The notes beneath the pieces were generated by a model. It was given only the letters and a program-made list of their open reading frames with translations, was not told the DNA's origin and ran no database searches. From Clostridia bacterium UC5.1-1E11 (GTDB taxonomy: Bacteria; Bacillota; Clostridia; Oscillospirales; Acutalibacteraceae), in NCBI GenBank assembly GCA_001305115.1, contig BCAA01000015.1, positions 1-64,000 of the forward strand: a DNA stretch of 64,000 nt, written 5' to 3'. Position 1 is the first letter of the stretch; each line of letters starts with the position of its first letter. This document shows positions 1 through 64,000 of this stretch, piece by piece. A program made the position numbers and the translations under genes.

Positions 1-3000
1 CGACTCTCGGCTCAAAGGTCAGGTCGAGATTCGTGTTTGCCATCACGACGTCTTTATATGCGCCGGTCAGGTTTGCAATCGTCTGCTCTTCCCCATCGAT
101 TGACAGCTTCACCGTTGTCGGGTAGCTTACTGTCAGGGTATGTTCGCTCGGAATCACCGGTTCGTCGGGAATATCCTCCGAGTTCGGCGTGGTCATCGCT
201 GCATAGAGGATATTCTTTGCAACCCCTATCGCCATCTGTCTGGCATCTTCCGGAAGCGCTTCTGCATCCGCGATGGCACGTTCCAGGCGTTCCAAACTGG
301 TTTGTGTGAAGTTTGTGGTATCCGTTGCCTTGGCCTGCGCCAAGATTTCTGCTAGTTTCTCACGATCCTCTGTCGTATCGGCCCGGAAATCGGTCCTAAT
401 TTCCAACTCTTCGGAAGTTGCGATCACTTGCTCATCCTTGAGAGCGACGAGCTTGACATAATAAGTTCCCGCTTCTGGAACGGTAAAGGCTACCTTATCC
501 TTGGCATGGCTTCCATGATACCGGATATTGGTTTCTTCATGTGTATATACACCGGGTTCTATACCATAGAGCACCTTGTAGCCATTTGCACCGGAATTCA
601 ACGGATAATAGGCCAGTAAGGTATTATATGCGGAAGTAATGTCCACTTCCAAAATAATGGGCTTTTGCAGTTCTGTCAGTTCCTCGTCGTTCAAAGGCCG
701 CACAAGAACATTGTCGACGTCAAAACTACGCTGATAACTCCGTACACCAATCTTACCTGTCTGATAACGGCTATCAGCATCAGTCCATTGATGCACCAGT
801 TTTCCGTCAATGTAGAACTGGAAGGTATCATGCCATACAATCACTTGAAGGGTATAAGTTTTCCCAACTTCAAACTGGAAGCCTGCCTCCCTGGCGACTT
901 GATGCCAGCTCCCATCACCATAACCCATGATCCAATAATCATGTCCTATGCCAAAATAATAACCATGGAAATTATCTGCACCGGAACCTTCGTTTGTGCT
1001 ACGGAAGATGATTCCTGCGTTCTGATCGTTTTCCTGGGTTAAGGTAATGTCCGCCTTGACGACATAATCACTCCATGCATCATCCCCAGCCATTGCTTTG
1101 ACATCGTCGTCCGTGCCAAAATGCATGACGCCGTCTGCAACCTGGATCTTATCGACCGTACCATGTTTGGTCCACACAGCATTGGAGGCATCCGCATCGG
1201 AAAAATCATCTGAGAAGTTTGCCTCTATATAAGGTGGATACTCAGATCCTGTTTGGCCGTCACCGTCCTCAAAGTCCGCAAAGACTTTCAGATCTTCTTC
1301 CGTCACCGGACGGACGTCAATTCCGTTGGCAGTAAATGCTTCCTTCCAGGAACGGAAGCCGACTGTTCCCACTGCATAACGGCTGTCGCGGAAACGATAG
1401 ACAAGTTCATTATCGACATAAATCGCAAAATATTCACCGCGGGCAACCACCTTAATGGTATAGACCTGTCCTGCCTGGAAATCATGTGGAATCCCAATCA
1501 GCTGGTTCCAGCTTCCATTGGCAAAGCCTACGACGATCCCGTTCTTTCCAATACCTGCATAGTATCCATAGTACTCATCCGCGTTATTACCAAATTGGGT
1601 TCCACGGAAAATCAACCCAACATCCCGGAATTCATTTTTATCAATTGTGACCTGTGCTTCAACAACATAGTCAGACCAATCATAGGCTTCTTCTAAGTCC
1701 AAAACTGCCTTAACACGTTCTCCCGAGCCAAAGTGAATCTGGGACGCGCTGTCCGACACTTTTTGAATCTCCACCAATCCCTCTGGATCATACAGAAGCC
1801 AATCGCGTTCTGTCTCTTCTACTGTTCCAAATCCAGAATACGAAGCCTGAGGCACATTGGGATCTGGCTTTGAAATATCATCCGAACCCGGCTGAATAAC
1901 GCACTCTTTCGCAGTCTCTTCCCCTTGAATCATCGCAGTGACCCGGACATAACAAGCTTTTGACTCATCAATCCCACGCAGGGTAATTGTTCCTGTTTCA
2001 AAGCCTGTGACCGTATTGGTATATGCGCCTTCCTGTGTACCATATTCAACGCGGAACGGCGTTTCCTGTGCATCAAGATTGGTGATTACCGTCACAGTAT
2101 CGTCTGAGCGCTTGGTATGTACAATCCGAATCTCGTCTACAGAGCGGCGAACTGGTACCACTTCCAGCTGATCGGCACGAGCATCCACTAAACGGATGTT
2201 GTTGTATTGACCAGCATCGAACCGGAGGTCTCCGGAAATCAAACTCTTCAAATTTTCAACTGTTGCCGAACCGGTCGAGAGATCGATTTCTTGGGAGTAC
2301 TTTCCATTGATTACCAGAAGTCCCTTTCCCTCCCCGCGAATTTGCAGGGTATAATCGCGCGCTTCAGGTACTACCACATTGTCAAATTCCTGATAGGTTG
2401 TTCCATGAACCGTGATTTCCTTTGAATCTACGGCGGCTGTCTTTACGATGGTAGCAGAGGGTTCCCCTATCTTCGGAAAATGTGTGATGCGCAGTCGGCC
2501 ACATCCATACGGAATCAACTCGATATCCTCCACCAGACTCTCGTCGTACGGGGTCGGTCCAAAGGGTTGTGGTCCAGCCATATTGCCATCCAAGGTCCAA
2601 GAGGGGATGATCTGGCCTTTGCCTTTTAAGGTAACCGGAGCATTGTCCACAGAAAAGGGTTGAAGCGCCACTTCATTCGTCTCAACGATTTCAAAACTTT
2701 CCTCCGGATTCTCGCGATTGACAACCAGGCCATAATTCCAGCGGCTAGCTGGATAGATTTCGCGCAATGGGGACTGCTCTTGATGCGCCTGTTGGATGTC
2801 GCGTGCGTCGTTGCTATCTTCTGTTCGCCAATCTTCTTCGATCTTAAGGCTGAAAATCAGAGGACCTTTTTCCACAGCAACCGAGTCGTTGTACCATGTT
2901 GAGGTTTCTAGTTCACTCGGAAGGCGCAAATCCACCTCGTCTCCTGCCTGCCAATCGCGTTTGATTGTATAATATTCACCGGTAATCACGCCTTCTTGTT

Positions 3001-4491
3001 CTTCTCCATTGACAGAGACTGCCGGGGCCTCACACCACTCTGGAATACGCAGTTTTAATTCAAATTCTGCGGTTTCACCGTTATATGTCAGATGAACAGC
3101 ATCCTTAAAAGGATAATCTGTTTCCTGAACAAATTTCGCTGTTTTTCCATCCGCTACCTTAGCTGTCACACTGTTCGGTCCATAGGCAACCAGTGCCAGT
3201 CCATTGTCCTCGGTCGCCATCCACATATTCTGGACAAATTTAGGCCAACCCATGTGACAATTCGGGAAACAGCATTCAAATCCCGCCGGAGCGCCGTAGG
3301 CAATATCGTCTCCATGGTCACAGTCGAATTCATGATACCCCACTGTGGAGATCACCTGGTTTTGCAGCTGATAGTAACACTGCCCGCTAAAATCGGGAGT
3401 AAAACAAGCGGGTAAAGAATTGTAGGCGAGGCGTTCCATATGGTCTGCTGTCCAGACATCCCCAAAGATACGTTCGGAGATTTCCGCAGTCAACAGGCCT
3501 TCCACCACGCTACACGTCTCAGTGCCGCGGGTGGAACGGTTGTCCCGTGCCGCTTCATCTGCATTGGGTTGATTGTCAATACGGCCGTGGTCTACGCTGT
3601 AGTTAAAAATACCATTGCGATAGGCTGTCTTGTCCGCCTCGTCACGGCTCAGCTGATAGTAGACCGATGGAGTCTTCATCCCTTGTGTGGTATTTACAAC
3701 ATGTTCACGCACAGTCGTATTATTACATTTATCCTGCCAATCCCAAGACTGTTCATAAAGCATGGTTCCCAAGTCCAACAGCCACTGGCTCTCCTCCGGG
3801 TTGGACGGGTCATATACCTGGTTGTAGAACCAAAAGACACATTCGAGGTTATCTCCTCCACGTGCATCGCCCCAATCACTAAGCGGACGGTTTGGCAGTT
3901 CTTTTTCCTGATACCGATAATACTTTTCAAAAATGGGAGCACTCGTTCATCCGGATTCCCCTGTTGTACTGTGGCCTCATAGTAGTCACGCATCCCCATC
4001 AGAGCAGGCATGCGCGACCACCAATTTTCTAAACTGCTATTCGGGCCAAAGGCACCGGATTCTGTTTGACTGCTGAGAATGGCCTCTACCCATTGCTGCA
4101 CTTCCTCTTTCAAGGCCGCATCGTCTAGCGCATAAGCCAAAGCGACAAGCCCCCGGAAGAAATATGTCCCTTTCTCCCAGTTGTCTCCGCTTTGATGGTT
4201 GAGCCATTCGCTGGTCTCATAGTTGTAATTGTTGAATTTCTTCATGTTGCCGGTCAGATTATCCTTTTGTAGCAAAAGCTGATTTTCCAACCAATCACGC
4301 GCCTTTACTGCCCCCAACGGTAATTGTACCAGTGGGGTTTCCAAAAGCTCTCCCTGGTTGGATACATAGTTTTGATTTCCTCTCCGGGAAGGCTCCTCTT
4401 TGGCGGAAACAGGCATCGCCATACTGCACAGCATCGAAACTGCTAAAACACAGGCTGAAACCCGCCGCCAAAGCTTTCCGGTTCGTTTCAT
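1..4491 (-). CDS. Secreted GH127-type beta-L-arabinofuranosidase, multidomain (3' end off window, one frameshift)
   Basis: Predicted to hydrolyse terminal beta-L-arabinofuranosyl residues from plant glycans outside the cell. The start at 4491 follows GGAGGAGT and opens with a signal peptide (MKRTGKLWRR, then a hydrophobic stretch ending in AMPVSA). The N-terminal half is GH127/DUF1680: the ETC and ECC motifs fit the zinc and nucleophile cysteines known for this family. Beyond it lie two similar laminin-G/DUF1080-like beta-sandwich modules (around 1650-1200 and 1050-650), then a helical FIVAR-like module near 200-400. A one-base deletion near 3935 (CCCATTTTTG) shifts the frame; reading continues openly to the window edge, so this is probably a sequence error. 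The remaining C-terminus and any cell-wall anchor are outside the window. Confidence 0.8.
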
Positions 4492-4882
4492 AGAATTGAC
4501 TCCTCCTATCCAGTCTGGCATCCTTTGGCCATTTTTACATTTATCAGTATACCAAACTCATCTATGCAAGTATTTACAATTTTTCGATATAATTTTATAT
4601 TTTTTAATATTAATTCTAAAATTTATATTATTATCGCTCAACGATACTTTTGTCGATAGCAATATATTTATAGAATAGTAACACTGTATTTGGTTGCCTT
4701 TATTTTTTATAATTTTTAATATCCATCAAAACAAGTATTCTTTAATACCGTTCGATAAACAGCCGATAGCGCAAAATTTTTATTTTAGCTGCTAACTTCT
4801 GTTTTCACAACATCTTGCAGGAAAATAATAGGCTTTTACTTTTGTACATTGTATCCGTTCAGCCTTTCTAGTGCTTAAACGC

Positions 4883-4925
4883 AAAAATACCACCTCAGAT
4901 TTTCTAAGGTGGTGTTTTATTCTCT
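4883..4925 (-). terminator. Intrinsic terminator after decayed gene
   Basis: An ACCACCT/AGGTGGT stem with an A/T-rich loop is followed on the minus strand by a T run. It lies directly behind the stop at 4926 of the decayed minus-strand gene. The hairpin also has a T-rich tail on the plus strand, so it may act both ways. Confidence 0.6.
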
Positions 4926-5669
4926 CTATTTGCTTCTAGCTTTTGTTCGTAACTTTAACGGTATCGATCGATCTGGATTCCACCAAGCATCACCAGAATA
5001 ATTTTTCCAGTCTATTTTCCAATGGTCCACTTGTTCGTATTGTTCTACTCCACATGTTCATGCCAATCGGATGCAATCCAGGTTTTACCCGATTCTCCTG
5101 GCGTCTCACTAGCGGACCCATACGCTTGTGTCTTCCATCCGACATTTTCTCATCTAAAGGTTTCGGTCACGTCACCACAATTCATAAACTTGTCTAGGAA
5201 AACCATAATTTTTCCAAATCGCTGCATTCTGTAGAAAGACTCAATCCTATTTCAAACCCTGATTGACTGTATTGCTCCAACCTTTTTCCATAAAAAACTA
5301 TCCATGATTTAGAATATCACGTTGAAGGCTCATATTCGCTACGAGCATATAATCGTCTTTCAATGCCGTCCCATCTGGAACTCTCCAGGTGACAGACATC
5401 TTTGGGATTCTGCTTTTAATTCGTCAGGAATTCAATCGGTTAGTATATCAATCTGATAGGTATTGGTCTACGTTTTCTAAACGTTCACTTTTACTGATAC
5501 AGACAACTCTTATATCAACAGGAATGGGGGCACTACTAGGGAAATTCAATATTTTCTTCTCTATAATATATCCTTTTGCTCCACACATTGTACACCCTTT
5601 CTGCCTCCCGTGGCTCTCTTCAAGCAGTTTGATAAAGACGCCACTAGTCGAATATATGTAACGAAACAT
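4926..5669 (-). pseudogene. Decayed gene of unknown family
   Basis: The minus strand carries protein-like blocks in changing frames: a 73-residue open stretch from 5669, a block containing VTWRVPDGTALKDDYMLVAN (about 5400-5310), and a C-terminal block ending WKNYSGDAWWNPDRS and a stop at 4926, followed by a terminator. Several frame changes and stops separate the blocks, more than the isolated single indels seen in other genes here. I could not assign a family. Its place between a glycosidase and a glycan operon is the only context. Confidence 0.45.
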
Positions 5670-6106
5670 ATATGCTATTGCCCAAAATCAATTATCCGCA
5701 TCTAGTATTATGAAACATATTTCATAACATTTTTTACCTTTTGCATATGAAGGATGACAAAATTCTGTTGTTGGATTAGAACTTAACCTTGCATTTCAAT
5801 TTAAGCTCTAACTTATTGCATCCTTTGGATATACAATTTAAAACTTACTTTGATATTTAATCGTTTCCACAATATTGGGAATTATATAGAATTACATATA
5901 AATTTAAGCACAAACACAACACTTTTACATGTATGGCATGTATTTAACACACTTCAATTATCCATTCGTAGATTCCTTTCCTTGTTTCCAGCCTCCCTCA
6001 TCAACTGGAATAAAATCATCTATAAATGACGAAACTGTTTCTAAACGATTTGGGACATGTTGTATCTGTCGCATCATTCCTCGGCTGGATTGGAGGATCA
6101 TTTCGC
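5670..6106. other. AT-rich intergenic region before the polysaccharide operon
   Basis: No gene was recognised. The stretch is very AT-rich and probably contains the promoter of the plus-strand glycan operon, but I found no convincing -35/-10 pair. Confidence 0.4.
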
Positions 6107-7333
6107 ATGGAGAAACACATTTTGATCCTGGCAACCACCCACGATTTCCTCTGGAAATTCGAACGGGAGGATGTCAATCTGTTACAGCAAATGGGGTTCG
6201 TGGTTCACTATGCGACGAATATCAAAGAGCCCACATATGTCTCCTATAAGAAAGACATCCAAAGGATGGGGGTACAAATTCACCACATCGAAATTGCAAG
6301 ATCTCCCTTTTTGCTTCGGGACAACTGTAAAGCGCTCCAGCAACTTCTACAGCTGATTGATCGGTATTCTATCCAGGCCATCCACTGCCACACACCCGTC
6401 GGTGGATTGTTGGGCCGGCTCGCCGGAAGACTCTGTAGGAATCTTTCTCCCCTGATCCTCTACACTGCACACGGCTTTCATTTTTACCGGGGTGCTCCTT
6501 TATTTAACCGCTTGGTCTACTATCAAGTGGAAAAAAAATTGGCGAACGACACGGATGTACTGATCGTCATCAATGGGGAGGACTTTAAAGCCGCTCAAAA
6601 ATTTCACCTTAAACCGGGAGGCCGTCTCTATCAAATTCCAGGCGTTGGGTTAGATCAGAATGTTTTTCACCCGCTCCCCGATCAACGGCGAAACGTCCTC
6701 CGGGATCAACTTGGAATTGGAAATCACGATTTTTTTCTTCTCTCCGTGGGCGAACTCAATGAAAACAAGAACCACCGTGTCGTTTTGGAAGCTCTGGCAG
6801 AAATGAAGCGCCAGCATAAGGACTTGTCACACATCCGCTATGGAATTTGTGGAGATGGCTTTCTCCACGGACGCATTCAACAATGGATACAAGAATGGGG
6901 CCTTGAGAAGCAAGTTATACTCTTTGGGTATCGTACACAGGTTTCGGAAATTCTCGGTTGTGCCGATGCCTCTGTTCTTTCTTCAAAGCGAGAGGGACTT
7001 GGAATGGCAGGACTGGAATCACTGGCCATGGGAGTCCCCGTCCTTGCTGCTGATAACCGCGGAACACGCGAGTACATGGTGCACGGCCAGAATGGTTTTG
7101 TTTGCGAGCGCAACGAAGCAGCTGCATTTATCGAAGGCATTGAATTTTTTCTGCGGTTAGGCCCAGAAGAACGCGCAATGATAAGGGACCGTTGCTGTGA
7201 ATCCGCAAAACCCTTCGCAAAAGCTTATACCAACGCCATCATGCAAGAAATCTACGCCGAGGTGAATCGTAGGATTGAACAACGTATGTATAAGCCGTCC
7301 TATAAAAATCAGCATCATCATGGGGGTATTTAA
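6107..7333 (+). CDS. Glycosyltransferase family 4
   Basis: A 408-residue GT-B fold retaining glycosyltransferase of the capsule/EPS type, acting at the cytoplasmic face of the membrane. I chose the start MEKHILILATTHDF behind GGAGG at 6092 rather than an upstream ATG without an SD. The N-terminal domain holds the HCHTPVGG and TAHGFHFY region; the C-terminal GT4 domain holds LLSVGELNENKNH and the donor-binding EGLGMAGLESLAMGVPVL stretch with its conserved glutamates. It is the first gene of a tightly packed operon and overlaps the next gene by 59 nt. Sugar donor and acceptor cannot be told from sequence. Confidence 0.85.
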   Translation: MEKHILILATTHDFLWKFEREDVNLLQQMGFVVHYATNIKEPTYVSYKKDIQRMGVQIHHIEIARSPFLLRDNCKALQQLLQLIDRYSIQAIHCHTPVGGLLGRLAGRLCRNLSPLILYTAHGFHFYRGAPLFNRLVYYQVEKKLANDTDVLIVINGEDFKAAQKFHLKPGGRLYQIPGVGLDQNVFHPLPDQRRNVLRDQLGIGNHDFFLLSVGELNENKNHRVVLEALAEMKRQHKDLSHIRYGICGDGFLHGRIQQWIQEWGLEKQVILFGYRTQVSEILGCADASVLSSKREGLGMAGLESLAMGVPVLAADNRGTREYMVHGQNGFVCERNEAAAFIEGIEFFLRLGPEERAMIRDRCCESAKPFAKAYTNAIMQEIYAEVNRRIEQRMYKPSYKNQHHHGGI

Positions 7334-8129
7334 TCCACGTGTCAAAGAACGATTTTTTCGTTCGATTCAATCTATGATTGTACAAAGCTTTTCTGCCTGG
7401 GAATTGCTCCTGTATGACGACGGATCTTCGGAGCCCTATGCCACTGCGATCCGATCCGCAGCAGACCTGGATTCCCGGATACTGCTCATTCGGGCCCCGC
7501 AAAACCATGGGCTCGCTGATGCATTGAACACCTGTATACGGACTGCCAAGGGAGACTATATCGCCCGAATGGACGACGACGATTTTTCCACGCCCGACCG
7601 GCTTTACAAGCAATATCGGTTCTTAGAGGAACATCCAGAGTATCAATGGGTGGGAAGCTATGCAGAACTTGTGGATTCACAAGGAAAATGGGGGATTCTG
7701 AGAGTTCCAATCGTTCCACAGGCCCGCGATTTTCTCCACAATTCCCCATATATCCATCCATCCGTCCTGTTTCGCAAAGAGGTACTCATCCGCAATGGAG
7801 GATACAACCCAGCAAGGGTATTTTTTCAATGTGAGGATTACGAGCTGTTTATGCGTCTGCATCAAAACGGGGAGCGAGGATATAATCTTTCGGAACCGCT
7901 TCTAGAATATTGGGAGGATCGGGACTCCTATCGAAAGCGAACGTATCGGCGGCGCATCCGCGAGATGAACCTACGTTACCATGGCTTTCAAGCATTGGGT
8001 ATTCTCCATACCTCGACATTTTTCTATGTCCTGAAACCGCTACTGGTCGGGGCGCTTCCTGTTTCCCTCCAATATTCCATCAAACGTTGGGAACAGCAAA
8101 AGCGCATCAACGGCAAAAAAGGGAGGTAA
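7275..8129 (+). CDS. Glycosyltransferase family 2
   Basis: A 284-residue GT-A enzyme, inverting type, with the family's start ISIIMGVFNP, the LLYDDGS motif and a metal-binding ARMDDDDFS motif. A later ED pair in FFQCEDYELF fits the catalytic base region. The TTG start at 7275 has GAGGTG eight bases upstream; an internal ATG at 7317 is possible but would lose the first beta strand. The gene overlaps the preceding GT4 and is followed after 9 nt by the next gene, so translation is probably coupled. Probable role: adding one sugar to the repeat unit. Confidence 0.82.
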   Translation: MNNVCISRPIKISIIMGVFNPRVKERFFRSIQSMIVQSFSAWELLLYDDGSSEPYATAIRSAADLDSRILLIRAPQNHGLADALNTCIRTAKGDYIARMDDDDFSTPDRLYKQYRFLEEHPEYQWVGSYAELVDSQGKWGILRVPIVPQARDFLHNSPYIHPSVLFRKEVLIRNGGYNPARVFFQCEDYELFMRLHQNGERGYNLSEPLLEYWEDRDSYRKRTYRRRIREMNLRYHGFQALGILHTSTFFYVLKPLLVGALPVSLQYSIKRWEQQKRINGKKGR

Positions 8130-8138
8130 GCGAAGTCC

Positions 8139-9524
8139 ATGCAGGATGATCGGCTCGCGCTGTATCAGCGCGAATGTCAAAATAGTCCCCAAATTGTGCA
8201 CGCCCTTCAGGAACTGCCTCTCATAGGAGAGGATGCCATCTCCATCGTTTGCCGGTATGTGTTGGCTCCAGCATTGGGCGGGTTTACTCAGTGGCTTCTC
8301 AAGGAAGCCTGTAAAGCACAAAAACAGCGGCTCTACTTCTTGGCGCGGGACGGATATTTGATGTATCGTGCCGCGCTTCTTTTCTGTGAAAAGCAACGGC
8401 TTCCCATCGAATGCCGCTATTTGAGCTGCTCTCGTTATTCTCTTCGGATTCCAATTTTTCATTTGGATACAGAGGCCGCCCTTGCATACCTCTGCCGGGG
8501 TAGCTTACAAATCAGCCTGGAACGAATTCTCACACGCGCAGGGCTTACAGCCGATGAAAAGGAGGCTGTTTTCCAAGAACTCTCCCTACCCTATGGGCCA
8601 ACAGTACGTCTCTCTCATACCAGGTTGGCGCAAATTCATGAAAGTCTGCGTCAATGTAGCACATTTCTCGCGGCCATGAACCGCCATTCAGCGGAAGCGA
8701 TGCCAGCGTTAAAGGGGTATTTGTCCCAGGAAGGGCTTTTGGAGGACAGAACCGACGCCATTGTTGACAGTGGGTGGACAGGTTCTATGCAGATGGTCCT
8801 AAACGAAGTTCTTTCCCACATGGGACGAATTCGGCCGTTGAGTGGATACTACTGGGGACTTTATGAGTTACCTGTCCATGCAAATCGCACATTGTACCAT
8901 TGCTATGATTTTTCCCCCACATCGCCTCTCAAAGCGAAAGTTTTTTTCAATAATTGCTTATTTGAGGCCATTTTTACCGCTCCACACGGTATGACAACCG
9001 GATACCGAAAACTTGGGGACCAATATGTCCCCCATTACGGATTCTCAGATGCACGCCGGAATGCATTTGTCGAACGTATAGAAGCGGAGATATTCCCCTA
9101 TATCGAGCGGTTGGCGGAACATACACAAATACTGGAGCTTTCATCCGAAGACCTATACAATGACCGAACCATTATACAACGGCTCCTCCAACGGTTCATG
9201 GCGGCCCCTTCTCCAGCAGAGGTTGCATGCTTTGGGTCCCTTCCCTTCTCCGATGACGTATTGGAAGGCGAGGAGCAACCTATCGCCTTCCCACTAACCG
9301 AGAAAGAATTGACACAAAGTCACCCGCTTCACAAACTCGTTGCCATATCCGGACGCGGGAAGCTCCCTCCCCGCGAAAGCGCATGGTATGAGGGAAGTGT
9401 GGTTCGCTGCGGAAAGCATATCCGGTATCATCTGTGGCAGTATACTCTGTATCAATGGATGCGGTACAGTCGAAAACGCCTTATGTATATGAGGGGAAAA
9501 AGGAGGGACAGCCGATATGGTTGA
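8139..9524 (+). CDS. COG5610-like protein without the HAD domain
   Basis: A 461-residue soluble protein. LYFLARDGYLMYRAA and AIVDSGWTGSMQMVL match in order ILFLSRDGFVLLQAY and AVAVDIGWAGSGAILL of the 670-residue protein at 11095, so the two share the C-terminal domain of COG5610-type proteins. This one lacks the N-terminal HAD phosphatase half. Such proteins recur in polysaccharide loci, but I know of no established reaction for this domain. GGGAGG precedes the ATG; the end overlaps the exporter gene by 8 nt. Glycan decoration or phosphotransfer is an inference from location only. Confidence 0.6.
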   Translation: MQDDRLALYQRECQNSPQIVHALQELPLIGEDAISIVCRYVLAPALGGFTQWLLKEACKAQKQRLYFLARDGYLMYRAALLFCEKQRLPIECRYLSCSRYSLRIPIFHLDTEAALAYLCRGSLQISLERILTRAGLTADEKEAVFQELSLPYGPTVRLSHTRLAQIHESLRQCSTFLAAMNRHSAEAMPALKGYLSQEGLLEDRTDAIVDSGWTGSMQMVLNEVLSHMGRIRPLSGYYWGLYELPVHANRTLYHCYDFSPTSPLKAKVFFNNCLFEAIFTAPHGMTTGYRKLGDQYVPHYGFSDARRNAFVERIEAEIFPYIERLAEHTQILELSSEDLYNDRTIIQRLLQRFMAAPSPAEVACFGSLPFSDDVLEGEEQPIAFPLTEKELTQSHPLHKLVAISGRGKLPPRESAWYEGSVVRCGKHIRYHLWQYTLYQWMRYSRKRLMYMRGKRRDSRYG

Positions 9525-10290
9525 TACAAAGCAGAGCAAGCAATATGCATTTGTCGTCCAGCAACTGACAGCCAGGGAAATCAAACGAAAATATGCCCGG
9601 TCGTATCTTGGAATTCTGTGGAGCGTCCTGAACCCTCTCCTCTCGATGGTGGTTCTCTCTCTGATTTTTTCACAGCTATTCCGGCGTTCCATAGACAATT
9701 ATCCCATCTACTACCTGACAGGTTATCTCCTATGGCAAACCTTCACAGGGGCAACCACCGCCGCTATGACCGCCCTTGTAGACAACAAGATGCTATTGCT
9801 TAAAGTAAAATTCCCCATGGACCTGTTTATCCTCACAAGAGTTTACACCGCCCTAATCAATCTGGGCTATTCTGTCATCGCCTATATCATCATGCTTTTT
9901 GTATTCCAGGTTCCTGCGAAGTGGACTATGTTTCTGTCCCCTTTGATTGTTTTCTTTCTCTTTCTCTTTTCACTCGGGATTTCCTATATACTGGCTACTG
10001 CTTATGTATTCTTTGGCGATATAAAGCACCTGTACACCGTTTCGCTGACAATATGGATGTACTGTTCTGCCATCTTTTATCCGGTCGAGCAGCTTCAGGG
10101 TATGATTCGCGTCATCATTTGGAACAATCCTATTTACACCTACATCCACTGTATGCGAAAAGCGGTGATGGTAGGCGAACTGCCGACTCGCATCGAATGG
10201 ATACAGATGCTTTTTTGGAGTGTGGGTATCTACTTGATCGGCTATCTGATTTTTAAAAAAAGCCGAAACCGAATCATGCAAAAAATCTGA
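9517..10290 (+). CDS. ABC-2 polysaccharide export permease (Wzm/TagG type)
   Basis: A 257-residue inner-membrane subunit that moves lipid-linked glycan across the membrane together with the ATPase encoded next. It begins with the amphipathic REIKRKYARSYLGILWSVL segment typical of ABC-2 polysaccharide permeases, followed by about six membrane spans. YFLTGYL-like (YYLTGYLLWQ) and GDIKHLYTV segments also fit. It overlaps the previous gene by 8 nt and is 16 nt from the ATPase gene. With no Wzy-type polymerase seen nearby, an ABC-dependent export pathway is the likely route for the product of this operon. Confidence 0.87.
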   Translation: MVDTKQSKQYAFVVQQLTAREIKRKYARSYLGILWSVLNPLLSMVVLSLIFSQLFRRSIDNYPIYYLTGYLLWQTFTGATTAAMTALVDNKMLLLKVKFPMDLFILTRVYTALINLGYSVIAYIIMLFVFQVPAKWTMFLSPLIVFFLFLFSLGISYILATAYVFFGDIKHLYTVSLTIWMYCSAIFYPVEQLQGMIRVIIWNNPIYTYIHCMRKAVMVGELPTRIEWIQMLFWSVGIYLIGYLIFKKSRNRIMQKI

Positions 10291-10306
10291 CGGAGGCGTC
10301 TGAAAT

Positions 10307-11094
10307 ATGCCATGGCAAACGAAAACAGCCACCCCGCACCAAACACCCAATGAACCGTCTCCTGCCATTGTGGTCAGCCATGTGACCATGCAATTTAAAC
10401 GAGCAAAGGATGAAGCAACCAGTCTCAAAGAACTGCTTGTACGAACGCTGCGCAGGCAACACCGCTACGAAATCTTTCTGGCATTGGACGACATCAGCTT
10501 TACCATTCAGCCCGGCGAGGTAGTTGGTATCATTGGCACAAATGGCTCTGGGAAAAGTACCCTTCTCAAGATCATCTCCGGCGCCTGATTCCGACCTGGG
10601 GCAGAGTACAGGTCGATCGAAAAAAGGTTCAACTTTTGACACTGGGAACCGGTTTTGACCCGGAACTGACCGGAAGGGAAAATGTCTACCTAAATGGAGC
10701 AATCATTGGATACCCTCAAAAATTCATCGATCAAAACTACTCCGCCATTGTGCGTTTCGCGGAGTTGGAGGGCTTTATGGAGGAAAAGGTACGAAATTAT
10801 TCCTCTGGAATGGTTTCGAGGCTTGGCTTTGCGATCGCCACGATCCGGGACACCCCCGAAATCCTCATTTTGGATGAAGTATTAAGCGTAGGAGACATGT
10901 TCTTCCGGCAAAAAAGCGAAGCCCGCATTCGAGAAATGATCCATGGCGGTTCCACCGTTCTGCTGGTGTCTCACTCCACCTCCGTCATCGAAAACAATTG
11001 TACCCGGGCTATTTGGATTGAAAAAGGCCATCTTCGCGCTTCTGGCACTCCCAAAGAGGTTTGCCGCGCGTATGAAAAACTGAAGGAGATGTGA
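10307..11094 (+). CDS. Polysaccharide export ABC ATPase (Wzt/TagH type), one frameshift
   Basis: ATPase partner of the permease before it, about 262 residues after frame repair. Walker [10 protein letters not shown], signature NYSSGM, and Walker [13 protein letters not shown] are all present, as is the family's [14 protein letters not shown] segment. It has no C-terminal carbohydrate-binding domain, so it is the short form. A one-base deletion near 10585 (GGCGCCTGA) makes a premature stop; restoring one base gives [23 protein letters not shown] precedes ATG 10307. The break is probably a sequence error. Confidence 0.85.
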
Positions 11095-13107
11095 GTGTTG
11101 AAGGACCGGCTCTATGCACTCTTTGTAAATCGCGTTCCAGGAATCCGTGACCGGTATCGCAAAAGCCGGGAAACAAAGGCAGCACGTTGGAAATCGCTCC
11201 TACTCTTGTTGGGACTCAACCTCCAGTATTATGTATTCTTTCGCAGAAGCTTGGCATATCCAGAGCGGAGTCCCATGTATGAAGAAAAACGTCTATACAG
11301 CAGCGGAAGTGAGTCGTCCCTCTCACAGCGGGAGGCCCCCGAGGCATTCGCCGCAAGGCTAGCTTCCTTTGATGTTATCTCCTTCGATGTGTTTGACACC
11401 CTCCTTTTCCGGCCATTTTCCCACCCAACGGATCTCTTTTATTTGATGGGTATGGCGTTGTCCTATCCAGACTTCCGTCAAATTCGTATTGACGCCGAAA
11501 AACAGGCTCGGAAAGAAAAAAAGAATAACGCCAATACGTTCGAGGTATCTCTGTCCGATATTTGGGAGATTATGGAGCGGGAAACTGGCATCCCCAAAAA
11601 ATATGGGATGCAGGTGGAGGAGGAATGGGAACAACGGTGCTGCTTCGCCAATCCATATATGTTACAAGTGGTCCATGCGCTGCTAAGGCGTGGCAAGGTG
11701 GTAATAGCTACCTCTGATATGTATCTACCTGCTGCCTTCATCCAAACGCTTTTGAGCCGCTGTGGTTATCGCTCATTGGCCGGTTGCTTTGTCTCCTGCG
11801 AATTTGGAACATCCAAGGGAGATGGCCTCCTTTATGAGGTACTCCGCCGTTCCTTCGGCCAGACAAAGACATATGTGCACGTGGGAGATCACCCCGAGGC
11901 CGACTATCAACAGGCTATGCGCCATCACATGCAGGCCATCCTTTACGCCAACGTCCACCATATGGGAAACCTTTACCGTCCGATGGATCTCTCCGCCATT
12001 GTTGGCAGCGTGTATCGTGGAATTATTAACACCCATATACACAATGGGCTCCGGACTTACTCACGCGAATACGAATATGGTTTTATTTATGGCGGCCTAT
12101 TCGTAACCGGTTATTGCCAGTTTATCCATCAATATGTCCAAGCGCACAGTATAGAGAAAATCTTATTTTTATCCAGAGATGGATTTGTCCTTCTCCAAGC
12201 ATACCGGCAGATGTATCCAAAAGAGACTACTCGAACCACATATGCGCATTGGTCTCGGCTGGCAGCGATCAAGTTATGCGCCGACGATTACCGCTCCGAA
12301 TACTTCCGAAGGTTTCTTACCCACAAAGTCGATCAAAAGTACACCATCCAGCAGATTATAAAAAGCATGGAACTGGATCGTCTGCTTGATACGCTCTGTC
12401 AAACAGTGAAGGTGGAGCCGGATACGGAATTGACGTATAAAAATGTGGGAACCATTCAAAAATATTTGATGAACCACTGGGGGGACATCCAACATCTCTA
12501 TCAAGAGCAGGTGGAAGCTGGCAAAGTGTATTATTTCCAACTTTTAAAAGGGTGTCACCGTGCTGTGGCCGTGGATATTGGCTGGGCGGGCAGTGGCGCC
12601 ATCCTGCTCGACCATGCAGTCAATCGCCTTTGGCTTCTAGATTGTCCGATCACCGGGATTCTCGCCGGGACAAATTCCTGTTACAGTCCAGAGATAGATG
12701 CGAGCGAACCGTTCTTGTTCGCAGGCAAACTGGTCAGTTATCTTTATTCCCAAGGCGTGAACCGCGACCTTTGGAAGTATCATGATCCCGCACAAGGCCA
12801 CAATCTTTACTGGGAACTCCTGTTGGGCGCTCCAGAAGGTAGCCTGAAAGGGTTCTATTGGGATCAATCGGGAAACTGCCAATGCCGGTTCAAAGAAAAT
12901 GTTCCAAATCCAGAACGGATTCACGAGATCCACCGGGGAATTCTGGATTTTGTAAAACAGTTTTTAGCTGTGGAAGACCGCTTTGGTTGTGACATTCCCA
13001 TTCCTGGAAGGGACGCCTATGCGCCCATGGTGAGTGTCTGTAGCCGAAAGAATAAATCGTTTCGAGAAGGTCTGGAGGGGTTACTGGATGAAACACATAT
13101 TGCATAA
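11095..13107 (+). CDS. COG5610-type HAD hydrolase with C-terminal extension
   Basis: 670 residues, GTG start 6 nt after GAAGGAG and directly after the ATPase stop. Residues of about 90-290 form a HAD domain: motif I SFDVFDTLL, motif II ATSDMYL, a lysine in GTSKGDG and motif IV HVGDHPEAD. The second half carries the domain shared with the protein at 8139 (LFLSRDGFV; VDIGWAGSG). COG5610 proteins occur in surface glycan loci; the substrate is unknown to me. The HAD residues needed for phosphoryl transfer are intact, so phosphatase or phosphotransferase activity on a glycan precursor is plausible. Confidence 0.72.
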   Translation: MLKDRLYALFVNRVPGIRDRYRKSRETKAARWKSLLLLLGLNLQYYVFFRRSLAYPERSPMYEEKRLYSSGSESSLSQREAPEAFAARLASFDVISFDVFDTLLFRPFSHPTDLFYLMGMALSYPDFRQIRIDAEKQARKEKKNNANTFEVSLSDIWEIMERETGIPKKYGMQVEEEWEQRCCFANPYMLQVVHALLRRGKVVIATSDMYLPAAFIQTLLSRCGYRSLAGCFVSCEFGTSKGDGLLYEVLRRSFGQTKTYVHVGDHPEADYQQAMRHHMQAILYANVHHMGNLYRPMDLSAIVGSVYRGIINTHIHNGLRTYSREYEYGFIYGGLFVTGYCQFIHQYVQAHSIEKILFLSRDGFVLLQAYRQMYPKETTRTTYAHWSRLAAIKLCADDYRSEYFRRFLTHKVDQKYTIQQIIKSMELDRLLDTLCQTVKVEPDTELTYKNVGTIQKYLMNHWGDIQHLYQEQVEAGKVYYFQLLKGCHRAVAVDIGWAGSGAILLDHAVNRLWLLDCPITGILAGTNSCYSPEIDASEPFLFAGKLVSYLYSQGVNRDLWKYHDPAQGHNLYWELLLGAPEGSLKGFYWDQSGNCQCRFKENVPNPERIHEIHRGILDFVKQFLAVEDRFGCDIPIPGRDAYAPMVSVCSRKNKSFREGLEGLLDETHIA

Positions 13108-14070
13108 CGGGTCCGATAAACCGCTTGTTTTGTATCACGCTATCAGTTCTTATCAGCTTCTGGAAGTGATTCTCCACCGCTTGACCTATCACAAAAAAGA
13201 GTGGGCTGTATTGATTCTGCCGGATTTTATCCTGCAAAAATATCCACAGTACAAACGATTAGTTACACAGCATCTTTTTGATGAAGTGTATCTCTTTCCC
13301 TATTTGCACATCCTGCATCGCACGGAAAAGCTGATTCTCGAGGATGTAAAACAATGCTACGAACAGATCGTCCCCTACCCCATCGCCGACTTTTCCGAGG
13401 TTTATGTTGCAGGAGCGCATTTTTACTTTTCCTTGTATCTCATTCAAAACCGGATTCCTTTCTATTTTTTGAAGATGCTGCCGGGATGTTGAGCAAATCG
13501 CAGGAACTATATGAAACTTTGGCGGCCAGCTTTCCTACACATGCAAAAATTGCCCGGAAATATCGACTGTTCAATGGAGAAAATCCCTACATTTACCGGG
13601 TAATCTGTTTGAAGAAAGCACAGACCATCGACGTCTCCGACGAACGATACCTGGATTTTTCCGTGGAGGAAGCCTTACAAAATCTTCCGGAACGGGAGCG
13701 AAAAAACCTGATTCATTTTTTCTTAAAGCATCGCCTTTGGACAAAAGCTGAAGCCATTTTATTGACCCAACATTTTGCCAATCTCAATATGATGAGCGAA
13801 GAAGAGCAGATTCGCTCGTACAAGCTCCTTCGGGTCAGCGCCCTTCAGGATGTACGCCTCATTATTAAAAAGCATCCGGACGATTATTTAAACTACCGGA
13901 AGATCTTCCCTGACGCAGAATTGATCAAAGAAATCTTTCCAGCAGAACTTCTCCCCTATGTTTTTTGGCGAAAGCCCACCTCCATCTATACGTTTGATTC
14001 CACCAGCTGTGAGAATCTTGGTAAACACTTTTTGATTCAGAAGATCGAGAGGAAATCCTATGCAGAATAA
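13088..14070 (+). CDS. GT52/polysialyltransferase-like glycosyltransferase, one frameshift
   Basis: About 327 residues after repair. The start at 13088 follows GGAGGGG and overlaps the previous gene by 20 nt. The key features are an acidic FFEDAAGML motif and a later KKHPDDYL motif, which resemble the D/E-D-G and H-P motifs of bacterial sialyl- and polysialyltransferases that use CMP-sugars (GT52/GT38). One T is missing from a T6 run at 13465-13470; with it, IPFYF reads on into FEDAAGML. A cytidylyltransferase gene in the same operon would supply a CMP-activated donor. The family call rests on short motifs, so it is tentative. Confidence 0.55.
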
Positions 14071-15208
14071 TCTGGTTTTGATTGTTGTCAATTCGGTATA
14101 CCAACTTTTTACTGCAGTACACATGCGAAGAAGCCTTCTTGCAGACAGATTGGTCGACCTTCTGGTCACGGACGTCACTTCCGTTCTGAATGAAACAATA
14201 CCCCGGCTGCAAGAAACAGGACTGTTTGAACGAGTGATCTCCGGGACTACCAAGGAGCTCAACAAAAAATATGCGGCTGCTCCAGCAGACGTACTCAATG
14301 AAGGTTTTCAAAATATTGATCGGACGTTGCGTTGGAATCTAAATGAGGAACTCGCCAGTTATTCGGAAATTTACTTTTCCAATTTTGATCCCTTTATCCG
14401 CATGTTGGCCTGCCTATACGAGGCCTCTCCCTGCGAATTCATCTGCTATGAGGATGGCTTCTCCTCCTACGTGATCGACTATCTTCGGGAAAACCGGGCT
14501 GCCATCAATCGCCACCCAGAGGGTGGGAAAATTCGAAACAAGGTCCATCGAGTTTTACTCTATGAGCCACACCTTGCCCTGCGTGGAGATTCCCTCACCA
14601 ATCAGGCCTTGCCTAAAATCGACCGGCGCGATCAGGAGTTGAAACTCCTGCTGAATTATATCTTTGACTATAAAAAGCCGGAGGAATGTATGGACTTCAT
14701 CTTTTTGGAACAGTCCTTTCGGGCCGAAGGCATTAAAACCAACGATCTTGCACTGATGCAATTATGCCAACAAACGGTTGGGCCAGGCCGATTCCTTGTA
14801 AAGCCCCATCCAAGGAATCCGGAAAATCTTCCCTTTCAGCTTGGATTAACCCGCAAATATCCCACAGGAGCGCCGTGGGAACTCTTCCTTCTGAATGAAA
14901 GCCCTGATCGCCGCACCATCATCACCGTCTGCTCCAATGCAGCGCTGACAAGCCGCATTGTATTTGGAATGGACATCAACACGTTGATGTTGTACCGCCT
15001 TTTTGAAGGAAAAGTCCTTTGGAAGGAAGATGCCATTCTAAAGCAGTATCTGCGTAAGTTCCGGCGGCAGTTTGCCGGAAAAAATTATTATGTGCCACAA
15101 ACGATCTACGAGCTACAGGATATACTCAAGTATTTAGGAGGCCGCCATGAATCAACCAATCAAAGTTTCCATCATTATCCCTGTTTATCAAGTCGAAAAC
15201 TATCTTGA
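14060..15208 (+). CDS. GT52/polysialyltransferase-like glycosyltransferase
   Basis: 382 residues, overlapping the preceding gene by 11 nt. It opens NLVLIVVNSVYQLFTAVHM, the start typical of GT52-type proteins, and carries FICYEDGFSSY, RFLVKPHPRNPE and ITVCSNAALTSRIVFG, matching the acidic, HP and serine motifs of CMP-sugar transferases. It is distantly similar in plan to the protein at 13088. The last 20 residues overlap the next GT2 gene by 62 nt; a small unseen indel near the end could have extended it. The probable role is transfer of a CMP-activated acidic sugar to the glycan. Confidence 0.65.
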   Translation: MQNNLVLIVVNSVYQLFTAVHMRRSLLADRLVDLLVTDVTSVLNETIPRLQETGLFERVISGTTKELNKKYAAAPADVLNEGFQNIDRTLRWNLNEELASYSEIYFSNFDPFIRMLACLYEASPCEFICYEDGFSSYVIDYLRENRAAINRHPEGGKIRNKVHRVLLYEPHLALRGDSLTNQALPKIDRRDQELKLLLNYIFDYKKPEECMDFIFLEQSFRAEGIKTNDLALMQLCQQTVGPGRFLVKPHPRNPENLPFQLGLTRKYPTGAPWELFLLNESPDRRTIITVCSNAALTSRIVFGMDINTLMLYRLFEGKVLWKEDAILKQYLRKFRRQFAGKNYYVPQTIYELQDILKYLGGRHESTNQSFHHYPCLSSRKLS

Positions 15209-16897
15209 GCGGGCTGTCGATTCTGTTTTGGCGCAAACCCTGCAAGAAAAGGAGATTATCCTGGTAGACGACGGCAGTGAAGACGCTTCCCCACAGATTT
15301 GCGACCGCTATGCACTGGAATATCCCGATCTTATCCACGTGATCCATAAGGAGAATGAGGGGCTTGGATTGGCGCGCAATACCGGTGTCCGGGCTGCTAA
15401 AGGGGAATACATCGCCTTTCTTGATTCAGATGACACCGTTGAACCGGAAATGTATGAGGAGATGTATCAAAAAGCCGTCGAACAGGATTTTGATATCGTG
15501 ATGTGTGATGTCAAAATCCTTTACGTGGATGAAAATCGAACCAGTACGGTTTCAACTTATCCCCATGAACAGATCGATCTGTCCGACTACATTGCCAACG
15601 GCAATAATATCACATACAGCGTCAATAAGCTGTTTCGAAGGGCTATCTGGGAAGAGAACCAATATGAGAAAATGCTCTTTGAGGATATCTCGCTCATTCC
15701 TTCTCTGATTACAAGATATCCCCGTATCGGTTATATTCCCAAACCTTTCTATCATTACTACCGGCGTGCAAACACCATCTCGACCTCTCTGGTGGGAAAC
15801 ATGGTCGACATCATCCAGGCTTTTCGTAATTTTATCGACACCAGTGACCAAGATTACCGTGATGAGGTGATCTACTGTGTCGCAAAACAATTATATTGGA
15901 ATATGACACAGTCCAGGATACTTTTTCAAGCGGACTTTATCGATCTTCTAAAAGAGTATCAAAAGGACTTCTTGCTCAATTCCTACATCGCTCATGATGA
16001 GAAAATTCGGAGAATCCTAGATTTTCTCAAAGAGGAGATCCTTCCGGATCAAATCATCTGTGTTCATTTTGGGCGCCCACTCCCCACGGAATTTCTGGAA
16101 GAACTCCAGACAAATTTCCCCAAAACACGCCTGATCGACGCAGACGAGCGTTATTTCGCACAGGAAGAGCTTCCCGAAAATGTTCACCAAGCTTGGGACG
16201 AAGGATACCTCGCCTATGTAGAGGAATACTGTGCCCTGAAAATTCTCTGTGAAGAAGGAGGAATCGTTCTTACTCCGGAGATGCACACAAATTTACAGTT
16301 CAAGAAGCTGCGGCTTCATACAATTTTTTTTGGTTTGAAAACGAAGAAGAGCTGACAACCGGTTGCTTTGGAGCGGTCAAAGGGCATTATGTCATACAAG
16401 CTTTGCTCAGCACCTATGAGATGGATACCATTTTCAACAAGGCATTCCTCCCACTAAAAGACCGCCTGCGGGATTTTCTGGTCCTCCATTTCAATTTGAG
16501 GGTCAATGGGAGGAAACAGCTTTTGAAAAAAGAGATTCAGATACACCTGCCCAGTGTTCTGGCCTTCGACATGAAGGACGGCGAAAACTGCTGCAAACTG
16601 GGCGGTTATCCGGTTCCAGACGGATACGAAATTGTCAGCGATGCCGTCCTGAAAATGTGGTCAAACCGGCTGTTGGAGAACTGGAATCTTTATAAACAAG
16701 AACTTAACCGAAAACGCCCTGCTCCTTCAAAACCTGCACCAGCCCCCAGTAAAACGCGGCCTCCAGAATGGTATGAGCGGGAACTTCACAGGCAAATCGA
16801 GGAGGTCGTGGCCACTTATGAAAACTCCACCAGTTGGCGAATCACCAAGCCGGTTCGTGCACTTGGAGAATGGTTTGGAAAGCGAGGTAAAGCATAA
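15147..16897 (+). CDS. Glycosyltransferase family 2 with C-terminal extension, one frameshift
   Basis: About 583 residues after repair, SD AGGAGG. The N-terminal 230 residues are a canonical GT2 domain: VSIIIPVYQVENYL, EIILVDDGSEDAS, GLGLARNTGV and the metal site IAFLDSDDT. The rest (ALKILCEEGGIVLTPEM onward) resembles a glycosyltransferase sugar-binding (DXD-like, capsular GT) region, ending in a proline-rich linker and a helical tail. One T is missing in a T8 run at 16324-16331, causing a false stop at 16355. The stop at 16897 overlaps the next start (TAATG). Confidence 0.75.
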
Positions 16898-17639
16898 TGC
16901 GAACAGTCGCAATTATTCCTGCGCGGTATGACTCAAGCCGATTGAAGGGAAAACCTTTGGCAGATCTCTGCGGGAAACCGATGATCTGGTGGGTATATAC
17001 ACAGGTATGTAAATCCGAAAAGATCGATGCGGTCTATGTAGCAACGGACCATGAAGCGATTGCACAGGTCTGTGCACAACACAAGATGGCCTATGTTATG
17101 ACGTCTCCTGACAACCGGACGAGCACCGAACGTATCTACGAGGCTGCACAGACCATTCCCGCGGATCTTTATCTCTGTATCAACGGAGATGAGCCCTTAA
17201 TCGACCCTCGCCTAATTGAGCAAATACTCCCAAGCGAAATAGCGGGGTTCTTTGCAGCCAATCTAATGACAAAAATTCATTCCCCAGTGGAAGCGGTTGA
17301 TGATTCCAATATCAAAGTGGTAACCGATTGTGACGGCTATGCACTTTTTATGTCGCGCAGCCCGATTCCGCATCCAAAGTCCAGCATTCACTTCGACTTT
17401 TATAAACACCTAGGGGTTCTCGCCTATTCGATGGAAGCTTTACGTTTTTTGCAGAAACGCCCAAGGGTGCAATTGAAAAAATTGAAGATATCAACGAACT
17501 TCGTTTTATTGAACACGGAAAAAAGTTAAAAATGATACCAGTTGAAGCACACACGCTTTCGGTCGATACACCAAAAGATCTAGACTATGTCCGAGGAATT
17601 ATTCAACAAAAATTGGAACAGGGGGAAATCGAGCTGTGA
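16897..17639 (+). CDS. CMP-Kdo-synthetase-like cytidylyltransferase, one frameshift
   Basis: 247 residues after repair, the normal length of KdsB. It begins VAIIPARYDSSRLKGKPLAD, the CTP-binding signature, with LYLCINGDEPLIDP and YKHLGVLAYSMEALRFF as in KdsB, and ends SVDTPKDLDYVRGII. The reaction expected is CTP plus a 3-deoxy-ulosonic acid giving the CMP-sugar and pyrophosphate. One T is missing from the T6 run at 17445-17450, giving a false stop at 17529. The stop overlaps the aldolase start. Kdo itself is unusual in Gram-positive bacteria, so the substrate may be another ulosonic acid. Confidence 0.75.
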
Positions 17640-19222
17640 GCCTTCAAATATTGGATTGTACACTGCGGGATGGCGGTTATATCAACGATTGGCGTTTTGG
17701 TCGTAAGACCATTACTTCGATCCTGGACAAGCTAGAATGTGCTAAAATCGACATCATTGAGTGTGGCTTTTTAACCGGCATGGTACAAGAAAAAGAGTGC
17801 TCGCTGTTTAACAGTACAGCGAACATTGAAGAGGTTCTACCGAAGCGGGAACGCTCTTCCATGTACGTTGCCATGATCGCCATCGGAGAAAAGGAATTGC
17901 ATCCTTCTAAATTGACACCCTATGATGGTAAAAGTATCGAAGGTATCCGACTGACCTTTCACAAAAATGAGATTGATCTGGCAATTGAATGGGCCCACAT
18001 TATCATGGAGAAAGGATACCGCGTTTTTATGCAGCCAGTGGGTACCGTATTTTATAGCGATATAGAACTTCTTCAGTTGGTAGAAAAATGAATCAATTGA
18101 AGCCATATGCCTTCTATATTGTAGATACACTGGGAAGCATGTATCGGAATGAGGTCTCACACCGCTTCTATCTGATTGATGAAAACATGGACCCGCAAAT
18201 TCACTTGGGGTTCCATGGACACAACAACATGCAGTTAGCTTTCTCAAACGCACAAGTATTGGGAAAAATTCAAACAAAACGTACGTTGATACTAGATTCC
18301 TCTGTTTATGGGATGGGGCGTGGAGCTGGCAACCTCCCGACAGAACTTATCACACAGTATATCAACAAAAATATCGCCTCGCGGTATGATGTGACCATGG
18401 TCATGGATATTTATGATGAGTACATTGCCGCTATTCGAAAAAATACGAATGGGGCTACACAATGCCTTATCACATTGCCGCTAACAATGTCTGTCATCCG
18501 AATTACGCTGCATATCTCATCAATAAACAAACTTTAACCATGAAAGATATTGAAAAAATAATTCAGTCCATTCCGGATGCATACAAAGTTCTATATGATC
18601 GTTCTCTGATCGAGCAGCTTTATATACAGTTTCAAAGTCGGAAGATCGATGATCGTGCAGCTGTCGAGACCATCAAAACCTGGATTCAGGGGAAAAGCCG
18701 CTTCTTCTTGCGCCGGGGAAAAGTCTGCTTTCAAAGTATGATACGATCATGGAGTTTATTGAAAAGGAACATCCGTATGTGATCTCCGTTAACTTTGTCG
18801 ATCCCCGCTATCATATGGACGCTTGTTTTGTCAGCAATCATAAGCGTATGGATATTATCGGGCAGGAAATCCAACATTTTACAAAGATTCAAACGATCCT
18901 GACTTCCAACATTCCAGAGGGTCCATGGAAAGAATGCCTTTATGTAGACTATGACCGCTACACCAACGACGATGAAATGATCTCGGATAATGCCGGGCTG
19001 ATGCTCTTAAAACTATTGGAGCACTGTGGCGCAACCGAAGTATATCTAGCCGGTTTTGACGGTTTCCATCATCGGTACAATGGCAACTATTACAGCAAAG
19101 AATTGAATTTTAAAGTCAATGAGGAAGAAATTCTGGAGAAACAACTTCGAATCCGAGGCCAGCTGGCAGAATTGTCCCAAAATATGAAAATACAATTCTT
19201 AACTCCCTCCGTATATGAATGA
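17636..19222 (+). CDS. HMGL-type aldolase fused to DUF115-like domain, three frameshifts
   Basis: About 529 residues after repair, GTG start behind AGGGGGA. Residues 1-270 are a DRE-TIM (HMGL-like) barrel: LDCTLRDGGYINDW, IIECGF, YIVDTLGSMY, the metal-binding HLGFHGHNNMQLA and a GMGRGAGNLPTE motif, as in 4-hydroxy-2-oxovalerate aldolase relatives. The C-terminal part opens LLLAPGKSLLSKYDTI and continues to an AGFDGF motif, resembling DUF115/MptE-like nucleotide-binding domains. Single A bases are missing at A5 18084-18088, A6 18438-18443 and A4 18693-18696. Next to the cytidylyltransferase it may build the keto-sugar that is then CMP-activated; this pairing is an inference. Confidence 0.7.
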
Positions 19223-19251
19223 CTCAAATACCGCAAATTGGAATCGTCAAA

Positions 19252-19294
19252 GGATGGCCCGTTCCGCATGGAAACAGGCCATCCTTTTGTTTTT
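19252..19294 (+). terminator. Terminator of the polysaccharide operon
   Basis: An 8-bp stem GGATGGCC/GGCCATCC with a 17-nt loop is followed by TTTTGTTTTT, 30 nt behind the aldolase stop. Confidence 0.85.
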
Positions 19295-19780
19295 GCAAGA
19301 TGCATTATAAAAATGTTCAAAAACAAGCAAGCGATATACAATCCCTTTGACTCTTTGAGAACAACACAGAAAACCGATTGCATTCTCTTTAGCCAGGATA
19401 TGGTGCGAATTGGGCCATAGGGCGTAAATAATAGGCTATATCCGCATATCCCAGTCCAATTCAGAACAAAAAACACCTGCAAAACCGCTCCAAGTAAACA
19501 TGAATGGAAACCGATTTTTCAAGACGCAGACACGCATCTGCTTCAAGGGTACAACAATCAAGCAAGAATGTCTAAAGCTCTTATAACCCCGAAATGGTAT
19601 CGAAAGACAAGTGTTCCAACTATTCGGGAAGAATTTCGAGGAAACAACCAGAGCCAATCATTAAAATATGTTTTTCCTTATGCTCTAATGCGACAAAAAT
19701 AGGTAAATTATTTCGACATAATACACAATATGAATTATCATTCGTAGAATCATCGTGCATATTCCAATATTCTTTCTTTC
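19295..19780. other. Intergenic stretch without recognised gene
   Basis: No coding region, RNA or repeat could be supported in either strand. The last part presumably carries the promoter of the small XRE gene. Confidence 0.5.
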
Positions 19781-19794
19781 AAGGAGGAATATTT

Positions 19795-20007
19795 ATGTCA
19801 TTTAAAATGCACTTTGGACACGACATCTATCATCTTCGCACGGATTCTCTCAAACTGACACAACAACAAGTTGCGGATGCTATCCCGATTTCCCTACGAG
19901 AATATCAAAAAATTGAAAAAGGTGAGCTGTCTCCTGGTTCTGAGATTTTTCTCCGCCTTGTCTTTTTCTTCGATATTGATATTCAAAAATATAGGGAAGA
20001 CTTATGA
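19795..20007 (+). CDS. Small XRE-family DNA-binding protein
   Basis: 70 residues behind a perfect AAGGAGGA. The segment LTQQQVADAIPISLREYQKIEKGELSPGS is shaped like an HTH_3 (Cro/CI-like) helix-turn-helix, followed by a short LRLVFFFDIDIQKYRE helix. There is no effector domain. It is a single gene between the glycan operon terminator and the tRNA. Target unknown; autoregulation or control of a neighbour is possible. (The quoted segment spans positions of about residues 20-48.). Confidence 0.72.
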   Translation: MSFKMHFGHDIYHLRTDSLKLTQQQVADAIPISLREYQKIEKGELSPGSEIFLRLVFFFDIDIQKYREDL

Positions 20008-20031
20008 ACACAATTCCAGCGCATATTGGCT

Positions 20032-20080
20032 AAACCCGCGGCGTTCTCTATGTAGGATTCTACGGGTTTTCTCTTCCGGG
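20032..20080 (+). terminator. Weak terminator candidate after XRE gene
   Basis: AAACCCG and CGGGTTT pair across a 29-nt loop, followed by TCTCTTCC. The long loop and poor T run make this uncertain. Confidence 0.3.
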
Positions 20081-20337
20081 AGTTCCAGTCGATAGCATTT
20101 CCGTTCATCCCTACCACAATCCTATTCTTCTGTCGTTTTGATATGATCTATTTGCTTTATCTGATCGTAAGCCTTCTATACTTTCCAACAGATCCCGATG
20201 CTTATCAAAAACGAGTGGAATATCATCTTTTTTAATTCTTGATCGTTTACTTTCATGTCTTTTCCTTATCTATAAAAAATTTCGATATATGCCCATCTTT
20301 GTGTGAGTCTGGTTCAAAAAAGTGACTATAAACAAAA
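20081..20337. other. Intergenic, nothing recognised
   Basis: Apart from the terminator shared at 20341 I see no coding or structured element here. Confidence 0.4.
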
Positions 20338-20374
20338 AAAAGCTACATTTCAAAACCTTGAAATGTAGCTTTTA
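20338..20374 (-). terminator. Terminator of tRNA-fMet (bidirectional)
   Basis: A 13-bp perfect stem (AGCTACATTTCAA with its complement, 20341-20370) has a 7-T tail on the minus strand, right behind the tRNA, and a TTT tail on the plus strand. Confidence 0.85.
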
Positions 20375-20377
20375 GCT

Positions 20378-20454
<77 letters not shown>

Positions 20455-20488
20455 ATATTTCTGCACCTTCTTGATGAGTGCAGAATTT

Positions 20489-20517
20489 ATTATACTATAC
20501 TCGTTTATAAAATGCAA
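20489..20517 (-). promoter_or_regulatory. Promoter of tRNA-fMet
   Basis: TTGCAT and TATAAT with a 17-nt spacer, ending 34 nt before the mature tRNA. A small leader hairpin (CTGCAC/GTGCAG, 20461-20483) lies between. Confidence 0.75.
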
Positions 20518-20524
20518 GTCTTTT

Positions 20525-22210
20525 TTACGATTTTTTTGTTTTTCCTTTTTCAAACAGTAAAACTAGTCCCATTCCCAAAAGAATGCAGAGCACAGCAGCA
20601 CCCATTCCCGCCAAAAAGGTTAAAAACTGGCTGTTTTCCCTGTATATCGAATTTCGATGTTCTTCTACCATTGCCTCTGAAACAGCGGTCGGTTCTATGA
20701 ATCCCGAAGAGGCCTCTTCCTCTCCCACCTTCTTTGGTATGTACGCCTCCTCTGCCCCATCGGAATGGAGCATCGCATTTTTCAAGCTGCTGGATGCACT
20801 TTTATTCTTGGAAGAATGGGATTGATCCGTTACATCAGTCCCTACTTTTGTAGTGGTAGTCCTCTGTTCCTCCCCTCGCAAAACAGAAACAATGTATCGC
20901 TTTGTTTCCTTGCGATCGGAAGAACGCACTGTTACGACGATTTCCGTCGTACTTCCCGCTTTATATAGCGTTTTCCGATTGACAGAGATTGTTGCGCCTT
21001 CCGTAGCATTCGCCTGAAACGTCACAGACGATACCTCTGCATCTACTTGTAACGTATAATCCAAAATATCTGGAGAAAAGGGTGGTTCCAAATTTCCTAC
21101 AGACGGCTGCAATGCGGTAAGGAAAAAGACTTCTTCAGAAAAATCGATCTCTTCCGCACGATTGACCGTCACCGTGTAGACTTGACGGTTTTTCTTGTCT
21201 ACAGAAACGACTGTGATTTTTATTTCAGTCGACGTCCCAGCGCGGTTTAACTTCTCCCGGCTGATACTTACCGCCCCTTCTTCCCCTGCATCCGCTTGAA
21301 ACGTCAAATATTGGACTTCCGCATCCACATTCACAATGTACTCTGTAATATCTGGCGAAAAAGCAGGTTGCAATTCCCCAACCGACGGAATCAGTTCTGT
21401 TAGATAGGCTTCCCATTCCGGGTCCTCCGGCTCCTCTGCACGATTGACCTCCACGACATATTGCGCCTTTTGTTTTCGATCTTCCGCCGTGACCGTAATG
21501 GTGATAGAGGTTGTGGAACCCGCCTTCTGAAGGGTTTTTCGGTTGACACTGACCGTCCCATTTTCACCGGCCAACGTTTCAAATGTGACGCTCGACACTC
21601 TGTACGGGACATCCAATGTATAATAAAATGTATCGGGTGAAAAGGTTGGCGAAAGTTTTCCAGAAGAAGGGATCAAGCTTTTTAGAAAAGCTTGATCCGA
21701 TTTTGGTGGAAGGACTTCTATGGCTACAGACTCTGAACAGGCAATATTCAACTGTTCTCCCTGCCAATTGCAAATCTGATCCACAGTAACATCCAATTCC
21801 GTACTTCCGGCCGATGCGCCGTCATTTACTTCAAATACATATGTTAAAATGGTCCCGGACAAAGCGGGCGCATGTCCCAAATCTACATTGCAGACATAGG
21901 TACTGCGCACAGGATTATTCGTTCCATCTGTCTGCAAAGTTTTGTTTTTAATCTGATCGGATGGCTCTACACGCAAAAAGGAGAGACGTGTATCGTCATA
22001 AGCGATGGAAACACAGAAACCCGCCAGATCCTCCAGCATTGTCTCTGCATGAATGGTTAGTCTGACCAGATCTCCACCGCCATAAGAGGCCGCATCCACA
22101 GAAAAAGTAAAACTTGGCTCAGATTCCGTTGTACAATTGGCAAAAGTTGTTGCACCCAAACTCCAAAAAATACTCAAACATAAGAGGAGGCCCCATACCT
22201 TTTTCAGCAT
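20525..22210 (-). CDS. Cell-surface protein: cohesin-like domain plus three cadherin-like beta-sandwich repeats
   Basis: 561 residues; ATG 22210 behind AGAGGAGG. A signal peptide (residues 1-29) is followed by a cohesin/dockerin-partner-like domain (about 33-165, FSVDAASYGGGDLVRLTIHA region, FCVSIAYDDTRLSFL). Three tandem cadherin-like (PF12733-type) repeats follow, each with the pattern LIPSxGxLxPxFSPDxxxYxLxV and ending in xxYxVxVxR. A low-complexity stretch and a C-terminal membrane helix (FLTFLAGMGAAVLCILLGMG) with a KGKTKKS tail anchor it outside the membrane. It shares a transcript direction with the CrtO-like gene upstream. Adhesion or wall organisation is likely; ligand unknown. Confidence 0.78.
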   Translation of the reverse strand: MLKKVWGLLLCLSIFWSLGATTFANCTTESEPSFTFSVDAASYGGGDLVRLTIHAETMLEDLAGFCVSIAYDDTRLSFLRVEPSDQIKNKTLQTDGTNNPVRSTYVCNVDLGHAPALSGTILTYVFEVNDGASAGSTELDVTVDQICNWQGEQLNIACSESVAIEVLPPKSDQAFLKSLIPSSGKLSPTFSPDTFYYTLDVPYRVSSVTFETLAGENGTVSVNRKTLQKAGSTTSITITVTAEDRKQKAQYVVEVNRAEEPEDPEWEAYLTELIPSVGELQPAFSPDITEYIVNVDAEVQYLTFQADAGEEGAVSISREKLNRAGTSTEIKITVVSVDKKNRQVYTVTVNRAEEIDFSEEVFFLTALQPSVGNLEPPFSPDILDYTLQVDAEVSSVTFQANATEGATISVNRKTLYKAGSTTEIVVTVRSSDRKETKRYIVSVLRGEEQRTTTTKVGTDVTDQSHSSKNKSASSSLKNAMLHSDGAEEAYIPKKVGEEEASSGFIEPTAVSEAMVEEHRNSIYRENSQFLTFLAGMGAAVLCILLGMGLVLLFEKGKTKKS

Positions 22211-22250
22211 TGCGAACCTCCTCTTCCAAATGTCCTTTATTCTTTTTTGT

Positions 22251-22778
22251 TCAGGCGGTAACAGCTTCCGTTGCCACTGGATTCCCAGCGCGCAATTCAC
22301 GAATACGCCGCTTTTTCAATACCTGCAAACGGAATCGATTGTACCGCTGAATCACCGCAAAGGGCAGATTCCCAAGTAAAATCAAGAAGGCAAACACAAG
22401 ACCAATTCCCAGGGAATTGACAACCAACATAACTATGGCGCACAGGCAATTTGTAAAATGCATCCATTCCCCGCGACAAGTCTCCATAATAAATTCGTCC
22501 AGGTATTCAATTGAGACATCGGTAAGGTGCGCTTTAGAAAAGCCTCCCTTCCCAATGTGCTGTGGTAATTTGTCCTTCCACAGTTGAATTTTCAATTTAT
22601 CGCGATACCAACGTCCGCCTTTTTCCCAATGCTTGGGCAGATAGCGCGGCTTTGCGGCATCAAAGAAGGACGTATGAATCTTTACGCAAGCTAAAAATAC
22701 CGCCACATGCCATGCGGCAATGATAATTACATTCCAGAGGAACATCTGGAGGCCTGATAAATCTCTGAGCACGAACAT
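22251..22778 (-). CDS. CrtO-like acyltransferase family membrane protein
   Basis: 175 residues. ATG 22778 is preceded by AAGGAAGGA; a GTG at 22790 is possible. Membrane helices lie at about 12-35 and 110-150. The middle holds KHWEKGGRWYRDKLKIQLW and KDKLP, a pattern I associate with the glycosyl-4,4'-diaponeurosporenoate acyltransferase (CrtO) family of staphyloxanthin synthesis. No other carotenoid gene is present here, so the family probably acylates something else in this organism. It is 40 nt upstream of the surface protein gene and likely cotranscribed. Confidence 0.55.
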   Translation of the reverse strand: MFVLRDLSGLQMFLWNVIIIAAWHVAVFLACVKIHTSFFDAAKPRYLPKHWEKGGRWYRDKLKIQLWKDKLPQHIGKGGFSKAHLTDVSIEYLDEFIMETCRGEWMHFTNCLCAIVMLVVNSLGIGLVFAFLILLGNLPFAVIQRYNRFRLQVLKKRRIRELRAGNPVATEAVTA

Positions 22779-22917
22779 TCCTTCCTTCACAAAATCATCA
22801 CCGACTTAGAAAAGCGGTGGATTCAAAAAACTATTTATGTTACCATGGACGCAGAAGCCCAAAATATACACAAAAATCGATAATCTTATTATAATACAAA
22901 GAAAAGGAGCATGCAAT

Positions 22918-23916
22918 ATGAAAGCACTTTTTATCGGCGGGACTGGAACAATCAGCAGCGCTGTTTCCGAGTTAGCGATTCAAAACGGAGTAGAACTAAC
23001 CCTGCTCACGCGCAGTGGAAAAGGGCCAGAAGGCGCTGAGCAAATTGCCTGCGACATCAATGATGAAGACACCGCTTTTTCTATTTTAAAGGACCGCTCC
23101 TTTGATGTTGTAGCAGATTTTGTCGCATTTCGGCCGGAGCAGGTGGAACGCGACATCCGCTTGTTTCAAGGAAAAACCGAACAATACATCTTCATCAGTT
23201 CTGCTTCCGCCTATCAAAAGCCTCTGGTCCACCCCATTATCACGGAAAGTACGCCTCTATACAATCCCTATTGGCAATATTCGCGCGATAAAATTGCGTG
23301 TGAAACCCTTCTCATGGCAGCCTACCGTTCAGAGGGCTTTCCGGTGACGATTGTGCGGCCAAGTCATACCTATGGGGACCGTAGCGTTCCTGTCTCCATC
23401 CATGGAGCCAATGGAAGCTGGCAGATTCTCGCCCGTATGCTGGAGGGGAAACCGGTCATCGTTCACGGGGACGGCCTTTCCCTATGGACCTTTACACATA
23501 ACACAGACTTTGCCAAAGGTTTTTGGGGCTTGATGGGAAACCCACATGCCATCGGAGAAGCGGTTCACATCACAAGCGATGAATCTCTCACCTGGAATGC
23601 TGCATTTTCTGCGATTGGACGGGCACTCGGTGTAGAACCTATTTTGCAACATATTTCCTCGGACCTCTTGTCCGCACTCCGTCCCGAGCTTCTAGGAACA
23701 CTCTTGGGTGACAAAGCAAACTCCGTACAATTTGATAATACCAAAATAAAACGGCTTGTTCCAGACTTCTGTGCTACCGTGCGTTTTGACCAAGGAGTTC
23801 GCAGAACCGTGGACTATGTACGAGCTCATCCGGAATGCCAGAAACCAGACCCAGAGTTCGACGCTTGGTGTGACAGGGTAATAAAAGCTTATTCCTCCTG
23901 TATCTTCCATTTTTGA
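22918..23916 (+). CDS. NAD-dependent epimerase/dehydratase (extended SDR)
   Basis: 332 residues; ATG 22918 behind AAAGGAG. The N-terminus MKALFIGGTGTIS is the NAD(P)-binding glycine motif; ISSASAYQ carries the catalytic serine and YWQYSRDKIACE the YxxxK pair. The fold matches extended SDRs acting on nucleotide sugars (CSP41/UDP-glucose epimerase-like group). It stands alone between divergent genes and has its own terminator. Substrate not determinable. Confidence 0.82.
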   Translation: MKALFIGGTGTISSAVSELAIQNGVELTLLTRSGKGPEGAEQIACDINDEDTAFSILKDRSFDVVADFVAFRPEQVERDIRLFQGKTEQYIFISSASAYQKPLVHPIITESTPLYNPYWQYSRDKIACETLLMAAYRSEGFPVTIVRPSHTYGDRSVPVSIHGANGSWQILARMLEGKPVIVHGDGLSLWTFTHNTDFAKGFWGLMGNPHAIGEAVHITSDESLTWNAAFSAIGRALGVEPILQHISSDLLSALRPELLGTLLGDKANSVQFDNTKIKRLVPDFCATVRFDQGVRRTVDYVRAHPECQKPDPEFDAWCDRVIKAYSSCIFHF

Positions 23917-23926
23917 TAAAAATCTA

Positions 23927-23961
23927 GGGCGCCTCAGCAGTTCATCTGAGACGCCCTTTTT
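23927..23961 (+). terminator. Terminator of SDR gene
   Basis: GGGCGCCTCAG pairs with CTGAGACGCCC (one mismatch), then TTTTT. It may also serve the convergent ATPase gene. Confidence 0.85.
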
Positions 23962-23982
23962 ACTTATCTAACAATCCATATT

Positions 23983-26611
<2,629 letters not shown>

Positions 26612-26896
26612 TCGCAGTCCCTCCTATCGCCGCCAAGCGGCGGGTTTCTTTTTCTTGTTCTTCTTTTCATTATATGAAAGGGTTACACAAACTATTATCC
26701 CACCGTCCTTGCATTTCTCATGGGAATTCACTATCACAACGCAGCAAGGTTATGTTATAATAAGCCTTATTATTTCGAATCATCTGACAACGGATACAGT
26801 AGAAAGGCGTGATTCTCTGGAGTTCCACATCCGTTTCAGTATACAAAAAATATCGTATGAAAGGCCCTTTCCACCCAAATAAAAGGAGGATGCCCA

Positions 26897-27496
26897 TTGG
26901 ATCAAGTAATCATGAATTTCGTGCAACAAAATCTACACAATGCAGTTACAGATATTGTTTTTCCCATCATCACAATGCTTGGAGAAAATGGTTTTATCTG
27001 GTTACTCCTCATTTTCATATTGTTGTTGAACAAGAAACACCGCCGTTGTGGGGGGATGTTACTTCTGGCGTTAGCTTTGACCTTCCTGCTTGGTGAGTTT
27101 GTTCTCAAACCAATCATTGCACGGCCCCGTCCCTTTATGGATGACCCCAGTGTTGCTCTGTTGATTCCTCCCCCGAATGGCTTCTCCTTCCCGTCGAACC
27201 ATGCCTCTTCATCCTTTGCGGTAGCTACCATGCTGTGTTTCTATCACAAAAAGGCTGGAATTGCCGCCCTGGTGTTGGCTGCTTTGATCGCATTCAGCCG
27301 GGTTTTCTTGTTTGTACATTATCCAACGGATGTGATGGCTGGGGCTGCTTTGGGAATCCTCTGCGCGGTCATTCTTCACGTTCTGTTACAACTTTGGAAA
27401 CGTAAAAATGAAAAAAATACAATCAGTAATCCAATTTATACACTCTGTTTTCTTATTCACGAAAATTTTGTACAACTTTCAGTCGTTTTTGAATAA
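26897..27496 (+). CDS. PAP2-family membrane phosphatase
   Basis: 199 residues; TTG start 8 nt after AAAGGAGG. All three PAP2 motifs are present: KPIIARPRP (K-x6-RP), FPSNHASSSFA (PSGH type) and SRVFLFVHYPTDV (SR-x5-H-x3-D), with about five membrane helices. The family removes phosphate from lipid pyrophosphates such as undecaprenyl pyrophosphate or phosphatidylglycerol phosphate. The gene is monocistronic, divergent from the Ca2+ ATPase gene. Exact lipid unknown. Confidence 0.85.
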   Translation: MDQVIMNFVQQNLHNAVTDIVFPIITMLGENGFIWLLLIFILLLNKKHRRCGGMLLLALALTFLLGEFVLKPIIARPRPFMDDPSVALLIPPPNGFSFPSNHASSSFAVATMLCFYHKKAGIAALVLAALIAFSRVFLFVHYPTDVMAGAALGILCAVILHVLLQLWKRKNEKNTISNPIYTLCFLIHENFVQLSVVFE

Positions 27497-27717
27497 AAAC
27501 GTCTCTTTTACCATGGAATTTTTATCTTTTTCCCCTCATTTCGACACAAGATATATCATTCAAATTGCCATTTTTAGGAAGATGTTGCGTAAACAATTGT
27601 TTTGTTGAATATTTTATTTTTCTTCTATTGCTTTATTCTTCCTTTTCCTCTATCATTATAAATATCTTTCGAGTGAATTGTGGTCACTGACTAGATTTTT
27701 AGAACGAAGGAGGATGT

Positions 27718-27969
27718 ATGACATTGACGAAACATATCGGAGATATCCATCTGCCGAACGCCAATCTACATTATTATCTTTTTGGCAACCCAGAAGATGG
27801 ATACTGTATTGAGATCACGTCTTGTAAGTGTGAACGAGCATGCGGCTTTGTCTCTTCAGACCTACAATATGCAGAACAATGCGTCAATCAGCTCTTTGAG
27901 GGCATGGCGTTTCCCAGTAACTTAGACGATTATTTGGAAGATTTCAAATTTGATAATGATTCCTATTGA
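27718..27969 (+). CDS. Small conserved hypothetical protein (DUF6514-like)
   Basis: 83 residues behind GAAGGAGGAT. The pattern LHYYLFGNPEDGYCIEIT, a middle SSDLQYAEQ and a C-terminal PSNLDDYLEDF resemble small DUF6514-type proteins of Oscillospiraceae, which have no known function. Three cysteines occur close together (CKCERAC). It lies 160 nt before the rubredoxin gene and may share its transcript. Confidence 0.55.
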   Translation: MTLTKHIGDIHLPNANLHYYLFGNPEDGYCIEITSCKCERACGFVSSDLQYAEQCVNQLFEGMAFPSNLDDYLEDFKFDNDSY

Positions 27970-28127
27970 CTTTCGAAACAGGTTTGATTATACTGTAGGA
28001 GGCCCCTTCCAAAAAAGCCCATTTTTTGGCGAACGGGTGATGCGCCTGCATAAAAGCGGGTGCAGCGCAAACGATAATAAAGCCACCATTAAGAAAGAAA
28101 AACCGATGATGTAAGGAGTCTTGCGTG

Positions 28128-28289
28128 ATGAAAAAGTATGTTTGCACAGCATGTGGTTATGTGTACGATCCCGCAGTGGGAGATCCGGACAGTGGTATCC
28201 AGCCTGGCACCGCTTTTGAAGACATTCCGGACGATTGGGTATGCCCTCTCTGCGGCGTAGGCAAAGATATGTTTGAGCCCCAGGACTAA
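28128..28289 (+). CDS. Rubredoxin
   Basis: 53-residue iron-sulfur electron carrier: [10 protein letters not shown] and [12 protein letters not shown] give the two CxxC pairs that bind one Fe, and [14 protein letters not shown] is the family core. SD AAGGAG lies 9 nt upstream of ATG 28128. It lies upstream of the flavodiiron protein gene, its usual electron acceptor in anaerobes, so the two probably form an O2- or NO-reducing chain fed by NADH via a rubredoxin reductase not seen here. Confidence 0.93.
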
Positions 28290-28325
28290 GAACCGGGACC
28301 AAATCAAACGAGAAGTGATGTGTTT

Positions 28326-28448
28326 GCCTGCCCATAAGGATGGGAAAAAGGGAGGAACGGGACTTTGAGGAAGACGGAACGAACGAAATCCTTTCGATCC
28401 GGCAGAGGCAAAGCACCCTTCCCCTATCTTCTGTCCTTATGGGTGGGC
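28326..28448 (+). ncRNA. Possible structured RNA between rubredoxin and fprA
   Basis: Colinear nested complementary arms: CCCATAAGG (28331) with CCTTATGGG (28435), AAGGG (28348) with CCCTT (28416), CTTTG (28363) with CAAAG (28409), CGGA (28375) with TCCG (28398), GAAA (28385) with TTTC (28392). Together they make a rod about 115 nt long. I do not recognise a known family. Only the outer 9-bp arm is strong. Confidence 0.3.
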
Positions 28449-28485
28449 TTCTCTATGTTTTAATCTGGAAAGGAATGATAAATGA

Positions 28486-29679
28486 ATGAGTGCAATCAAA
28501 CTGAAGGAAAATCTCTATTCGGTCGGTGTTCTGAATCCGTCTCTGCGCGTCTTTGACATCGTGATGGAAGCGCGCTATGGTACAAGCTATAACGCCTATT
28601 TGATTACCGGGGAAAAGAATGTTCTTGTGGAGACTGTAGAAGTCAATTTCTTCGATGAATACCTTAACAACATCCAGAGCGTCGTAGATATTTCCAAGAT
28701 TGACTACCTCATTATGAACCACACCGAGCCGGATCACTCCGGTTCAGTGGCGAAACTGCTGGAAAAGAATCCGAATATCACGATTGTATGCACCACAGCG
28801 GCCCAGAAATACCTGCGCGCCATTGCAAACCATGATTTTCCGTGTATCGTAGCAAAGCATGGCGATAAGTTGGACATCGGTGGCCAGGAGCTTGAATTCA
28901 TTGTCGCTCCGTTACTTCACTGGCCAGATTCCATGTTCACCTGGATGCCGCAGCAAAAAGTTCTGTTTACCTGCGACTTCTTGGGGGCCCACTTCTGCGA
29001 ACCTACTATGTTGGACAGCAATATTCATTACCCGGAACAGTACCTGGGCGAGGTAAATTACTATTACGCCTGCATTTTCGGTCCATTTAAGCCCTATGTG
29101 CTCGCCGGCCTGGATAAGATCAAAGATCTACCGGTCGAGATGGTATGCCCAAGCCATGGTCCCTGCCTTGTGGAAGGTATTTCTCGCATTCAGGGCCTTT
29201 ATCGCGAATGGAGCACACCCACAGCGCCGACCGGAAAGAAGATCGTAGGGATTCTTCATGCTTCTGCGTATGGTTGCACCACCAAGTTGGCACAGGCAGC
29301 CTATGAGGAATTGAAGAAGGACCCCAATTTGGATGTTCGTCTGATGAATGTCGTGTTTACACCTCTTGCGGAAGCAGCGGCGTTGGTCAACGAAGCGGAT
29401 GCACTGTTGGTCGGTTCTTGCACCATTAACCGCGATGCGCCGAAGGTTGTGTGGGATGTTTTGGCTTCTGTAGATGCCATCAACACCAAGCAAAAGCCTG
29501 TCGGTGCCTTTGGTTCTTATGGTTGGAGCGGTGAAGCGGTTCCAATGATGAAATCGCGCATGGAGCATCTCAAATTCAAATTTATCGGCGACGGCCTGCG
29601 TGTCTGCTTTATGCCGACCGAAGAGGACTTCGAAGCTATGCGGACTTATGCGAAGGAAGTTGTCTCTAATCTGAAATAA
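28486..29679 (+). CDS. Flavodiiron protein (A-type flavoprotein, O2/NO reductase)
   Basis: 397 residues. The N-terminal metallo-beta-lactamase-like half carries HTEPDHSG (H-x-E-x-D-H), a conserved L-L-H-W-P-D segment and CDFLGAHFCE for the diiron site; the C-terminal flavodoxin half (from about residue 255, KKIVGILHASAYGCTTKLA) binds FMN. Reduces O2 to water or NO to N2O in the cytoplasm. SD GGAAAGGA. Preceded by rubredoxin. It protects oxygen-sensitive enzymes such as the [FeFe] hydrogenase at the right of the window. Confidence 0.93.
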   Translation: MSAIKLKENLYSVGVLNPSLRVFDIVMEARYGTSYNAYLITGEKNVLVETVEVNFFDEYLNNIQSVVDISKIDYLIMNHTEPDHSGSVAKLLEKNPNITIVCTTAAQKYLRAIANHDFPCIVAKHGDKLDIGGQELEFIVAPLLHWPDSMFTWMPQQKVLFTCDFLGAHFCEPTMLDSNIHYPEQYLGEVNYYYACIFGPFKPYVLAGLDKIKDLPVEMVCPSHGPCLVEGISRIQGLYREWSTPTAPTGKKIVGILHASAYGCTTKLAQAAYEELKKDPNLDVRLMNVVFTPLAEAAALVNEADALLVGSCTINRDAPKVVWDVLASVDAINTKQKPVGAFGSYGWSGEAVPMMKSRMEHLKFKFIGDGLRVCFMPTEEDFEAMRTYAKEVVSNLK

Positions 29680-29691
29680 CAACGTCGTTTC

Positions 29692-29743
29692 ATACATGTT
29701 CAAAAGGGCGGATGCAAATGCATCCGCCCTTTTGAACATGTAT
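29692..29743 (+). terminator. Very long perfect palindrome, terminator of fprA
   Basis: A 25-bp perfect arm on each side of a central AA. The inner part GGGCGGATGC/GCATCCGCCC followed by TTTT acts as a terminator on both strands; the arm then continues outward through ACATGTTC, which termination does not need. Confidence 0.75.
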
Positions 29744-30086
29744 ATAAGAATGGTTGTTATTAGAGTCCCTGTCCCTAAGGCTGTACGGCAGGGTAAGGGC
29801 TGGTATTATTCTCCTTTTTATTCGATAAACTTTCGCGTCATCCCTCTGAACGTCCTCTTTTTTGTTTCTTGCAGTTACTAGACAGCGCAAGTTTATTTTA
29901 CAACAAAAGAAGTTTTTCTTTTTTACTTCTTCGATATAAGCCCTCTTTTAAACGACGTGACAATCACACTGTTTTCTTTATACAGAAGGCGTCCATGTAT
30001 CGTGACATGGGCGCCTTTCCAATCGGATTCATCATTTCAAATGGTTTCCTTCCCGCCTCCTTTATCGATCGATACTACGGGCAGGT
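29744..30086. other. Intergenic, one weak hairpin
   Basis: Contains AAGGCG-x-CCATGT pairing with ACATGG-x-CGCCTT (29987-30019), a possible weak minus-strand terminator for the lipoprotein gene. Nothing else was recognised. Confidence 0.4.
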
Positions 30087-30473
30087 TCATACATTGGCCT
30101 GGCCGCTCTCGAAAAGATTGTTGATTGCAGGGGCATCCACTTGGGTGGATACCAACAACTCACCATTTCCCAAACGCAAATAAACTCGATTTCGCTGCAA
30201 CCAAATCTGGATGCGCTGTGTCTCCTCGCCCTCCTTCGGCTGGATACGCACTTCATAATCGGCATTTGCAGGCAAAAAAGGAGGTTCCGTTGCCGGCCGT
30301 GCTGACCCAAGCATCTGGTCAAGGACATCCAAGGGCGCCTCAGCGGTCAACGTCGTCAGAGGGGCTGCCGCTCCACCGCGATACACAATTGCAGAGGGTT
30401 CCTGTTTTCCACATCCGCCAAGTATCCCAGCGCAAATCAGCGTTATCAAAGCCATCGCCATCCATTTTTTCAT
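30087..30473 (-). CDS. Small lipoprotein of unknown function
   Basis: 128 residues from ATG 30473. KKWMAMALITLICAGILGGC is a lipoprotein signal with LGGC lipobox, so the mature protein would be attached to the outer face of the membrane through that cysteine. The rest includes YEVRIQPKEGEETQRIQIWL and LGNGELLVSTQ, suggesting a small beta-rich domain; no family recognised. The SD is weak (GGGG 11 nt upstream); an upstream ATG at 30584 would hide the signal. It lies downstream of the ABC transporter operon and may belong to it. Confidence 0.65.
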   Translation of the reverse strand: MKKWMAMALITLICAGILGGCGKQEPSAIVYRGGAAAPLTTLTAEAPLDVLDQMLGSARPATEPPFLPANADYEVRIQPKEGEETQRIQIWLQRNRVYLRLGNGELLVSTQVDAPAINNLFESGQANV

Positions 30474-30672
30474 CTGTCGCCGTCCCCGCCGCTCTTGCCC
30501 GGGGCGTTCCTCCCTTCCATCAACATGGCTCTCCTCGTATGGGCTTCCCCAAAACCGCCAAGTTCTGTGCCCGTACAAGTGCATCTTCTGTACTATTAGA
30601 AGCCTCTATTTGTAATACACATCATACACAAGTTTTCTTTCAAAAAAACTGAAAAAATCTTACAAAATTCTG

Positions 30673-32583
30673 TCAATTTTCTGGAGTATACCACCCTAAC
30701 TTCTTCAGGAACTGTACCACTTGCAAATCGTTTTGCTTCTCTGTTAGAACATATTGATTGACAGGAACCCAAATCTTCCCCTGATACTCTCCGGCCAGTT
30801 CCTGTAGGCGACCTCCTTCTTTTGGTTGGAGAAGGCCGTCATTGCCACAAACCAGTGTCAATCCAGTCAACCTCGCACTGTAGTCTTCATGTCCTGTGAT
30901 GTCCATATTCAAAGTATCCTGACGCAGGGCTTCCAGAAGCTCTTTCTTTTGCATATCGTTCAGGCGGTAAGTCTTTGAGGCCATCTCCGAATGCTCATCA
31001 TAGTTTTCTACCTCAATCTCACTGATCTCTTCTGGCTCGAGATAGAACAGTAGATTGCCGCTTGTTTTATATTCTTCTGAGTTGACAATACTTGCGCTCT
31101 GCTCCTGTAAGTCCTGCACCGCACTATCGGTATCGAACTCCTCGAATCGAGTATTCCGGTATTCCCTGCGGAACGTATCCCCGTTTTTCAAATGATAGAC
31201 AAATTGATACTGTATGCCGCCCGTTTCACGGTTCATTGAGAAAGGGAACCCCATTTCCTTTTGGAAATCAATCACTGCCTGATGAAAAGTCAACACTTTT
31301 TCCAGATTTTCTTTTTGACAGAGCTTCGGATTCTGTTCCGCTAGGGATTCATACTGTTCCCCTTGAATGGTAAAATGGTCGGAACCGAATTCCTGGTAGT
31401 ACGTATAATCCTCAAAGGTGACGCTTTCAATATCCTCCAAATTGGGCATGCGATCGACATAGCCAAAGGCTCCGGTTGCCACCACTCCATAAAAGATCAC
31501 AAAAGCGCCCAAAAAGACAGCATACCCCGCAAGGCTTCGCTTCATGCGGGTAAATCCACGGGAATAAATGGCTTCGACCACCATATGTGCTGCAAAGGAC
31601 CCTAAAAGCATACCGATCAGGAAGTTGGCCGTACTGGAGTAATACCAATACAGCATGTAACCCAAGCTGAAACCACCCACCGCGGTAATCAGGAAGCGAA
31701 TCAATCCCTTTGGAATTTGAAATGCAAACGTGTTTTCAGCAGTTTCGCTTTTTCTCTTCCTATATAGATAGACGCTTAAGAAAGCCAAAAAGACGGTTAA
31801 AATCGCCCACCAGACAAAAAAAGTTGAGGAATTCGTCGTATGAAGGAAAATACCGACAAAAGGAGCTAGGGCGACAAAAAGGGTACTGCCTAAATCGATA
31901 CTGGGGCTAAAACCCGGCAATAGGCAGCCGATTAAGTAAATACAAGAATAAACCAGAATCGGAAATGACAGATTGACGCCGATAACAGAAAGAACCATGT
32001 CAAGCGTAGTACCGCTACAAACAGCCATCAATACACAGAAGAGAAAAGCCGCTGCAAGCACCAGCATAAGGCCCAGTACCTGTAAGAACAAACCGCCAAT
32101 CTGTACCCCTTTATCCTTTATATCAAAGGACAAGGCAATCAATGCCGTAATCCCCGTATTGAGCAACAGCGGAACATACAGTGCCGTCAACCCAGCTAGG
32201 ACACGGCCGAGCAGCATAGCGGACCTCTGTACCGGCAATGCATGGAATAGGTCTGTACTCCGCTTATTGTGCATATAGCGGAACAGCTGAACGGCAAACA
32301 AAAGCGTAAACAGGACGCATAGGCTGGAAACCGTTAATAACATGGTATATCTCACGATGTCCCCAAACACGTTTGCATATTGTTCCGATATTGGATAGAC
32401 TTCCAACGTCATGGAATCCGTACGGATATTCGCATTTGCCAAACCAAATAACACCACGGCCGGAAACATTAAAAAAAGCAGGGTCGCGAACAAAGCCATC
32501 ATTCCCCGGTTCCGTTTGATGGACCAGCGGTATGTCTCTGCGAATGCATGTTTCCAATTAGTTGAGGATGTTCTCGATGTCAT
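30673..32583 (-). CDS. ABC transporter permease, large (DUF6449/YtrC-like type)
   Basis: 636 residues; start 32583 behind GGAGGTGG inside the end of the ATPase gene (26-nt overlap). An N-terminal RWSIKRNRGMM segment leads into about ten membrane helices up to residue 410, followed by a soluble extracellular domain (about 420-636) rich in charged residues. The arrangement GntR, ATPase, large permease is that of YtrA-type regulated exporters in Firmicutes, often linked to cell-wall antibiotics or peptides. Substrate unknown. Confidence 0.75.
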   Translation of the reverse strand: MTSRTSSTNWKHAFAETYRWSIKRNRGMMALFATLLFLMFPAVVLFGLANANIRTDSMTLEVYPISEQYANVFGDIVRYTMLLTVSSLCVLFTLLFAVQLFRYMHNKRSTDLFHALPVQRSAMLLGRVLAGLTALYVPLLLNTGITALIALSFDIKDKGVQIGGLFLQVLGLMLVLAAAFLFCVLMAVCSGTTLDMVLSVIGVNLSFPILVYSCIYLIGCLLPGFSPSIDLGSTLFVALAPFVGIFLHTTNSSTFFVWWAILTVFLAFLSVYLYRKRKSETAENTFAFQIPKGLIRFLITAVGGFSLGYMLYWYYSSTANFLIGMLLGSFAAHMVVEAIYSRGFTRMKRSLAGYAVFLGAFVIFYGVVATGAFGYVDRMPNLEDIESVTFEDYTYYQEFGSDHFTIQGEQYESLAEQNPKLCQKENLEKVLTFHQAVIDFQKEMGFPFSMNRETGGIQYQFVYHLKNGDTFRREYRNTRFEEFDTDSAVQDLQEQSASIVNSEEYKTSGNLLFYLEPEEISEIEVENYDEHSEMASKTYRLNDMQKKELLEALRQDTLNMDITGHEDYSARLTGLTLVCGNDGLLQPKEGGRLQELAGEYQGKIWVPVNQYVLTEKQNDLQVVQFLKKLGWYTPEN

Positions 32584-33457
32584 AGCCCGCCACCTCCATT
32601 TCACTGATAAATACTTCCTCCAAAGTGAGCGGTAAAACCTCCGCAAACACCGGATGCAAGGCATTTATGCGCTCTAAAATTTGTTCTTTTGTCCCCCGCG
32701 CTACAAAACTCACCAAGGAACCGCGCACTTCCGTCTTTAAAATGTCAAGCCCTTGGAAAGCATCCGGTTCTGGAAGGGGTTGGAATACAGCCTGAACCTT
32801 GTTGATTCCCAGCTTTAGCGCATCCAGCTCTCGCTCAAAGAGCACGCCGCCTCTGTGGAACAGGCCCACGTGATCGCAAAAATCTTCCAACTCTCGCAGG
32901 TTATGCGAGGCAATCACCACCGTCATCCCGCGATCTACAACTTCGCTTCCGACAATCCGCTTTAAAAGTTGACGCATGACTGGGTCCAATCCATCGAAAA
33001 TCTCATCCATCAACAGAAGGTCTGGTTGGGCTGCAATCGCACAAATCAGGGCCACCTGACGCTGCATTCCCTTTGACATATTTCCAATCCTAGCCTTACG
33101 GTTTATAGGGAACATGCCACAGCACGCTTCATAACGCTCCTGGTTCCAGTTTGGATATAAGCGGCTATAAAAGGCTGCCATGTCGTCCAAGGAGGCCTGT
33201 GGGATAAAGTAGGGATAGTCTGGAATAAAAAATATACGCGCCTTTACCGTCGGGTTCTCAAACGGTATTTCTCCATCCAAAGTGATGCGGCCGCCATCGG
33301 GCTGGTAGATCCCGGCCAATGTCCGCAGAAAGGTCGATTTTCCTGCACCATTGCTTCCTACCAGGCCAAAGATCGAACCGGACTGAATCTGAAAGGAAAT
33401 CTGGTCGAGCGCGGTGATCCCATCAAAGCGTTTTGTCAGTTGATTGGCTTCAATCAT
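32558..33457 (-). CDS. ABC transporter ATP-binding protein
   Basis: 299 residues, ATG 33457 overlapping the GntR stop (ATGATTGA). Walker A VGSNGAGKST, a variant signature NMSKGMQRQ (in place of LSGGQ), Walker B LLLMDEIFDGLDP and an H-loop SHNLREL are all intact. The C-terminal extension (about 215-299) is typical of drug/peptide exporters. It pairs with the permease downstream; both follow the GntR repressor gene under one promoter. Confidence 0.87.
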   Translation of the reverse strand: MIEANQLTKRFDGITALDQISFQIQSGSIFGLVGSNGAGKSTFLRTLAGIYQPDGGRITLDGEIPFENPTVKARIFFIPDYPYFIPQASLDDMAAFYSRLYPNWNQERYEACCGMFPINRKARIGNMSKGMQRQVALICAIAAQPDLLLMDEIFDGLDPVMRQLLKRIVGSEVVDRGMTVVIASHNLRELEDFCDHVGLFHRGGVLFERELDALKLGINKVQAVFQPLPEPDAFQGLDILKTEVRGSLVSFVARGTKEQILERINALHPVFAEVLPLTLEEVFISEMEVAGYDIENILN

Positions 33458-33869
33458 TCTTGTCACTCCCCTCTTGTCTGTTGGTGGTGGATACCCCACC
33501 ACGATATACCTCTTCAATGCAGTGTTGCACTTCGTCCAGTGGAAGCCCACAGTCCAAGGCCATACCAGCTGCTTCCTGCAACTTTTGGAGAGCCTGTTCC
33601 CTCTGCTGAGAACGTGCATTTACTGTCTCCGCAATAAAAGAACCCTTTCCAGGTACGGAGTAGATGATCCCATCACGTTCTAAGAACTGATACGCTTTCT
33701 GTACGGTATTGGGGTTTACACCCAATTCCTGTGCCAATGCCCTTACGGATGGAAGCTGTTCATTCTTTGCAAGTGCTCCGAGCGCAGTCAACCGCGTGAT
33801 GTTTTGGTATAGCTGTTCATAAATGGGAAGCCGGCTCCGGTAATCCAGCGAAAACAACACATCCTTCAC
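33450..33869 (-). CDS. GntR-family (YtrA subfamily) transcriptional repressor
   Basis: 139 residues. Winged HTH at about 10-75: SRLPIYEQLYQNITRLTALG, LPSVRALAQELGVNPNTVQK and GIIYSVPGKGSFI are textbook GntR. The tail of about 45 residues is the short YtrA-type dimerisation domain with no ligand pocket. It is first in an operon with the ABC genes, and an inverted repeat just downstream of its promoter fits autorepression. Confidence 0.88.
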   Translation of the reverse strand: MKDVLFSLDYRSRLPIYEQLYQNITRLTALGALAKNEQLPSVRALAQELGVNPNTVQKAYQFLERDGIIYSVPGKGSFIAETVNARSQQREQALQKLQEAAGMALDCGLPLDEVQHCIEEVYRGGVSTTNRQEGSDKND

Positions 33870-33877
33870 CGTCCTTT

Positions 33878-33900
33878 CTGTATTATGTGTATTAATACAG
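33878..33900 (-). promoter_or_regulatory. Operator for the GntR repressor
   Basis: CTGTATTA and TAATACAG form a perfect 8-bp inverted repeat with a 7-nt spacer, covering the expected transcription start between -10 box and the GntR start codon. Confidence 0.7.
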
Positions 33901-33904
33901 TAAA

Positions 33905-33933
33905 ACTATATCATATCTCTGCCTCCCTGTCAA
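33905..33933 (-). promoter_or_regulatory. Promoter of the GntR-ABC operon
   Basis: TTGACA, 17-nt spacer, TATAGT. The -35 box overlaps the TGA stop of the upstream YtvI-like gene. Confidence 0.8.
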
Positions 33934-34999
33934 TCGGCAGGGAAGCAGTTGGGAAGGATCTCTGCACGGCGCAACGCCTGTACGGTTAGTAGCAAACATA
34001 CCAAGTAAACCAACAACAAAAAGCTATTGGCAGCCAATGCAAAATACAACGCTGCAAGCATTGCCAAGGGATGAATCTGTGTGGAAGCCGCCAATAGTTT
34101 TGGTTCCAATATCTGGCGTACTCCACAAACGATGAGCCAGGCCGCCACCAAAAGGACGCCCTTTATTGGATTCCCTTGGACAAAAAATAGAAATGCCACT
34201 GGCAAATAGACGGCACCAGGGCCAAACACCGGCAGCAAATCCGCGAATCCAGCAACCAAACTCAAAACTAAAGGATACGGTACACCAAGGGCAAAGAGGA
34301 TGCATAAAGTCTCTACAAATGTGATACAATACAGCAACAGATAGGACCCTAAATAACGCCCTCCCAAATGAACGCCGTGATGGGATGCCGCACGGAACAA
34401 TTCACGCCCCCGGACAGAGAGCATGCGGGACAAACGCCTTCGAATCCGGCCCATATCCTTAGAGAAAAATAAGTTGAGACAACCATCACAAGAAACATGG
34501 TCAACACGGCCGGAAGAGAAGTCAGAAACCCTAAGGCCGCGGTCAGTGCGCTAAGCAGAACAGAAGAGGCCGACTGCGCCAGGTTGAGCAGTTGCTTTTG
34601 ATTTTCCTGGATAAAATCCTGATCCATCCGCTCAACCAGTTCTCCGGCCTGTAAAAACAGACGATTTAGCGGTTCCGTTAGGCGGCCGAGGTCCGCATCC
34701 CGAATCGCACGAATCAAGTTGCTGATCTCTCCCACCAACCATATTCCCAGGAGGGACATTGCACCGATCAACAACACATACAGAGCGGCTGTGGTGATGG
34801 CTGCAGCACAGCCTGCCGTTACAGGAAGTTTTTGACGCAGAAGACGCACCACTGGCTGTAGCACCCACGCCAGGAGAAAGCCTGCCAAAAAAGGAAATGT
34901 ATAGCGTAGCGTTGCAGTAAACAACCAGAATGCCCCGGTGTATACAAGAAAGAAAGCGGCATAAGCCCTTCCTCTAGCCAATAATTCCCGATCCAGCAC
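33930..34999 (-). CDS. AI-2E family membrane protein (YtvI-like), one frameshift
   Basis: 356 residues after repair. Eight or so hydrophobic segments; FLAGFLLAWVLQPVVRLL near the start and GFADLLPVFGPGAVYLP near the end are hallmark AI-2E/PerM family stretches. In Clostridia and Bacilli this length matches the sporulation membrane protein YtvI. One base is missing from the A5 run (plus strand) at 34465-34469; restored, TYFFSKDMGRIRRRL reads through. Transport substrate unknown. Confidence 0.75.
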
Positions 35000-35189
35000 A
35001 GCAATCCCCCCATTCCATCATCAAATATATGGGAGGACAGCGCCCTTCTATACGTATAAAAAAGAGCGCCCCGCTTCTGGATTCGTACCGTGCCGGGTAC
35101 TACCGCCCTTGTTCGGTTCTTCACACCTACAGCGTACAAAGCAACCGAAATAGGCAATCCATCTGCGGAGCGCTCATGGTCTTTCGTTC

Positions 35190-35438
35190 TTATTTTTCCC
35201 TCCCCAACAACCAATCCACAGAGACGTTGAGGATGTTTGCCAGCGCAGAGAGTTCAAAATCCGTCACATAACGGATTTGTCCCTCCAGCTTGGACAATCC
35301 GGACGCGTTCATATCGACTCCGTTCACCTGAAGCTGAGCCAAAAGCTCCTTCTGCTTCATCCCCTGGCTTTTCCGAGCCATTTCGACACGCGCCCCCACA
35401 AGATTGCGGGTTCCCAATGCTTGCTTGCGTAATCTCAC
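35190..35438 (-). CDS. XRE-family transcriptional regulator
   Basis: 82 residues from GTG 35438, which has GGGAG 10 nt upstream; a longer frame to 35489 has no SD. The HTH_3 domain reads LVGARVEMARKSQGMKQKEL, then ASGLSKLEGQIRYVTDFELS and a C-terminal LANILNVSVDWLLG, the usual end of this family. No partner domain. Target unknown. Confidence 0.8.
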   Translation of the reverse strand: MRLRKQALGTRNLVGARVEMARKSQGMKQKELLAQLQVNGVDMNASGLSKLEGQIRYVTDFELSALANILNVSVDWLLGREK

Positions 35439-35667
35439 CTTAAATTCACTCCCTACATGCTTCAATTTTTTTACCAATATTGCCAACAAAACGATGTGAA
35501 TTTTGGATAAAGCGATTCATCGAACAGCTAAACCCACACAAATCCACTCGATATTTCTATTATAGTATCTATTTGTGGAAAACGCAACAAAAATATTACA
35601 TATTTTTAGCTTCTTCGGCACAATTTTTTGCTTCCAATTTCTGGTGTAACCGGAAAGAAAAACATAT

Positions 35668-35696
35668 TTGTGCTTTTCCTGGAATCTTGTTATAAT
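35668..35696 (+). promoter_or_regulatory. Promoter of nicotinate phosphoribosyltransferase gene
   Basis: TTGTGC, 17-nt spacer, TATAAT. It lies inside the longer upstream reading frame, which supports the start at 35812. Confidence 0.6.
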
Positions 35697-35811
35697 AACC
35701 TTGTATAGCTTTGTGCTGGATCGGGTCATTTTCTGGCCCCTTCTTACCACCGGGACACCTACTCATTTGCAATGTTCGTTTACCGGTGACTTTAATTGTG
35801 GAGATGTTACC

Positions 35812-37281
35812 ATGACAAATGAAAAGAAGCCCACCCGAAATCTCACGATGCTCACGGATTTCTATGAAATCACCATGTCCAATGGCTATTTTTCCAATGG
35901 CTATCGGGACACCATTGTATATTTTGACATGTTTTTCCGACATGTCCCGGACGACGGTGGCTTTGCAATTATGGCTGGCGTTCAACAGCTGGTTGAGTAT
36001 ATTGAAAATCTGAACTTTTCGGACGACGACATCGCTTACCTCGAATCCAAGCACATGTTCCGCCAGGAGTTTTTAGAGTATCTGCGTAACTTTCAGTTTA
36101 CCTGCGATGTTTGGGCTATACCGGAAGGCACCCCCATCTTTCCCGGTGAACCGATTGTCACCGTGCGCGGACCTGTGATTCAAGCGCAGTTGATTGAAAC
36201 CATGCTGCTGCTCACCATTAACCATCAAAGTATGATCGCCACCAAGGCAAACCGGATTGTCCGTGCAGCCCAGGGGCGCGCCGTCATGGAATTTGGTTCT
36301 CGTCGTGCACAGGGACCGGATGGCGCTATTTACGGCGCTCGGGCAGCTTATATCGGGGGATGCTGTGGCACTGCCTGCACCATCTCTGATCCGGACTTTG
36401 GCGTACCAGCGCTAGGCACCATGGCCCACAGTTGGGTACAGCTGTTTGACAGTGAATTGGACGCATTCCGCGCTTATGCCCGCGAATATCCCTCCAATTG
36501 CACCCTGTTGGTGGATACCTTTAATGTTTTGAAGTCCGGCGTTCCAAATGCGATCAAGGTTTTCCGAGAAGAACTGCTTCCTCGCGGGTATCGTCCTGCC
36601 GGCATCCGCATCGACAGCGGCGACATTACGTATCTCTCTCGTAAGGCACGTAAGATGCTGGATGAAGCCGGATTCCCTGATTGTAAAATTTGTGCCTCCA
36701 ATTCCCTTGATGAATACATTATACGCGATATGCTGATGCAAGGTGCGAAAGTTGACAGCTTTGGAGTGGGGGAACGGCTGATTACCTCAGGCTCTGAACC
36801 GGTTTTTGGCGGGGTTTACAAGTTAGCTGGCGTTGAGGACGCCAAGGGGAATATCATTCCCAAGATCAAAATCAGCGAGAATGTCGCAAAGATCACCACA
36901 CCTTGCTTTAAGGGGCTTTGGCGCCTGTTTGATCGTGACACGGGTAAAGCCATCGCAGATGTCATTACTCTGCACGATGAAGTGATCGACGACACACAGC
37001 CATATGAAATTTTTTGATCCGGAGCACATCTGGAAGCGCAAAATGGTCACAAATTTCCGCGCAGTAAAACTACGCAAAAAATCTTTGAACATGGAAAATG
37101 CATTGCCAAGGAGTATACTCTGGAAGAAATTAAGCGCTATTGTGCCGAACAGGTGGACACTCTCTGGGAAGAAGTCACCCGCTTTGAAAATCCCCACCAA
37201 TACTATGTGGATCTGTCCCCCTCCCTTTGGGAAATCAAGAACCGGATGTTGGAGGAAAATACCCTGCACAACAAAAATTAA
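35812..37281 (+). CDS. Nicotinate phosphoribosyltransferase, two frameshifts
   Basis: About 489 residues after repair. Makes nicotinate mononucleotide from nicotinate and PRPP for NAD salvage, in the cytoplasm. The start has SD GGAGATG; LTDFYEITMSNGYF, EFGSRRAQGPDGA, DSGDITYLS and FGVGERLITS are NAPRTase-family signatures. A T is inserted in the run 37010-37015 (false stop at 37017) and an A is lost in 37076-37081; repaired, the tail reads DPEHIWKRKMVTNFRAVKL and ends LEENTLHNKN. This is the only insertion among the window's indels. Confidence 0.87.
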
Positions 37282-37294
37282 AGGATTTGTCCGG

Positions 37295-37323
37295 TTGACA
37301 TCCACGGAAAAATCGGATAGAAT
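37295..37323 (+). promoter_or_regulatory. Promoter of rnpB
   Basis: TTGACA, 17-nt spacer, TAGAAT, ending 7 nt before the P1 stem of RNase P RNA. Confidence 0.85.
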
Positions 37324-37329
37324 AGTGCC

Positions 37330-37676
37330 TGCGAGCAGGCTGAACAGCTGCGGGTGAGACCCGAAAGGGTCCACACGAGGAAAGTCCGAGCTCCAAAGGG
37401 CAAGAATAACGGCTAACGGCCGCCGGGGGCGACCCTAGGGAAAGTGCAACAGAGATATACCGCCGCTTTGCGGCAAGGGTGGAAAGGCGAGGTAAGAGCT
37501 CACCAGCGCGCAGGAGACTGCGCGGCTCTGCAAACCCTATTCGGAGCAACACCGTGGAGGGACATATGCGCCGGCCCGGCGCGTCCTGTGGAGGTGGCAT
37601 CGAGCTGGAGCGGCAACGCCCAGCCAAGATAGATGGCTGTTCACGACAGAACTCGGCTTACAGGCCTGGTCGCACC
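37330..37676 (+). ncRNA. rnpB: RNase P RNA (class A)
   Basis: Catalytic RNA of tRNA 5' processing. Conserved elements in order: GAGGAAAGTCCGAGCTCC (P3/P4 side), AGGGAAAGTGCAACAGAGAT, GAGGTAAGAGCTCACC, and the 3' AGATGGCTGTTCACGACAGA region. The ends TGCGAGCAGGC and GCCTGGTCGCA pair as P1. Length of about 347 nt fits class A. Confidence 0.95.
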
Positions 37677-37706
37677 TTTTATGTAATCGGAGGTAAACGA
37701 CGCCTC

Positions 37707-37756
37707 TTATAATAAAATCCCCACGATCGAGAAAGATCGTGGGGATTTTATTATAA
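37707..37756 (+). terminator. Long perfect bidirectional terminator
   Basis: A 22-bp perfect stem with loop GAGAAA; CCCCACGATC/GATCGTGGGG core and A/T arms give T runs on both strands. It follows rnpB on plus. Confidence 0.9.
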
Positions 37757-37886
37757 CACGAATTCTTGAAACAGCTGTGAAAGGTTCCACCAACCTTTGC
37801 GGAATCCCACCTGATTTCTATCGCTCGTTTAGCCATAATATACACCGTATAAATCATTGGAGATTCCTTTCGTCAATATAAAACTG

Positions 37887-39982
37887 TTACCGCACACTGA
37901 ACAATAGATCTCCATAGGTGGGATACGGCCAATATTTTTCACCGACATTGTTCTCGATTTCATCCGCGATAGCGCGTGTCTTTTCCATTTGCATCAGCAC
38001 GGGATTGCGGTAATATTTAGCGCACTCCTCGATATCCTTCAAATGTTCCGCTCCGGCAACCGCCGCCTCCAGTGCCTCCATCTCCTTGTAGAGGTCTGCT
38101 GTCAGCCGAGAGAGCTTTTTAAGCAGCTTTTCTTCGAGTTCGCAGCAAATATCCGCACATAGCTGCTTTTTATTGATTGCCTCTTTGCTGATGTCTTTCA
38201 TATAGCACAGGCCGCTGGAAGGATGTCCTTTTTTATCATGTCCGCCATGGTCAATGCTTCAATGTGAATCTGTTTGCAGTAATTTTCCAGCTGAATTTCA
38301 CAGCGGGAGATAATCTCTGTCCCAGATAGTACCCCATACTTCTCAAACATTTCAATGTTTTCCGGATGTTTATAGTACGGCAGGGCCTCCGCAGTGGATA
38401 CCAGATTCAGCAAACCGCGCCTTTCTGCTTCTTCGACCCATTCAGGAGCATAGTTATTCCCGTTGAATACAATTCGCTTGTGATCCCTATAAGAATGACG
38501 AATAATATGATTCAACTCTTTATTGAAATCCTCTGCCGTCTCCAATCGATCCGCATACCGGCAAAGCGTATCCGCCACAATGGTATTCAAGATCATATTC
38601 GGACAAGCGATCGAAACGGTGGAACCAAGCATGCGGAATTCAAATTTATTGCCGGTGAAGGCAAAGGGGGAGGTCCGGTTACGGTCTGTTGTGTCCTTTG
38701 GAAACTTGGGCAAAACATCCACGCCGATGTTCATTTCCGCGGCATCTCTTTGGTCGTATTCGCTTTTATGTTCAATGGATTCCAAAATAGCCGTCAACTC
38801 ATCCCCCAAGAAAACCGAAATAATCGCTGGAGGAGCCTCGCTGGAACCCAAGCGGTGGTCATTTCCTGCACTTGCCACAGACAGACGCAGAAGATCCTGA
38901 TGTTTATCAACAGCCTCCAAAATGGCTGTCAAAAATAGAAGGAACTGTGCGTTTTCCTCCGGAGATTCCCCCGGCTCCAACAAATTGATCCCTGTATCCG
39001 TGCAGATGCTCCAATTGTTATGTTTACCGCTTCCATTGACACCTGCAAACGGCTTTTCATGCAACAGGCACGCCAAACCGTGTTTGGCGGCCACCTTTTT
39101 CATGATTTCCATCGTCAGCTGATTGTGGTCTGTGGCCACGTTTCCGGTGGTAAAGATCGGCGCCAACTCATGTTGTGCGGGAGCAGCTTCATTGTGCTTG
39201 GTCTTGGCCAGGATCCCCAGTTTCCAAAGCTCTTCATCTAGATCCTTCATGTATGCCGATACACGGGGCTTAATTACACCGAAATAATGGTCCTCCAGCT
39301 CCTGCCCTTTGGGCGGCTTTGCCCCAAACAGGGTACGACCCGTATAAACCAAATCTTTGCGCTTTTTGTACATGGCTTCATCGATCAAAAAATACTCTTG
39401 CTCTGGCCCTACAGTGGTATTTACACGGTTCGCTGGCGTCCCAAACAGGCGCAGAATCCGCAAAACCTGTTTATTGAGCGCATTCATGGAGCGCAGCAGG
39501 GGCGTCTTTTTGTCAAGCGCCTCCCCGCCATAGGAACAAAATGCAGTCGGAATGCACAGCGTACCGTCTTTGATAAAAGCATCCGAGGTCGGGTCCCACG
39601 CAGTATAGCCACGTGCCTCAAAGGTCGCCCGGAGACCTCCGGAAGGGAAACTGGACGCATCCGGCTCTCCTTTGATGAGTTCTTTGCCCGAAAATTCCAT
39701 AATAACCTTTCCATCTTCCACCGGATAGATGAAGCTATCATGTTTTTCCGCTGTAATACCAGTCATTGGTTGAAACCAGTGGGTAAAATGGGTCACACCT
39801 TTTTCAACCGCCCATTCCTTCATGGCGTTGGCGACGATATTGGCTACCTGCGGATCGAGGGGTTCCCCCTTCTCTCTGGTCCGTTTCAGCGCCTTATACG
39901 TCTCCTTTGGCAGGCGTTCTTTCATCACGGTTTCACTAAAGACCATACTGCCAAACATTTCCGGGACATTCCTAATGCTCAT
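37887..39982 (-). CDS. glnN: Glutamine synthetase type III, one frameshift
   Basis: 698 residues after repair, the GS-III size. Condenses ammonium and glutamate with ATP. Start MSIRNVPEMFGSMVFSETVM; HWFQPMTG, EHDSFI-type EKHDSF, GPEQEYFLID, KHNEAAPAQHELAP and NGSGKHNNWS are GS-III active-site stretches. The last 104 residues (KDISKEAINK to TYGDLLFSVR) lie in another frame because one base is missing near 38200 (GTGCTATATGA), here outside a homopolymer. SD AGGGAGTG. Preceded by a consensus promoter and a leader with a terminator hairpin. Confidence 0.9.
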
Positions 39983-40037
39983 CAAATAGTCACTCCCTCT
40001 GTAATTTAAGACCAATTCAAATGATTTCTGCGGATAA

Positions 40038-40099
40038 GCCCTGTAGTTGACCGCCTGAATAATGCAAAAGGCGCCGCAGGGCGATCCCTACAGCGCCTT
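40038..40099 (-). promoter_or_regulatory. Possible transcription attenuator in the glnN leader
   Basis: A hairpin (AAGGCGC with GCGCCTT, inner AGGG with CCCT; 40068-40099) followed by TTTT begins shortly after the expected transcript start. Downstream, CTACAGGGC (40038-40046) is complementary to CTGTAG of the left arm and to GCCCTG of the right arm, so it could replace the terminator. No known riboswitch or ANTAR motif was recognised. Confidence 0.4.
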
Positions 40100-40115
40100 C
40101 GCGTATGGCGGACTC

Positions 40116-40144
40116 ATTATATCCTAACCGCTTTTAATTGTCAA
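40116..40144 (-). promoter_or_regulatory. Consensus promoter of glnN
   Basis: TTGACA, 17-nt spacer, TATAAT, both boxes perfect. Confidence 0.9.
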
Positions 40145-40230
40145 CGGTCGGGGTCGAATTTTATAAGATTTTATCCCCTTTTCCCTATATTTATCAGATA
40201 GGATGTTTCCCCTTTGTTCGTCCAGACAAA

Positions 40231-40268
40231 ATAAAAACCGCTCCAAGAAATGAAACACTTGGAGCGGT
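40231..40268 (-). terminator. Terminator of mltG-like gene
   Basis: 10-bp perfect stem CCGCTCCAAG/CTTGGAGCGG, 10-nt loop, then TTTTTATTTTG on minus. Confidence 0.92.
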
Positions 40269-40284
40269 AGCCACCTTGATGCAT

Positions 40285-41391
40285 TTATGTAGCACTGCGA
40301 AGCCCTGCCGCAAGCAGGTTGGCATTGTGCTGTTCCAACGTCTCCGCAAAATAAGAGGTTCCATTTGCCGAATGGCAGAAATAGTAGTAGTTGGTATTCG
40401 CCGGATTCAAAGCCGCCTGAATAGATTCCACGCTGGGATTGCAGATCGGACCAGCCGGCAATCCTGTGATGTTATAGGTATTATAAGAACTCTGGAACCC
40501 CGGAAGCTGTGAAGGGACATTGACCTTGGCTCGATATGGATAATACATGGTAGAATCCGCCTGCAAACGATATACATTGACTGAGTTGCCAGATCTTAAC
40601 CGGTTTATAAACACCGATGCCACATTGGCACGATCGGATGCGGTACTCTCCCGCTGTACCAAAGAGGCCAAAGTCATAACCTGTTCCTTGGTCAAGCCTG
40701 CGGTATTCTGCCAGTTGATATTGGCTGTCTTTGTCTGGTAATTGTCCAACATCGTTCTTAAGACGCTCTGCACATTTTGACCTTTCCAGAAATTATAAGT
40801 ATCCGGATATAGATACCCCTCCAACTTATAATACCGACTGTCTGCATTCGTAATAGAGGCAATAAAAGGATAGCTATCAAATGCACTGCTGTTAGAGGCG
40901 TCAAATACTTCTTTCATACTACAAACGCCTGCCTGCTCCAACGCCTGTGCGGTCTCTCTCAGTGTCGCTCCTTCAGGAATCCGCACATTGACCGTTCCGG
41001 TTTCGTCCCCTACCTTTACCGACAGCATATTTTCCACATTTGCATAACGCAGATAGATGGTTGCCAGGCCTTCTTTTACACCACTGATCTCATATAAATA
41101 CCGCCCGTCGGCCTTTTTGACGTATTTCCCTACTGCAACATCCGGATTTGAAGATACTGCATCGGGCGGGGTTCCACGGTCCGGTGTGACTGTAACCGCC
41201 AAGTAATACTTCTGTGCGGTAGTCTTCAACTCACAACTCGCTGTATCTAACCGGATGACCGGGGTTGCTGCCGAAACAGAAATGGCGGCTTCTGCTATAA
41301 CCGGCGCATTTGTCGCAATTGTCCCACCCAAACAACAAACACAAAGCGCAAAAGCTACACATCGTTTGACGATTTCTCTTTTTCTATTCAT
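40285..41391 (-). CDS. Endolytic transglycosylase MltG-like protein
   Basis: 368 residues; ATG 41391 behind AAAGGAG. N-terminal signal/anchor (VAFALCVCCLGGTIA), a beta-rich region (about 45-135, Ig/BIG2-like: VIRLDTASCELKTTAQK), then the YceG/MltG domain from about 140 (VRIPEGATLRETAQAL, LEGYLYPDTYNF, LASLVQRESTASD with the catalytic Glu, QADSTMYYP, YNTYNITGLPAGPICNPS). It cuts nascent peptidoglycan strands outside the membrane. The added N-terminal beta domain differs from standard MltG. Monocistronic with its own terminator. Confidence 0.87.
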   Translation of the reverse strand: MNRKREIVKRCVAFALCVCCLGGTIATNAPVIAEAAISVSAATPVIRLDTASCELKTTAQKYYLAVTVTPDRGTPPDAVSSNPDVAVGKYVKKADGRYLYEISGVKEGLATIYLRYANVENMLSVKVGDETGTVNVRIPEGATLRETAQALEQAGVCSMKEVFDASNSSAFDSYPFIASITNADSRYYKLEGYLYPDTYNFWKGQNVQSVLRTMLDNYQTKTANINWQNTAGLTKEQVMTLASLVQRESTASDRANVASVFINRLRSGNSVNVYRLQADSTMYYPYRAKVNVPSQLPGFQSSYNTYNITGLPAGPICNPSVESIQAALNPANTNYYYFCHSANGTSYFAETLEQHNANLLAAGLRSAT

Positions 41392-41511
41392 CAAAACACT
41401 CCTTTGCCATAATCCCAATCGTACTGTCTCATATTATTGAGTATAGACTTCTATGATCGTTCGTTCAAGCCTCTGCATGGAAACAAATTGTAAATTTTTG
41501 AACAATCTTAT

Positions 41512-42553
41512 TTACTTGCGCTCTATTCCCACCGCACGGCCCACCAGGTTGGTCAGGCAGCCGAACAGGATATTGGCATAATAGGTTACCAAGCGCCACA
41601 GAAGGATCGCTGGAATAATCGTCGGGCCGAAGAAAGTACCAAAAAGAGGTAAAAGCTTCCTTCTGCGCCCCCGGAAGAGCCCGGCAGAGGGATAAATGCT
41701 GACACCATAGTAACAAAGGTCTGCGCAGCCAACATGGTAAAGATCGTCGCATCCATATTTAACGGCAGATTGAAGCTTCGGTAAATAAAATAGGGAATTA
41801 GTCCCGCCAAGGTGATCTGTACAACGGTGAAAAAACCTGACTTTAAATAAACCTTGAACGAGGTTCCCATCGTCTTTGCACTGTCGTGAAACATCTCCAT
41901 CTGTCCATGAATCTTTTTATATTTTGCTACTGGATGCCGGCAAAGATGAACACGGTACAGATTCCGCAACAAAAAGCGCAGGAACCGGTCAGTAGCTTTC
42001 TCGCTTAGCATAAACAGTGTGACACCCAGAATAAATGATCCATTCGTTACAAGTCCGATGACCGTAACAAAAGAAAAATTACTGACATTCTGCTGAAAAT
42101 ATCCCAAGCGGAATACAACCATCACCATGGCATAAATGACCATGATTGCCTGATAGACCAGCGTTTTCATCGCTACAATCGACCCTGCTTTGCCTGTATC
42201 CACACCCATTTTGCTCATTGAATACATTTGCATCGGCTGCCCACCTGTTGCAAACGGCGTCAATGCGCTGTAGAGCAGGCCTGTCATTGCAATATGAAAG
42301 GACTGCGAAAATTTCCATTCCGGATACAGATGCTTACAAAAGACCCCCAGCACGTAGGTTTCCAACAGCCAACCACCGACCATGGCTCCCAGTGTAACCA
42401 GTAGCCATTCCCAACGAAGGCTGGAAGCGAGATGTCCCAAAGCGGTTATTCCATCCGTGGTAAACAGGAAATAAAGCAAAACCCCCATTGAGATCGCAAT
42501 GGTGATAATCGCCAATAGATTTTTTTAAGAATCCTTAAAACTTTGGCCCCCAT
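41512..42553 (-). CDS. UPF0104/LPG-synthase-like membrane protein, two frameshifts
   Basis: 347 residues after repair; ATG 42553 behind GGAGGAA. Multispan membrane protein of the flippase-like UPF0104 family (MprF transmembrane half): YSALTPFATGGQPMQMY and FIPLPGSSGGAEGSFYLFFG are its signature stretches. No lysyltransferase domain follows, so it is not a full MprF. One A is missing at T7 42520-42526 (plus) and one T at A5 41641-41645. Probably moves a lipid across the membrane; substrate unknown. Confidence 0.8.
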
Positions 42554-42775
42554 GGAATCTTCCTCCGTCTTTCATGCGCCGTTAAACCGTCGCCTTCTTT
42601 GCCATAAGGCAATTCCTTTTTATTCTATAACAGTTTCCGAAAATATACAAGCGAAAAGTCCGGGGTGGAAGAGCACCCAGTTTCTCTCCTCTGCATACTA
42701 TGAACATGGATAAGCTCCATAATCCCACGCCCCTGGGCGCAGGACGCAATACCATTACGCGAAAGGAGAGTTCTT

Positions 42776-42973
42776 ATGGCGAACGATATGAATGGGCAAA
42801 TGTGCGATCTTGCACAGCCTACACCGTTGCCTTCGGTAACGGTACCCGCCATGGCTTATGTCCCATTTCAACAATTCAGCAGTATCTATCCCCCTGAACA
42901 GGGGCTAGACAACGGTACAATTTTTCCCGAATTGAATAAACCGTTCTATGGAAGGAGGGGAGAACCCAGATGA
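42776..42973 (+). CDS. cotJA: Spore coat-associated protein CotJA
   Basis: 65 residues behind AAAGGAGAG. MAYVPFQQFSSIYPPEQGL and GTIFPELNKPFYG are the CotJA pattern. Part of the cotJABC operon whose products sit in the inner spore coat; in B. subtilis the operon is made in the mother cell under sigma-E. Its stop overlaps the cotJB start (ATGA). A TGCATACTATG upstream (42692-42702) resembles a sigma-E -10 box, but no matching -35 was found. Confidence 0.88.
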   Translation: MANDMNGQMCDLAQPTPLPSVTVPAMAYVPFQQFSSIYPPEQGLDNGTIFPELNKPFYGRRGEPR

Positions 42974-43230
42974 ACGAACAGGAAATGTTGATGCGAAAAA
43001 TCTCTTCTCTGCGTTTTTCGATGTGGGAACTCCATTTGTTCCTGGACTCCCATCCGAATAACTGTGACGCTGCCCGCAAGCTCGAGGAAGCTCGTAAAAA
43101 AGCGGATGAACTTACCGCACAATACGAAGCCGCCTATGGCCCTCTACACGAAACCAGCAACACCACCAGCCGTTGGGCTTGGATTACAGGACCGTGGCCG
43201 TGGGAAACCGGAATGGAGGATGATGAATAA
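42970..43230 (+). CDS. cotJB: Spore coat protein CotJB
   Basis: 86 residues. MRKISSLRFSMWELHLFLDS, HPNNCDAARKLEE and the C-terminal WAWITGPWPWE match CotJB. Translationally coupled on both sides: starts inside the cotJA stop and ends TAATG with the cotJC start. CotJB is thought to help place CotJC in the coat. Confidence 0.9.
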   Translation: MNEQEMLMRKISSLRFSMWELHLFLDSHPNNCDAARKLEEARKKADELTAQYEAAYGPLHETSNTTSRWAWITGPWPWETGMEDDE

Positions 43231-43319
43231 TGTGGGTCTATGAGAAACGACTGGAATATCCAGTTAAAATTAAAAATCCGAATCCCGCTCTCGCAAAAAT
43301 TATTATCTCTCAATACGGT
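43230..43319 (+). CDS. cotJC: cotJC, 5' part (codons 1-30), interrupted by the element
   Basis: MWVYEKRLEYPVKIKNPNPA and LAKIIISQYG are the N-terminus of CotJC, the manganese-catalase-like spore coat protein. Reading then enters foreign sequence and stops at 43380, so the unrearranged product is only 50 residues. The rest of the gene is at 46427-46936 in the same orientation and, after joining at GGACC, in the same frame, giving 199 residues. The start overlaps the cotJB stop. Confidence 0.9.
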
Positions 43320-43341
43320 GGACCAAATCGCTATTTGAGAT
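43307..43341 (+). other. Left attachment site (attL) of the cotJC element
   Basis: Contains the crossover GGACC (43320-43324). Left of it lies the cotJC arm CTCTCAATACGGT; right of it the element arm ACCAAATCGCTATTTGAGA. Assigned by comparison with attR and by the requirement that the joined gene be in frame. Confidence 0.75.
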
Positions 43342-43387
43342 GCATGATTTACACTTTTGGGGAAAACTATTCCCGGAGGTGATTGTA

Positions 43388-43564
43388 ATGCAAAACAAAT
43401 ATCCCGATTTATACAGCCTATTGGAAAGTGACGGAGAAGCCCGCCAGTATTTTGACGCACTCCCCGATTACGTGCAGGAATGCATTCGAGATCGTTCCGG
43501 TGGTGTCAATTCATTTGAAAGTCTTTGTAATGCAGCGGACAAGTATACCCGCGGCGATGATTAA
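43388..43564 (+). CDS. Tiny acidic protein, paralog 1 of 3
   Basis: 58 residues, SD GGAGGTG. Core pattern DLYSLLESDGEARQYFDALP then VQECIRDRSGGVNSFESL. It shares D-L-[YF], Q-Y-[FY], L-P-x-x-[VM]-[QK] and a late [ST]-[FV]-[ED]-[DS]-L with the products at 44307 and 44494. Family unknown to me, predicted helical and soluble. It begins 6 nt after the stop of the truncated cotJC frame, so it would be read from the cotJ promoter before excision. Confidence 0.65.
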   Translation: MQNKYPDLYSLLESDGEARQYFDALPDYVQECIRDRSGGVNSFESLCNAADKYTRGDD

Positions 43565-43646
43565 GTTCTCAAAGGCAGTTTCGCATGAGACGGTCTTTTG
43601 CAACATATGATTGCAAAAACAGTTTAACAGAAAGGATGACCACTTT

Positions 43647-44276
43647 ATGAGGCAACAATATCCATTTTCTGTAGAACCTCTTCCCTACGATGCGCACGCA
43701 TTAGAACCTGTGATCGACGCGGAAACCTTACACTTCCACCATGACAAACATCTACAGGCCTATGTGGACAATTTGAACAAAACGTTGGCCGATTACCCAG
43801 AGTACCACGATTGGAGCCTGGAAAAGCTATTGACGCAGGGAGATGCTCTGCCAGAGGCAATTCGAACCCCCGTGCGAAACAACGCTGGCGGTGTGTACAA
43901 CCATCAGTTGTATTTTCGCAGTATGGGTCCCGAGAATCATTCAGGCCCATCCCCAGCATTGGCGAAAGAAATCGATTGTTATTTTGGCTCCTACGAAGCT
44001 TGGAAAGAAAAAATGAAAAATGCAGCAGTGACCCAATTTGGCTCTGGATGGGCTTGGCTTGCGGCCGACGAACAGGGACGATTACATGTGCTCAAAACAG
44101 CCAATCAGGATACCCCTCTCGCACTTCACATGTGTCCCTTACTTCCCATCGACGTTTGGGAACACGCCTACTATCTGCAATATCAGAATCGCCGCCCAGA
44201 GTATGTAGAGCAATGGTTTTCCATTATCAATTGGGATCAGGTTGAAAAACAATTTGCGATGTGTCGCAAAGGCTGA
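43647..44276 (+). CDS. Fe/Mn superoxide dismutase
   Basis: 209 residues from ATG 43647 (SD GAAAGGATG). YPFSVEPLPYDAHALEPVID, HFHHDKHLQAYVDNLN, GGVYNHQLYF, FGSGWAWLAADE and DVWEHAYYLQYQNRRPEYV carry the three His and one Asp metal ligands. Converts superoxide to H2O2 and O2. SodA is known as a spore coat component that helps crosslinking in Bacillus, and CotJC is a Mn-catalase, so the pair would make and remove peroxide in the same compartment. It lies inside the intervening element, an unusual cargo. Confidence 0.9.
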   Translation: MRQQYPFSVEPLPYDAHALEPVIDAETLHFHHDKHLQAYVDNLNKTLADYPEYHDWSLEKLLTQGDALPEAIRTPVRNNAGGVYNHQLYFRSMGPENHSGPSPALAKEIDCYFGSYEAWKEKMKNAAVTQFGSGWAWLAADEQGRLHVLKTANQDTPLALHMCPLLPIDVWEHAYYLQYQNRRPEYVEQWFSIINWDQVEKQFAMCRKG

Positions 44277-44306
44277 TTGTAACAGTCGGAAGAAGGAGGT
44301 TGTTCT

Positions 44307-44477
44307 ATGGAGGAATACGCGGATCTCTATCAACTTCTCTCCAAGGACTACGAAGCCAGTCAATACTATTCACTTCTGCCGTATGATGTCAAGCAGGCAT
44401 TAGGATTTAAAGCTGACAGCATCCTGAACTTTGACGACCTACACAATTTCGCCATGCACTGTCAAGAAGAGGAATGA
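44307..44477 (+). CDS. Tiny acidic protein, paralog 2 of 3
   Basis: 56 residues, SD AAGGAGG. DLYQLLSKDYEASQYYSLLP and DVKQALGFKADSILNFDDL align with the proteins at 43388 and 44494. Function unknown; follows the SOD gene by 30 nt and is probably cotranscribed. Confidence 0.65.
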   Translation: MEEYADLYQLLSKDYEASQYYSLLPYDVKQALGFKADSILNFDDLHNFAMHCQEEE

Positions 44478-44493
44478 CAAAAGGAGGCCCAAT

Positions 44494-44655
44494 ATGGCAA
44501 ACAGTCTGGACGATCTTTTCGAGGAAGCCCCGGACGTTTTGCAGTATTTTCTATCACTGCCGCCCGATATGCAGGATGCCATTAGCCTGCGTTCCGAGGA
44601 GATTTATACAGTGGACGATTTACAACAGTACGTGGAACTCTTACAAAACGGATAA
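44494..44655 (+). CDS. Tiny acidic protein, paralog 3 of 3
   Basis: 53 residues, SD AAGGAGG. DLFEEAPDVLQYFLSLPPDM and QDAISLRSEEIYTVDDL align with its two neighbours. Last gene of the plus-strand run before a strong terminator. Function unknown. Confidence 0.65.
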   Translation: MANSLDDLFEEAPDVLQYFLSLPPDMQDAISLRSEEIYTVDDLQQYVELLQNG

Positions 44656-44660
44656 TAAAA

Positions 44661-44702
44661 AGGGAAGCTCCTGCGGTCAATCCCGTGGAGCTTCCCTTTC
44701 TT
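44661..44702 (+). terminator. Bidirectional terminator inside the element
   Basis: 10-bp stem GGGAAGCTCC/GGAGCTTCCC with T runs on both strands, ending the plus-strand cargo and, converging, the minus-strand 77-residue gene, whose stop lies in the loop. Confidence 0.88.
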
Positions 44703-44910
44703 CAAGGACAATTCCAGACAATGCCTTCTCTAAAGCACGAAGCAGAGCATGTTCTTTAGCGGATTGTTCTGGGCGAGGGACCCAGTCATATCGTTTCATC
44801 ACTGTAAAATGGTCCATCCCCTTCTGCCCAGATGCCCTGCAAAAGAGATAAGAACTTCTTCGAACCGAACCCATATATACATCTGCGGTAAAATCATCTT
44901 TTCTCCCCAT
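44677..44910 (-). CDS. 77-residue protein divergent from the recombinase
   Basis: SD GGAGGG and ATG 44910. The sequence starts MGRKDDFTADVYMGSVRRSS, has a basic, aromatic first half (FTVMKRYDWVPR) and an acidic helical C-terminus (ALLRALEKALSGIVLEERE). I do not recognise a family. It shares a 98-bp divergent intergenic region with the recombinase gene, so a regulator of the recombinase or a directionality factor is conceivable; position is the only support. Confidence 0.6.
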   Translation of the reverse strand: MGRKDDFTADVYMGSVRRSSYLFCRASGQKGMDHFTVMKRYDWVPRPEQSAKEHALLRALEKALSGIVLEEREAPRD

Positions 44911-45008
44911 AATGCATCCCTCCGATGATTTATATTCGCGGAGACGTTCGTCCTATGCCGCATAATAAGCCTATCTTCCTTCTACAAATAGATCAAGGAG
45001 GAATCCAC

Positions 45009-46404
45009 ATGAAAATAGCTGCGGCCTACATACGTGTGTCAACCGATGGACAATTGGAATATAGCCCCGACAGCCAACTGAAGGTTGTCCGGGACTACGC
45101 GCAAAAAATGGGATGTTGCTCCCAGAATCCTTTATTTTTCAGGAGGAAGAAGGAATTAGTGGAAAACAGGCAGAAAAGCGTCCCGCTTTTATGCGTATGA
45201 TTGGAATGGCAAAACAAAAGCCCAAACCCTTTGACTGTATCCTCTTATGGAAATTCAGCCGTTTTGCACGAAGCCGGCGGGATAGCATTGTCTACAAAAC
45301 CATGTTACGGAAACAATTGGGTATTGATGTTATTTCTGTAACCGAACAGCTTGGCGACGATAAGCTCTCCCTTCTCCTAGAGGCAGTAATCGAAGCTATG
45401 GATGAATACTATAGCATCAATCTGGCAGAAGAGGTCAAACGTGGGATGTTGGAAAAAGTGAGCCGGGGTGAACCGGTCACACCCCCTGCATATGGTTATC
45501 GTATCCAAGAAAAGCGCTATATCCCGAATTCAGAAACCGCTCCAGTGGTACGATGGATGTTTGAACAACGAGCGCAGGGTATTTCCTGCAAAGAAATCGC
45601 CCAGCAGCTCAACGAAATGGGAATTCCTACTGCACGGGGGCTTCGTTGGGAAGCTCGTGCCGTAGAATATCTTTTACAAAACCCCGTCTACATCGGAAAA
45701 ATCCGTTGGAATCCGCACCGTTCTTCTGGGCGTCAAGAAACACAGCAACCATCCATGCTCACAGAGGGAAACCATAAACCTCTTGTGGACCTCGCTTTGT
45801 GGGCCGAAGTTCAAAATCAACAAAATCGTAGAATACGGCGAGAACGTCAGTGCCTCCCCAAAAGGTGTTATCCTTTGCGAGGCCTTGTTTTTGTTCTTCC
45901 TGTGGGGCGCCACTCGTCAAAAGCGCTCGGAATGCATTACAATGTTGCGGATATGCCCATGGCAACTGCACCATCTCCCACTACATTCCCAATCAAAGAT
46001 TAGAAGAATGGATTTATTGTACTTTAGACGCTGATCTTTCCCTACAAAATCTCCAGATGGCCCCCATCCCCCATGTGAATCCGGAAAGCCTTCTTCATTT
46101 GCAAGTGGAACGAGAAAAAAAGAAGCTGGAACGGCTTCGCGATGCCTACGAAGCTGGAGCCGAAACCCTGGAGGATTATTGTCGCGAGAAGGCACGCTTA
46201 CAAGCACGCCTCACCACGCTTACCGCCGATATGAAACGCCTATCGTTCCCATCTGTGGCTCATAAGCCAATCAACATTTCTTCCTTGCTTCGTTCAAACC
46301 AGATTACAGGGCAAGAGAAGAACCGCTTGTTACACACGATTTTTAAGCGTATTGTATTCGATTCTACAAAAAATCATCTGGATTGTTATTATCAAACCAT
46401 ATAA
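45009..46404 (+). CDS. Compact large serine recombinase, two frameshifts
   Basis: 465 residues after repair, short for the family. Resolvase domain 1-140: AAAYIRVSTDGQLEYSPDSQ carries the Arg-x-Ser catalytic motif; LLWKFSRFARSRRDS is the conserved Arg-rich stretch. Recombinase domain about 160-280 (PPAYGYRI, QRAQGISCKEIAQQLNEMGI, NPVYIGKIRWN), zinc ribbon FCSSCGAPL to CCGYAHGNC, then a coiled coil (VEREKKKLERLRDAYEAG). SD AAGGAGGA. Single bases are missing at A6 45103-45108 and T5 45888-45892. Expected to cut at the element ends; sits at the right end like other integrases. Confidence 0.88.
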
Positions 46405-46440
46405 ATCTCTCAACTTACGATCCGGGGGACCGCATGGAGA
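46405..46440 (+). other. Right attachment site (attR) of the cotJC element
   Basis: Crossover GGACC at 46427-46431. The element arm TCTCAACTTACGATCCGGG precedes it and the cotJC arm ACCGCATGGAGAG follows. ATCTCTCAA occurs here (46405) and in attL (43305), but 7 nt farther from the crossover. Confidence 0.75.
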
Positions 46441-46936
46441 GCTAGGCGCTTCTCTGCGCTATCTAAGCCAAAGATATAGCATGCCGTATCCAGAATTAAA
46501 AGCCATATTGACCGATATAGGTACGGAAGAACTGGCACACTTGGAGATGGTCAGCGCAATTGTCTATCAATTAACACGCGGTTTGACTACAGAACAGATC
46601 AAAAACGCTGGATTTGATACGTACTTTGTCGATCATACAACAGGTGTCTATCCACAAGCTGCCAGTGGCGAACCCTTTACAGCTAATACTTTTTCAGTAA
46701 CCGGAGATGTACTGGCTGATCTCCATGAGGATTTGAGTGCAGAACAAAAAGCTCGTTTAACGTATGATAACATTCTTCGTTACGCAGATGACCCGGATGT
46801 GCGTGATCCGATCAAATTCTTGCGTGAACGCGAAATTGTGCATTACCAACGTTTTGGCGAGGCACTCCGAATCGCTACTGATAATCTGGACTCCAAAAAC
46901 TTCTATGCCTTTAACCCATCGTTCGATAAAAAATAA
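46427..46936 (+). CDS. cotJC: cotJC, 3' part (codons 31-199)
   Basis: After the crossover: GGPHGELGASLRYLSQRYSM, TDIGTEELAHLEMVSAIVYQ, ANTFSVTGDVLADLHEDLSA and DPIKFLREREIVHYQRFGEA are the ferritin-like manganese catalase core with its metal-ligand Glu and His residues. It has no start or SD of its own here, so it is silent unless joined to codons 1-30 at 43230-43319. Followed by a strong terminator. Confidence 0.92.
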   Translation, partial: GPHGELGASLRYLSQRYSMPYPELKAILTDIGTEELAHLEMVSAIVYQLTRGLTTEQIKNAGFDTYFVDHTTGVYPQAASGEPFTANTFSVTGDVLADLHEDLSAEQKARLTYDNILRYADDPDVRDPIKFLREREIVHYQRFGEALRIATDNLDSKNFYAFNPSFDKK

Positions 46937-47011
46937 ACTTTGGACAATACGTCTTAAAATGTGTTATGTATATTCCAAATTCCTTTCATGATACTCTTCA
47001 TAACACATACA

Positions 47012-47055
47012 AAAAAGCCTCCTAGCTTTTATCCCAAATAGCTAGGAGGCTTTTT
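47012..47055 (+). terminator. Terminator of the cotJ operon
   Basis: AAAAAGCCTCCTAGC and its exact complement form a 15-bp stem with T runs on both sides. Confidence 0.9.
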
Positions 47056-47672
47056 CTATACGTTCATCAGCATATATCACAAAATTTCTATATTTCTGTT
47101 GCCTAAAGCAAACCTTTTCTTACAAGGAGATATAATCGAGAGATTTATGCATCGCATCGATCAACCTTTCATTCCGAAAGTACAGTACATTTCGCTTCAC
47201 AATACTACAGAAGATGTGTAATATGCAATGAATTTCTCAGATTAACTGAATCAAACCAAATGATTTTCTGGATATTCTATCCTTCCTTTTATCCATCTTC
47301 AGAAAGAATATTGGGTGGACTAGGAGCAATAAACATTTTAATTACTGGCACCTGCACTGTTTTCCCTACCAAAAGTTCTTTAACCGCTTATCCCTTACCC
47401 ATATCAAAGATTCCTTTTTTCTCTCTTCAAGTGGAATCGACTAAATATAGGATGCTTTTCTCTATCCCTAAATCATTGCTTTATTTGACTGAATAGCTTA
47501 ATAGGTTTTCGATTATCCTTTGAGAAGTTCTTAAATGCCGGAAAAAGCTCACATATACTTTTATAACCCCTCGTGTTTTCCCGATCAAAAGTAGTAGAAG
47601 AAATAGTAAAATACCTGTCTACTACTAAGCGGCAGCTTCGGATTTCTCCGTGTTTACCTCTTTGATTTCCGC
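47056..47672. other. Intergenic, AT-rich
   Basis: No gene recognised. A 9-bp perfect inverted repeat AGTAGTAGA/TCTACTACT (47590-47626) lies shortly downstream of the integrase remnant and could be part of a decayed element end. Confidence 0.4.
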
Positions 47673-47893
47673 CTAGGCTTCCAGTCTGTTCATTTCCTCT
47701 TGGGTGAAATGGAATGTGGCGTGGGCGTAATAGTTCAGCGTCATAATGACGTTGGAATGTCCCATGATATATTGTAGTGCTTTAGGGTTCATTCCCTCAT
47801 TTACCATTCTGGTGCAGAACGTGAGCCGCATAGTGTGAGGCATCATTACCGACGGCAACGGCTCCTTGTGGCACTTGTTATACTTCTTGGCAA
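47673..47893 (-). pseudogene. 3' fragment of a Tn916-type tyrosine integrase
   Basis: About 70 residues of the C-terminal catalytic domain: KKYNKCHKEPLPSV, MMPHTMRLTFCTR (H-x-x-R), GMNPKALQYIMGHSN and MTLNYYAHATF with the tyrosine nucleophile; nearly the same as the end of Tn916 Int. Everything upstream is missing and the fragment starts 13 nt from the trxB stop. A relic of an integrative conjugative element, not functional. Confidence 0.85.
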
Positions 47894-47905
47894 AAAATCA
47901 GAAAA

Positions 47906-48827
47906 TTATTCGATTCTATTTAAATACTCTTCCGCCATATGAGAGGCTACAGCACCATCCGAAACAGCCGTCACGACCTGCCGGAGTACTTTTTGGCGTA
48001 CATCTCCGGCTGCGAAAACCCCAGGCAGATTTGTCTCTGTCGTCTCCCCTGCATCGACATAACCATTGGAAGTAAGTTTTATAGATTCTGCTATAAGAGC
48101 TGTATTGGGCACGTTTCCGACGGCGATAAACACACCGTCACACGAGATTTCCCTGGATTCCCCGGTTTTTTGTTTTTTACTCGAACTCCTGTGACGCTAC
48201 TATCTGCTAAAATTTCTTCCACAACAGTATCCCAAACAAATTCCACATTTTCACAGGCTTCAAGTGGTTTCAAGTAAGCCTTTGAGGCACGCAACGTATC
48301 TCTGCGATGCACCAAATAAATTTTTTGGCATATCTTAGATAAAAAAACGGTATCTGCGGCAGCAGTGTCTCCTCCTCCTACAACAACAACCGTCTTTCCC
48401 TTGTAAAACATGCCGTCGCAGGTGGCACAATAAGATACACCACGTCCACGAAGAGCGCGTTCTTCTGGCAAGCCCAGCTCCCTAGGGGAAGCCCCTAAAG
48501 CAAGAATCACAGCACGACTGGTAAAGGTATTTCCGTCCTCCGTGTGGATCTTTTTTCCGGCTCCGTCAGTTCCATAGAGGAAACCTGTGCAAAAGTACTC
48601 TCTGCGCCAAACCGTTCTGCTTGTTTCTGCATATTCATAGCAAGCTCAAAACCGTTGACTCCGTCAGCAAAGCCCGGATAATTGTCGATTTGATCGGTTG
48701 TCCCCATCTGTCCACCGGGCGCCATCGCTTCCAAAACCAATGTAGAGAGCGCTGCACGCGCACAATAAAGGGCCGCCGTATAACCAGCTGGTCCTCCGCC
48801 AACGATAATCACATCATATTGAGTCAA
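47906..48827 (-). CDS. trxB: Thioredoxin reductase, two frameshifts
   Basis: 307 residues after repair. TTG start behind AAGGAGGAG. FAD-binding [20 protein letters not shown], redox-active [15 protein letters not shown]-binding [15 protein letters not shown] and the final [20 protein letters not shown] are all classic. Reduces thioredoxin with NADPH. One A is missing from each of the T6 runs (plus strand) at 48551-48556 and 48166-48171. All catalytic parts are intact, so the gene is probably functional in the organism. Confidence 0.92.
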
Positions 48828-48927
48828 AGAAACTCCTCCTTTTTTGAACGGTTTTTACCTATTATCGTCACGATCAGTATACCCCATTATACCGAAGAAT
48901 AGAAAAAATAGGAAGACATAAAAGCAA

Positions 48928-48957
48928 AAGCTCCGGCAATCTTAATCACCGGAGCTT
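48928..48957 (-). terminator. Minus-strand terminator
   Basis: AAGCTCCGG/CCGGAGCTT, 12-nt loop, followed on minus by TTTTGCTTTTA. It would end a transcript coming from the decayed region to its right. Confidence 0.65.
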
Positions 48958-48959
48958 CT

Positions 48960-50220
48960 ATATTGAGTTATTGAACAATTTCGATCCTCTTACTATCTAA
49001 AAACCCTTTGCTTACCGTACACGATAAACTTGGACTTTTGTATTTAGCACTTGGGAATCACTTTAGAAGCAATAAATCTCACAAAAGAACTTGATGCGTG
49101 TTTTAACTATATTTTGGACTCACCTACTATCATTCTGTTCTCTATTGAACCTACTCTTTTATGAAGAGCAAAACAGGCTTCAAACTATAGATCACGCGAT
49201 TCCCGATAAGATTTGCTTCGTGCTTTCGCACACCATCTTTGATAATCGAAGCGTAATACGAACCGTTTCCTTTCTCAAATAAATGGTTGCTCAAACTAAA
49301 TTGCCCTTTGGACTCATTCCTTTTCGTTTTATTTTATAAAAACGAGATGCTTGGAACCATTCTTCCATATTCATCAATTAAGTGTTGCAAAAAACACCCG
49401 GCCGGGCTTTTCACTTTTCTGAATATCTCAGAATGATTGCCTCACCTTTGGAAGATTTAACGAATTTCTACCCGGCTTACGATCCCTACGTATCTTATCA
49501 CTTTCGAAATTCTCTTCCCATCGGTTTGGCGACCAACCTTGTAAGCACTTCATTCTTAGGGATTAGCATTGCAGGCTTCTCAGCTCTATGGTTACAACGA
49601 TTTTTCGATTCAACCGAAATTGTTATCCGCATACTTGTTTTTAGTCCGTATCTGTTTGAAAGTGATCCAGCTTACAGGCATTATCAGCTTTCTCAAAAAA
49701 CAGTTTGCTCATCATTACTTAGTTGCTTTGCTTTCTCCTGCTTTCGCTCCGGTCGTTTCCGAATCCGGCATTACAGGCTCTCCACGCTGCAAATATAAGC
49801 TCTGTCGATCAACTGCTTGTAGGCCTCATCCTGTCTTTCGTTCTGTTCCTTCATCCAGATTTCCAGCGTCACAAGCTTTTTAGGAATCACAATGCAGTGT
49901 TCGTCAAAACCACCGGTCCTTTTCGCTCCATCCTGCTGGTCGCTCTGTACCTATCAAATGGTTACTTACTTGGATTTACCAGTTTTTGCAACGTTTCAAC
50001 TCCTCCGTATTTTCCAACCGACTTGTTTCCGCGTTGTCCCCTGGCATCTCAATTGGTTGCAATAATAAAATCTTTAGGACAGACACTTGATTGTATCAGA
50101 AGCTACAATCTCTACTGTTTTAAAGTTTTTATTGATGAGATAGCGGCACGAGCCCGACTGACTGGCCGCTATTCATCTGAACTGGCTCGCTGTTCATTGG
50201 ACTCACACCCTTTCTGAAGT
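48960..50220 (-). pseudogene. Decayed region with minus-strand gene fragments
   Basis: No intact gene. On minus, protein-like blocks such as HCIVIPKKLVTLEIWMKEQN (about 49890-49830), followed by RQDEAYKQLIDRAYICSVES, and shorter pieces are separated by stops and frame changes. With the integrase relic beyond trxB this looks like remains of a mobile element, but I could not identify the genes. Confidence 0.4.
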
Positions 50221-50539
50221 ATCTACATTGGAGACTTTCCATACCTTCCAAATTTTTATAATATCATTTTTGTGATATTACCTTCATCAGATTTCTTTTC
50301 TTGGAAGGTGTTTGCTTTTTTCTTTTTCTCTCCCCTGTTTCTGTTTCTATTATAGCGCGTTTTCCGTATTTGTCAATACTTTTTTCTAACATTTTTTAAA
50401 TTTTATAGGTGATTTTTTATAACTGTCCTTTTATAAAACGATCCCCTCCATATGGAAAGCATATTTGCCTTTTATCCCTCTGTCTTCCAGCCTTTCGATC
50501 CTTTTTCTGAAAGGAATACCTGTTAACCAAAAGTTTCTG

Positions 50540-50568
50540 TTGACTTACTGCCATTATAAAGGTAAAAT
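50540..50568 (+). promoter_or_regulatory. Promoter of DUF1292 gene
   Basis: TTGACT, 17-nt spacer, TAAAAT. Its position supports the start at 50609. Confidence 0.7.
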
Positions 50569-50608
50569 GAGTAACAGAAAGCACATTATTGTGAAGGAGA
50601 TGAACTTT

Positions 50609-50911
50609 TTGAACGACGAGTTTGGCGCTGATCTGATTACCTTGATTGATGACGAGGGTGAAGAACACGAGTTTGAAATCCTCGATGTGATTGATAACGA
50701 TGAAGGATGTTTCTACGCTCTGCTTCCTACCTTTGACGATCCACAGGACGAGGTAGATTCAGAAGGAACTTATTACATCTTTGAGGCGATTGAAGAGGAT
50801 GGCGAGCAACAGCTCGCAGAGGTAGAAGATGAAGAACTTCTCGACCGCCTTGCTGAAATCTTTGAAAAGCACTTCGAGGAGCTTTACGAAGAAGAAGATC
50901 CGGAAGAATAA
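50609..50911 (+). CDS. DUF1292 family protein (YrzB-like)
   Basis: 100 residues. The TTG at 50609 has AAGGAG at 9 nt; an in-frame ATG at 50600 is too close to that SD. NDEFGADLITLIDDEGEEHE, FEILDVIDNDEGCFYALLP and a very acidic tail are typical. The function of the family is unknown; in many Firmicutes it neighbours ruvX, which is found 3 kb downstream here. Confidence 0.85.
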   Translation: MNDEFGADLITLIDDEGEEHEFEILDVIDNDEGCFYALLPTFDDPQDEVDSEGTYYIFEAIEEDGEQQLAEVEDEELLDRLAEIFEKHFEELYEEEDPEE

Positions 50912-50915
50912 GCTT

Positions 50916-51100
50916 TTCCCTGCCTGGTGCGTGGACTTGTGTATAAATAACCCTACACTTTTAAATCGGGAGCTTAGCTCCGGCGGCGGACCGCAGACCT
51001 CCCGGCTTCGGCTGGAAGAAGGGAGTGGAAACCCGTTGGGCGGGCACCCACCTGTCTTTCGTAGGCAGGTTATTTCGCACATTACGGCCAGGCGGGATTT
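50916..51100 (+). ncRNA. ssrS: Probable 6S RNA
   Basis: About 185 nt. The ends pair (TCCCTGCCTGG with CCAGGCGGGA), an internal hairpin ACCTGTC/GGCAGGT forms on the 3' side, and GGGCGGGCACCCACCTGTC resembles the 3' part of clostridial 6S RNAs. 6S RNA binds RNA polymerase and damps housekeeping transcription. A terminator follows. I base the family on size, shape and this motif, not on an alignment. Confidence 0.55.
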
Positions 51101-51111
51101 CCTTTAATCAT

Positions 51112-51146
51112 TCGGCTCCTGTTTCTAAAACAGGGGCCTTTCTTTA
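51112..51146 (+). terminator. Terminator after the probable 6S RNA
   Basis: GGC-x-CCTGTTT pairs with AACAGG-x-GCC around a CTAA loop, then TTTCTTT. Confidence 0.8.
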
Positions 51147-51164
51147 TACCCATGTATGTGTATT

Positions 51165-51193
51165 TTGACAGACATTTTCAAATGGTATATAAT
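51165..51193 (+). promoter_or_regulatory. Consensus promoter of degV pair
   Basis: TTGACA, 17-nt spacer, TATAAT. Confidence 0.88.
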
Positions 51194-51253
51194 CAATTCT
51201 ATCTTTTGGGGTCCTATTGTAGGAAGAATTTGTGAGCAAAAGGAGTTGATCCT

Positions 51254-52129
51254 ATGGATGGCTATCAAATCATCACGGATTCCAACACCGATTTTTCCCC
51301 CGCTCTTGCACAAGAGTTAGGTGTTGTGATCATTCCAATGGAATTCACCCTCAGTGGCGCATCGTATCTTCAATACCCCGACGAGCGAGACTTATCCAAC
51401 AAGTCCTTCTACGAACGCATAGCGGCGGGGGAAACGACCACTACCAATCAAATCAACGCTGCTACCTTTATCGAAACGTTTGAACGGTACCTGCAAGCGG
51501 GAATCGATGTACTTTATATCGGATTCTCCTCTGGATTGTCAGGGACATTCAATGGTTCCCGCTTGGTTGCACAGGATCTTTCTCAAAAATATCCTGACCG
51601 CCGTATCCTGGCTGTAGACTCTCTGGCGGCTTCCATGGGCGAAGGACTCTTGGTTTATCATGCTGTTATGCAACAACGTGCTGGACGAACAATTGATGAA
51701 GTAGCTTCCTGGGTCGAAACAAACCGCAACCGATTGGCGCATTGGTTCACCGTAGATGATCTCAACTTTCTAAAACGCGGCGGACGCGTATCCGGGGCAG
51801 CCGCATTATTTGGAACCATGCTGGGAATTAAGCCTGTTTTACATGTGGACGACGAGGGACACTTGATCCCAGTGGAAAAGGTGCGTGGGCGCAAAAACGC
51901 ATTGGATGCATTGGTCAATCATATGGCAAAGACGGTCGAGCATCCTGAAGAGCAGGTGATCTTTATCAGCCATGGAAACGCCCCTAAGGATGCCGAATAT
52001 GTCGCCGAACAGGTAAAATCACGTTTTGCTGTGCAAAATATTTACATCAACTATATTGGTCCCGTCATTGGATCGCACTCCGGTCCTGGGACGGTCGCTC
52101 TATTTTTCCTGGGAAACAGCAAAAATTAA
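51254..52129 (+). CDS. DegV family fatty-acid-binding protein (copy 1)
   Basis: 291 residues. ITDSNTDFSPALAQELGVVI opens the fold; TTTNQINAATF, FSSGLSGTFNGS and NFLKRGGRVSGAAA are the family's fatty-acid-binding stretches. DegV/FakB proteins present fatty acids to the kinase FakA for phospholipid synthesis; no fakA is seen here. SD AGGAG. First of a tandem pair 27 nt apart. Confidence 0.88.
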   Translation: MDGYQIITDSNTDFSPALAQELGVVIIPMEFTLSGASYLQYPDERDLSNKSFYERIAAGETTTTNQINAATFIETFERYLQAGIDVLYIGFSSGLSGTFNGSRLVAQDLSQKYPDRRILAVDSLAASMGEGLLVYHAVMQQRAGRTIDEVASWVETNRNRLAHWFTVDDLNFLKRGGRVSGAAALFGTMLGIKPVLHVDDEGHLIPVEKVRGRKNALDALVNHMAKTVEHPEEQVIFISHGNAPKDAEYVAEQVKSRFAVQNIYINYIGPVIGSHSGPGTVALFFLGNSKN

Positions 52130-52156
52130 GCGCATCCAAGGAGGGAAACGAATCGA

Positions 52157-53032
52157 ATGAATGACTATCAAATTATCACAGACGCCTGCGCGGATTTACC
52201 TCCCAAATTGGTAGAAGAGTTAGGCATCCATGTGATCCCTATGTCTTTTAACTTTGGGGATGAAAGTTATACCCATTATCCAGATGAGCGTGAGTATTCT
52301 GCAAAAGACTTTTTTGACCGCCTGCGCGGTGGCGATATGTCCACAACCAATCAAATTAATCAAGCAGCCTTTACCGAGGTGTTTGAAGGCTATCTGCAAA
52401 ACGGCGTGGACGTATTGTATATCGGCTTTTCCTCTGCCCTTTCTGGCACATACCACAACTCCGTATTGGTAGCGGAAGAACTATCTGCAAAGTATCCGGA
52501 TCGAACGCTATTGGTGGCGGATTCTTTGACCGCGACCCTCGGTACTGGACTGCTGGTTTATGCAGCGGTACAAAAGCAGCAGGAAGGAATGTCCATTGAG
52601 GACTTATATCAATGGGTGCAAACAGAACGGTTGCTTGTTTCCGGCTGGTTCACTGTTGATGATCTGAATTTTCTCAGGCGTGGTGGACGGTTGTCGGGTA
52701 CAGCGGCACTGGTTGGAACTATGTTAGGGATCAAGCCCATCCTGCGCATTACTGAAGACGGAAAACTGGTTCCCATGGAAAAGGTACGAGGCCGCAAGCA
52801 GTCGCTTCGTGTGCTTCTTGAGCATATGGACAAGACCTTCCGGGATACGGGTGACCAGGTCGTATTCATTGTCCATGGCGATTGTATGGATGACGCAGCG
52901 TATCTGAAAAAAGAAATTAAAAACCGTTATCGTATCAAACGCATCGTTACCAACAATATCGGCCCCATTATTGGGTCCCATACAGGCCCTGGCGCCATTG
53001 CGATTTTCTACATGGGAAAAGGACGCAATTGA
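52157..53032 (+). CDS. DegV family fatty-acid-binding protein (copy 2)
   Basis: 291 residues, exactly the same length as copy 1 and alike throughout (YQIITD, MSTTNQINQAAF, YIGFSSALSGTYHNS, NFLRRGGRLSGTAALVGTML, IGSHTGPGA), so a tandem duplication. Divergence is moderate, mostly in the lid region, which could mean different fatty-acid preference. SD GGAGGG. Confidence 0.88.
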   Translation: MNDYQIITDACADLPPKLVEELGIHVIPMSFNFGDESYTHYPDEREYSAKDFFDRLRGGDMSTTNQINQAAFTEVFEGYLQNGVDVLYIGFSSALSGTYHNSVLVAEELSAKYPDRTLLVADSLTATLGTGLLVYAAVQKQQEGMSIEDLYQWVQTERLLVSGWFTVDDLNFLRRGGRLSGTAALVGTMLGIKPILRITEDGKLVPMEKVRGRKQSLRVLLEHMDKTFRDTGDQVVFIVHGDCMDDAAYLKKEIKNRYRIKRIVTNNIGPIIGSHTGPGAIAIFYMGKGRN

Positions 53033-53040
53033 TGGATATG

Positions 53041-53088
53041 AAAAGAGAGAACCGCCGTCACAACGACATGCGGTTCTCTCTTTTCGAT
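53041..53088 (+). terminator. Terminator of degV pair
   Basis: AAGAGAGAACCGC/GCGGTTCTCTCTT stem, then TTCG; strong on both strands. Confidence 0.88.
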
Positions 53089-53281
53089 GCTGTGCATCTT
53101 TCTTCTTCAAGGATTTCTTCGGTATAAAATATGGTTGGTATGTGGCCTTCTCAGGGCCACCTTGTGATCTCTTTCAAAGCATATTGATTGCACTTGATTT
53201 TACCCAGCAATAAAAAATGCCCTACAAAAACAATGTTTGAGCAAATAAATCGACTATCAATGAAAAACAAACAAATGGTTT

Positions 53282-53701
53282 TTATTCCTGCCCATATAAA
53301 AGCTCATATAAACTGCAATCGCGTAAAAGTGCATCCATCTTCTTTTGCACCTCACCAAGACGGCAATGAAGTGAACAAATTTCTGCATGCCTTTCCTGCC
53401 AGGTACAGCGGTACTCCGGTTGCATACAAGCATTCACCAACCGGTCTGCTCCAAGGGCTTCCATTAAGTCGTAAAGGCTCATCGTATGCAAATCCACAAT
53501 CAGACGGCATCCACCCTCCGCACCGCGCACAATCTTAATAAAGCCGGATTTTTCCAGCTTCTTTGCAATCTTATAGACAAATTTGTCCGGAATCTGCTCC
53601 TGCTCACAAATATCCGCCGCTGTCCGCTGCTCTCCGCCCGCTAACGCGCGCAAAATCCGCAACGCATAATCCGCTTCCCGTGTGACCAGCAGTACACTCA
53701 C
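53282..53701 (-). CDS. Rrf2-family transcriptional regulator
   Basis: 139 residues. Winged HTH LLVTREADYALRILRALAGG, TAADICEQEQIPDKFVYKIA and GAEGGCRLIVD. Three cysteines in NACMQPEYRC to AEICSLHC occupy the place of the IscR/NsrR Fe-S ligands, so it could sense redox, NO or Fe-S status. Start uncertain: GTG 53701 directly follows GAGG; a near-cognate codon slightly downstream would have better spacing. Confidence 0.85.
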   Translation of the reverse strand: MSVLLVTREADYALRILRALAGGEQRTAADICEQEQIPDKFVYKIAKKLEKSGFIKIVRGAEGGCRLIVDLHTMSLYDLMEALGADRLVNACMQPEYRCTWQERHAEICSLHCRLGEVQKKMDALLRDCSLYELLYGQE

Positions 53702-53729
53702 CCTCTTTTTTAACGTAATTATAGAATAA

Positions 53730-53747
53730 CAAAGTTGATAAGCTTTG
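53730..53747 (-). promoter_or_regulatory. Candidate operator upstream of the Rrf2 gene
   Basis: 18-bp imperfect palindrome with arms CAAAG and CTTTG (7 of 9 positions paired), lying over TTGACA and ahead of TATAAT-like sequence of the gene's own promoter. Confidence 0.4.
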
Positions 53748-53884
53748 TCAACATTGTTCTTTTAAAACGCTTCGAAATCTCACATTTGAACAAAAACCGC
53801 TATAATTGGGATATAGAACGCACAAAAAGAACCGTATGAGCCTTTGCAACTCTACGGTTCTTTATTTTCTTTCTTCTGGACGCT

Positions 53885-54325
53885 CTATTCTTGATCGGGC
53901 AACTGGCGCAATCGGTTCCGGCGGACCATCAAATAGTCCTCCAAAATGATTGTGGCCGCAACCGCATCCACCACAGCCTTTCGTTTTTTTCCGCGCGTAT
54001 CCGTATCGTTCAAATATCCGTGCGCAGTAATTGTGGTTCCGCGTTCATCCTGCATCCATACGGGCACATGAACCAAGGTTCGCAGGTGTTCAGCAAACAA
54101 TCGAGCCCCCTGCGCACTCTCCCCTTCACTGCCATCCATATTCCGTGGTAAACCAACCACAATTTCTCCCACACCATACTCTTCGGCCTTTGCAGCGACA
54201 ACGGCTGCAAGCCGATCCCGATGGTATTCCTGAACAACGCCGGCAGGGGACGCCAGCCGTTCTCCTTCGTCGCACACCGCCAGGCCTGTGCGCACCTTTC
54301 CCAAATCAACCGCTAATATCCTCAT
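53885..54325 (-). CDS. ruvX: Putative Holliday junction resolvase RuvX/YqgF
   Basis: 146 residues. RILAVDLGKVRTGLAVCDEG is the RNase H-like start with its Asp; VGLPRNMDGSEGESAQGARL, DERGTTITAH and the final KAVVDAVAATIILEDYL are family signatures. Involved in 16S rRNA 5' processing and possibly recombination. Its ATG overlaps the stop of the phosphatase gene by 4 nt. Confidence 0.92.
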   Translation of the reverse strand: MRILAVDLGKVRTGLAVCDEGERLASPAGVVQEYHRDRLAAVVAAKAEEYGVGEIVVGLPRNMDGSEGESAQGARLFAEHLRTLVHVPVWMQDERGTTITAHGYLNDTDTRGKKRKAVVDAVAATIILEDYLMVRRNRLRQLPDQE

Positions 54326-55050
54326 CTTTTACGCTCCATATTCTCCCGCCGCCACCAAGTTTGCTTTGCAAAAACAGAAACTTCCGGTGTCAGGTGGGAA
54401 GCATCGTTGAGTAAAATGATTTTGGGATTCCCCTGCTCTCCAAAGTCAATCACACTGACGGCTGTGTTGTCGCACCAATCCACATCGTTCAGCTGTTCCA
54501 AAGGCTTGTTCATGGCATGACAGAGAATATTCCGGATAGCGCATCCATGGGAAGCTACACACACGGTCTTGCCAGGATTCTCGCGTACAATCGAGCGAAT
54601 CGCCTGCCAAACACGGTCATATACCTGGCGCATACTCTCTCCGTTTGGCGCGCAAAAATCCTGCGGCGCCGTGTACCAATTGGCATCCTGTTCCGGTGCA
54701 ACTTTGGGCAGGTCCGCCCAGAGAAGCCCCTCATAATCACCGCCATCGATCTCCTGCAAACGCTTGTCTTCGTGGATGGTAAGATGATGATAACGGTTGA
54801 TCGCTTCTGCGGTCATTCGCGCACGCTTGAGCGGACTGGAATAGATCGAATCCATCCGAATATTCCGCAAACGAAGCGCTAAAAGCTCAAGCTGTTTTTC
54901 TCCATTTCCGGAAATTCCACAGTCAGAACTTCCTTGAAACCGTCCGTTCGTATTCCCTTCCGCTTCACAATGGCGAACCAACAAGATACGAGTGGTCCCC
55001 TCCGCCTTTTGGGGAATGGCGCTATCGTTCGACGAATGAAGTTGTCCCAT
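54322..55050 (-). CDS. Histidine phosphatase family protein (GpmB-like)
   Basis: 242 residues. RILLVRHCEAEGNTNGRFQG holds the catalytic RHx motif; SSPLKRARMTAEAI, EIDGGDYEGL and the second catalytic His in CVASHGCAIRNILC follow. Probably a metabolite or cobalamin-type phosphatase; broad family. A 15-residue N-terminal extension precedes the domain. Between pyrD and ruvX in the same direction. Confidence 0.85.
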   Translation of the reverse strand: MGQLHSSNDSAIPQKAEGTTRILLVRHCEAEGNTNGRFQGSSDCGISGNGEKQLELLALRLRNIRMDSIYSSPLKRARMTAEAINRYHHLTIHEDKRLQEIDGGDYEGLLWADLPKVAPEQDANWYTAPQDFCAPNGESMRQVYDRVWQAIRSIVRENPGKTVCVASHGCAIRNILCHAMNKPLEQLNDVDWCDNTAVSVIDFGEQGNPKIILLNDASHLTPEVSVFAKQTWWRRENMERKR

Positions 55051-55078
55051 TCTTACACAGCCTTCCTTCCGAATTCCT

Positions 55079-55990
55079 TTAGTAGGCGCATACTCCTCCG
55101 GTCAACTCCGTCACAGAGGCAATATGGTTTTCATCCAAATAGCGGCGCAGACCGTCCAGAATTTTTACAGGCGCATATGGGTCCGTAAAGAACACTGTTC
55201 CAATCTGTAACGCAGAGGCTCCAGCCAGCAACATTTCTACTGCATCCTGCCATGTGCTGATTCCCCCGAGGCCGATGACCGGAATCTTGACCCTTTGTGC
55301 GGCCTGCCACACCATTCGTACAGCTACTGGAAATACGGCTGGGCCAGAAAGTCCTCCTGTGTTATTGCGCAAAATAGGCCTGCGGGTACGGATATCGATC
55401 CGCATACCGGTCAATGTATTGATGAGCGAAATTGCGTCCGCTCCACCCGCTTCCGCAGCCGCTGCAATCTCTCCAATATCCGCCACATTGGGGGACAGTT
55501 TGACAATCAAAGGCTTACGGCAATATTTGCGCACTGCGACGGTAATCTCCTCTACACTCGCACAGGAGGTGCCAAAGGCGACACCGCCGTGCTTCACATT
55601 TGGACAGGAGATGTTCAACTCCACCATATCGACGTCGCTTTCTGAGAGCTTCTCCGCCATGCGGCAATAATCTTGCTGCGTATTGCCTGCAATATTTGCA
55701 ATCACAACCGTTCCTTGCTGTTTGAGCCAAGGGAGGTCCTCTTCGATAAAGTGATCCACCCCCGGATTTTGTAGCCCTACCGAGTTCAACATTCCCGAGG
55801 GTGTCTCCGCGATGCGTGGCGGAGGATTTCCTGGACGCTCCTGAAGGGTAATTCCCTTGCAGGAAATCCCCCCAAGCGTAGAAAGCGGATAGAATTCCTG
55901 GTATTCCCGGCCAAAGCCAAAGGTCCCGGAGGCGGCAATCAAGGGATTTTCAAAGGCAACCCCTGCAATCTTTACACGTAAATCAGCCAT
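55079..55990 (-). CDS. pyrD: Dihydroorotate dehydrogenase B, catalytic subunit
   Basis: 303 residues. Oxidises dihydroorotate to orotate with FMN. NPLIAASGTFGFGREYQEFY, NSVGLQNPG, ELNISCPNVKHGG, with the catalytic Cys of class 1B in FGTSC, and IGLGGISTWQDAVEMLLAGA for FMN phosphate are all present. The PyrK gene lies 12 nt upstream, giving the heterotetrameric NAD-dependent enzyme. Confidence 0.95.
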   Translation of the reverse strand: MADLRVKIAGVAFENPLIAASGTFGFGREYQEFYPLSTLGGISCKGITLQERPGNPPPRIAETPSGMLNSVGLQNPGVDHFIEEDLPWLKQQGTVVIANIAGNTQQDYCRMAEKLSESDVDMVELNISCPNVKHGGVAFGTSCASVEEITVAVRKYCRKPLIVKLSPNVADIGEIAAAAEAGGADAISLINTLTGMRIDIRTRRPILRNNTGGLSGPAVFPVAVRMVWQAAQRVKIPVIGLGGISTWQDAVEMLLAGASALQIGTVFFTDPYAPVKILDGLRRYLDENHIASVTELTGGVCAY

Positions 55991-56002
55991 CCTTCCGCCT
56001 CC

Positions 56003-56767
56003 TTAATCCAAAACAACAGTCTGATAAGGAAATACCGGTCCATCCTTACAGACGTGTCCAAAGTATTCCCGTCCATCTGCCAGCAGCTTACAGGCACAAC
56101 CCAAACAGGCTCCAATTCCACAGGCCATGCGTTCCTCCAAAGAAATCTGGCATTCAACGCCGCGTTGCTTTGCCACTGCACAAACGGCTTTCAGCATTGG
56201 CGTCGGTCCACAGGCAAAGATCACATCAAAAGAGAGATCGTTGAGACAGTCTGTAACAAGCCCATGGTGCCCTGCACTGCCATCATCGGTCGCAATACGT
56301 ACCTCGCAACCATTGGCGCGGAAGTCCTCTTCCAAAATCACCGCCTCCCGGTTCCGAAAACCGAGTACCGCAGTCGCACGGCTCCCAAACTCTTTAGAAG
56401 CCTCCAAAAGGGGCGGCACGCCGATCCCTCCGCCCACAAATACCGCCTTACGGGAACAGTCCCCCAACACAAACCCGTTCCCAAGCGGGGCCAGAATATC
56501 AAGCATTGCTCCTTCTTCCATGCCCGCTAAAATTCGGGTTCCTTCGCCGCGTATCTGGAACACAAAGCGCAAAGTACCTGCTGCGCGGTCTACACCACAG
56601 ATTGAGATGGGACGGCGCAATGTTTTTCCCGGCACATAGAGGTGTGCAAACTGTCCTGCCTGTGCAACCTCCGCAAACTCCGGAGCTTCCACGACAAAAT
56701 CAAAAATGTCCTTTGTAAGCTCTCTTTTTTTCAAAAGCTTACAGGTTTTCACGTCATACTTCATCAT
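56003..56767 (-). CDS. pyrK: Dihydroorotate dehydrogenase electron transfer subunit
   Basis: 254 residues. FAD-binding barrel (PGKTLRRPISICGV with the RxxS/T motif), NAD-binding VFVGGGIGVPPLL, and a C-terminal [2Fe-2S] site made by CGIGACLGCAC and a later Cys in GHVCKDGPVF. Passes electrons from PyrD to NAD. Overlaps the pyrF stop by 4 nt. Confidence 0.95.
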   Translation of the reverse strand: MMKYDVKTCKLLKKRELTKDIFDFVVEAPEFAEVAQAGQFAHLYVPGKTLRRPISICGVDRAAGTLRFVFQIRGEGTRILAGMEEGAMLDILAPLGNGFVLGDCSRKAVFVGGGIGVPPLLEASKEFGSRATAVLGFRNREAVILEEDFRANGCEVRIATDDGSAGHHGLVTDCLNDLSFDVIFACGPTPMLKAVCAVAKQRGVECQISLEERMACGIGACLGCACKLLADGREYFGHVCKDGPVFPYQTVVLD

Positions 56768-57692
56768 TTGATCGTCCCTATCTCCCCTACGATTTCATCG
56801 CGCATCCGCACCGCTTCTGCTGCAGCCGCTTTCGCATAATCGCGTTCAGGAGCGTTCTGCTTCTGCCACGCGCAAAGGATCGAGCGGGAGGCATTGACAA
56901 TAGCGCCGCGGCCGTTTGTATCAAAGGCGGGCGCGACGTCCTTTGCACCGCCGCCCTGGGCCCCATAGCCTGGAACCAGAAAGAAGGTATGGGGCAATGC
57001 GGAACGAAGTTCGCGGAGCTGTTCCGGATAGGTCGCTCCCACCACTGCACCAACACCTGAATACCCATACTGCCCGGGAAGCTCTGTCCCCCACTGCTCG
57101 CAGAGTACTCCCATCGTTGCATACAGGGTTTTCCCGTCGTCAAAAACTCGGTTTTGCAATTCGCCGGAAGAAGGGTTCGACGTTTTAACCAACACAAAGA
57201 TGCCCTTGTCCTCTGCCTGACAGATCGAAAGTAGGGGCTTGATTCCATCGGAACCCAGATAACCGTTTACGGTAAGGGCATCCCCGCCAAATGGAACACA
57301 GAGTGTATCCTCTACCATCGTGGTCCCCAAGTGCGCTGCCGCATATGCTTCCATGGTAGTCCCTATATCGTTTCGTTTTCCATCCGTTATCACAAACATT
57401 CCTTTGCTGTTTGCATAGGCAATGGTATCGTGCAGTGTTTTAACACCCTGCCAGCCATACATTTCATAGTAAGCGCACTGCGGCTTTACTGCCGGTACAA
57501 TATCGCACAGTGCATCAATCAGCCCTTTATTGAATTCCAGAATGGCTGCGGCCGCACCGTCCAAATTTTTCCATACTTTTCAAAAGCATCCTCTTTGATA
57601 TAGGAGGGGATATAGGCAAGCTTGGGGTCCAAACCCGCTACTGTGGGATTCTGTAACTTTGCAATGCGTTCAATCAGTCGGTCAAATGCCAT
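56764..57692 (-). CDS. pyrF: Orotidine-5'-phosphate decarboxylase (long type), one frameshift
   Basis: 309 residues after repair. Makes UMP from OMP. VAGLDPKLAYIP, FVITDGKRNDIGTTMEAYA with the catalytic K-D pair, FVLVKTSNPSSGELQ and LVPGYGAQGG belong to the long PyrF subfamily. One A is missing at the T5 run (plus strand) 57566-57570; repaired, EKYGKNLDGAAAAILEFNKG joins the halves. SD AAGGGCGG, ATG 57692. Confidence 0.92.
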
Positions 57693-57725
57693 ATTCTTTT
57701 CCGCCCTTCTTATTTTCTGATGGTT

Positions 57726-59015
57726 TTATATTCTTCCTTCGTTGCCGCCGCGGTAGACGATCTTTCCTCTACAAACAGTCAATTTCACGCGTCCTGTCAA
57801 AATGCGCCCCTTAAAGACCGCATTGCGGCTCTTTCCATGGAGTTTCTCCGGTTCCACTGTCCACTGCTCTTCTGGGTCAAACAGCACGATATCCGCTGGG
57901 GCGCCAGGATTTAAGGTTCCCGCAGGAATGTGCAACAGGTTTGCCGGCGCCGTACTCATCAGACGAAGCAGTTCTCGAAGCGTCAAAAGGCCCGTCTTCA
58001 CCAGGTAGGTAATTCCAGCGGCAAGCGAGGTTTCCATCCCGATACTGCCGTTCGGCGCCTTGGAGAAATCAGCTTTTTCCGCAGGCGTATGAGGAGCATG
58101 ATCGGTGGCAATTGCGTCAATGGTTCCATCGCGGAGCCCTTCGATCACTGCCAATCGGTCCGATTCTGTGCGCAGCGGCGGACTCATTCGGAAATCCGCA
58201 TCCCGCGCCCGTAGCATCGCGTCGGTCAAACTGAAATAATGTGGAGCAGTCTCCGCCGTGACCTGCACACCGCGGCGTTTTGCATCCCGAATCATTGCCA
58301 CCGAGGTACGGGAACTCACATGGCAGATGTGGATGGGGACCTGGTATGCCTCCGCCAAAGCAATGTCCCGTGCGGTTCCGCAATCCTCGGCTGCCGCAGG
58401 GACGCCCGGCACACCCAGTTCACGGGAAACATCCCCCTCGTTCATCAGTCCGCCTTTGGAGAGATCGAGGTCCTCACAGTGGGAAACGACCCGCATCCCC
58501 AAGCCAGGTGCAGCCCTCATCGCCCGGGCCATCAGACGGGAATCTACAACGGGACGTCCGTCATCGCTCAGCGCAATCGCTCCTGCTTCCCGCAAGGCTT
58601 CCAAATCGTCCAGTTCATTGCTCTGTAGTCCTTTTGTAATGGCCGCGGCCACATAAACATGGGCATCTGCTTCGGCGGCCTTGTCCAAAATATAGCGCAC
58701 GGTGTCCGGGGTATCGATCGCCGGCTTTGTATTGGGCATACAAAGCAGGCTGGTCACGCCACCCGCTGCTGCAGCCCGGCAGCCGGTAAAAATATCCTCT
58801 TTTTCTGTAAATCCTGGGTCGCGCAAATGAACGTGCATGTCCACCAGGCCAGGGGCTGCCACCAACCCCTTTGCGTCAAACACCTGGGCATCCGGCGCTT
58901 CAACCGTCCCGCCAACCTGCTTTAGGAGACCGTCCTCCAGCAAAAGATCTCCAATGACATCCAAGTTGGATGACGGGTCAAGAATTCTCGCGTGTTGCAG
59001 TAAAAGCTTTTCCAA
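57726..59015 (-). CDS. pyrC: Dihydroorotase
   Basis: 429 residues, TTG start behind GGAGGTG. Class I dihydroorotase: GLVDMHVHLRDPGFTEKED with the zinc HxH, VSHCEDLDL, HICHVSS and AIATDHAPHTPAEK supply the metal and catalytic residues. First gene of the pyr operon (pyrC-pyrF-pyrK-pyrD), making the third step of UMP synthesis. Confidence 0.95.
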   Translation of the reverse strand: MEKLLLQHARILDPSSNLDVIGDLLLEDGLLKQVGGTVEAPDAQVFDAKGLVAAPGLVDMHVHLRDPGFTEKEDIFTGCRAAAAGGVTSLLCMPNTKPAIDTPDTVRYILDKAAEADAHVYVAAAITKGLQSNELDDLEALREAGAIALSDDGRPVVDSRLMARAMRAAPGLGMRVVSHCEDLDLSKGGLMNEGDVSRELGVPGVPAAAEDCGTARDIALAEAYQVPIHICHVSSRTSVAMIRDAKRRGVQVTAETAPHYFSLTDAMLRARDADFRMSPPLRTESDRLAVIEGLRDGTIDAIATDHAPHTPAEKADFSKAPNGSIGMETSLAAGITYLVKTGLLTLRELLRLMSTAPANLLHIPAGTLNPGAPADIVLFDPEEQWTVEPEKLHGKSRNAVFKGRILTGRVKLTVCRGKIVYRGGNEGRI

Positions 59016-59049
59016 AGTGCACCTCCTGGATGGAATTTCTATAATTTCT

Positions 59050-59078
59050 ATTATACTGATTCCACGGAGAAATGTAAA
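59050..59078 (-). promoter_or_regulatory. Promoter of the pyr operon
   Basis: TTTACA, 17-nt spacer, TATAAT, about 28 nt upstream of the pyrC SD. The short leader leaves no room for a PyrR attenuator. Confidence 0.8.
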
Positions 59079-59210
59079 GAAAGCCTTTCCACGAGAACGT
59101 CGAGAACAAGATCAGTAGAAAAATTGCTTCGAATGGATTTCATCAATCCAGGGAAACCTTGTTGAATTTTCCATATATCCCTTAGAAAAATTTGACTCAA
59201 TACGCAACAA

Positions 59211-59247
59211 AAATCCCGGACGGAAAATACCGTCCGGGATTTTTTAG
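59211..59247 (-). terminator. Terminator of the hydrogenase operon
   Basis: 12-bp stem AATCCCGGACGG/CCGTCCGGGATT, loop AAAATA, T runs on both strands, 28 nt behind the hydrogenase stop. Confidence 0.92.
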
Positions 59248-59274
59248 AACTTGTTTTGTGAAAAGATGTTTCTA

Positions 59275-61020
59275 TTAAAATCTTTTTCTTGCAACGTAGC
59301 TGGTGTGCAAAAGCTCGTGTGCCTTATGGCTACCCGGCTCACCCAAATATTCATCGTACACCAGTTTAATCAACGGGCTTTCATGGCTCTTACGCAACGG
59401 AAGATTCTTATCCTCTTCATAGAGTGCCTTTGCACGCAGCCCCTTCAGGTCTGTAAAACTGCGGACCGTTGCCGACTGAATCGGCTGGCCGCCGCCATTG
59501 ACACATCCGCCTGGGCAGCACATGATCTCAATGAAATGATAATCCGCTTCGCCCTTGCGGACCTTCTCTAGCACCTCATTCGCATTGTTCAGGCCGCTGA
59601 CAGCAGCAATCTTGACATCCATGCCGCCGATGTGATAGACCGCCTCTTTAATGCCCTCTGTGCCGCGCACTTCTGTATAATCTACGCTGTCAAGGCTCTT
59701 TCCTTCCAGAACATCCGCCGCCGTGCGGAGCGCCGCTTCCATTACGCCGCCCGTCGCGCCAAAGATGGCCGCTGCGCCGGTGGAAACGCCCATAGCATCG
59801 TCAAAGTCCTCATCGGGCAGATTGACGAAGTCCAGGTGAGCACGGTTGATAAGGCGGGACAGTTCACGGGTGGTAATTGCAATATCGGTGTCTGGAATGT
59901 CCTCTCCTGCTGCAGCCTCATCGTCGCGTTTGATCTCAAATTTCTTCGCTGTGCAGGGCATTACACTGACCACCACAATATTCTTCGGGTCGAGTCCATT
60001 CTTTTCGGCAAACCAGGTCTTAATCATTGCACCGGTCATCTGCTGTGGGGACTTACAGGACGATACGTTTGGCAGCAGATCCGGGAAATAGTGCTCGCAG
60101 AACTTAATCCACCCTGGCGAGCAAGAGGTAATCATCGGCAATACGCCGCCATTCTTTACGCGATCCAGGAATTCGGTCGCCTCTTCCATGATGGTGAGGT
60201 CAGCGCCGAAGTCGGTATCAAATACCTTGTCAAAGCCGAGGCGGCGCAGGGCGGCAACCATCTTGCCTTTTACATTCGTACCAACCGGCATTCCAAAGCA
60301 TTCGCCCAAAGTCGCACGAATGGCGGGAGCGGTCTGTACCACAACATACTTTTCCGGGTCATTGATCGCCGCAAGAACTTCATCGCATTGATCGCGCTCG
60401 GTAAGAGCACCTGTCGGGCAACTCACAATGCACTGGCCGCAGGAAACGCAGGCCACTTCGTTCAAGGGACGTTCAAACATGCAGCCGATGTGCGTATCAA
60501 AGCCGCGGCTGTTCGGGCCGATGACAGCCACATGCTGGTGGGCACAAGCGGCAACACACCGGCGGCAGAGGATACATTTTCCATTGTCGCGGACCAAATA
60601 CTCGGTGGACTCATCTTTGAGAGATTCGGGTTTTGCGCCGTCGAAGTGCTCAGCGTCATCCACACCCAGTTCATAACAGAGCGACTGCAACTCGCAGCTC
60701 CCGCTGCGCTTGCAGGTGAGGCACTTCCGGTCATGCACCGAGAGCAGCAGCTCCAATGTGAGCTTGCGGGATTCCTGCACCTTCGGTGTATTGGTGAATA
60801 CTTCCATCCCCTCGTTGACCGGATAAACGCAGGCCGCAACCAAAGAACGGGCGCCCTTCACTTCTACAACGCACATACGGCAAGCGCCAATTTCGTTGAT
60901 ATCCTTCAGGAAGCACAGGGTGGGGATATTGATCCCCGCATACCGTGCAGCCTCTAAAATCGTAGAATCCTTCGGCACCGAGAGGGGCATGCCGTTGATT
61001 TTTATATTGACCATATCCAT
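59275..61020 (-). CDS. [FeFe] hydrogenase catalytic subunit (HndD/HydA type)
   Basis: 581 residues; ATG 61020 is 10 nt from AAAGGAG. N-terminal [2Fe-2S] domain (CFLKDINEIGACRMCVVEV), a His-Cys cluster (HDRKCLTCKRSGSCELQ), two [4Fe-4S] sites (CILCRRCVAAC, CVSCGQCIVSCPTGAL), then the H-cluster domain with L1 TSCSPGWIKFCE, L2 MPCTAKKFE and L3 CCPGGCVNGGGQ. The small C-terminal domain ends HTSYVARKRF. Makes or consumes H2 in a complex with the genes upstream, probably electron-bifurcating with NADH and ferredoxin. Confidence 0.96.
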   Translation of the reverse strand: MDMVNIKINGMPLSVPKDSTILEAARYAGINIPTLCFLKDINEIGACRMCVVEVKGARSLVAACVYPVNEGMEVFTNTPKVQESRKLTLELLLSVHDRKCLTCKRSGSCELQSLCYELGVDDAEHFDGAKPESLKDESTEYLVRDNGKCILCRRCVAACAHQHVAVIGPNSRGFDTHIGCMFERPLNEVACVSCGQCIVSCPTGALTERDQCDEVLAAINDPEKYVVVQTAPAIRATLGECFGMPVGTNVKGKMVAALRRLGFDKVFDTDFGADLTIMEEATEFLDRVKNGGVLPMITSCSPGWIKFCEHYFPDLLPNVSSCKSPQQMTGAMIKTWFAEKNGLDPKNIVVVSVMPCTAKKFEIKRDDEAAAGEDIPDTDIAITTRELSRLINRAHLDFVNLPDEDFDDAMGVSTGAAAIFGATGGVMEAALRTAADVLEGKSLDSVDYTEVRGTEGIKEAVYHIGGMDVKIAAVSGLNNANEVLEKVRKGEADYHFIEIMCCPGGCVNGGGQPIQSATVRSFTDLKGLRAKALYEEDKNLPLRKSHESPLIKLVYDEYLGEPGSHKAHELLHTSYVARKRF

Positions 61021-61038
61021 TGATGGCACACTCCTTTC

Positions 61039-62832
61039 TTATCTCTTCACAATCGCACTGAACTTGCACTTTTCCATGCAAGCGCCGCACTTGATGCATT
61101 TGCTCGTATCGATCACATGCGGCTTCTTCACGGTACCGCTGATGGCGCCGACCGGGCAGTTGCGCGCACAAAGCGTACAACCTTTGCACTTGTCTTCCAA
61201 GATGTAGTAATTCGTCAACGCCTTACATGCGCCCGCCGGGCAGCGTTTCTCCGTAACGTGTGCAATGTACTCGTCGCGGAAATAATGCAGGGTGGAGAGC
61301 ACCGGATTCGGCGCAGTCTGCCCCAAAGCGCAGAGCGAATTCTCCTTCAGATAGTTGCACAGTTCTTCCAGACGGTCAATGTCCTCCAATGTGCCATTGC
61401 CGCTCGTAATCTTATTGAGGATCTCCAGCAGGCGGCGCGTGCCAACACGGCACGGGGTGCACTTACCGCAGGACTCATCCACAGTAAATTCCAAGAAGAA
61501 CTTCGCAATGTCCACCATACAGGTGGTATCATCCATGACAATCAAGCCGCCGGAACCCATCATGGAGCCGATGGCAATCAGGTTGTCATAATCGATCGGA
61601 ACATCCATCTGGGAAGCCGGGATACAGCCGCCGGAAGGACCTCCAGTCTGAGCCGCCTTAAAGGAATGGCCATCCGGCACACCGCCGCCAATCTCCTCGA
61701 CGATCTCGCGCAGAGTGGTCCCCATCGGGACTTCCACAAGGCCGGTGTGCTTGATCTTGCCGCCCAGGGCGAACACTTTCGTGCCCTTGCTCTTCTCCGT
61801 ACCCATGGATGCAAACCAGTCCGCACCCTTGAGGATAATCTGGGCAACATTGGCATAAGTTTCTACGTTATTCAAGATGGTTGGCTTGCCAAACAGGCCC
61901 TTAAGCGCCGGGAACGGCGGACGCGGGCGAGGCTCGCCACGTTTGCCCTCGATGGAGGTCATCAGAGCCGTCTCTTCGCCGCAGACAAACGCGCCGGCGC
62001 CCAGACGAAGCTCAATATCAAAATTAAAATCTGTATCGAAAATATTTTTACCGAGCAGGCCGTACTCCCTAGCCTGATCAATTGCAATTTGCAAACGCTT
62101 TACAGCGATTGGGTATTCTGCACGAACATAAATATATCCCTGAGAAGCACCGATTGCATATCCGGCAATAGCCATTGCTTCCAGAACCGCATGCGGATCA
62201 CCCTCCAAAATGGAACGGTCCATAAAAGCGCCCGGATCGCCTTCGTCCGCATTGCAGCACACATACTTCTGATCCGCCTGGTTCTGCGCGGCAAAGAGCC
62301 ATTTTCTGCCCGTCGGGAAGCCAGCTCCGCCGCGTCCGCGCAGGCCGGATTTGGTGATTACATCAATGACATCCTGTGGGGTCATCTCGGTGAGGGCCTT
62401 GCCCAACGCCTGATAACCGTCAACCGCTATGTACTCATCGATGTCCTCAGGATTGATAACGCCGCAGTTGCGCAGGGCAACACGGTGCTGTTTTTCATAG
62501 AAAGGTGTTTGATTCAGAGACTTGACGGAGTTGGAATCCTCCACTACAGTCTCTTGATAAAGAAGGCGTTTGACGATTCTGCCCTTGAGCAGATGCTCTT
62601 CCACGATCTCCGGTACATCGTCCGGCTTGACCATGCTGTAGAACGCGCCCTCTGGATATACAATCATAATCGGGCCCAAGGCACAGAGGCCGAAGCAGCC
62701 CGTACGGATGACATTGACCTCTTGATCGAGGCCTTTCGCGGCAATTTCCTCTTTCAGACGCTGGATAATCAGCTCACTGTTCGAGGAGGTACATCCCGTA
62801 CCGCCGCAAACCAGTACATTCGAACGATACAT
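61039..62832 (-). CDS. Hydrogenase NuoF-like diaphorase subunit (HndC/HydB type)
   Basis: 597 residues. Thioredoxin-like [2Fe-2S] N-terminus (CGGTGC, then TGCFGLC), NADH-binding SGLRGRGGAGFPTGRKW and FMN-binding CNADEGDPGAFMDRS, the [4Fe-4S] motif ESCGKCTPCRVG, and a C-terminal 2x[4Fe-4S] ferredoxin domain (CKGCTLCARNCP, CIKCGACMEKC). Oxidises or reduces NAD(P)H at the FMN, the place of bifurcation in such complexes. 18 nt upstream of the catalytic subunit gene. Confidence 0.95.
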   Translation of the reverse strand: MYRSNVLVCGGTGCTSSNSELIIQRLKEEIAAKGLDQEVNVIRTGCFGLCALGPIMIVYPEGAFYSMVKPDDVPEIVEEHLLKGRIVKRLLYQETVVEDSNSVKSLNQTPFYEKQHRVALRNCGVINPEDIDEYIAVDGYQALGKALTEMTPQDVIDVITKSGLRGRGGAGFPTGRKWLFAAQNQADQKYVCCNADEGDPGAFMDRSILEGDPHAVLEAMAIAGYAIGASQGYIYVRAEYPIAVKRLQIAIDQAREYGLLGKNIFDTDFNFDIELRLGAGAFVCGEETALMTSIEGKRGEPRPRPPFPALKGLFGKPTILNNVETYANVAQIILKGADWFASMGTEKSKGTKVFALGGKIKHTGLVEVPMGTTLREIVEEIGGGVPDGHSFKAAQTGGPSGGCIPASQMDVPIDYDNLIAIGSMMGSGGLIVMDDTTCMVDIAKFFLEFTVDESCGKCTPCRVGTRRLLEILNKITSGNGTLEDIDRLEELCNYLKENSLCALGQTAPNPVLSTLHYFRDEYIAHVTEKRCPAGACKALTNYYILEDKCKGCTLCARNCPVGAISGTVKKPHVIDTSKCIKCGACMEKCKFSAIVKR

Positions 62833-62844
62833 TTTGCAGCCTCC

Positions 62845-63216
62845 TTATTTTGAATTAGCGCCAATGGTAAACTCTGTGACGACATTGCCGTTGACCAGAT
62901 GATCGTTCACCATGCGGACCGCTTTTTCTGGGGTCATCTTCACATAAGTGATCTTCTCCTTGCCGGGTTCTACAACCTCGACAACTGGTTCAAACTGGCA
63001 GATGCCGATGCATCCCGTCTGGGTAACCATGACATTCTGGAGGCCTCTTTTTGCCACCTCATCCACGATGGTGGTGAGAACTGGGCGTGCGCCCGCAGCG
63101 ATACCGCACGTGGCCATACCGACCAATACGCGGATCGCATCATCCTGTCCTTCCCGCAGCGTGACTTTGCCGCGAGCTTTATCTCGGATTGCCTGAAGTT
63201 CCGCTAACGACTTCAT
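62845..63216 (-). CDS. Hydrogenase [2Fe-2S] subunit (HndB-like)
   Basis: 123 residues from ATG 63216 (SD GGGGAG). Thioredoxin-like ferredoxin fold with cysteines in MATCGIAAGA and TQTGCIGICQFEPVVEV. Companion subunit of tetrameric Hnd-type hydrogenases. 12 nt from the NuoF-like gene. Confidence 0.9.
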   Translation of the reverse strand: MKSLAELQAIRDKARGKVTLREGQDDAIRVLVGMATCGIAAGARPVLTTIVDEVAKRGLQNVMVTQTGCIGICQFEPVVEVVEPGKEKITYVKMTPEKAVRMVNDHLVNGNVVTEFTIGANSK

Positions 63217-63217
63217 A

Positions 63218-63772
63218 CTATATTTTCTCCCCTTTGATGCTTTGTGTTTGTTCATTGAGGAAATCCCGCATCCATGCCACTACATCGGGCATATTCAGCT
63301 CCACTTCCTCGCCCAAGATCCCGCGCAGTTCACGGGTATCCAGTGTAAATTCGCGGTCATCTATTCTGCGATGGAACACAAAATCCCGGTCTGTGTTGCA
63401 AGTGATTAACAGGAGAACCGTGGCATTGATGTCTCCCAACGGGATAAAGTCCACGTGAGAGGGCACAAATTCTGCTGTCACCGCTGTTCCTTTCCCCGGC
63501 TCAGATACGATCCGCAGTTCACCGCCCGTCATTTCCGCTTCCATTTTGAAGAGCGGGATACCCAGGCCTACTTTGCGCGTTGTACGCGTAGTGAAAAAAG
63601 GATCTGTCACATGGGCAACCTGATCCGCAGACATCCCACGGCCATTGTCCACAATCTGGATCGTCAAACGATCCTGAGCGGTATCCTCACAGACCTCCAC
63701 CTCAATGCAAGTCGCTCCCGCTGAAATGGAATTCTGCGCGATGTCCATCACATTTAAAGATAGCTCCCGCAT
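63218..63772 (-). CDS. Histidine-kinase-like ATPase in the hydrogenase operon
   Basis: 184 residues from ATG 63772, which overlaps nothing but lies 1 nt from the NuoE stop. GHKL ATPase domain: N box LSLNVMDIAQNSISAGAT, G1 VDNGRGMS, F/G2 region FFTTRTTRKVGLGIPLFK and G3 GKGTAVTA. No phosphoacceptor His domain or sensor, so it is not a full kinase. Related genes are common inside clostridial Hnd operons; their role is not settled. A regulatory one is likely. Confidence 0.82.
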   Translation of the reverse strand: MRELSLNVMDIAQNSISAGATCIEVEVCEDTAQDRLTIQIVDNGRGMSADQVAHVTDPFFTTRTTRKVGLGIPLFKMEAEMTGGELRIVSEPGKGTAVTAEFVPSHVDFIPLGDINATVLLLITCNTDRDFVFHRRIDDREFTLDTRELRGILGEEVELNMPDVVAWMRDFLNEQTQSIKGEKI

Positions 63773-63773
63773 C

Positions 63774-64000
63774 TTAGTCGCTGTACTTTGCCAAGATTCC
63801 GTCGATTTCCTCCGGCACCAAACGGCCATATACATCGTCATTGATGGTCATGACCGGAGCCAAACCGCAAGCGCCAATACAGCGGCAAGCGGTGAGAGAG
63901 AACTTCCCGTCTGCAGTGCACTCCTCTGGCTGGATGCCGAGCGCAGCGCTCACCTTGTCCAGGACTGCCGCCGCACCCTTTACATAGCAAGCGGTTCCCA
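63774..64000 (-). CDS. Hydrogenase NuoE-like subunit (HndA/HydC type), 5' end off window
   Basis: C-terminal 75 residues: GTACYVKGAAAVLDKVSAAL, FSLTACRCIGACGLAPVM and PEEIDGILAKYSD. The Cys residues of TACYVKGA and CRCIGAC are ligands of the [2Fe-2S] cluster of NuoE. First seen gene of the hydrogenase operon; the start and promoter are outside. Confidence 0.92.
   Translation of the reverse strand, partial: GTACYVKGAAAVLDKVSAALGIQPEECTADGKFSLTACRCIGACGLAPVMTINDDVYGRLVPEEIDGILAKYSD

Follow-up and report, generated by a model that had tools for sequence, protein, structure and literature searches.

The window, which is the whole 64,000-nucleotide stretch of DNA that was analysed (Clostridia bacterium UC5.1-1E11, contig BCAA01000015.1), contains a cotJ locus in which cotJA, cotJB and the 3' part of cotJC appear in the expected gene order in a Pfam profile search (Table 1). 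Codon 30 of cotJC ends at position 43319 and codon 31 begins at position 46427, leaving a gap of 3,107 bp between them. The sequence GGACC occurs at 43320 and again at 46427, and a joint there gives a CotJC of 199 residues with no stops. The original prediction placed a skin-like element at this point. The separation of codons 1-30 from codons 31-199 is borne out by coordinates and Pfam matches that agree, and the uninterrupted product of joining at the shared GGACC holds when the joined sequence is read. The element thus lies within the coding sequence of a sporulation gene, its expression in sporulation here being taken from gene identity.

Table 1. Features of the split cotJ locus and its intervening element (positions within the window)
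Feature	Position	Strand	Evidence or remark
cotJA	42776..42970	+	Pfam CotJA 4.1e-19
cotJB	42970..43230	+	Pfam CotJB 6.2e-25
cotJC 5' part, codons 1-30	43230..43319	+	Open frame extends into the element, stop at 43382
attL-like boundary	43300..43341	+	Joining dinucleotide GG at 43320-43321
Intervening element, 3,107 bp	43320..46426	+	Same split in congeners; boundary-pair analysis
Small ORF 1 (58 aa)	43388..43564	+	Conserved in genus; no confident family match
Fe/Mn superoxide dismutase	43647..44276	+	Pfam Sod_Fe_C 4.4e-41, Sod_Fe_N 2.6e-24
Small ORF 2 (56 aa)	44307..44477	+	Conserved in genus; no family match
Small ORF 3 (53 aa)	44494..44655	+	Conserved in genus; best match a weak ParB-like PHROG, 0.0051; no confident family
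Divergent small ORF (77 aa), candidate recombination directionality factor	44677..44910	-	Same-place ORFs in congeners and minimal elements
Large serine recombinase, three frames in this assembly	45009..46404	+	Pfam Recombinase 7e-25, Resolvase 4.8e-15 (middle piece)
attR-like boundary	46407..46448	+	Joining dinucleotide GG at 46427-46428
cotJC 3' part, codons 31-199	46427..46936	+	Pfam Mn_catalase 3.6e-38

Two objections to the split gene are rejected. A second intact cotJC elsewhere in the genome, which would have counted against the original prediction, was looked for, and only a paralogue turned up: another Mn-catalase gene (G000:C2:93974-94528) has 35% identity to the joined CotJC, compared to 67-83% for full-length CotJC orthologues (except G117, 51%). 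The split is also not an assembly artefact, since three congeners are split at the same place, again with a joint that stays in frame, and the site is common to 73 of the 80 best loci in genome_contigs. The recurrence of the in-frame joint in these congeners and in 23 codon-31 boundary pairs (window included) places the split beyond chance.

The element is retained in the inherited genome, with the same cargo order (small ORF 1, superoxide dismutase, small ORF 2, small ORF 3, recombinase) at codon 31 in all four congeners. Apart from its superoxide dismutase, this genome gives no Sod_Fe_C match. No phage structural or lysis genes are found among its ORFs with Pfam and NCBIfam, or with PHROGs for the four small ORFs only, and the element is not a complete temperate prophage in the sense of carrying both structural and lysis genes.

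Rejoining restores an in-frame CotJC in all 39 boundary pairs examined, which are the pairs whose two ends both fall on fetched stretches, apart from the codon-31 pair of G131. These pairs fall at codon 31 (n = 23, window included), codon 62 (n = 7), codon 136 (n = 2) and codon 175 (n = 7). In the circle junction of the window element, 13 of the 20 positions flanking the joining GG are complementary, and the next best center reaches only 6. The best dyad center coincides with the joining dinucleotide in 36/39 pairs; no dyad is seen at the core of three codon-62 elements (G010, G184 and G118), and the dyad of the codon-175 pair of G131 reaches only 7/20.

Interruption of cotJC is widespread among relatives. 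As many as 80 of the 150 same-family genomes with a cotJC orthologue have the gene only in pieces, in a census that excludes rows with an identity of at most 39% as paralogues, a single G159 row excepted, and in which some single-fragment genomes may be mere contig breaks. Breaks are concentrated at codons 31, 62, 136 and 175, and a gene has up to three of them. Ten genomes have an intact cotJC and an extra 3' fragment, which in G034 is probably a contig overlap and in L113 and L061 looks like a repaired gene end. Among the best 80 relatives of the codon-31 recombinase in genome_contigs, the 73 at codon 31 of cotJC comprise 72 found by script and one (L167) by reading. The recombinases group by target codon. 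In a tree of 50, those at codon 31 (20, with a modest clade support of 0.555), codon 136 (4) and codon 175 (8) form one clade each, and the 18 at codon 62 form two groups.

The split is also carried by a Ruminococcus flavefaciens strain (L180). This species is not known to sporulate, and its split gene counts against a skin-type explanation. A literature search on sporulation in Anaeromassilibacillus gave general statements on gene content only.

Related elements also appear in forms that resemble excision products. In IMG/VR, cotJC flanks accompany 21 of 80 loci with related recombinases, and at 33 of the 80 a symmetric attP-like junction lies next to the recombinase stop codon, as expected for an excised or phage form. 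Such junctions also occur in L170 and L204, and none are seen for the window's genus. In the metagenome-derived genome G232, the attP-like junction (L170) lies on one contig and an intact cotJC on another. A pattern search for coexisting integrated and excised junctions gives a single copy at a contig end in G033 and two matches in G232, which are the intact cotJC and a site inside a gene read as an iron transporter. Two contigs of G175 have 55 bases in common up to codon 175, and one of the two reads across this codon intact, which is suggestive only. No circular contigs are recognized through terminal overlap among 40 tested.

Some of these related elements sit in viral contigs of phage size, alongside attP-like junctions, and part of the set may therefore reflect nothing more than phages using the site. 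It could be proposed on this basis that phages and mobilizable elements merely exploit the conserved cotJC DNA as an attB site, that the gene is dispensable, and that excision follows the phage life cycle and not development. Dispensability would agree with the statement, in the available part of one report (PMC12122855), that Bacillus subtilis mutants without CotJC in the coat have no apparent defects. We nonetheless consider this account unlikely. Without excision the carriers would have no CotJC, yet their displaced 3' parts are stop-free in 21/21 cases and as constrained as intact genes (median pN/pS 0.221 over 210 pairs, compared to 0.251 over 120 pairs for 16 intact genes). Small elements of 2.3-4 kb moreover keep an open recombinase at one end, and the same element is retained in all four congeners.

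It is very improbable that the insertion is simply dead in this strain, with the recombinase a pseudogene and cotJC permanently broken. Such a reading draws on the two frame breaks in the recombinase, whose frames start at 45009, 45113 and 45850. However, 4 of the 21 other window genes are frame-split compared to G003 and three congeners (G001-G003) have an intact recombinase at this site, which makes indel errors in the assembly likely. Both cotJC parts are also open and constrained against G003 (pN/pS 0.08 for each). The recombinase is present as originally predicted, with Pfam matches here and intact copies in congeners, but not as an intact gene in this assembly; it is probably functional in this strain. 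It is scarcely conceivable that the two cotJC parts yield two independent polypeptides which then combine to an active catalase: a TTG lying upstream of the 3' part can open an ORF, but the open frame with the codon-31 3' part ranges from 170 to 320 residues across genomes, and with a length that varies so widely no shared start is evident.

The explanation that we favor, and regard as highly probable, is that the 3.1-kb segment is a skin-type sporulation-gene intervening element in cotJC that is excised in the mother cell. The large serine recombinase and a small directionality factor would recombine attL with attR at the GG of codon 31, releasing a circle and restoring an in-frame cotJC of 199 codons within the cotJABC operon. 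Excision would most likely be confined to the mother cell, which dies, and the split gene would be inherited through the spore. In relatives, recombinases of other clades target three further codons of the same gene, which makes cotJC a gene that such elements have entered repeatedly in Clostridia. The sequence-based part of this explanation comprises the split, the in-frame joint, att symmetry, the site-specific recombinase clades, constraint and the excised-form junctions of related elements. That a skin-like element can leave the gene in frame, as originally predicted, is strongly supported by the relatives, by att symmetry, by recombinase phylogeny and by selection on both gene parts. The frame breaks in the recombinase, the superoxide dismutase and the recurrence of interruptions at four or more points were not part of that prediction. 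We infer that excision occurs during sporulation and is restricted to the mother cell, which fits the evidence: a split gene that passes to progeny while keeping a functional sequence accords with excision in a cell that is not passed on.

The element shares several characteristics of the skin/vfbin/vrin/gin/yin class, namely an interrupted sporulation gene, end repeats that restore the frame, its own serine recombinase (frame-broken in the window) and retention in the inherited genome. The skin element of Clostridioides difficile (Serrano et al. 2016, PMC5025042, available text) likewise interrupts a mother-cell sporulation gene, sigK, and contains its serine recombinase (CD1231). Its small directionality factor CD1234 (72 aa), which the authors place under sigma-E and SpoIIID, has a candidate counterpart here in the 77-aa ORF. 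However, its target is a sigma factor, whereas here a coat enzyme is interrupted by a 3.1-kb element with a superoxide dismutase. The gin element in gerE of Bacillus cereus (Abe et al. 2017, PMC5595907, available text) similarly uses a serine recombinase (GirC, with a helper, GirX), has no phage genes and interrupts a short gene that is restored exactly, but it is 28.6 kb long with three recombinase genes, compared to one in the 2.3-4 kb forms here. The yin element in yabG of Clostridium botulinum, reported in integrated and circular forms, also combines a recombinase with a putative small factor in a sporulation gene; it is described as unique to one strain in the available text (PMC10747680), whereas here one gene is targeted at four codons in many species. 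Removal of SP-beta from spsM and skin from sigK in Bacillus subtilis gives composite sporulation genes as well (PMC4191935, PMC6957869). The authors of the later paper (PMC6957869) argue that the discarding of the mother cell is what lets such elements persist; the available parts of neither paper mention a gene that is interrupted repeatedly, as seen here. The phi027 prophage by cotG of C. difficile adjoins a cotJC homologue, but the available text describes it as adjacent to the gene (PMC11222575, PMC12122855) and not as splitting it, unlike the element here. In line with the original prediction, our literature searches, in the parts of the sources available, found no description of cotJC as the target of such an element.

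Programmed DNA excision in sporulation has been described, in the available parts of the literature, for a handful of genes with one element per gene, while here about five recombinase groups target a single gene of 200 codons, at four of its codons. We are evenly divided on a broader reading, in which cotJC would be repeatedly interrupted across Clostridia and about half of this family's species would hold it as two to four fragments only. A working spore catalase would then be obtained by up to three site-specific excisions, each with a recombinase dedicated to its codon, in the terminal mother cell. In the window's genus the element would act as a switch, with the cotJ operon reading into superoxide dismutase before excision and into catalase after it. 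Confirmation would make the reconstitution of genes a common step in building the spore coat of gut Clostridia, and annotations that list cotJC of these bacteria as truncated or missing would have to be revised. Cultured strains among the carriers would allow direct testing, and the 2.3-kb elements would provide compact excision systems of natural origin whose att sites are defined.

The best candidate for the directionality factor appears to be the divergent 77-aa ORF, whose family occurs in 25/92 loci in addition to the window. Scans for the sigma-E and sigma-K consensus each give a match in 1 of 27 stretches upstream of this candidate, with no enrichment, and in none of 92 upstream of the recombinase. 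A GGACA box, first noticed by eye and then counted as one of six patterns tried, has the form WWRGGACARNY, which we take to be a SpoIIID-type consensus. It occurs upstream of the candidate factor in 6/27 stretches, two of which (L141 and L142) are close relatives, compared to a mean of 0.06 in shuffles and 0/27 on the other strand. The window copy matches the pattern incompletely, and as a putative SpoIIID site upstream of the candidate factor the box is a lead only.

The original prediction that cotJC is divided in the window is borne out at the same coordinates (see table). GGACC is present at 43320 and again at 46427, and joining the window sequence at both copies gives, as predicted, a single open frame of 199 residues. 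The split is real, and it was understated. Judged from its sequence organization, the element would work like skin: it shows those structural hallmarks of the class that were open to testing, and excision timed to sporulation is a prediction for it. The original prediction named no described case, and no intervening element in cotJC was found in the literature covered, mainly titles and abstract openings. Neither catalase nor CotJC is mentioned in the main text of a large serine recombinase survey (PMC10083194).

Coordinates of the cotJ genes, the intervening DNA and frame-split genes in the window
Feature	Positions	Remark
cotJA	42776-42970	
cotJB	42970-43230	
cotJC codons 1-30	43230-43319	
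Intervening DNA	43320-46426	3,107 bp, between cotJC codons 30 and 31
cotJC codons 31-199	46427-46936	
Frame-split gene	24010-26611	relative to G003
Frame-split gene	33942-35014	relative to G003
Frame-split gene	41536-42524	relative to G003
Frame-split gene	47915-48842	relative to G003

The element carries genes for an Fe/Mn superoxide dismutase and for a large serine recombinase, the latter ending 22 bp before the right boundary, together with three conserved small ORFs and a divergent one of 77 aa. The predicted recombinase is present, and in all three congeners (G001-G003) it is a single open frame of 463-474 residues in the same place; in the window it is spread over three reading frames, which had gone unreported. 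The simplest reading of these frame breaks would be indel errors, which are also suggested for this assembly by four of the 21 G003 ORFs compared with the window, whose orthologues there are split over frames (table). One of these four looks to us like thioredoxin reductase, and a second is 896 residues long. In the opposite direction three of 23 ORFs are flagged, two of which are a tandem paralogue pair. Paralogous ORFs of 291 residues stand in tandem at 51254-53032, and G003 has them too.

Interruption of cotJC is common in the family. Among 200 genomes screened, 156 have a Mn-catalase match, and a search of these with the joined CotJC finds an orthologue in 150: intact only in 60, in pieces only in 80, and intact with an extra 3' fragment in 10. 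The figure of 80 is an upper one because the break in some genomes with a single fragment may be simply that of a contig. The breaks in these genomes lie near codon 31 (39 genomes), codon 62 (31), codon 136 (11) and codon 175 (21), and four other breakpoints occur once each. Four genomes (G118, G024, G086 and G112) have cotJC in four pieces, which corresponds to three interruptions, and on contig G118:C23 (L098-L100) all four pieces lie in order within 48 kb, separated by elements of 4.0, 20.7 and 22.6 kb. The single-contig genome G228 (C1; L111, L112, L083) has three pieces. In other families of the class at least 98 of 146 genomes matched, and the matches listed include cotJC fragments with breaks near codons 31 and 62. 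Four loci (L113, L061, L114 and L115) have an intact cotJC and, about 1.3 to 6 kb downstream, a second 3' fragment whose start falls on one of the four cores or close to it; no recombinase was found at these loci. These fragments are possibly gene ends repaired after element decay.

Both boundaries lie on fetched stretches for 39 pairs (23 at codon 31, seven at 62, two at 136 and seven at 175), a few of which may be the same genome under two handles, and the conserved protein is rejoined in frame in all 39. The joining dinucleotide is GG at codons 31 and 62 and GA at codons 136 and 175. When centres within 24 bases are compared wherever both copies share a dinucleotide, the highest-scoring dyad centre in the circle junction coincides with the joining dinucleotide in 36 of 39 pairs; the exceptions are at codon 62, in G010, G184 and G118. 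Scores at this dinucleotide are 7-19 of 20 (the 7 is from G131); the first 12 codon-31 elements score 10-18, and no other centre in them exceeds 9. The elements measure 2,312 to 31,408 bp, and in the smallest (G200) the recombinase is accompanied by an Amidase_6 gene and a divergent small ORF. The codon-31 core forms one end of three contigs (G033:C6, G022:C49 and G229:C206), a pattern that two alternative junctions in the sequenced DNA would produce. No partner contig was found for the G033:C6 end.

The 50 associated recombinases sort by site. Those of codons 31 (n=20), 136 (n=4) and 175 (n=8) form one clade each, and the 18 of codon 62 divide into a 12-member clade and a second group of six, one member of which lies 6.6 kb away from the boundary. 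The codon-31 clade is supported at 0.555; the codon-136, codon-175 and 12-member codon-62 clades reach 1.0. Median identity is 42% within the codon-31 group and 19-23% between site groups. Candidates were chosen by a profile seeded from one codon-31 recombinase, so more distant recombinases may be missed. When the codon-31 group was searched against genome_contigs, a script placed 72 of the best 80 loci at the codon-31 site of cotJC, and reading added L167. L170 and L204 have a junction like that of a circle (attP-like), L199 stops at the core, and L164 and L209 end within the gene. At L175:11400-11600 a codon-31-type recombinase precedes another gene, whose CCTCCCGACGG stretch resembles the cotJC core region; we read this as an off-target or relocated element. 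With L175, these loci account for all of the 80 but L154.

Among 80 IMG/VR loci with related recombinases, cotJC adjoins the recombinase in 21. Of the other 59, 33 (a few on near-duplicate contigs) have a junction near the recombinase stop codon in which 12-17 of 20 positions are symmetric about a central GG or CC; just one of the 21 loci with cotJC flanks reaches 12, at another position. Such elements therefore probably exist as free or circular DNA. The metagenome-derived genome G232 has a symmetric junction on one contig and an intact cotJC on another, possibly from mixed strains.

Selection was assessed over codons 40-169 in 23 split and 16 intact genes, of which 21 and 16 give the full stretch. 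None of the 21 split genes has a stop, and their median pN/pS is 0.221 (210 pairs), against 0.251 (120 pairs) for intact genes. Between the window genome (G000) and G003 it is 0.08 in the 5' and 3' parts alike. Such sequences would be unexpected for a gene that had never functioned. The element is nonetheless passed on in four congeners, its cargo in one shared order, so excision most likely takes place in cells that leave no inherited DNA. The same argument is made for the mother cell in PMC6957869.

In the window, the congeners and the minimal elements, the divergent small ORF, a candidate directionality factor, is found upstream of the recombinase. A profile of its family matches the window and 25 of 92 loci, in 24 of these 25 on the divergent strand. 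Membership is approximate, since iteration of the profile drew on its own hits and since L091 and L165 belong to a single genome. The GGACA box upstream of this ORF shows enrichment, though it had been spotted before it was tested. Sigma-E or sigma-K patterns are not enriched in the upstream stretches scanned. A conserved ATAGGAC box on the ORF's strand, upstream of it at 44911-44990 and in relatives, resembles what we take to be a SpoIIID site. The candidate has 77 aa in the window, compared with 72 residues for the C. difficile factor CD1234, which depends on sigma-E and SpoIIID according to PMC5025042.

The possibility of a second intact cotJC, raised in the original prediction, was followed in the window genome (93% complete), which has one further clear Mn-catalase gene, on G000:C2, and a weak match on C12. 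The joined CotJC shares 35% identity with the product of the C2 gene and 67-83% with the full-length orthologues found (51% in G117), so we regard the C2 gene as a paralogue and reject it as an intact copy. The genome belongs to the same genus as Anaeromassilibacillus senegalensis mt9 (G003) and Anaeromassilibacillus sp. An250 (G002); the third congener, G001, is Clostridium sp. D33t1_170424_F3. A chicken-caecum isolate assigned to A. senegalensis is reported among those not surviving one hour in air (PMC6069880). G000 and G002 have no Sod_Fe_C match other than the superoxide dismutase of the element; G001 and G003 each have a second.
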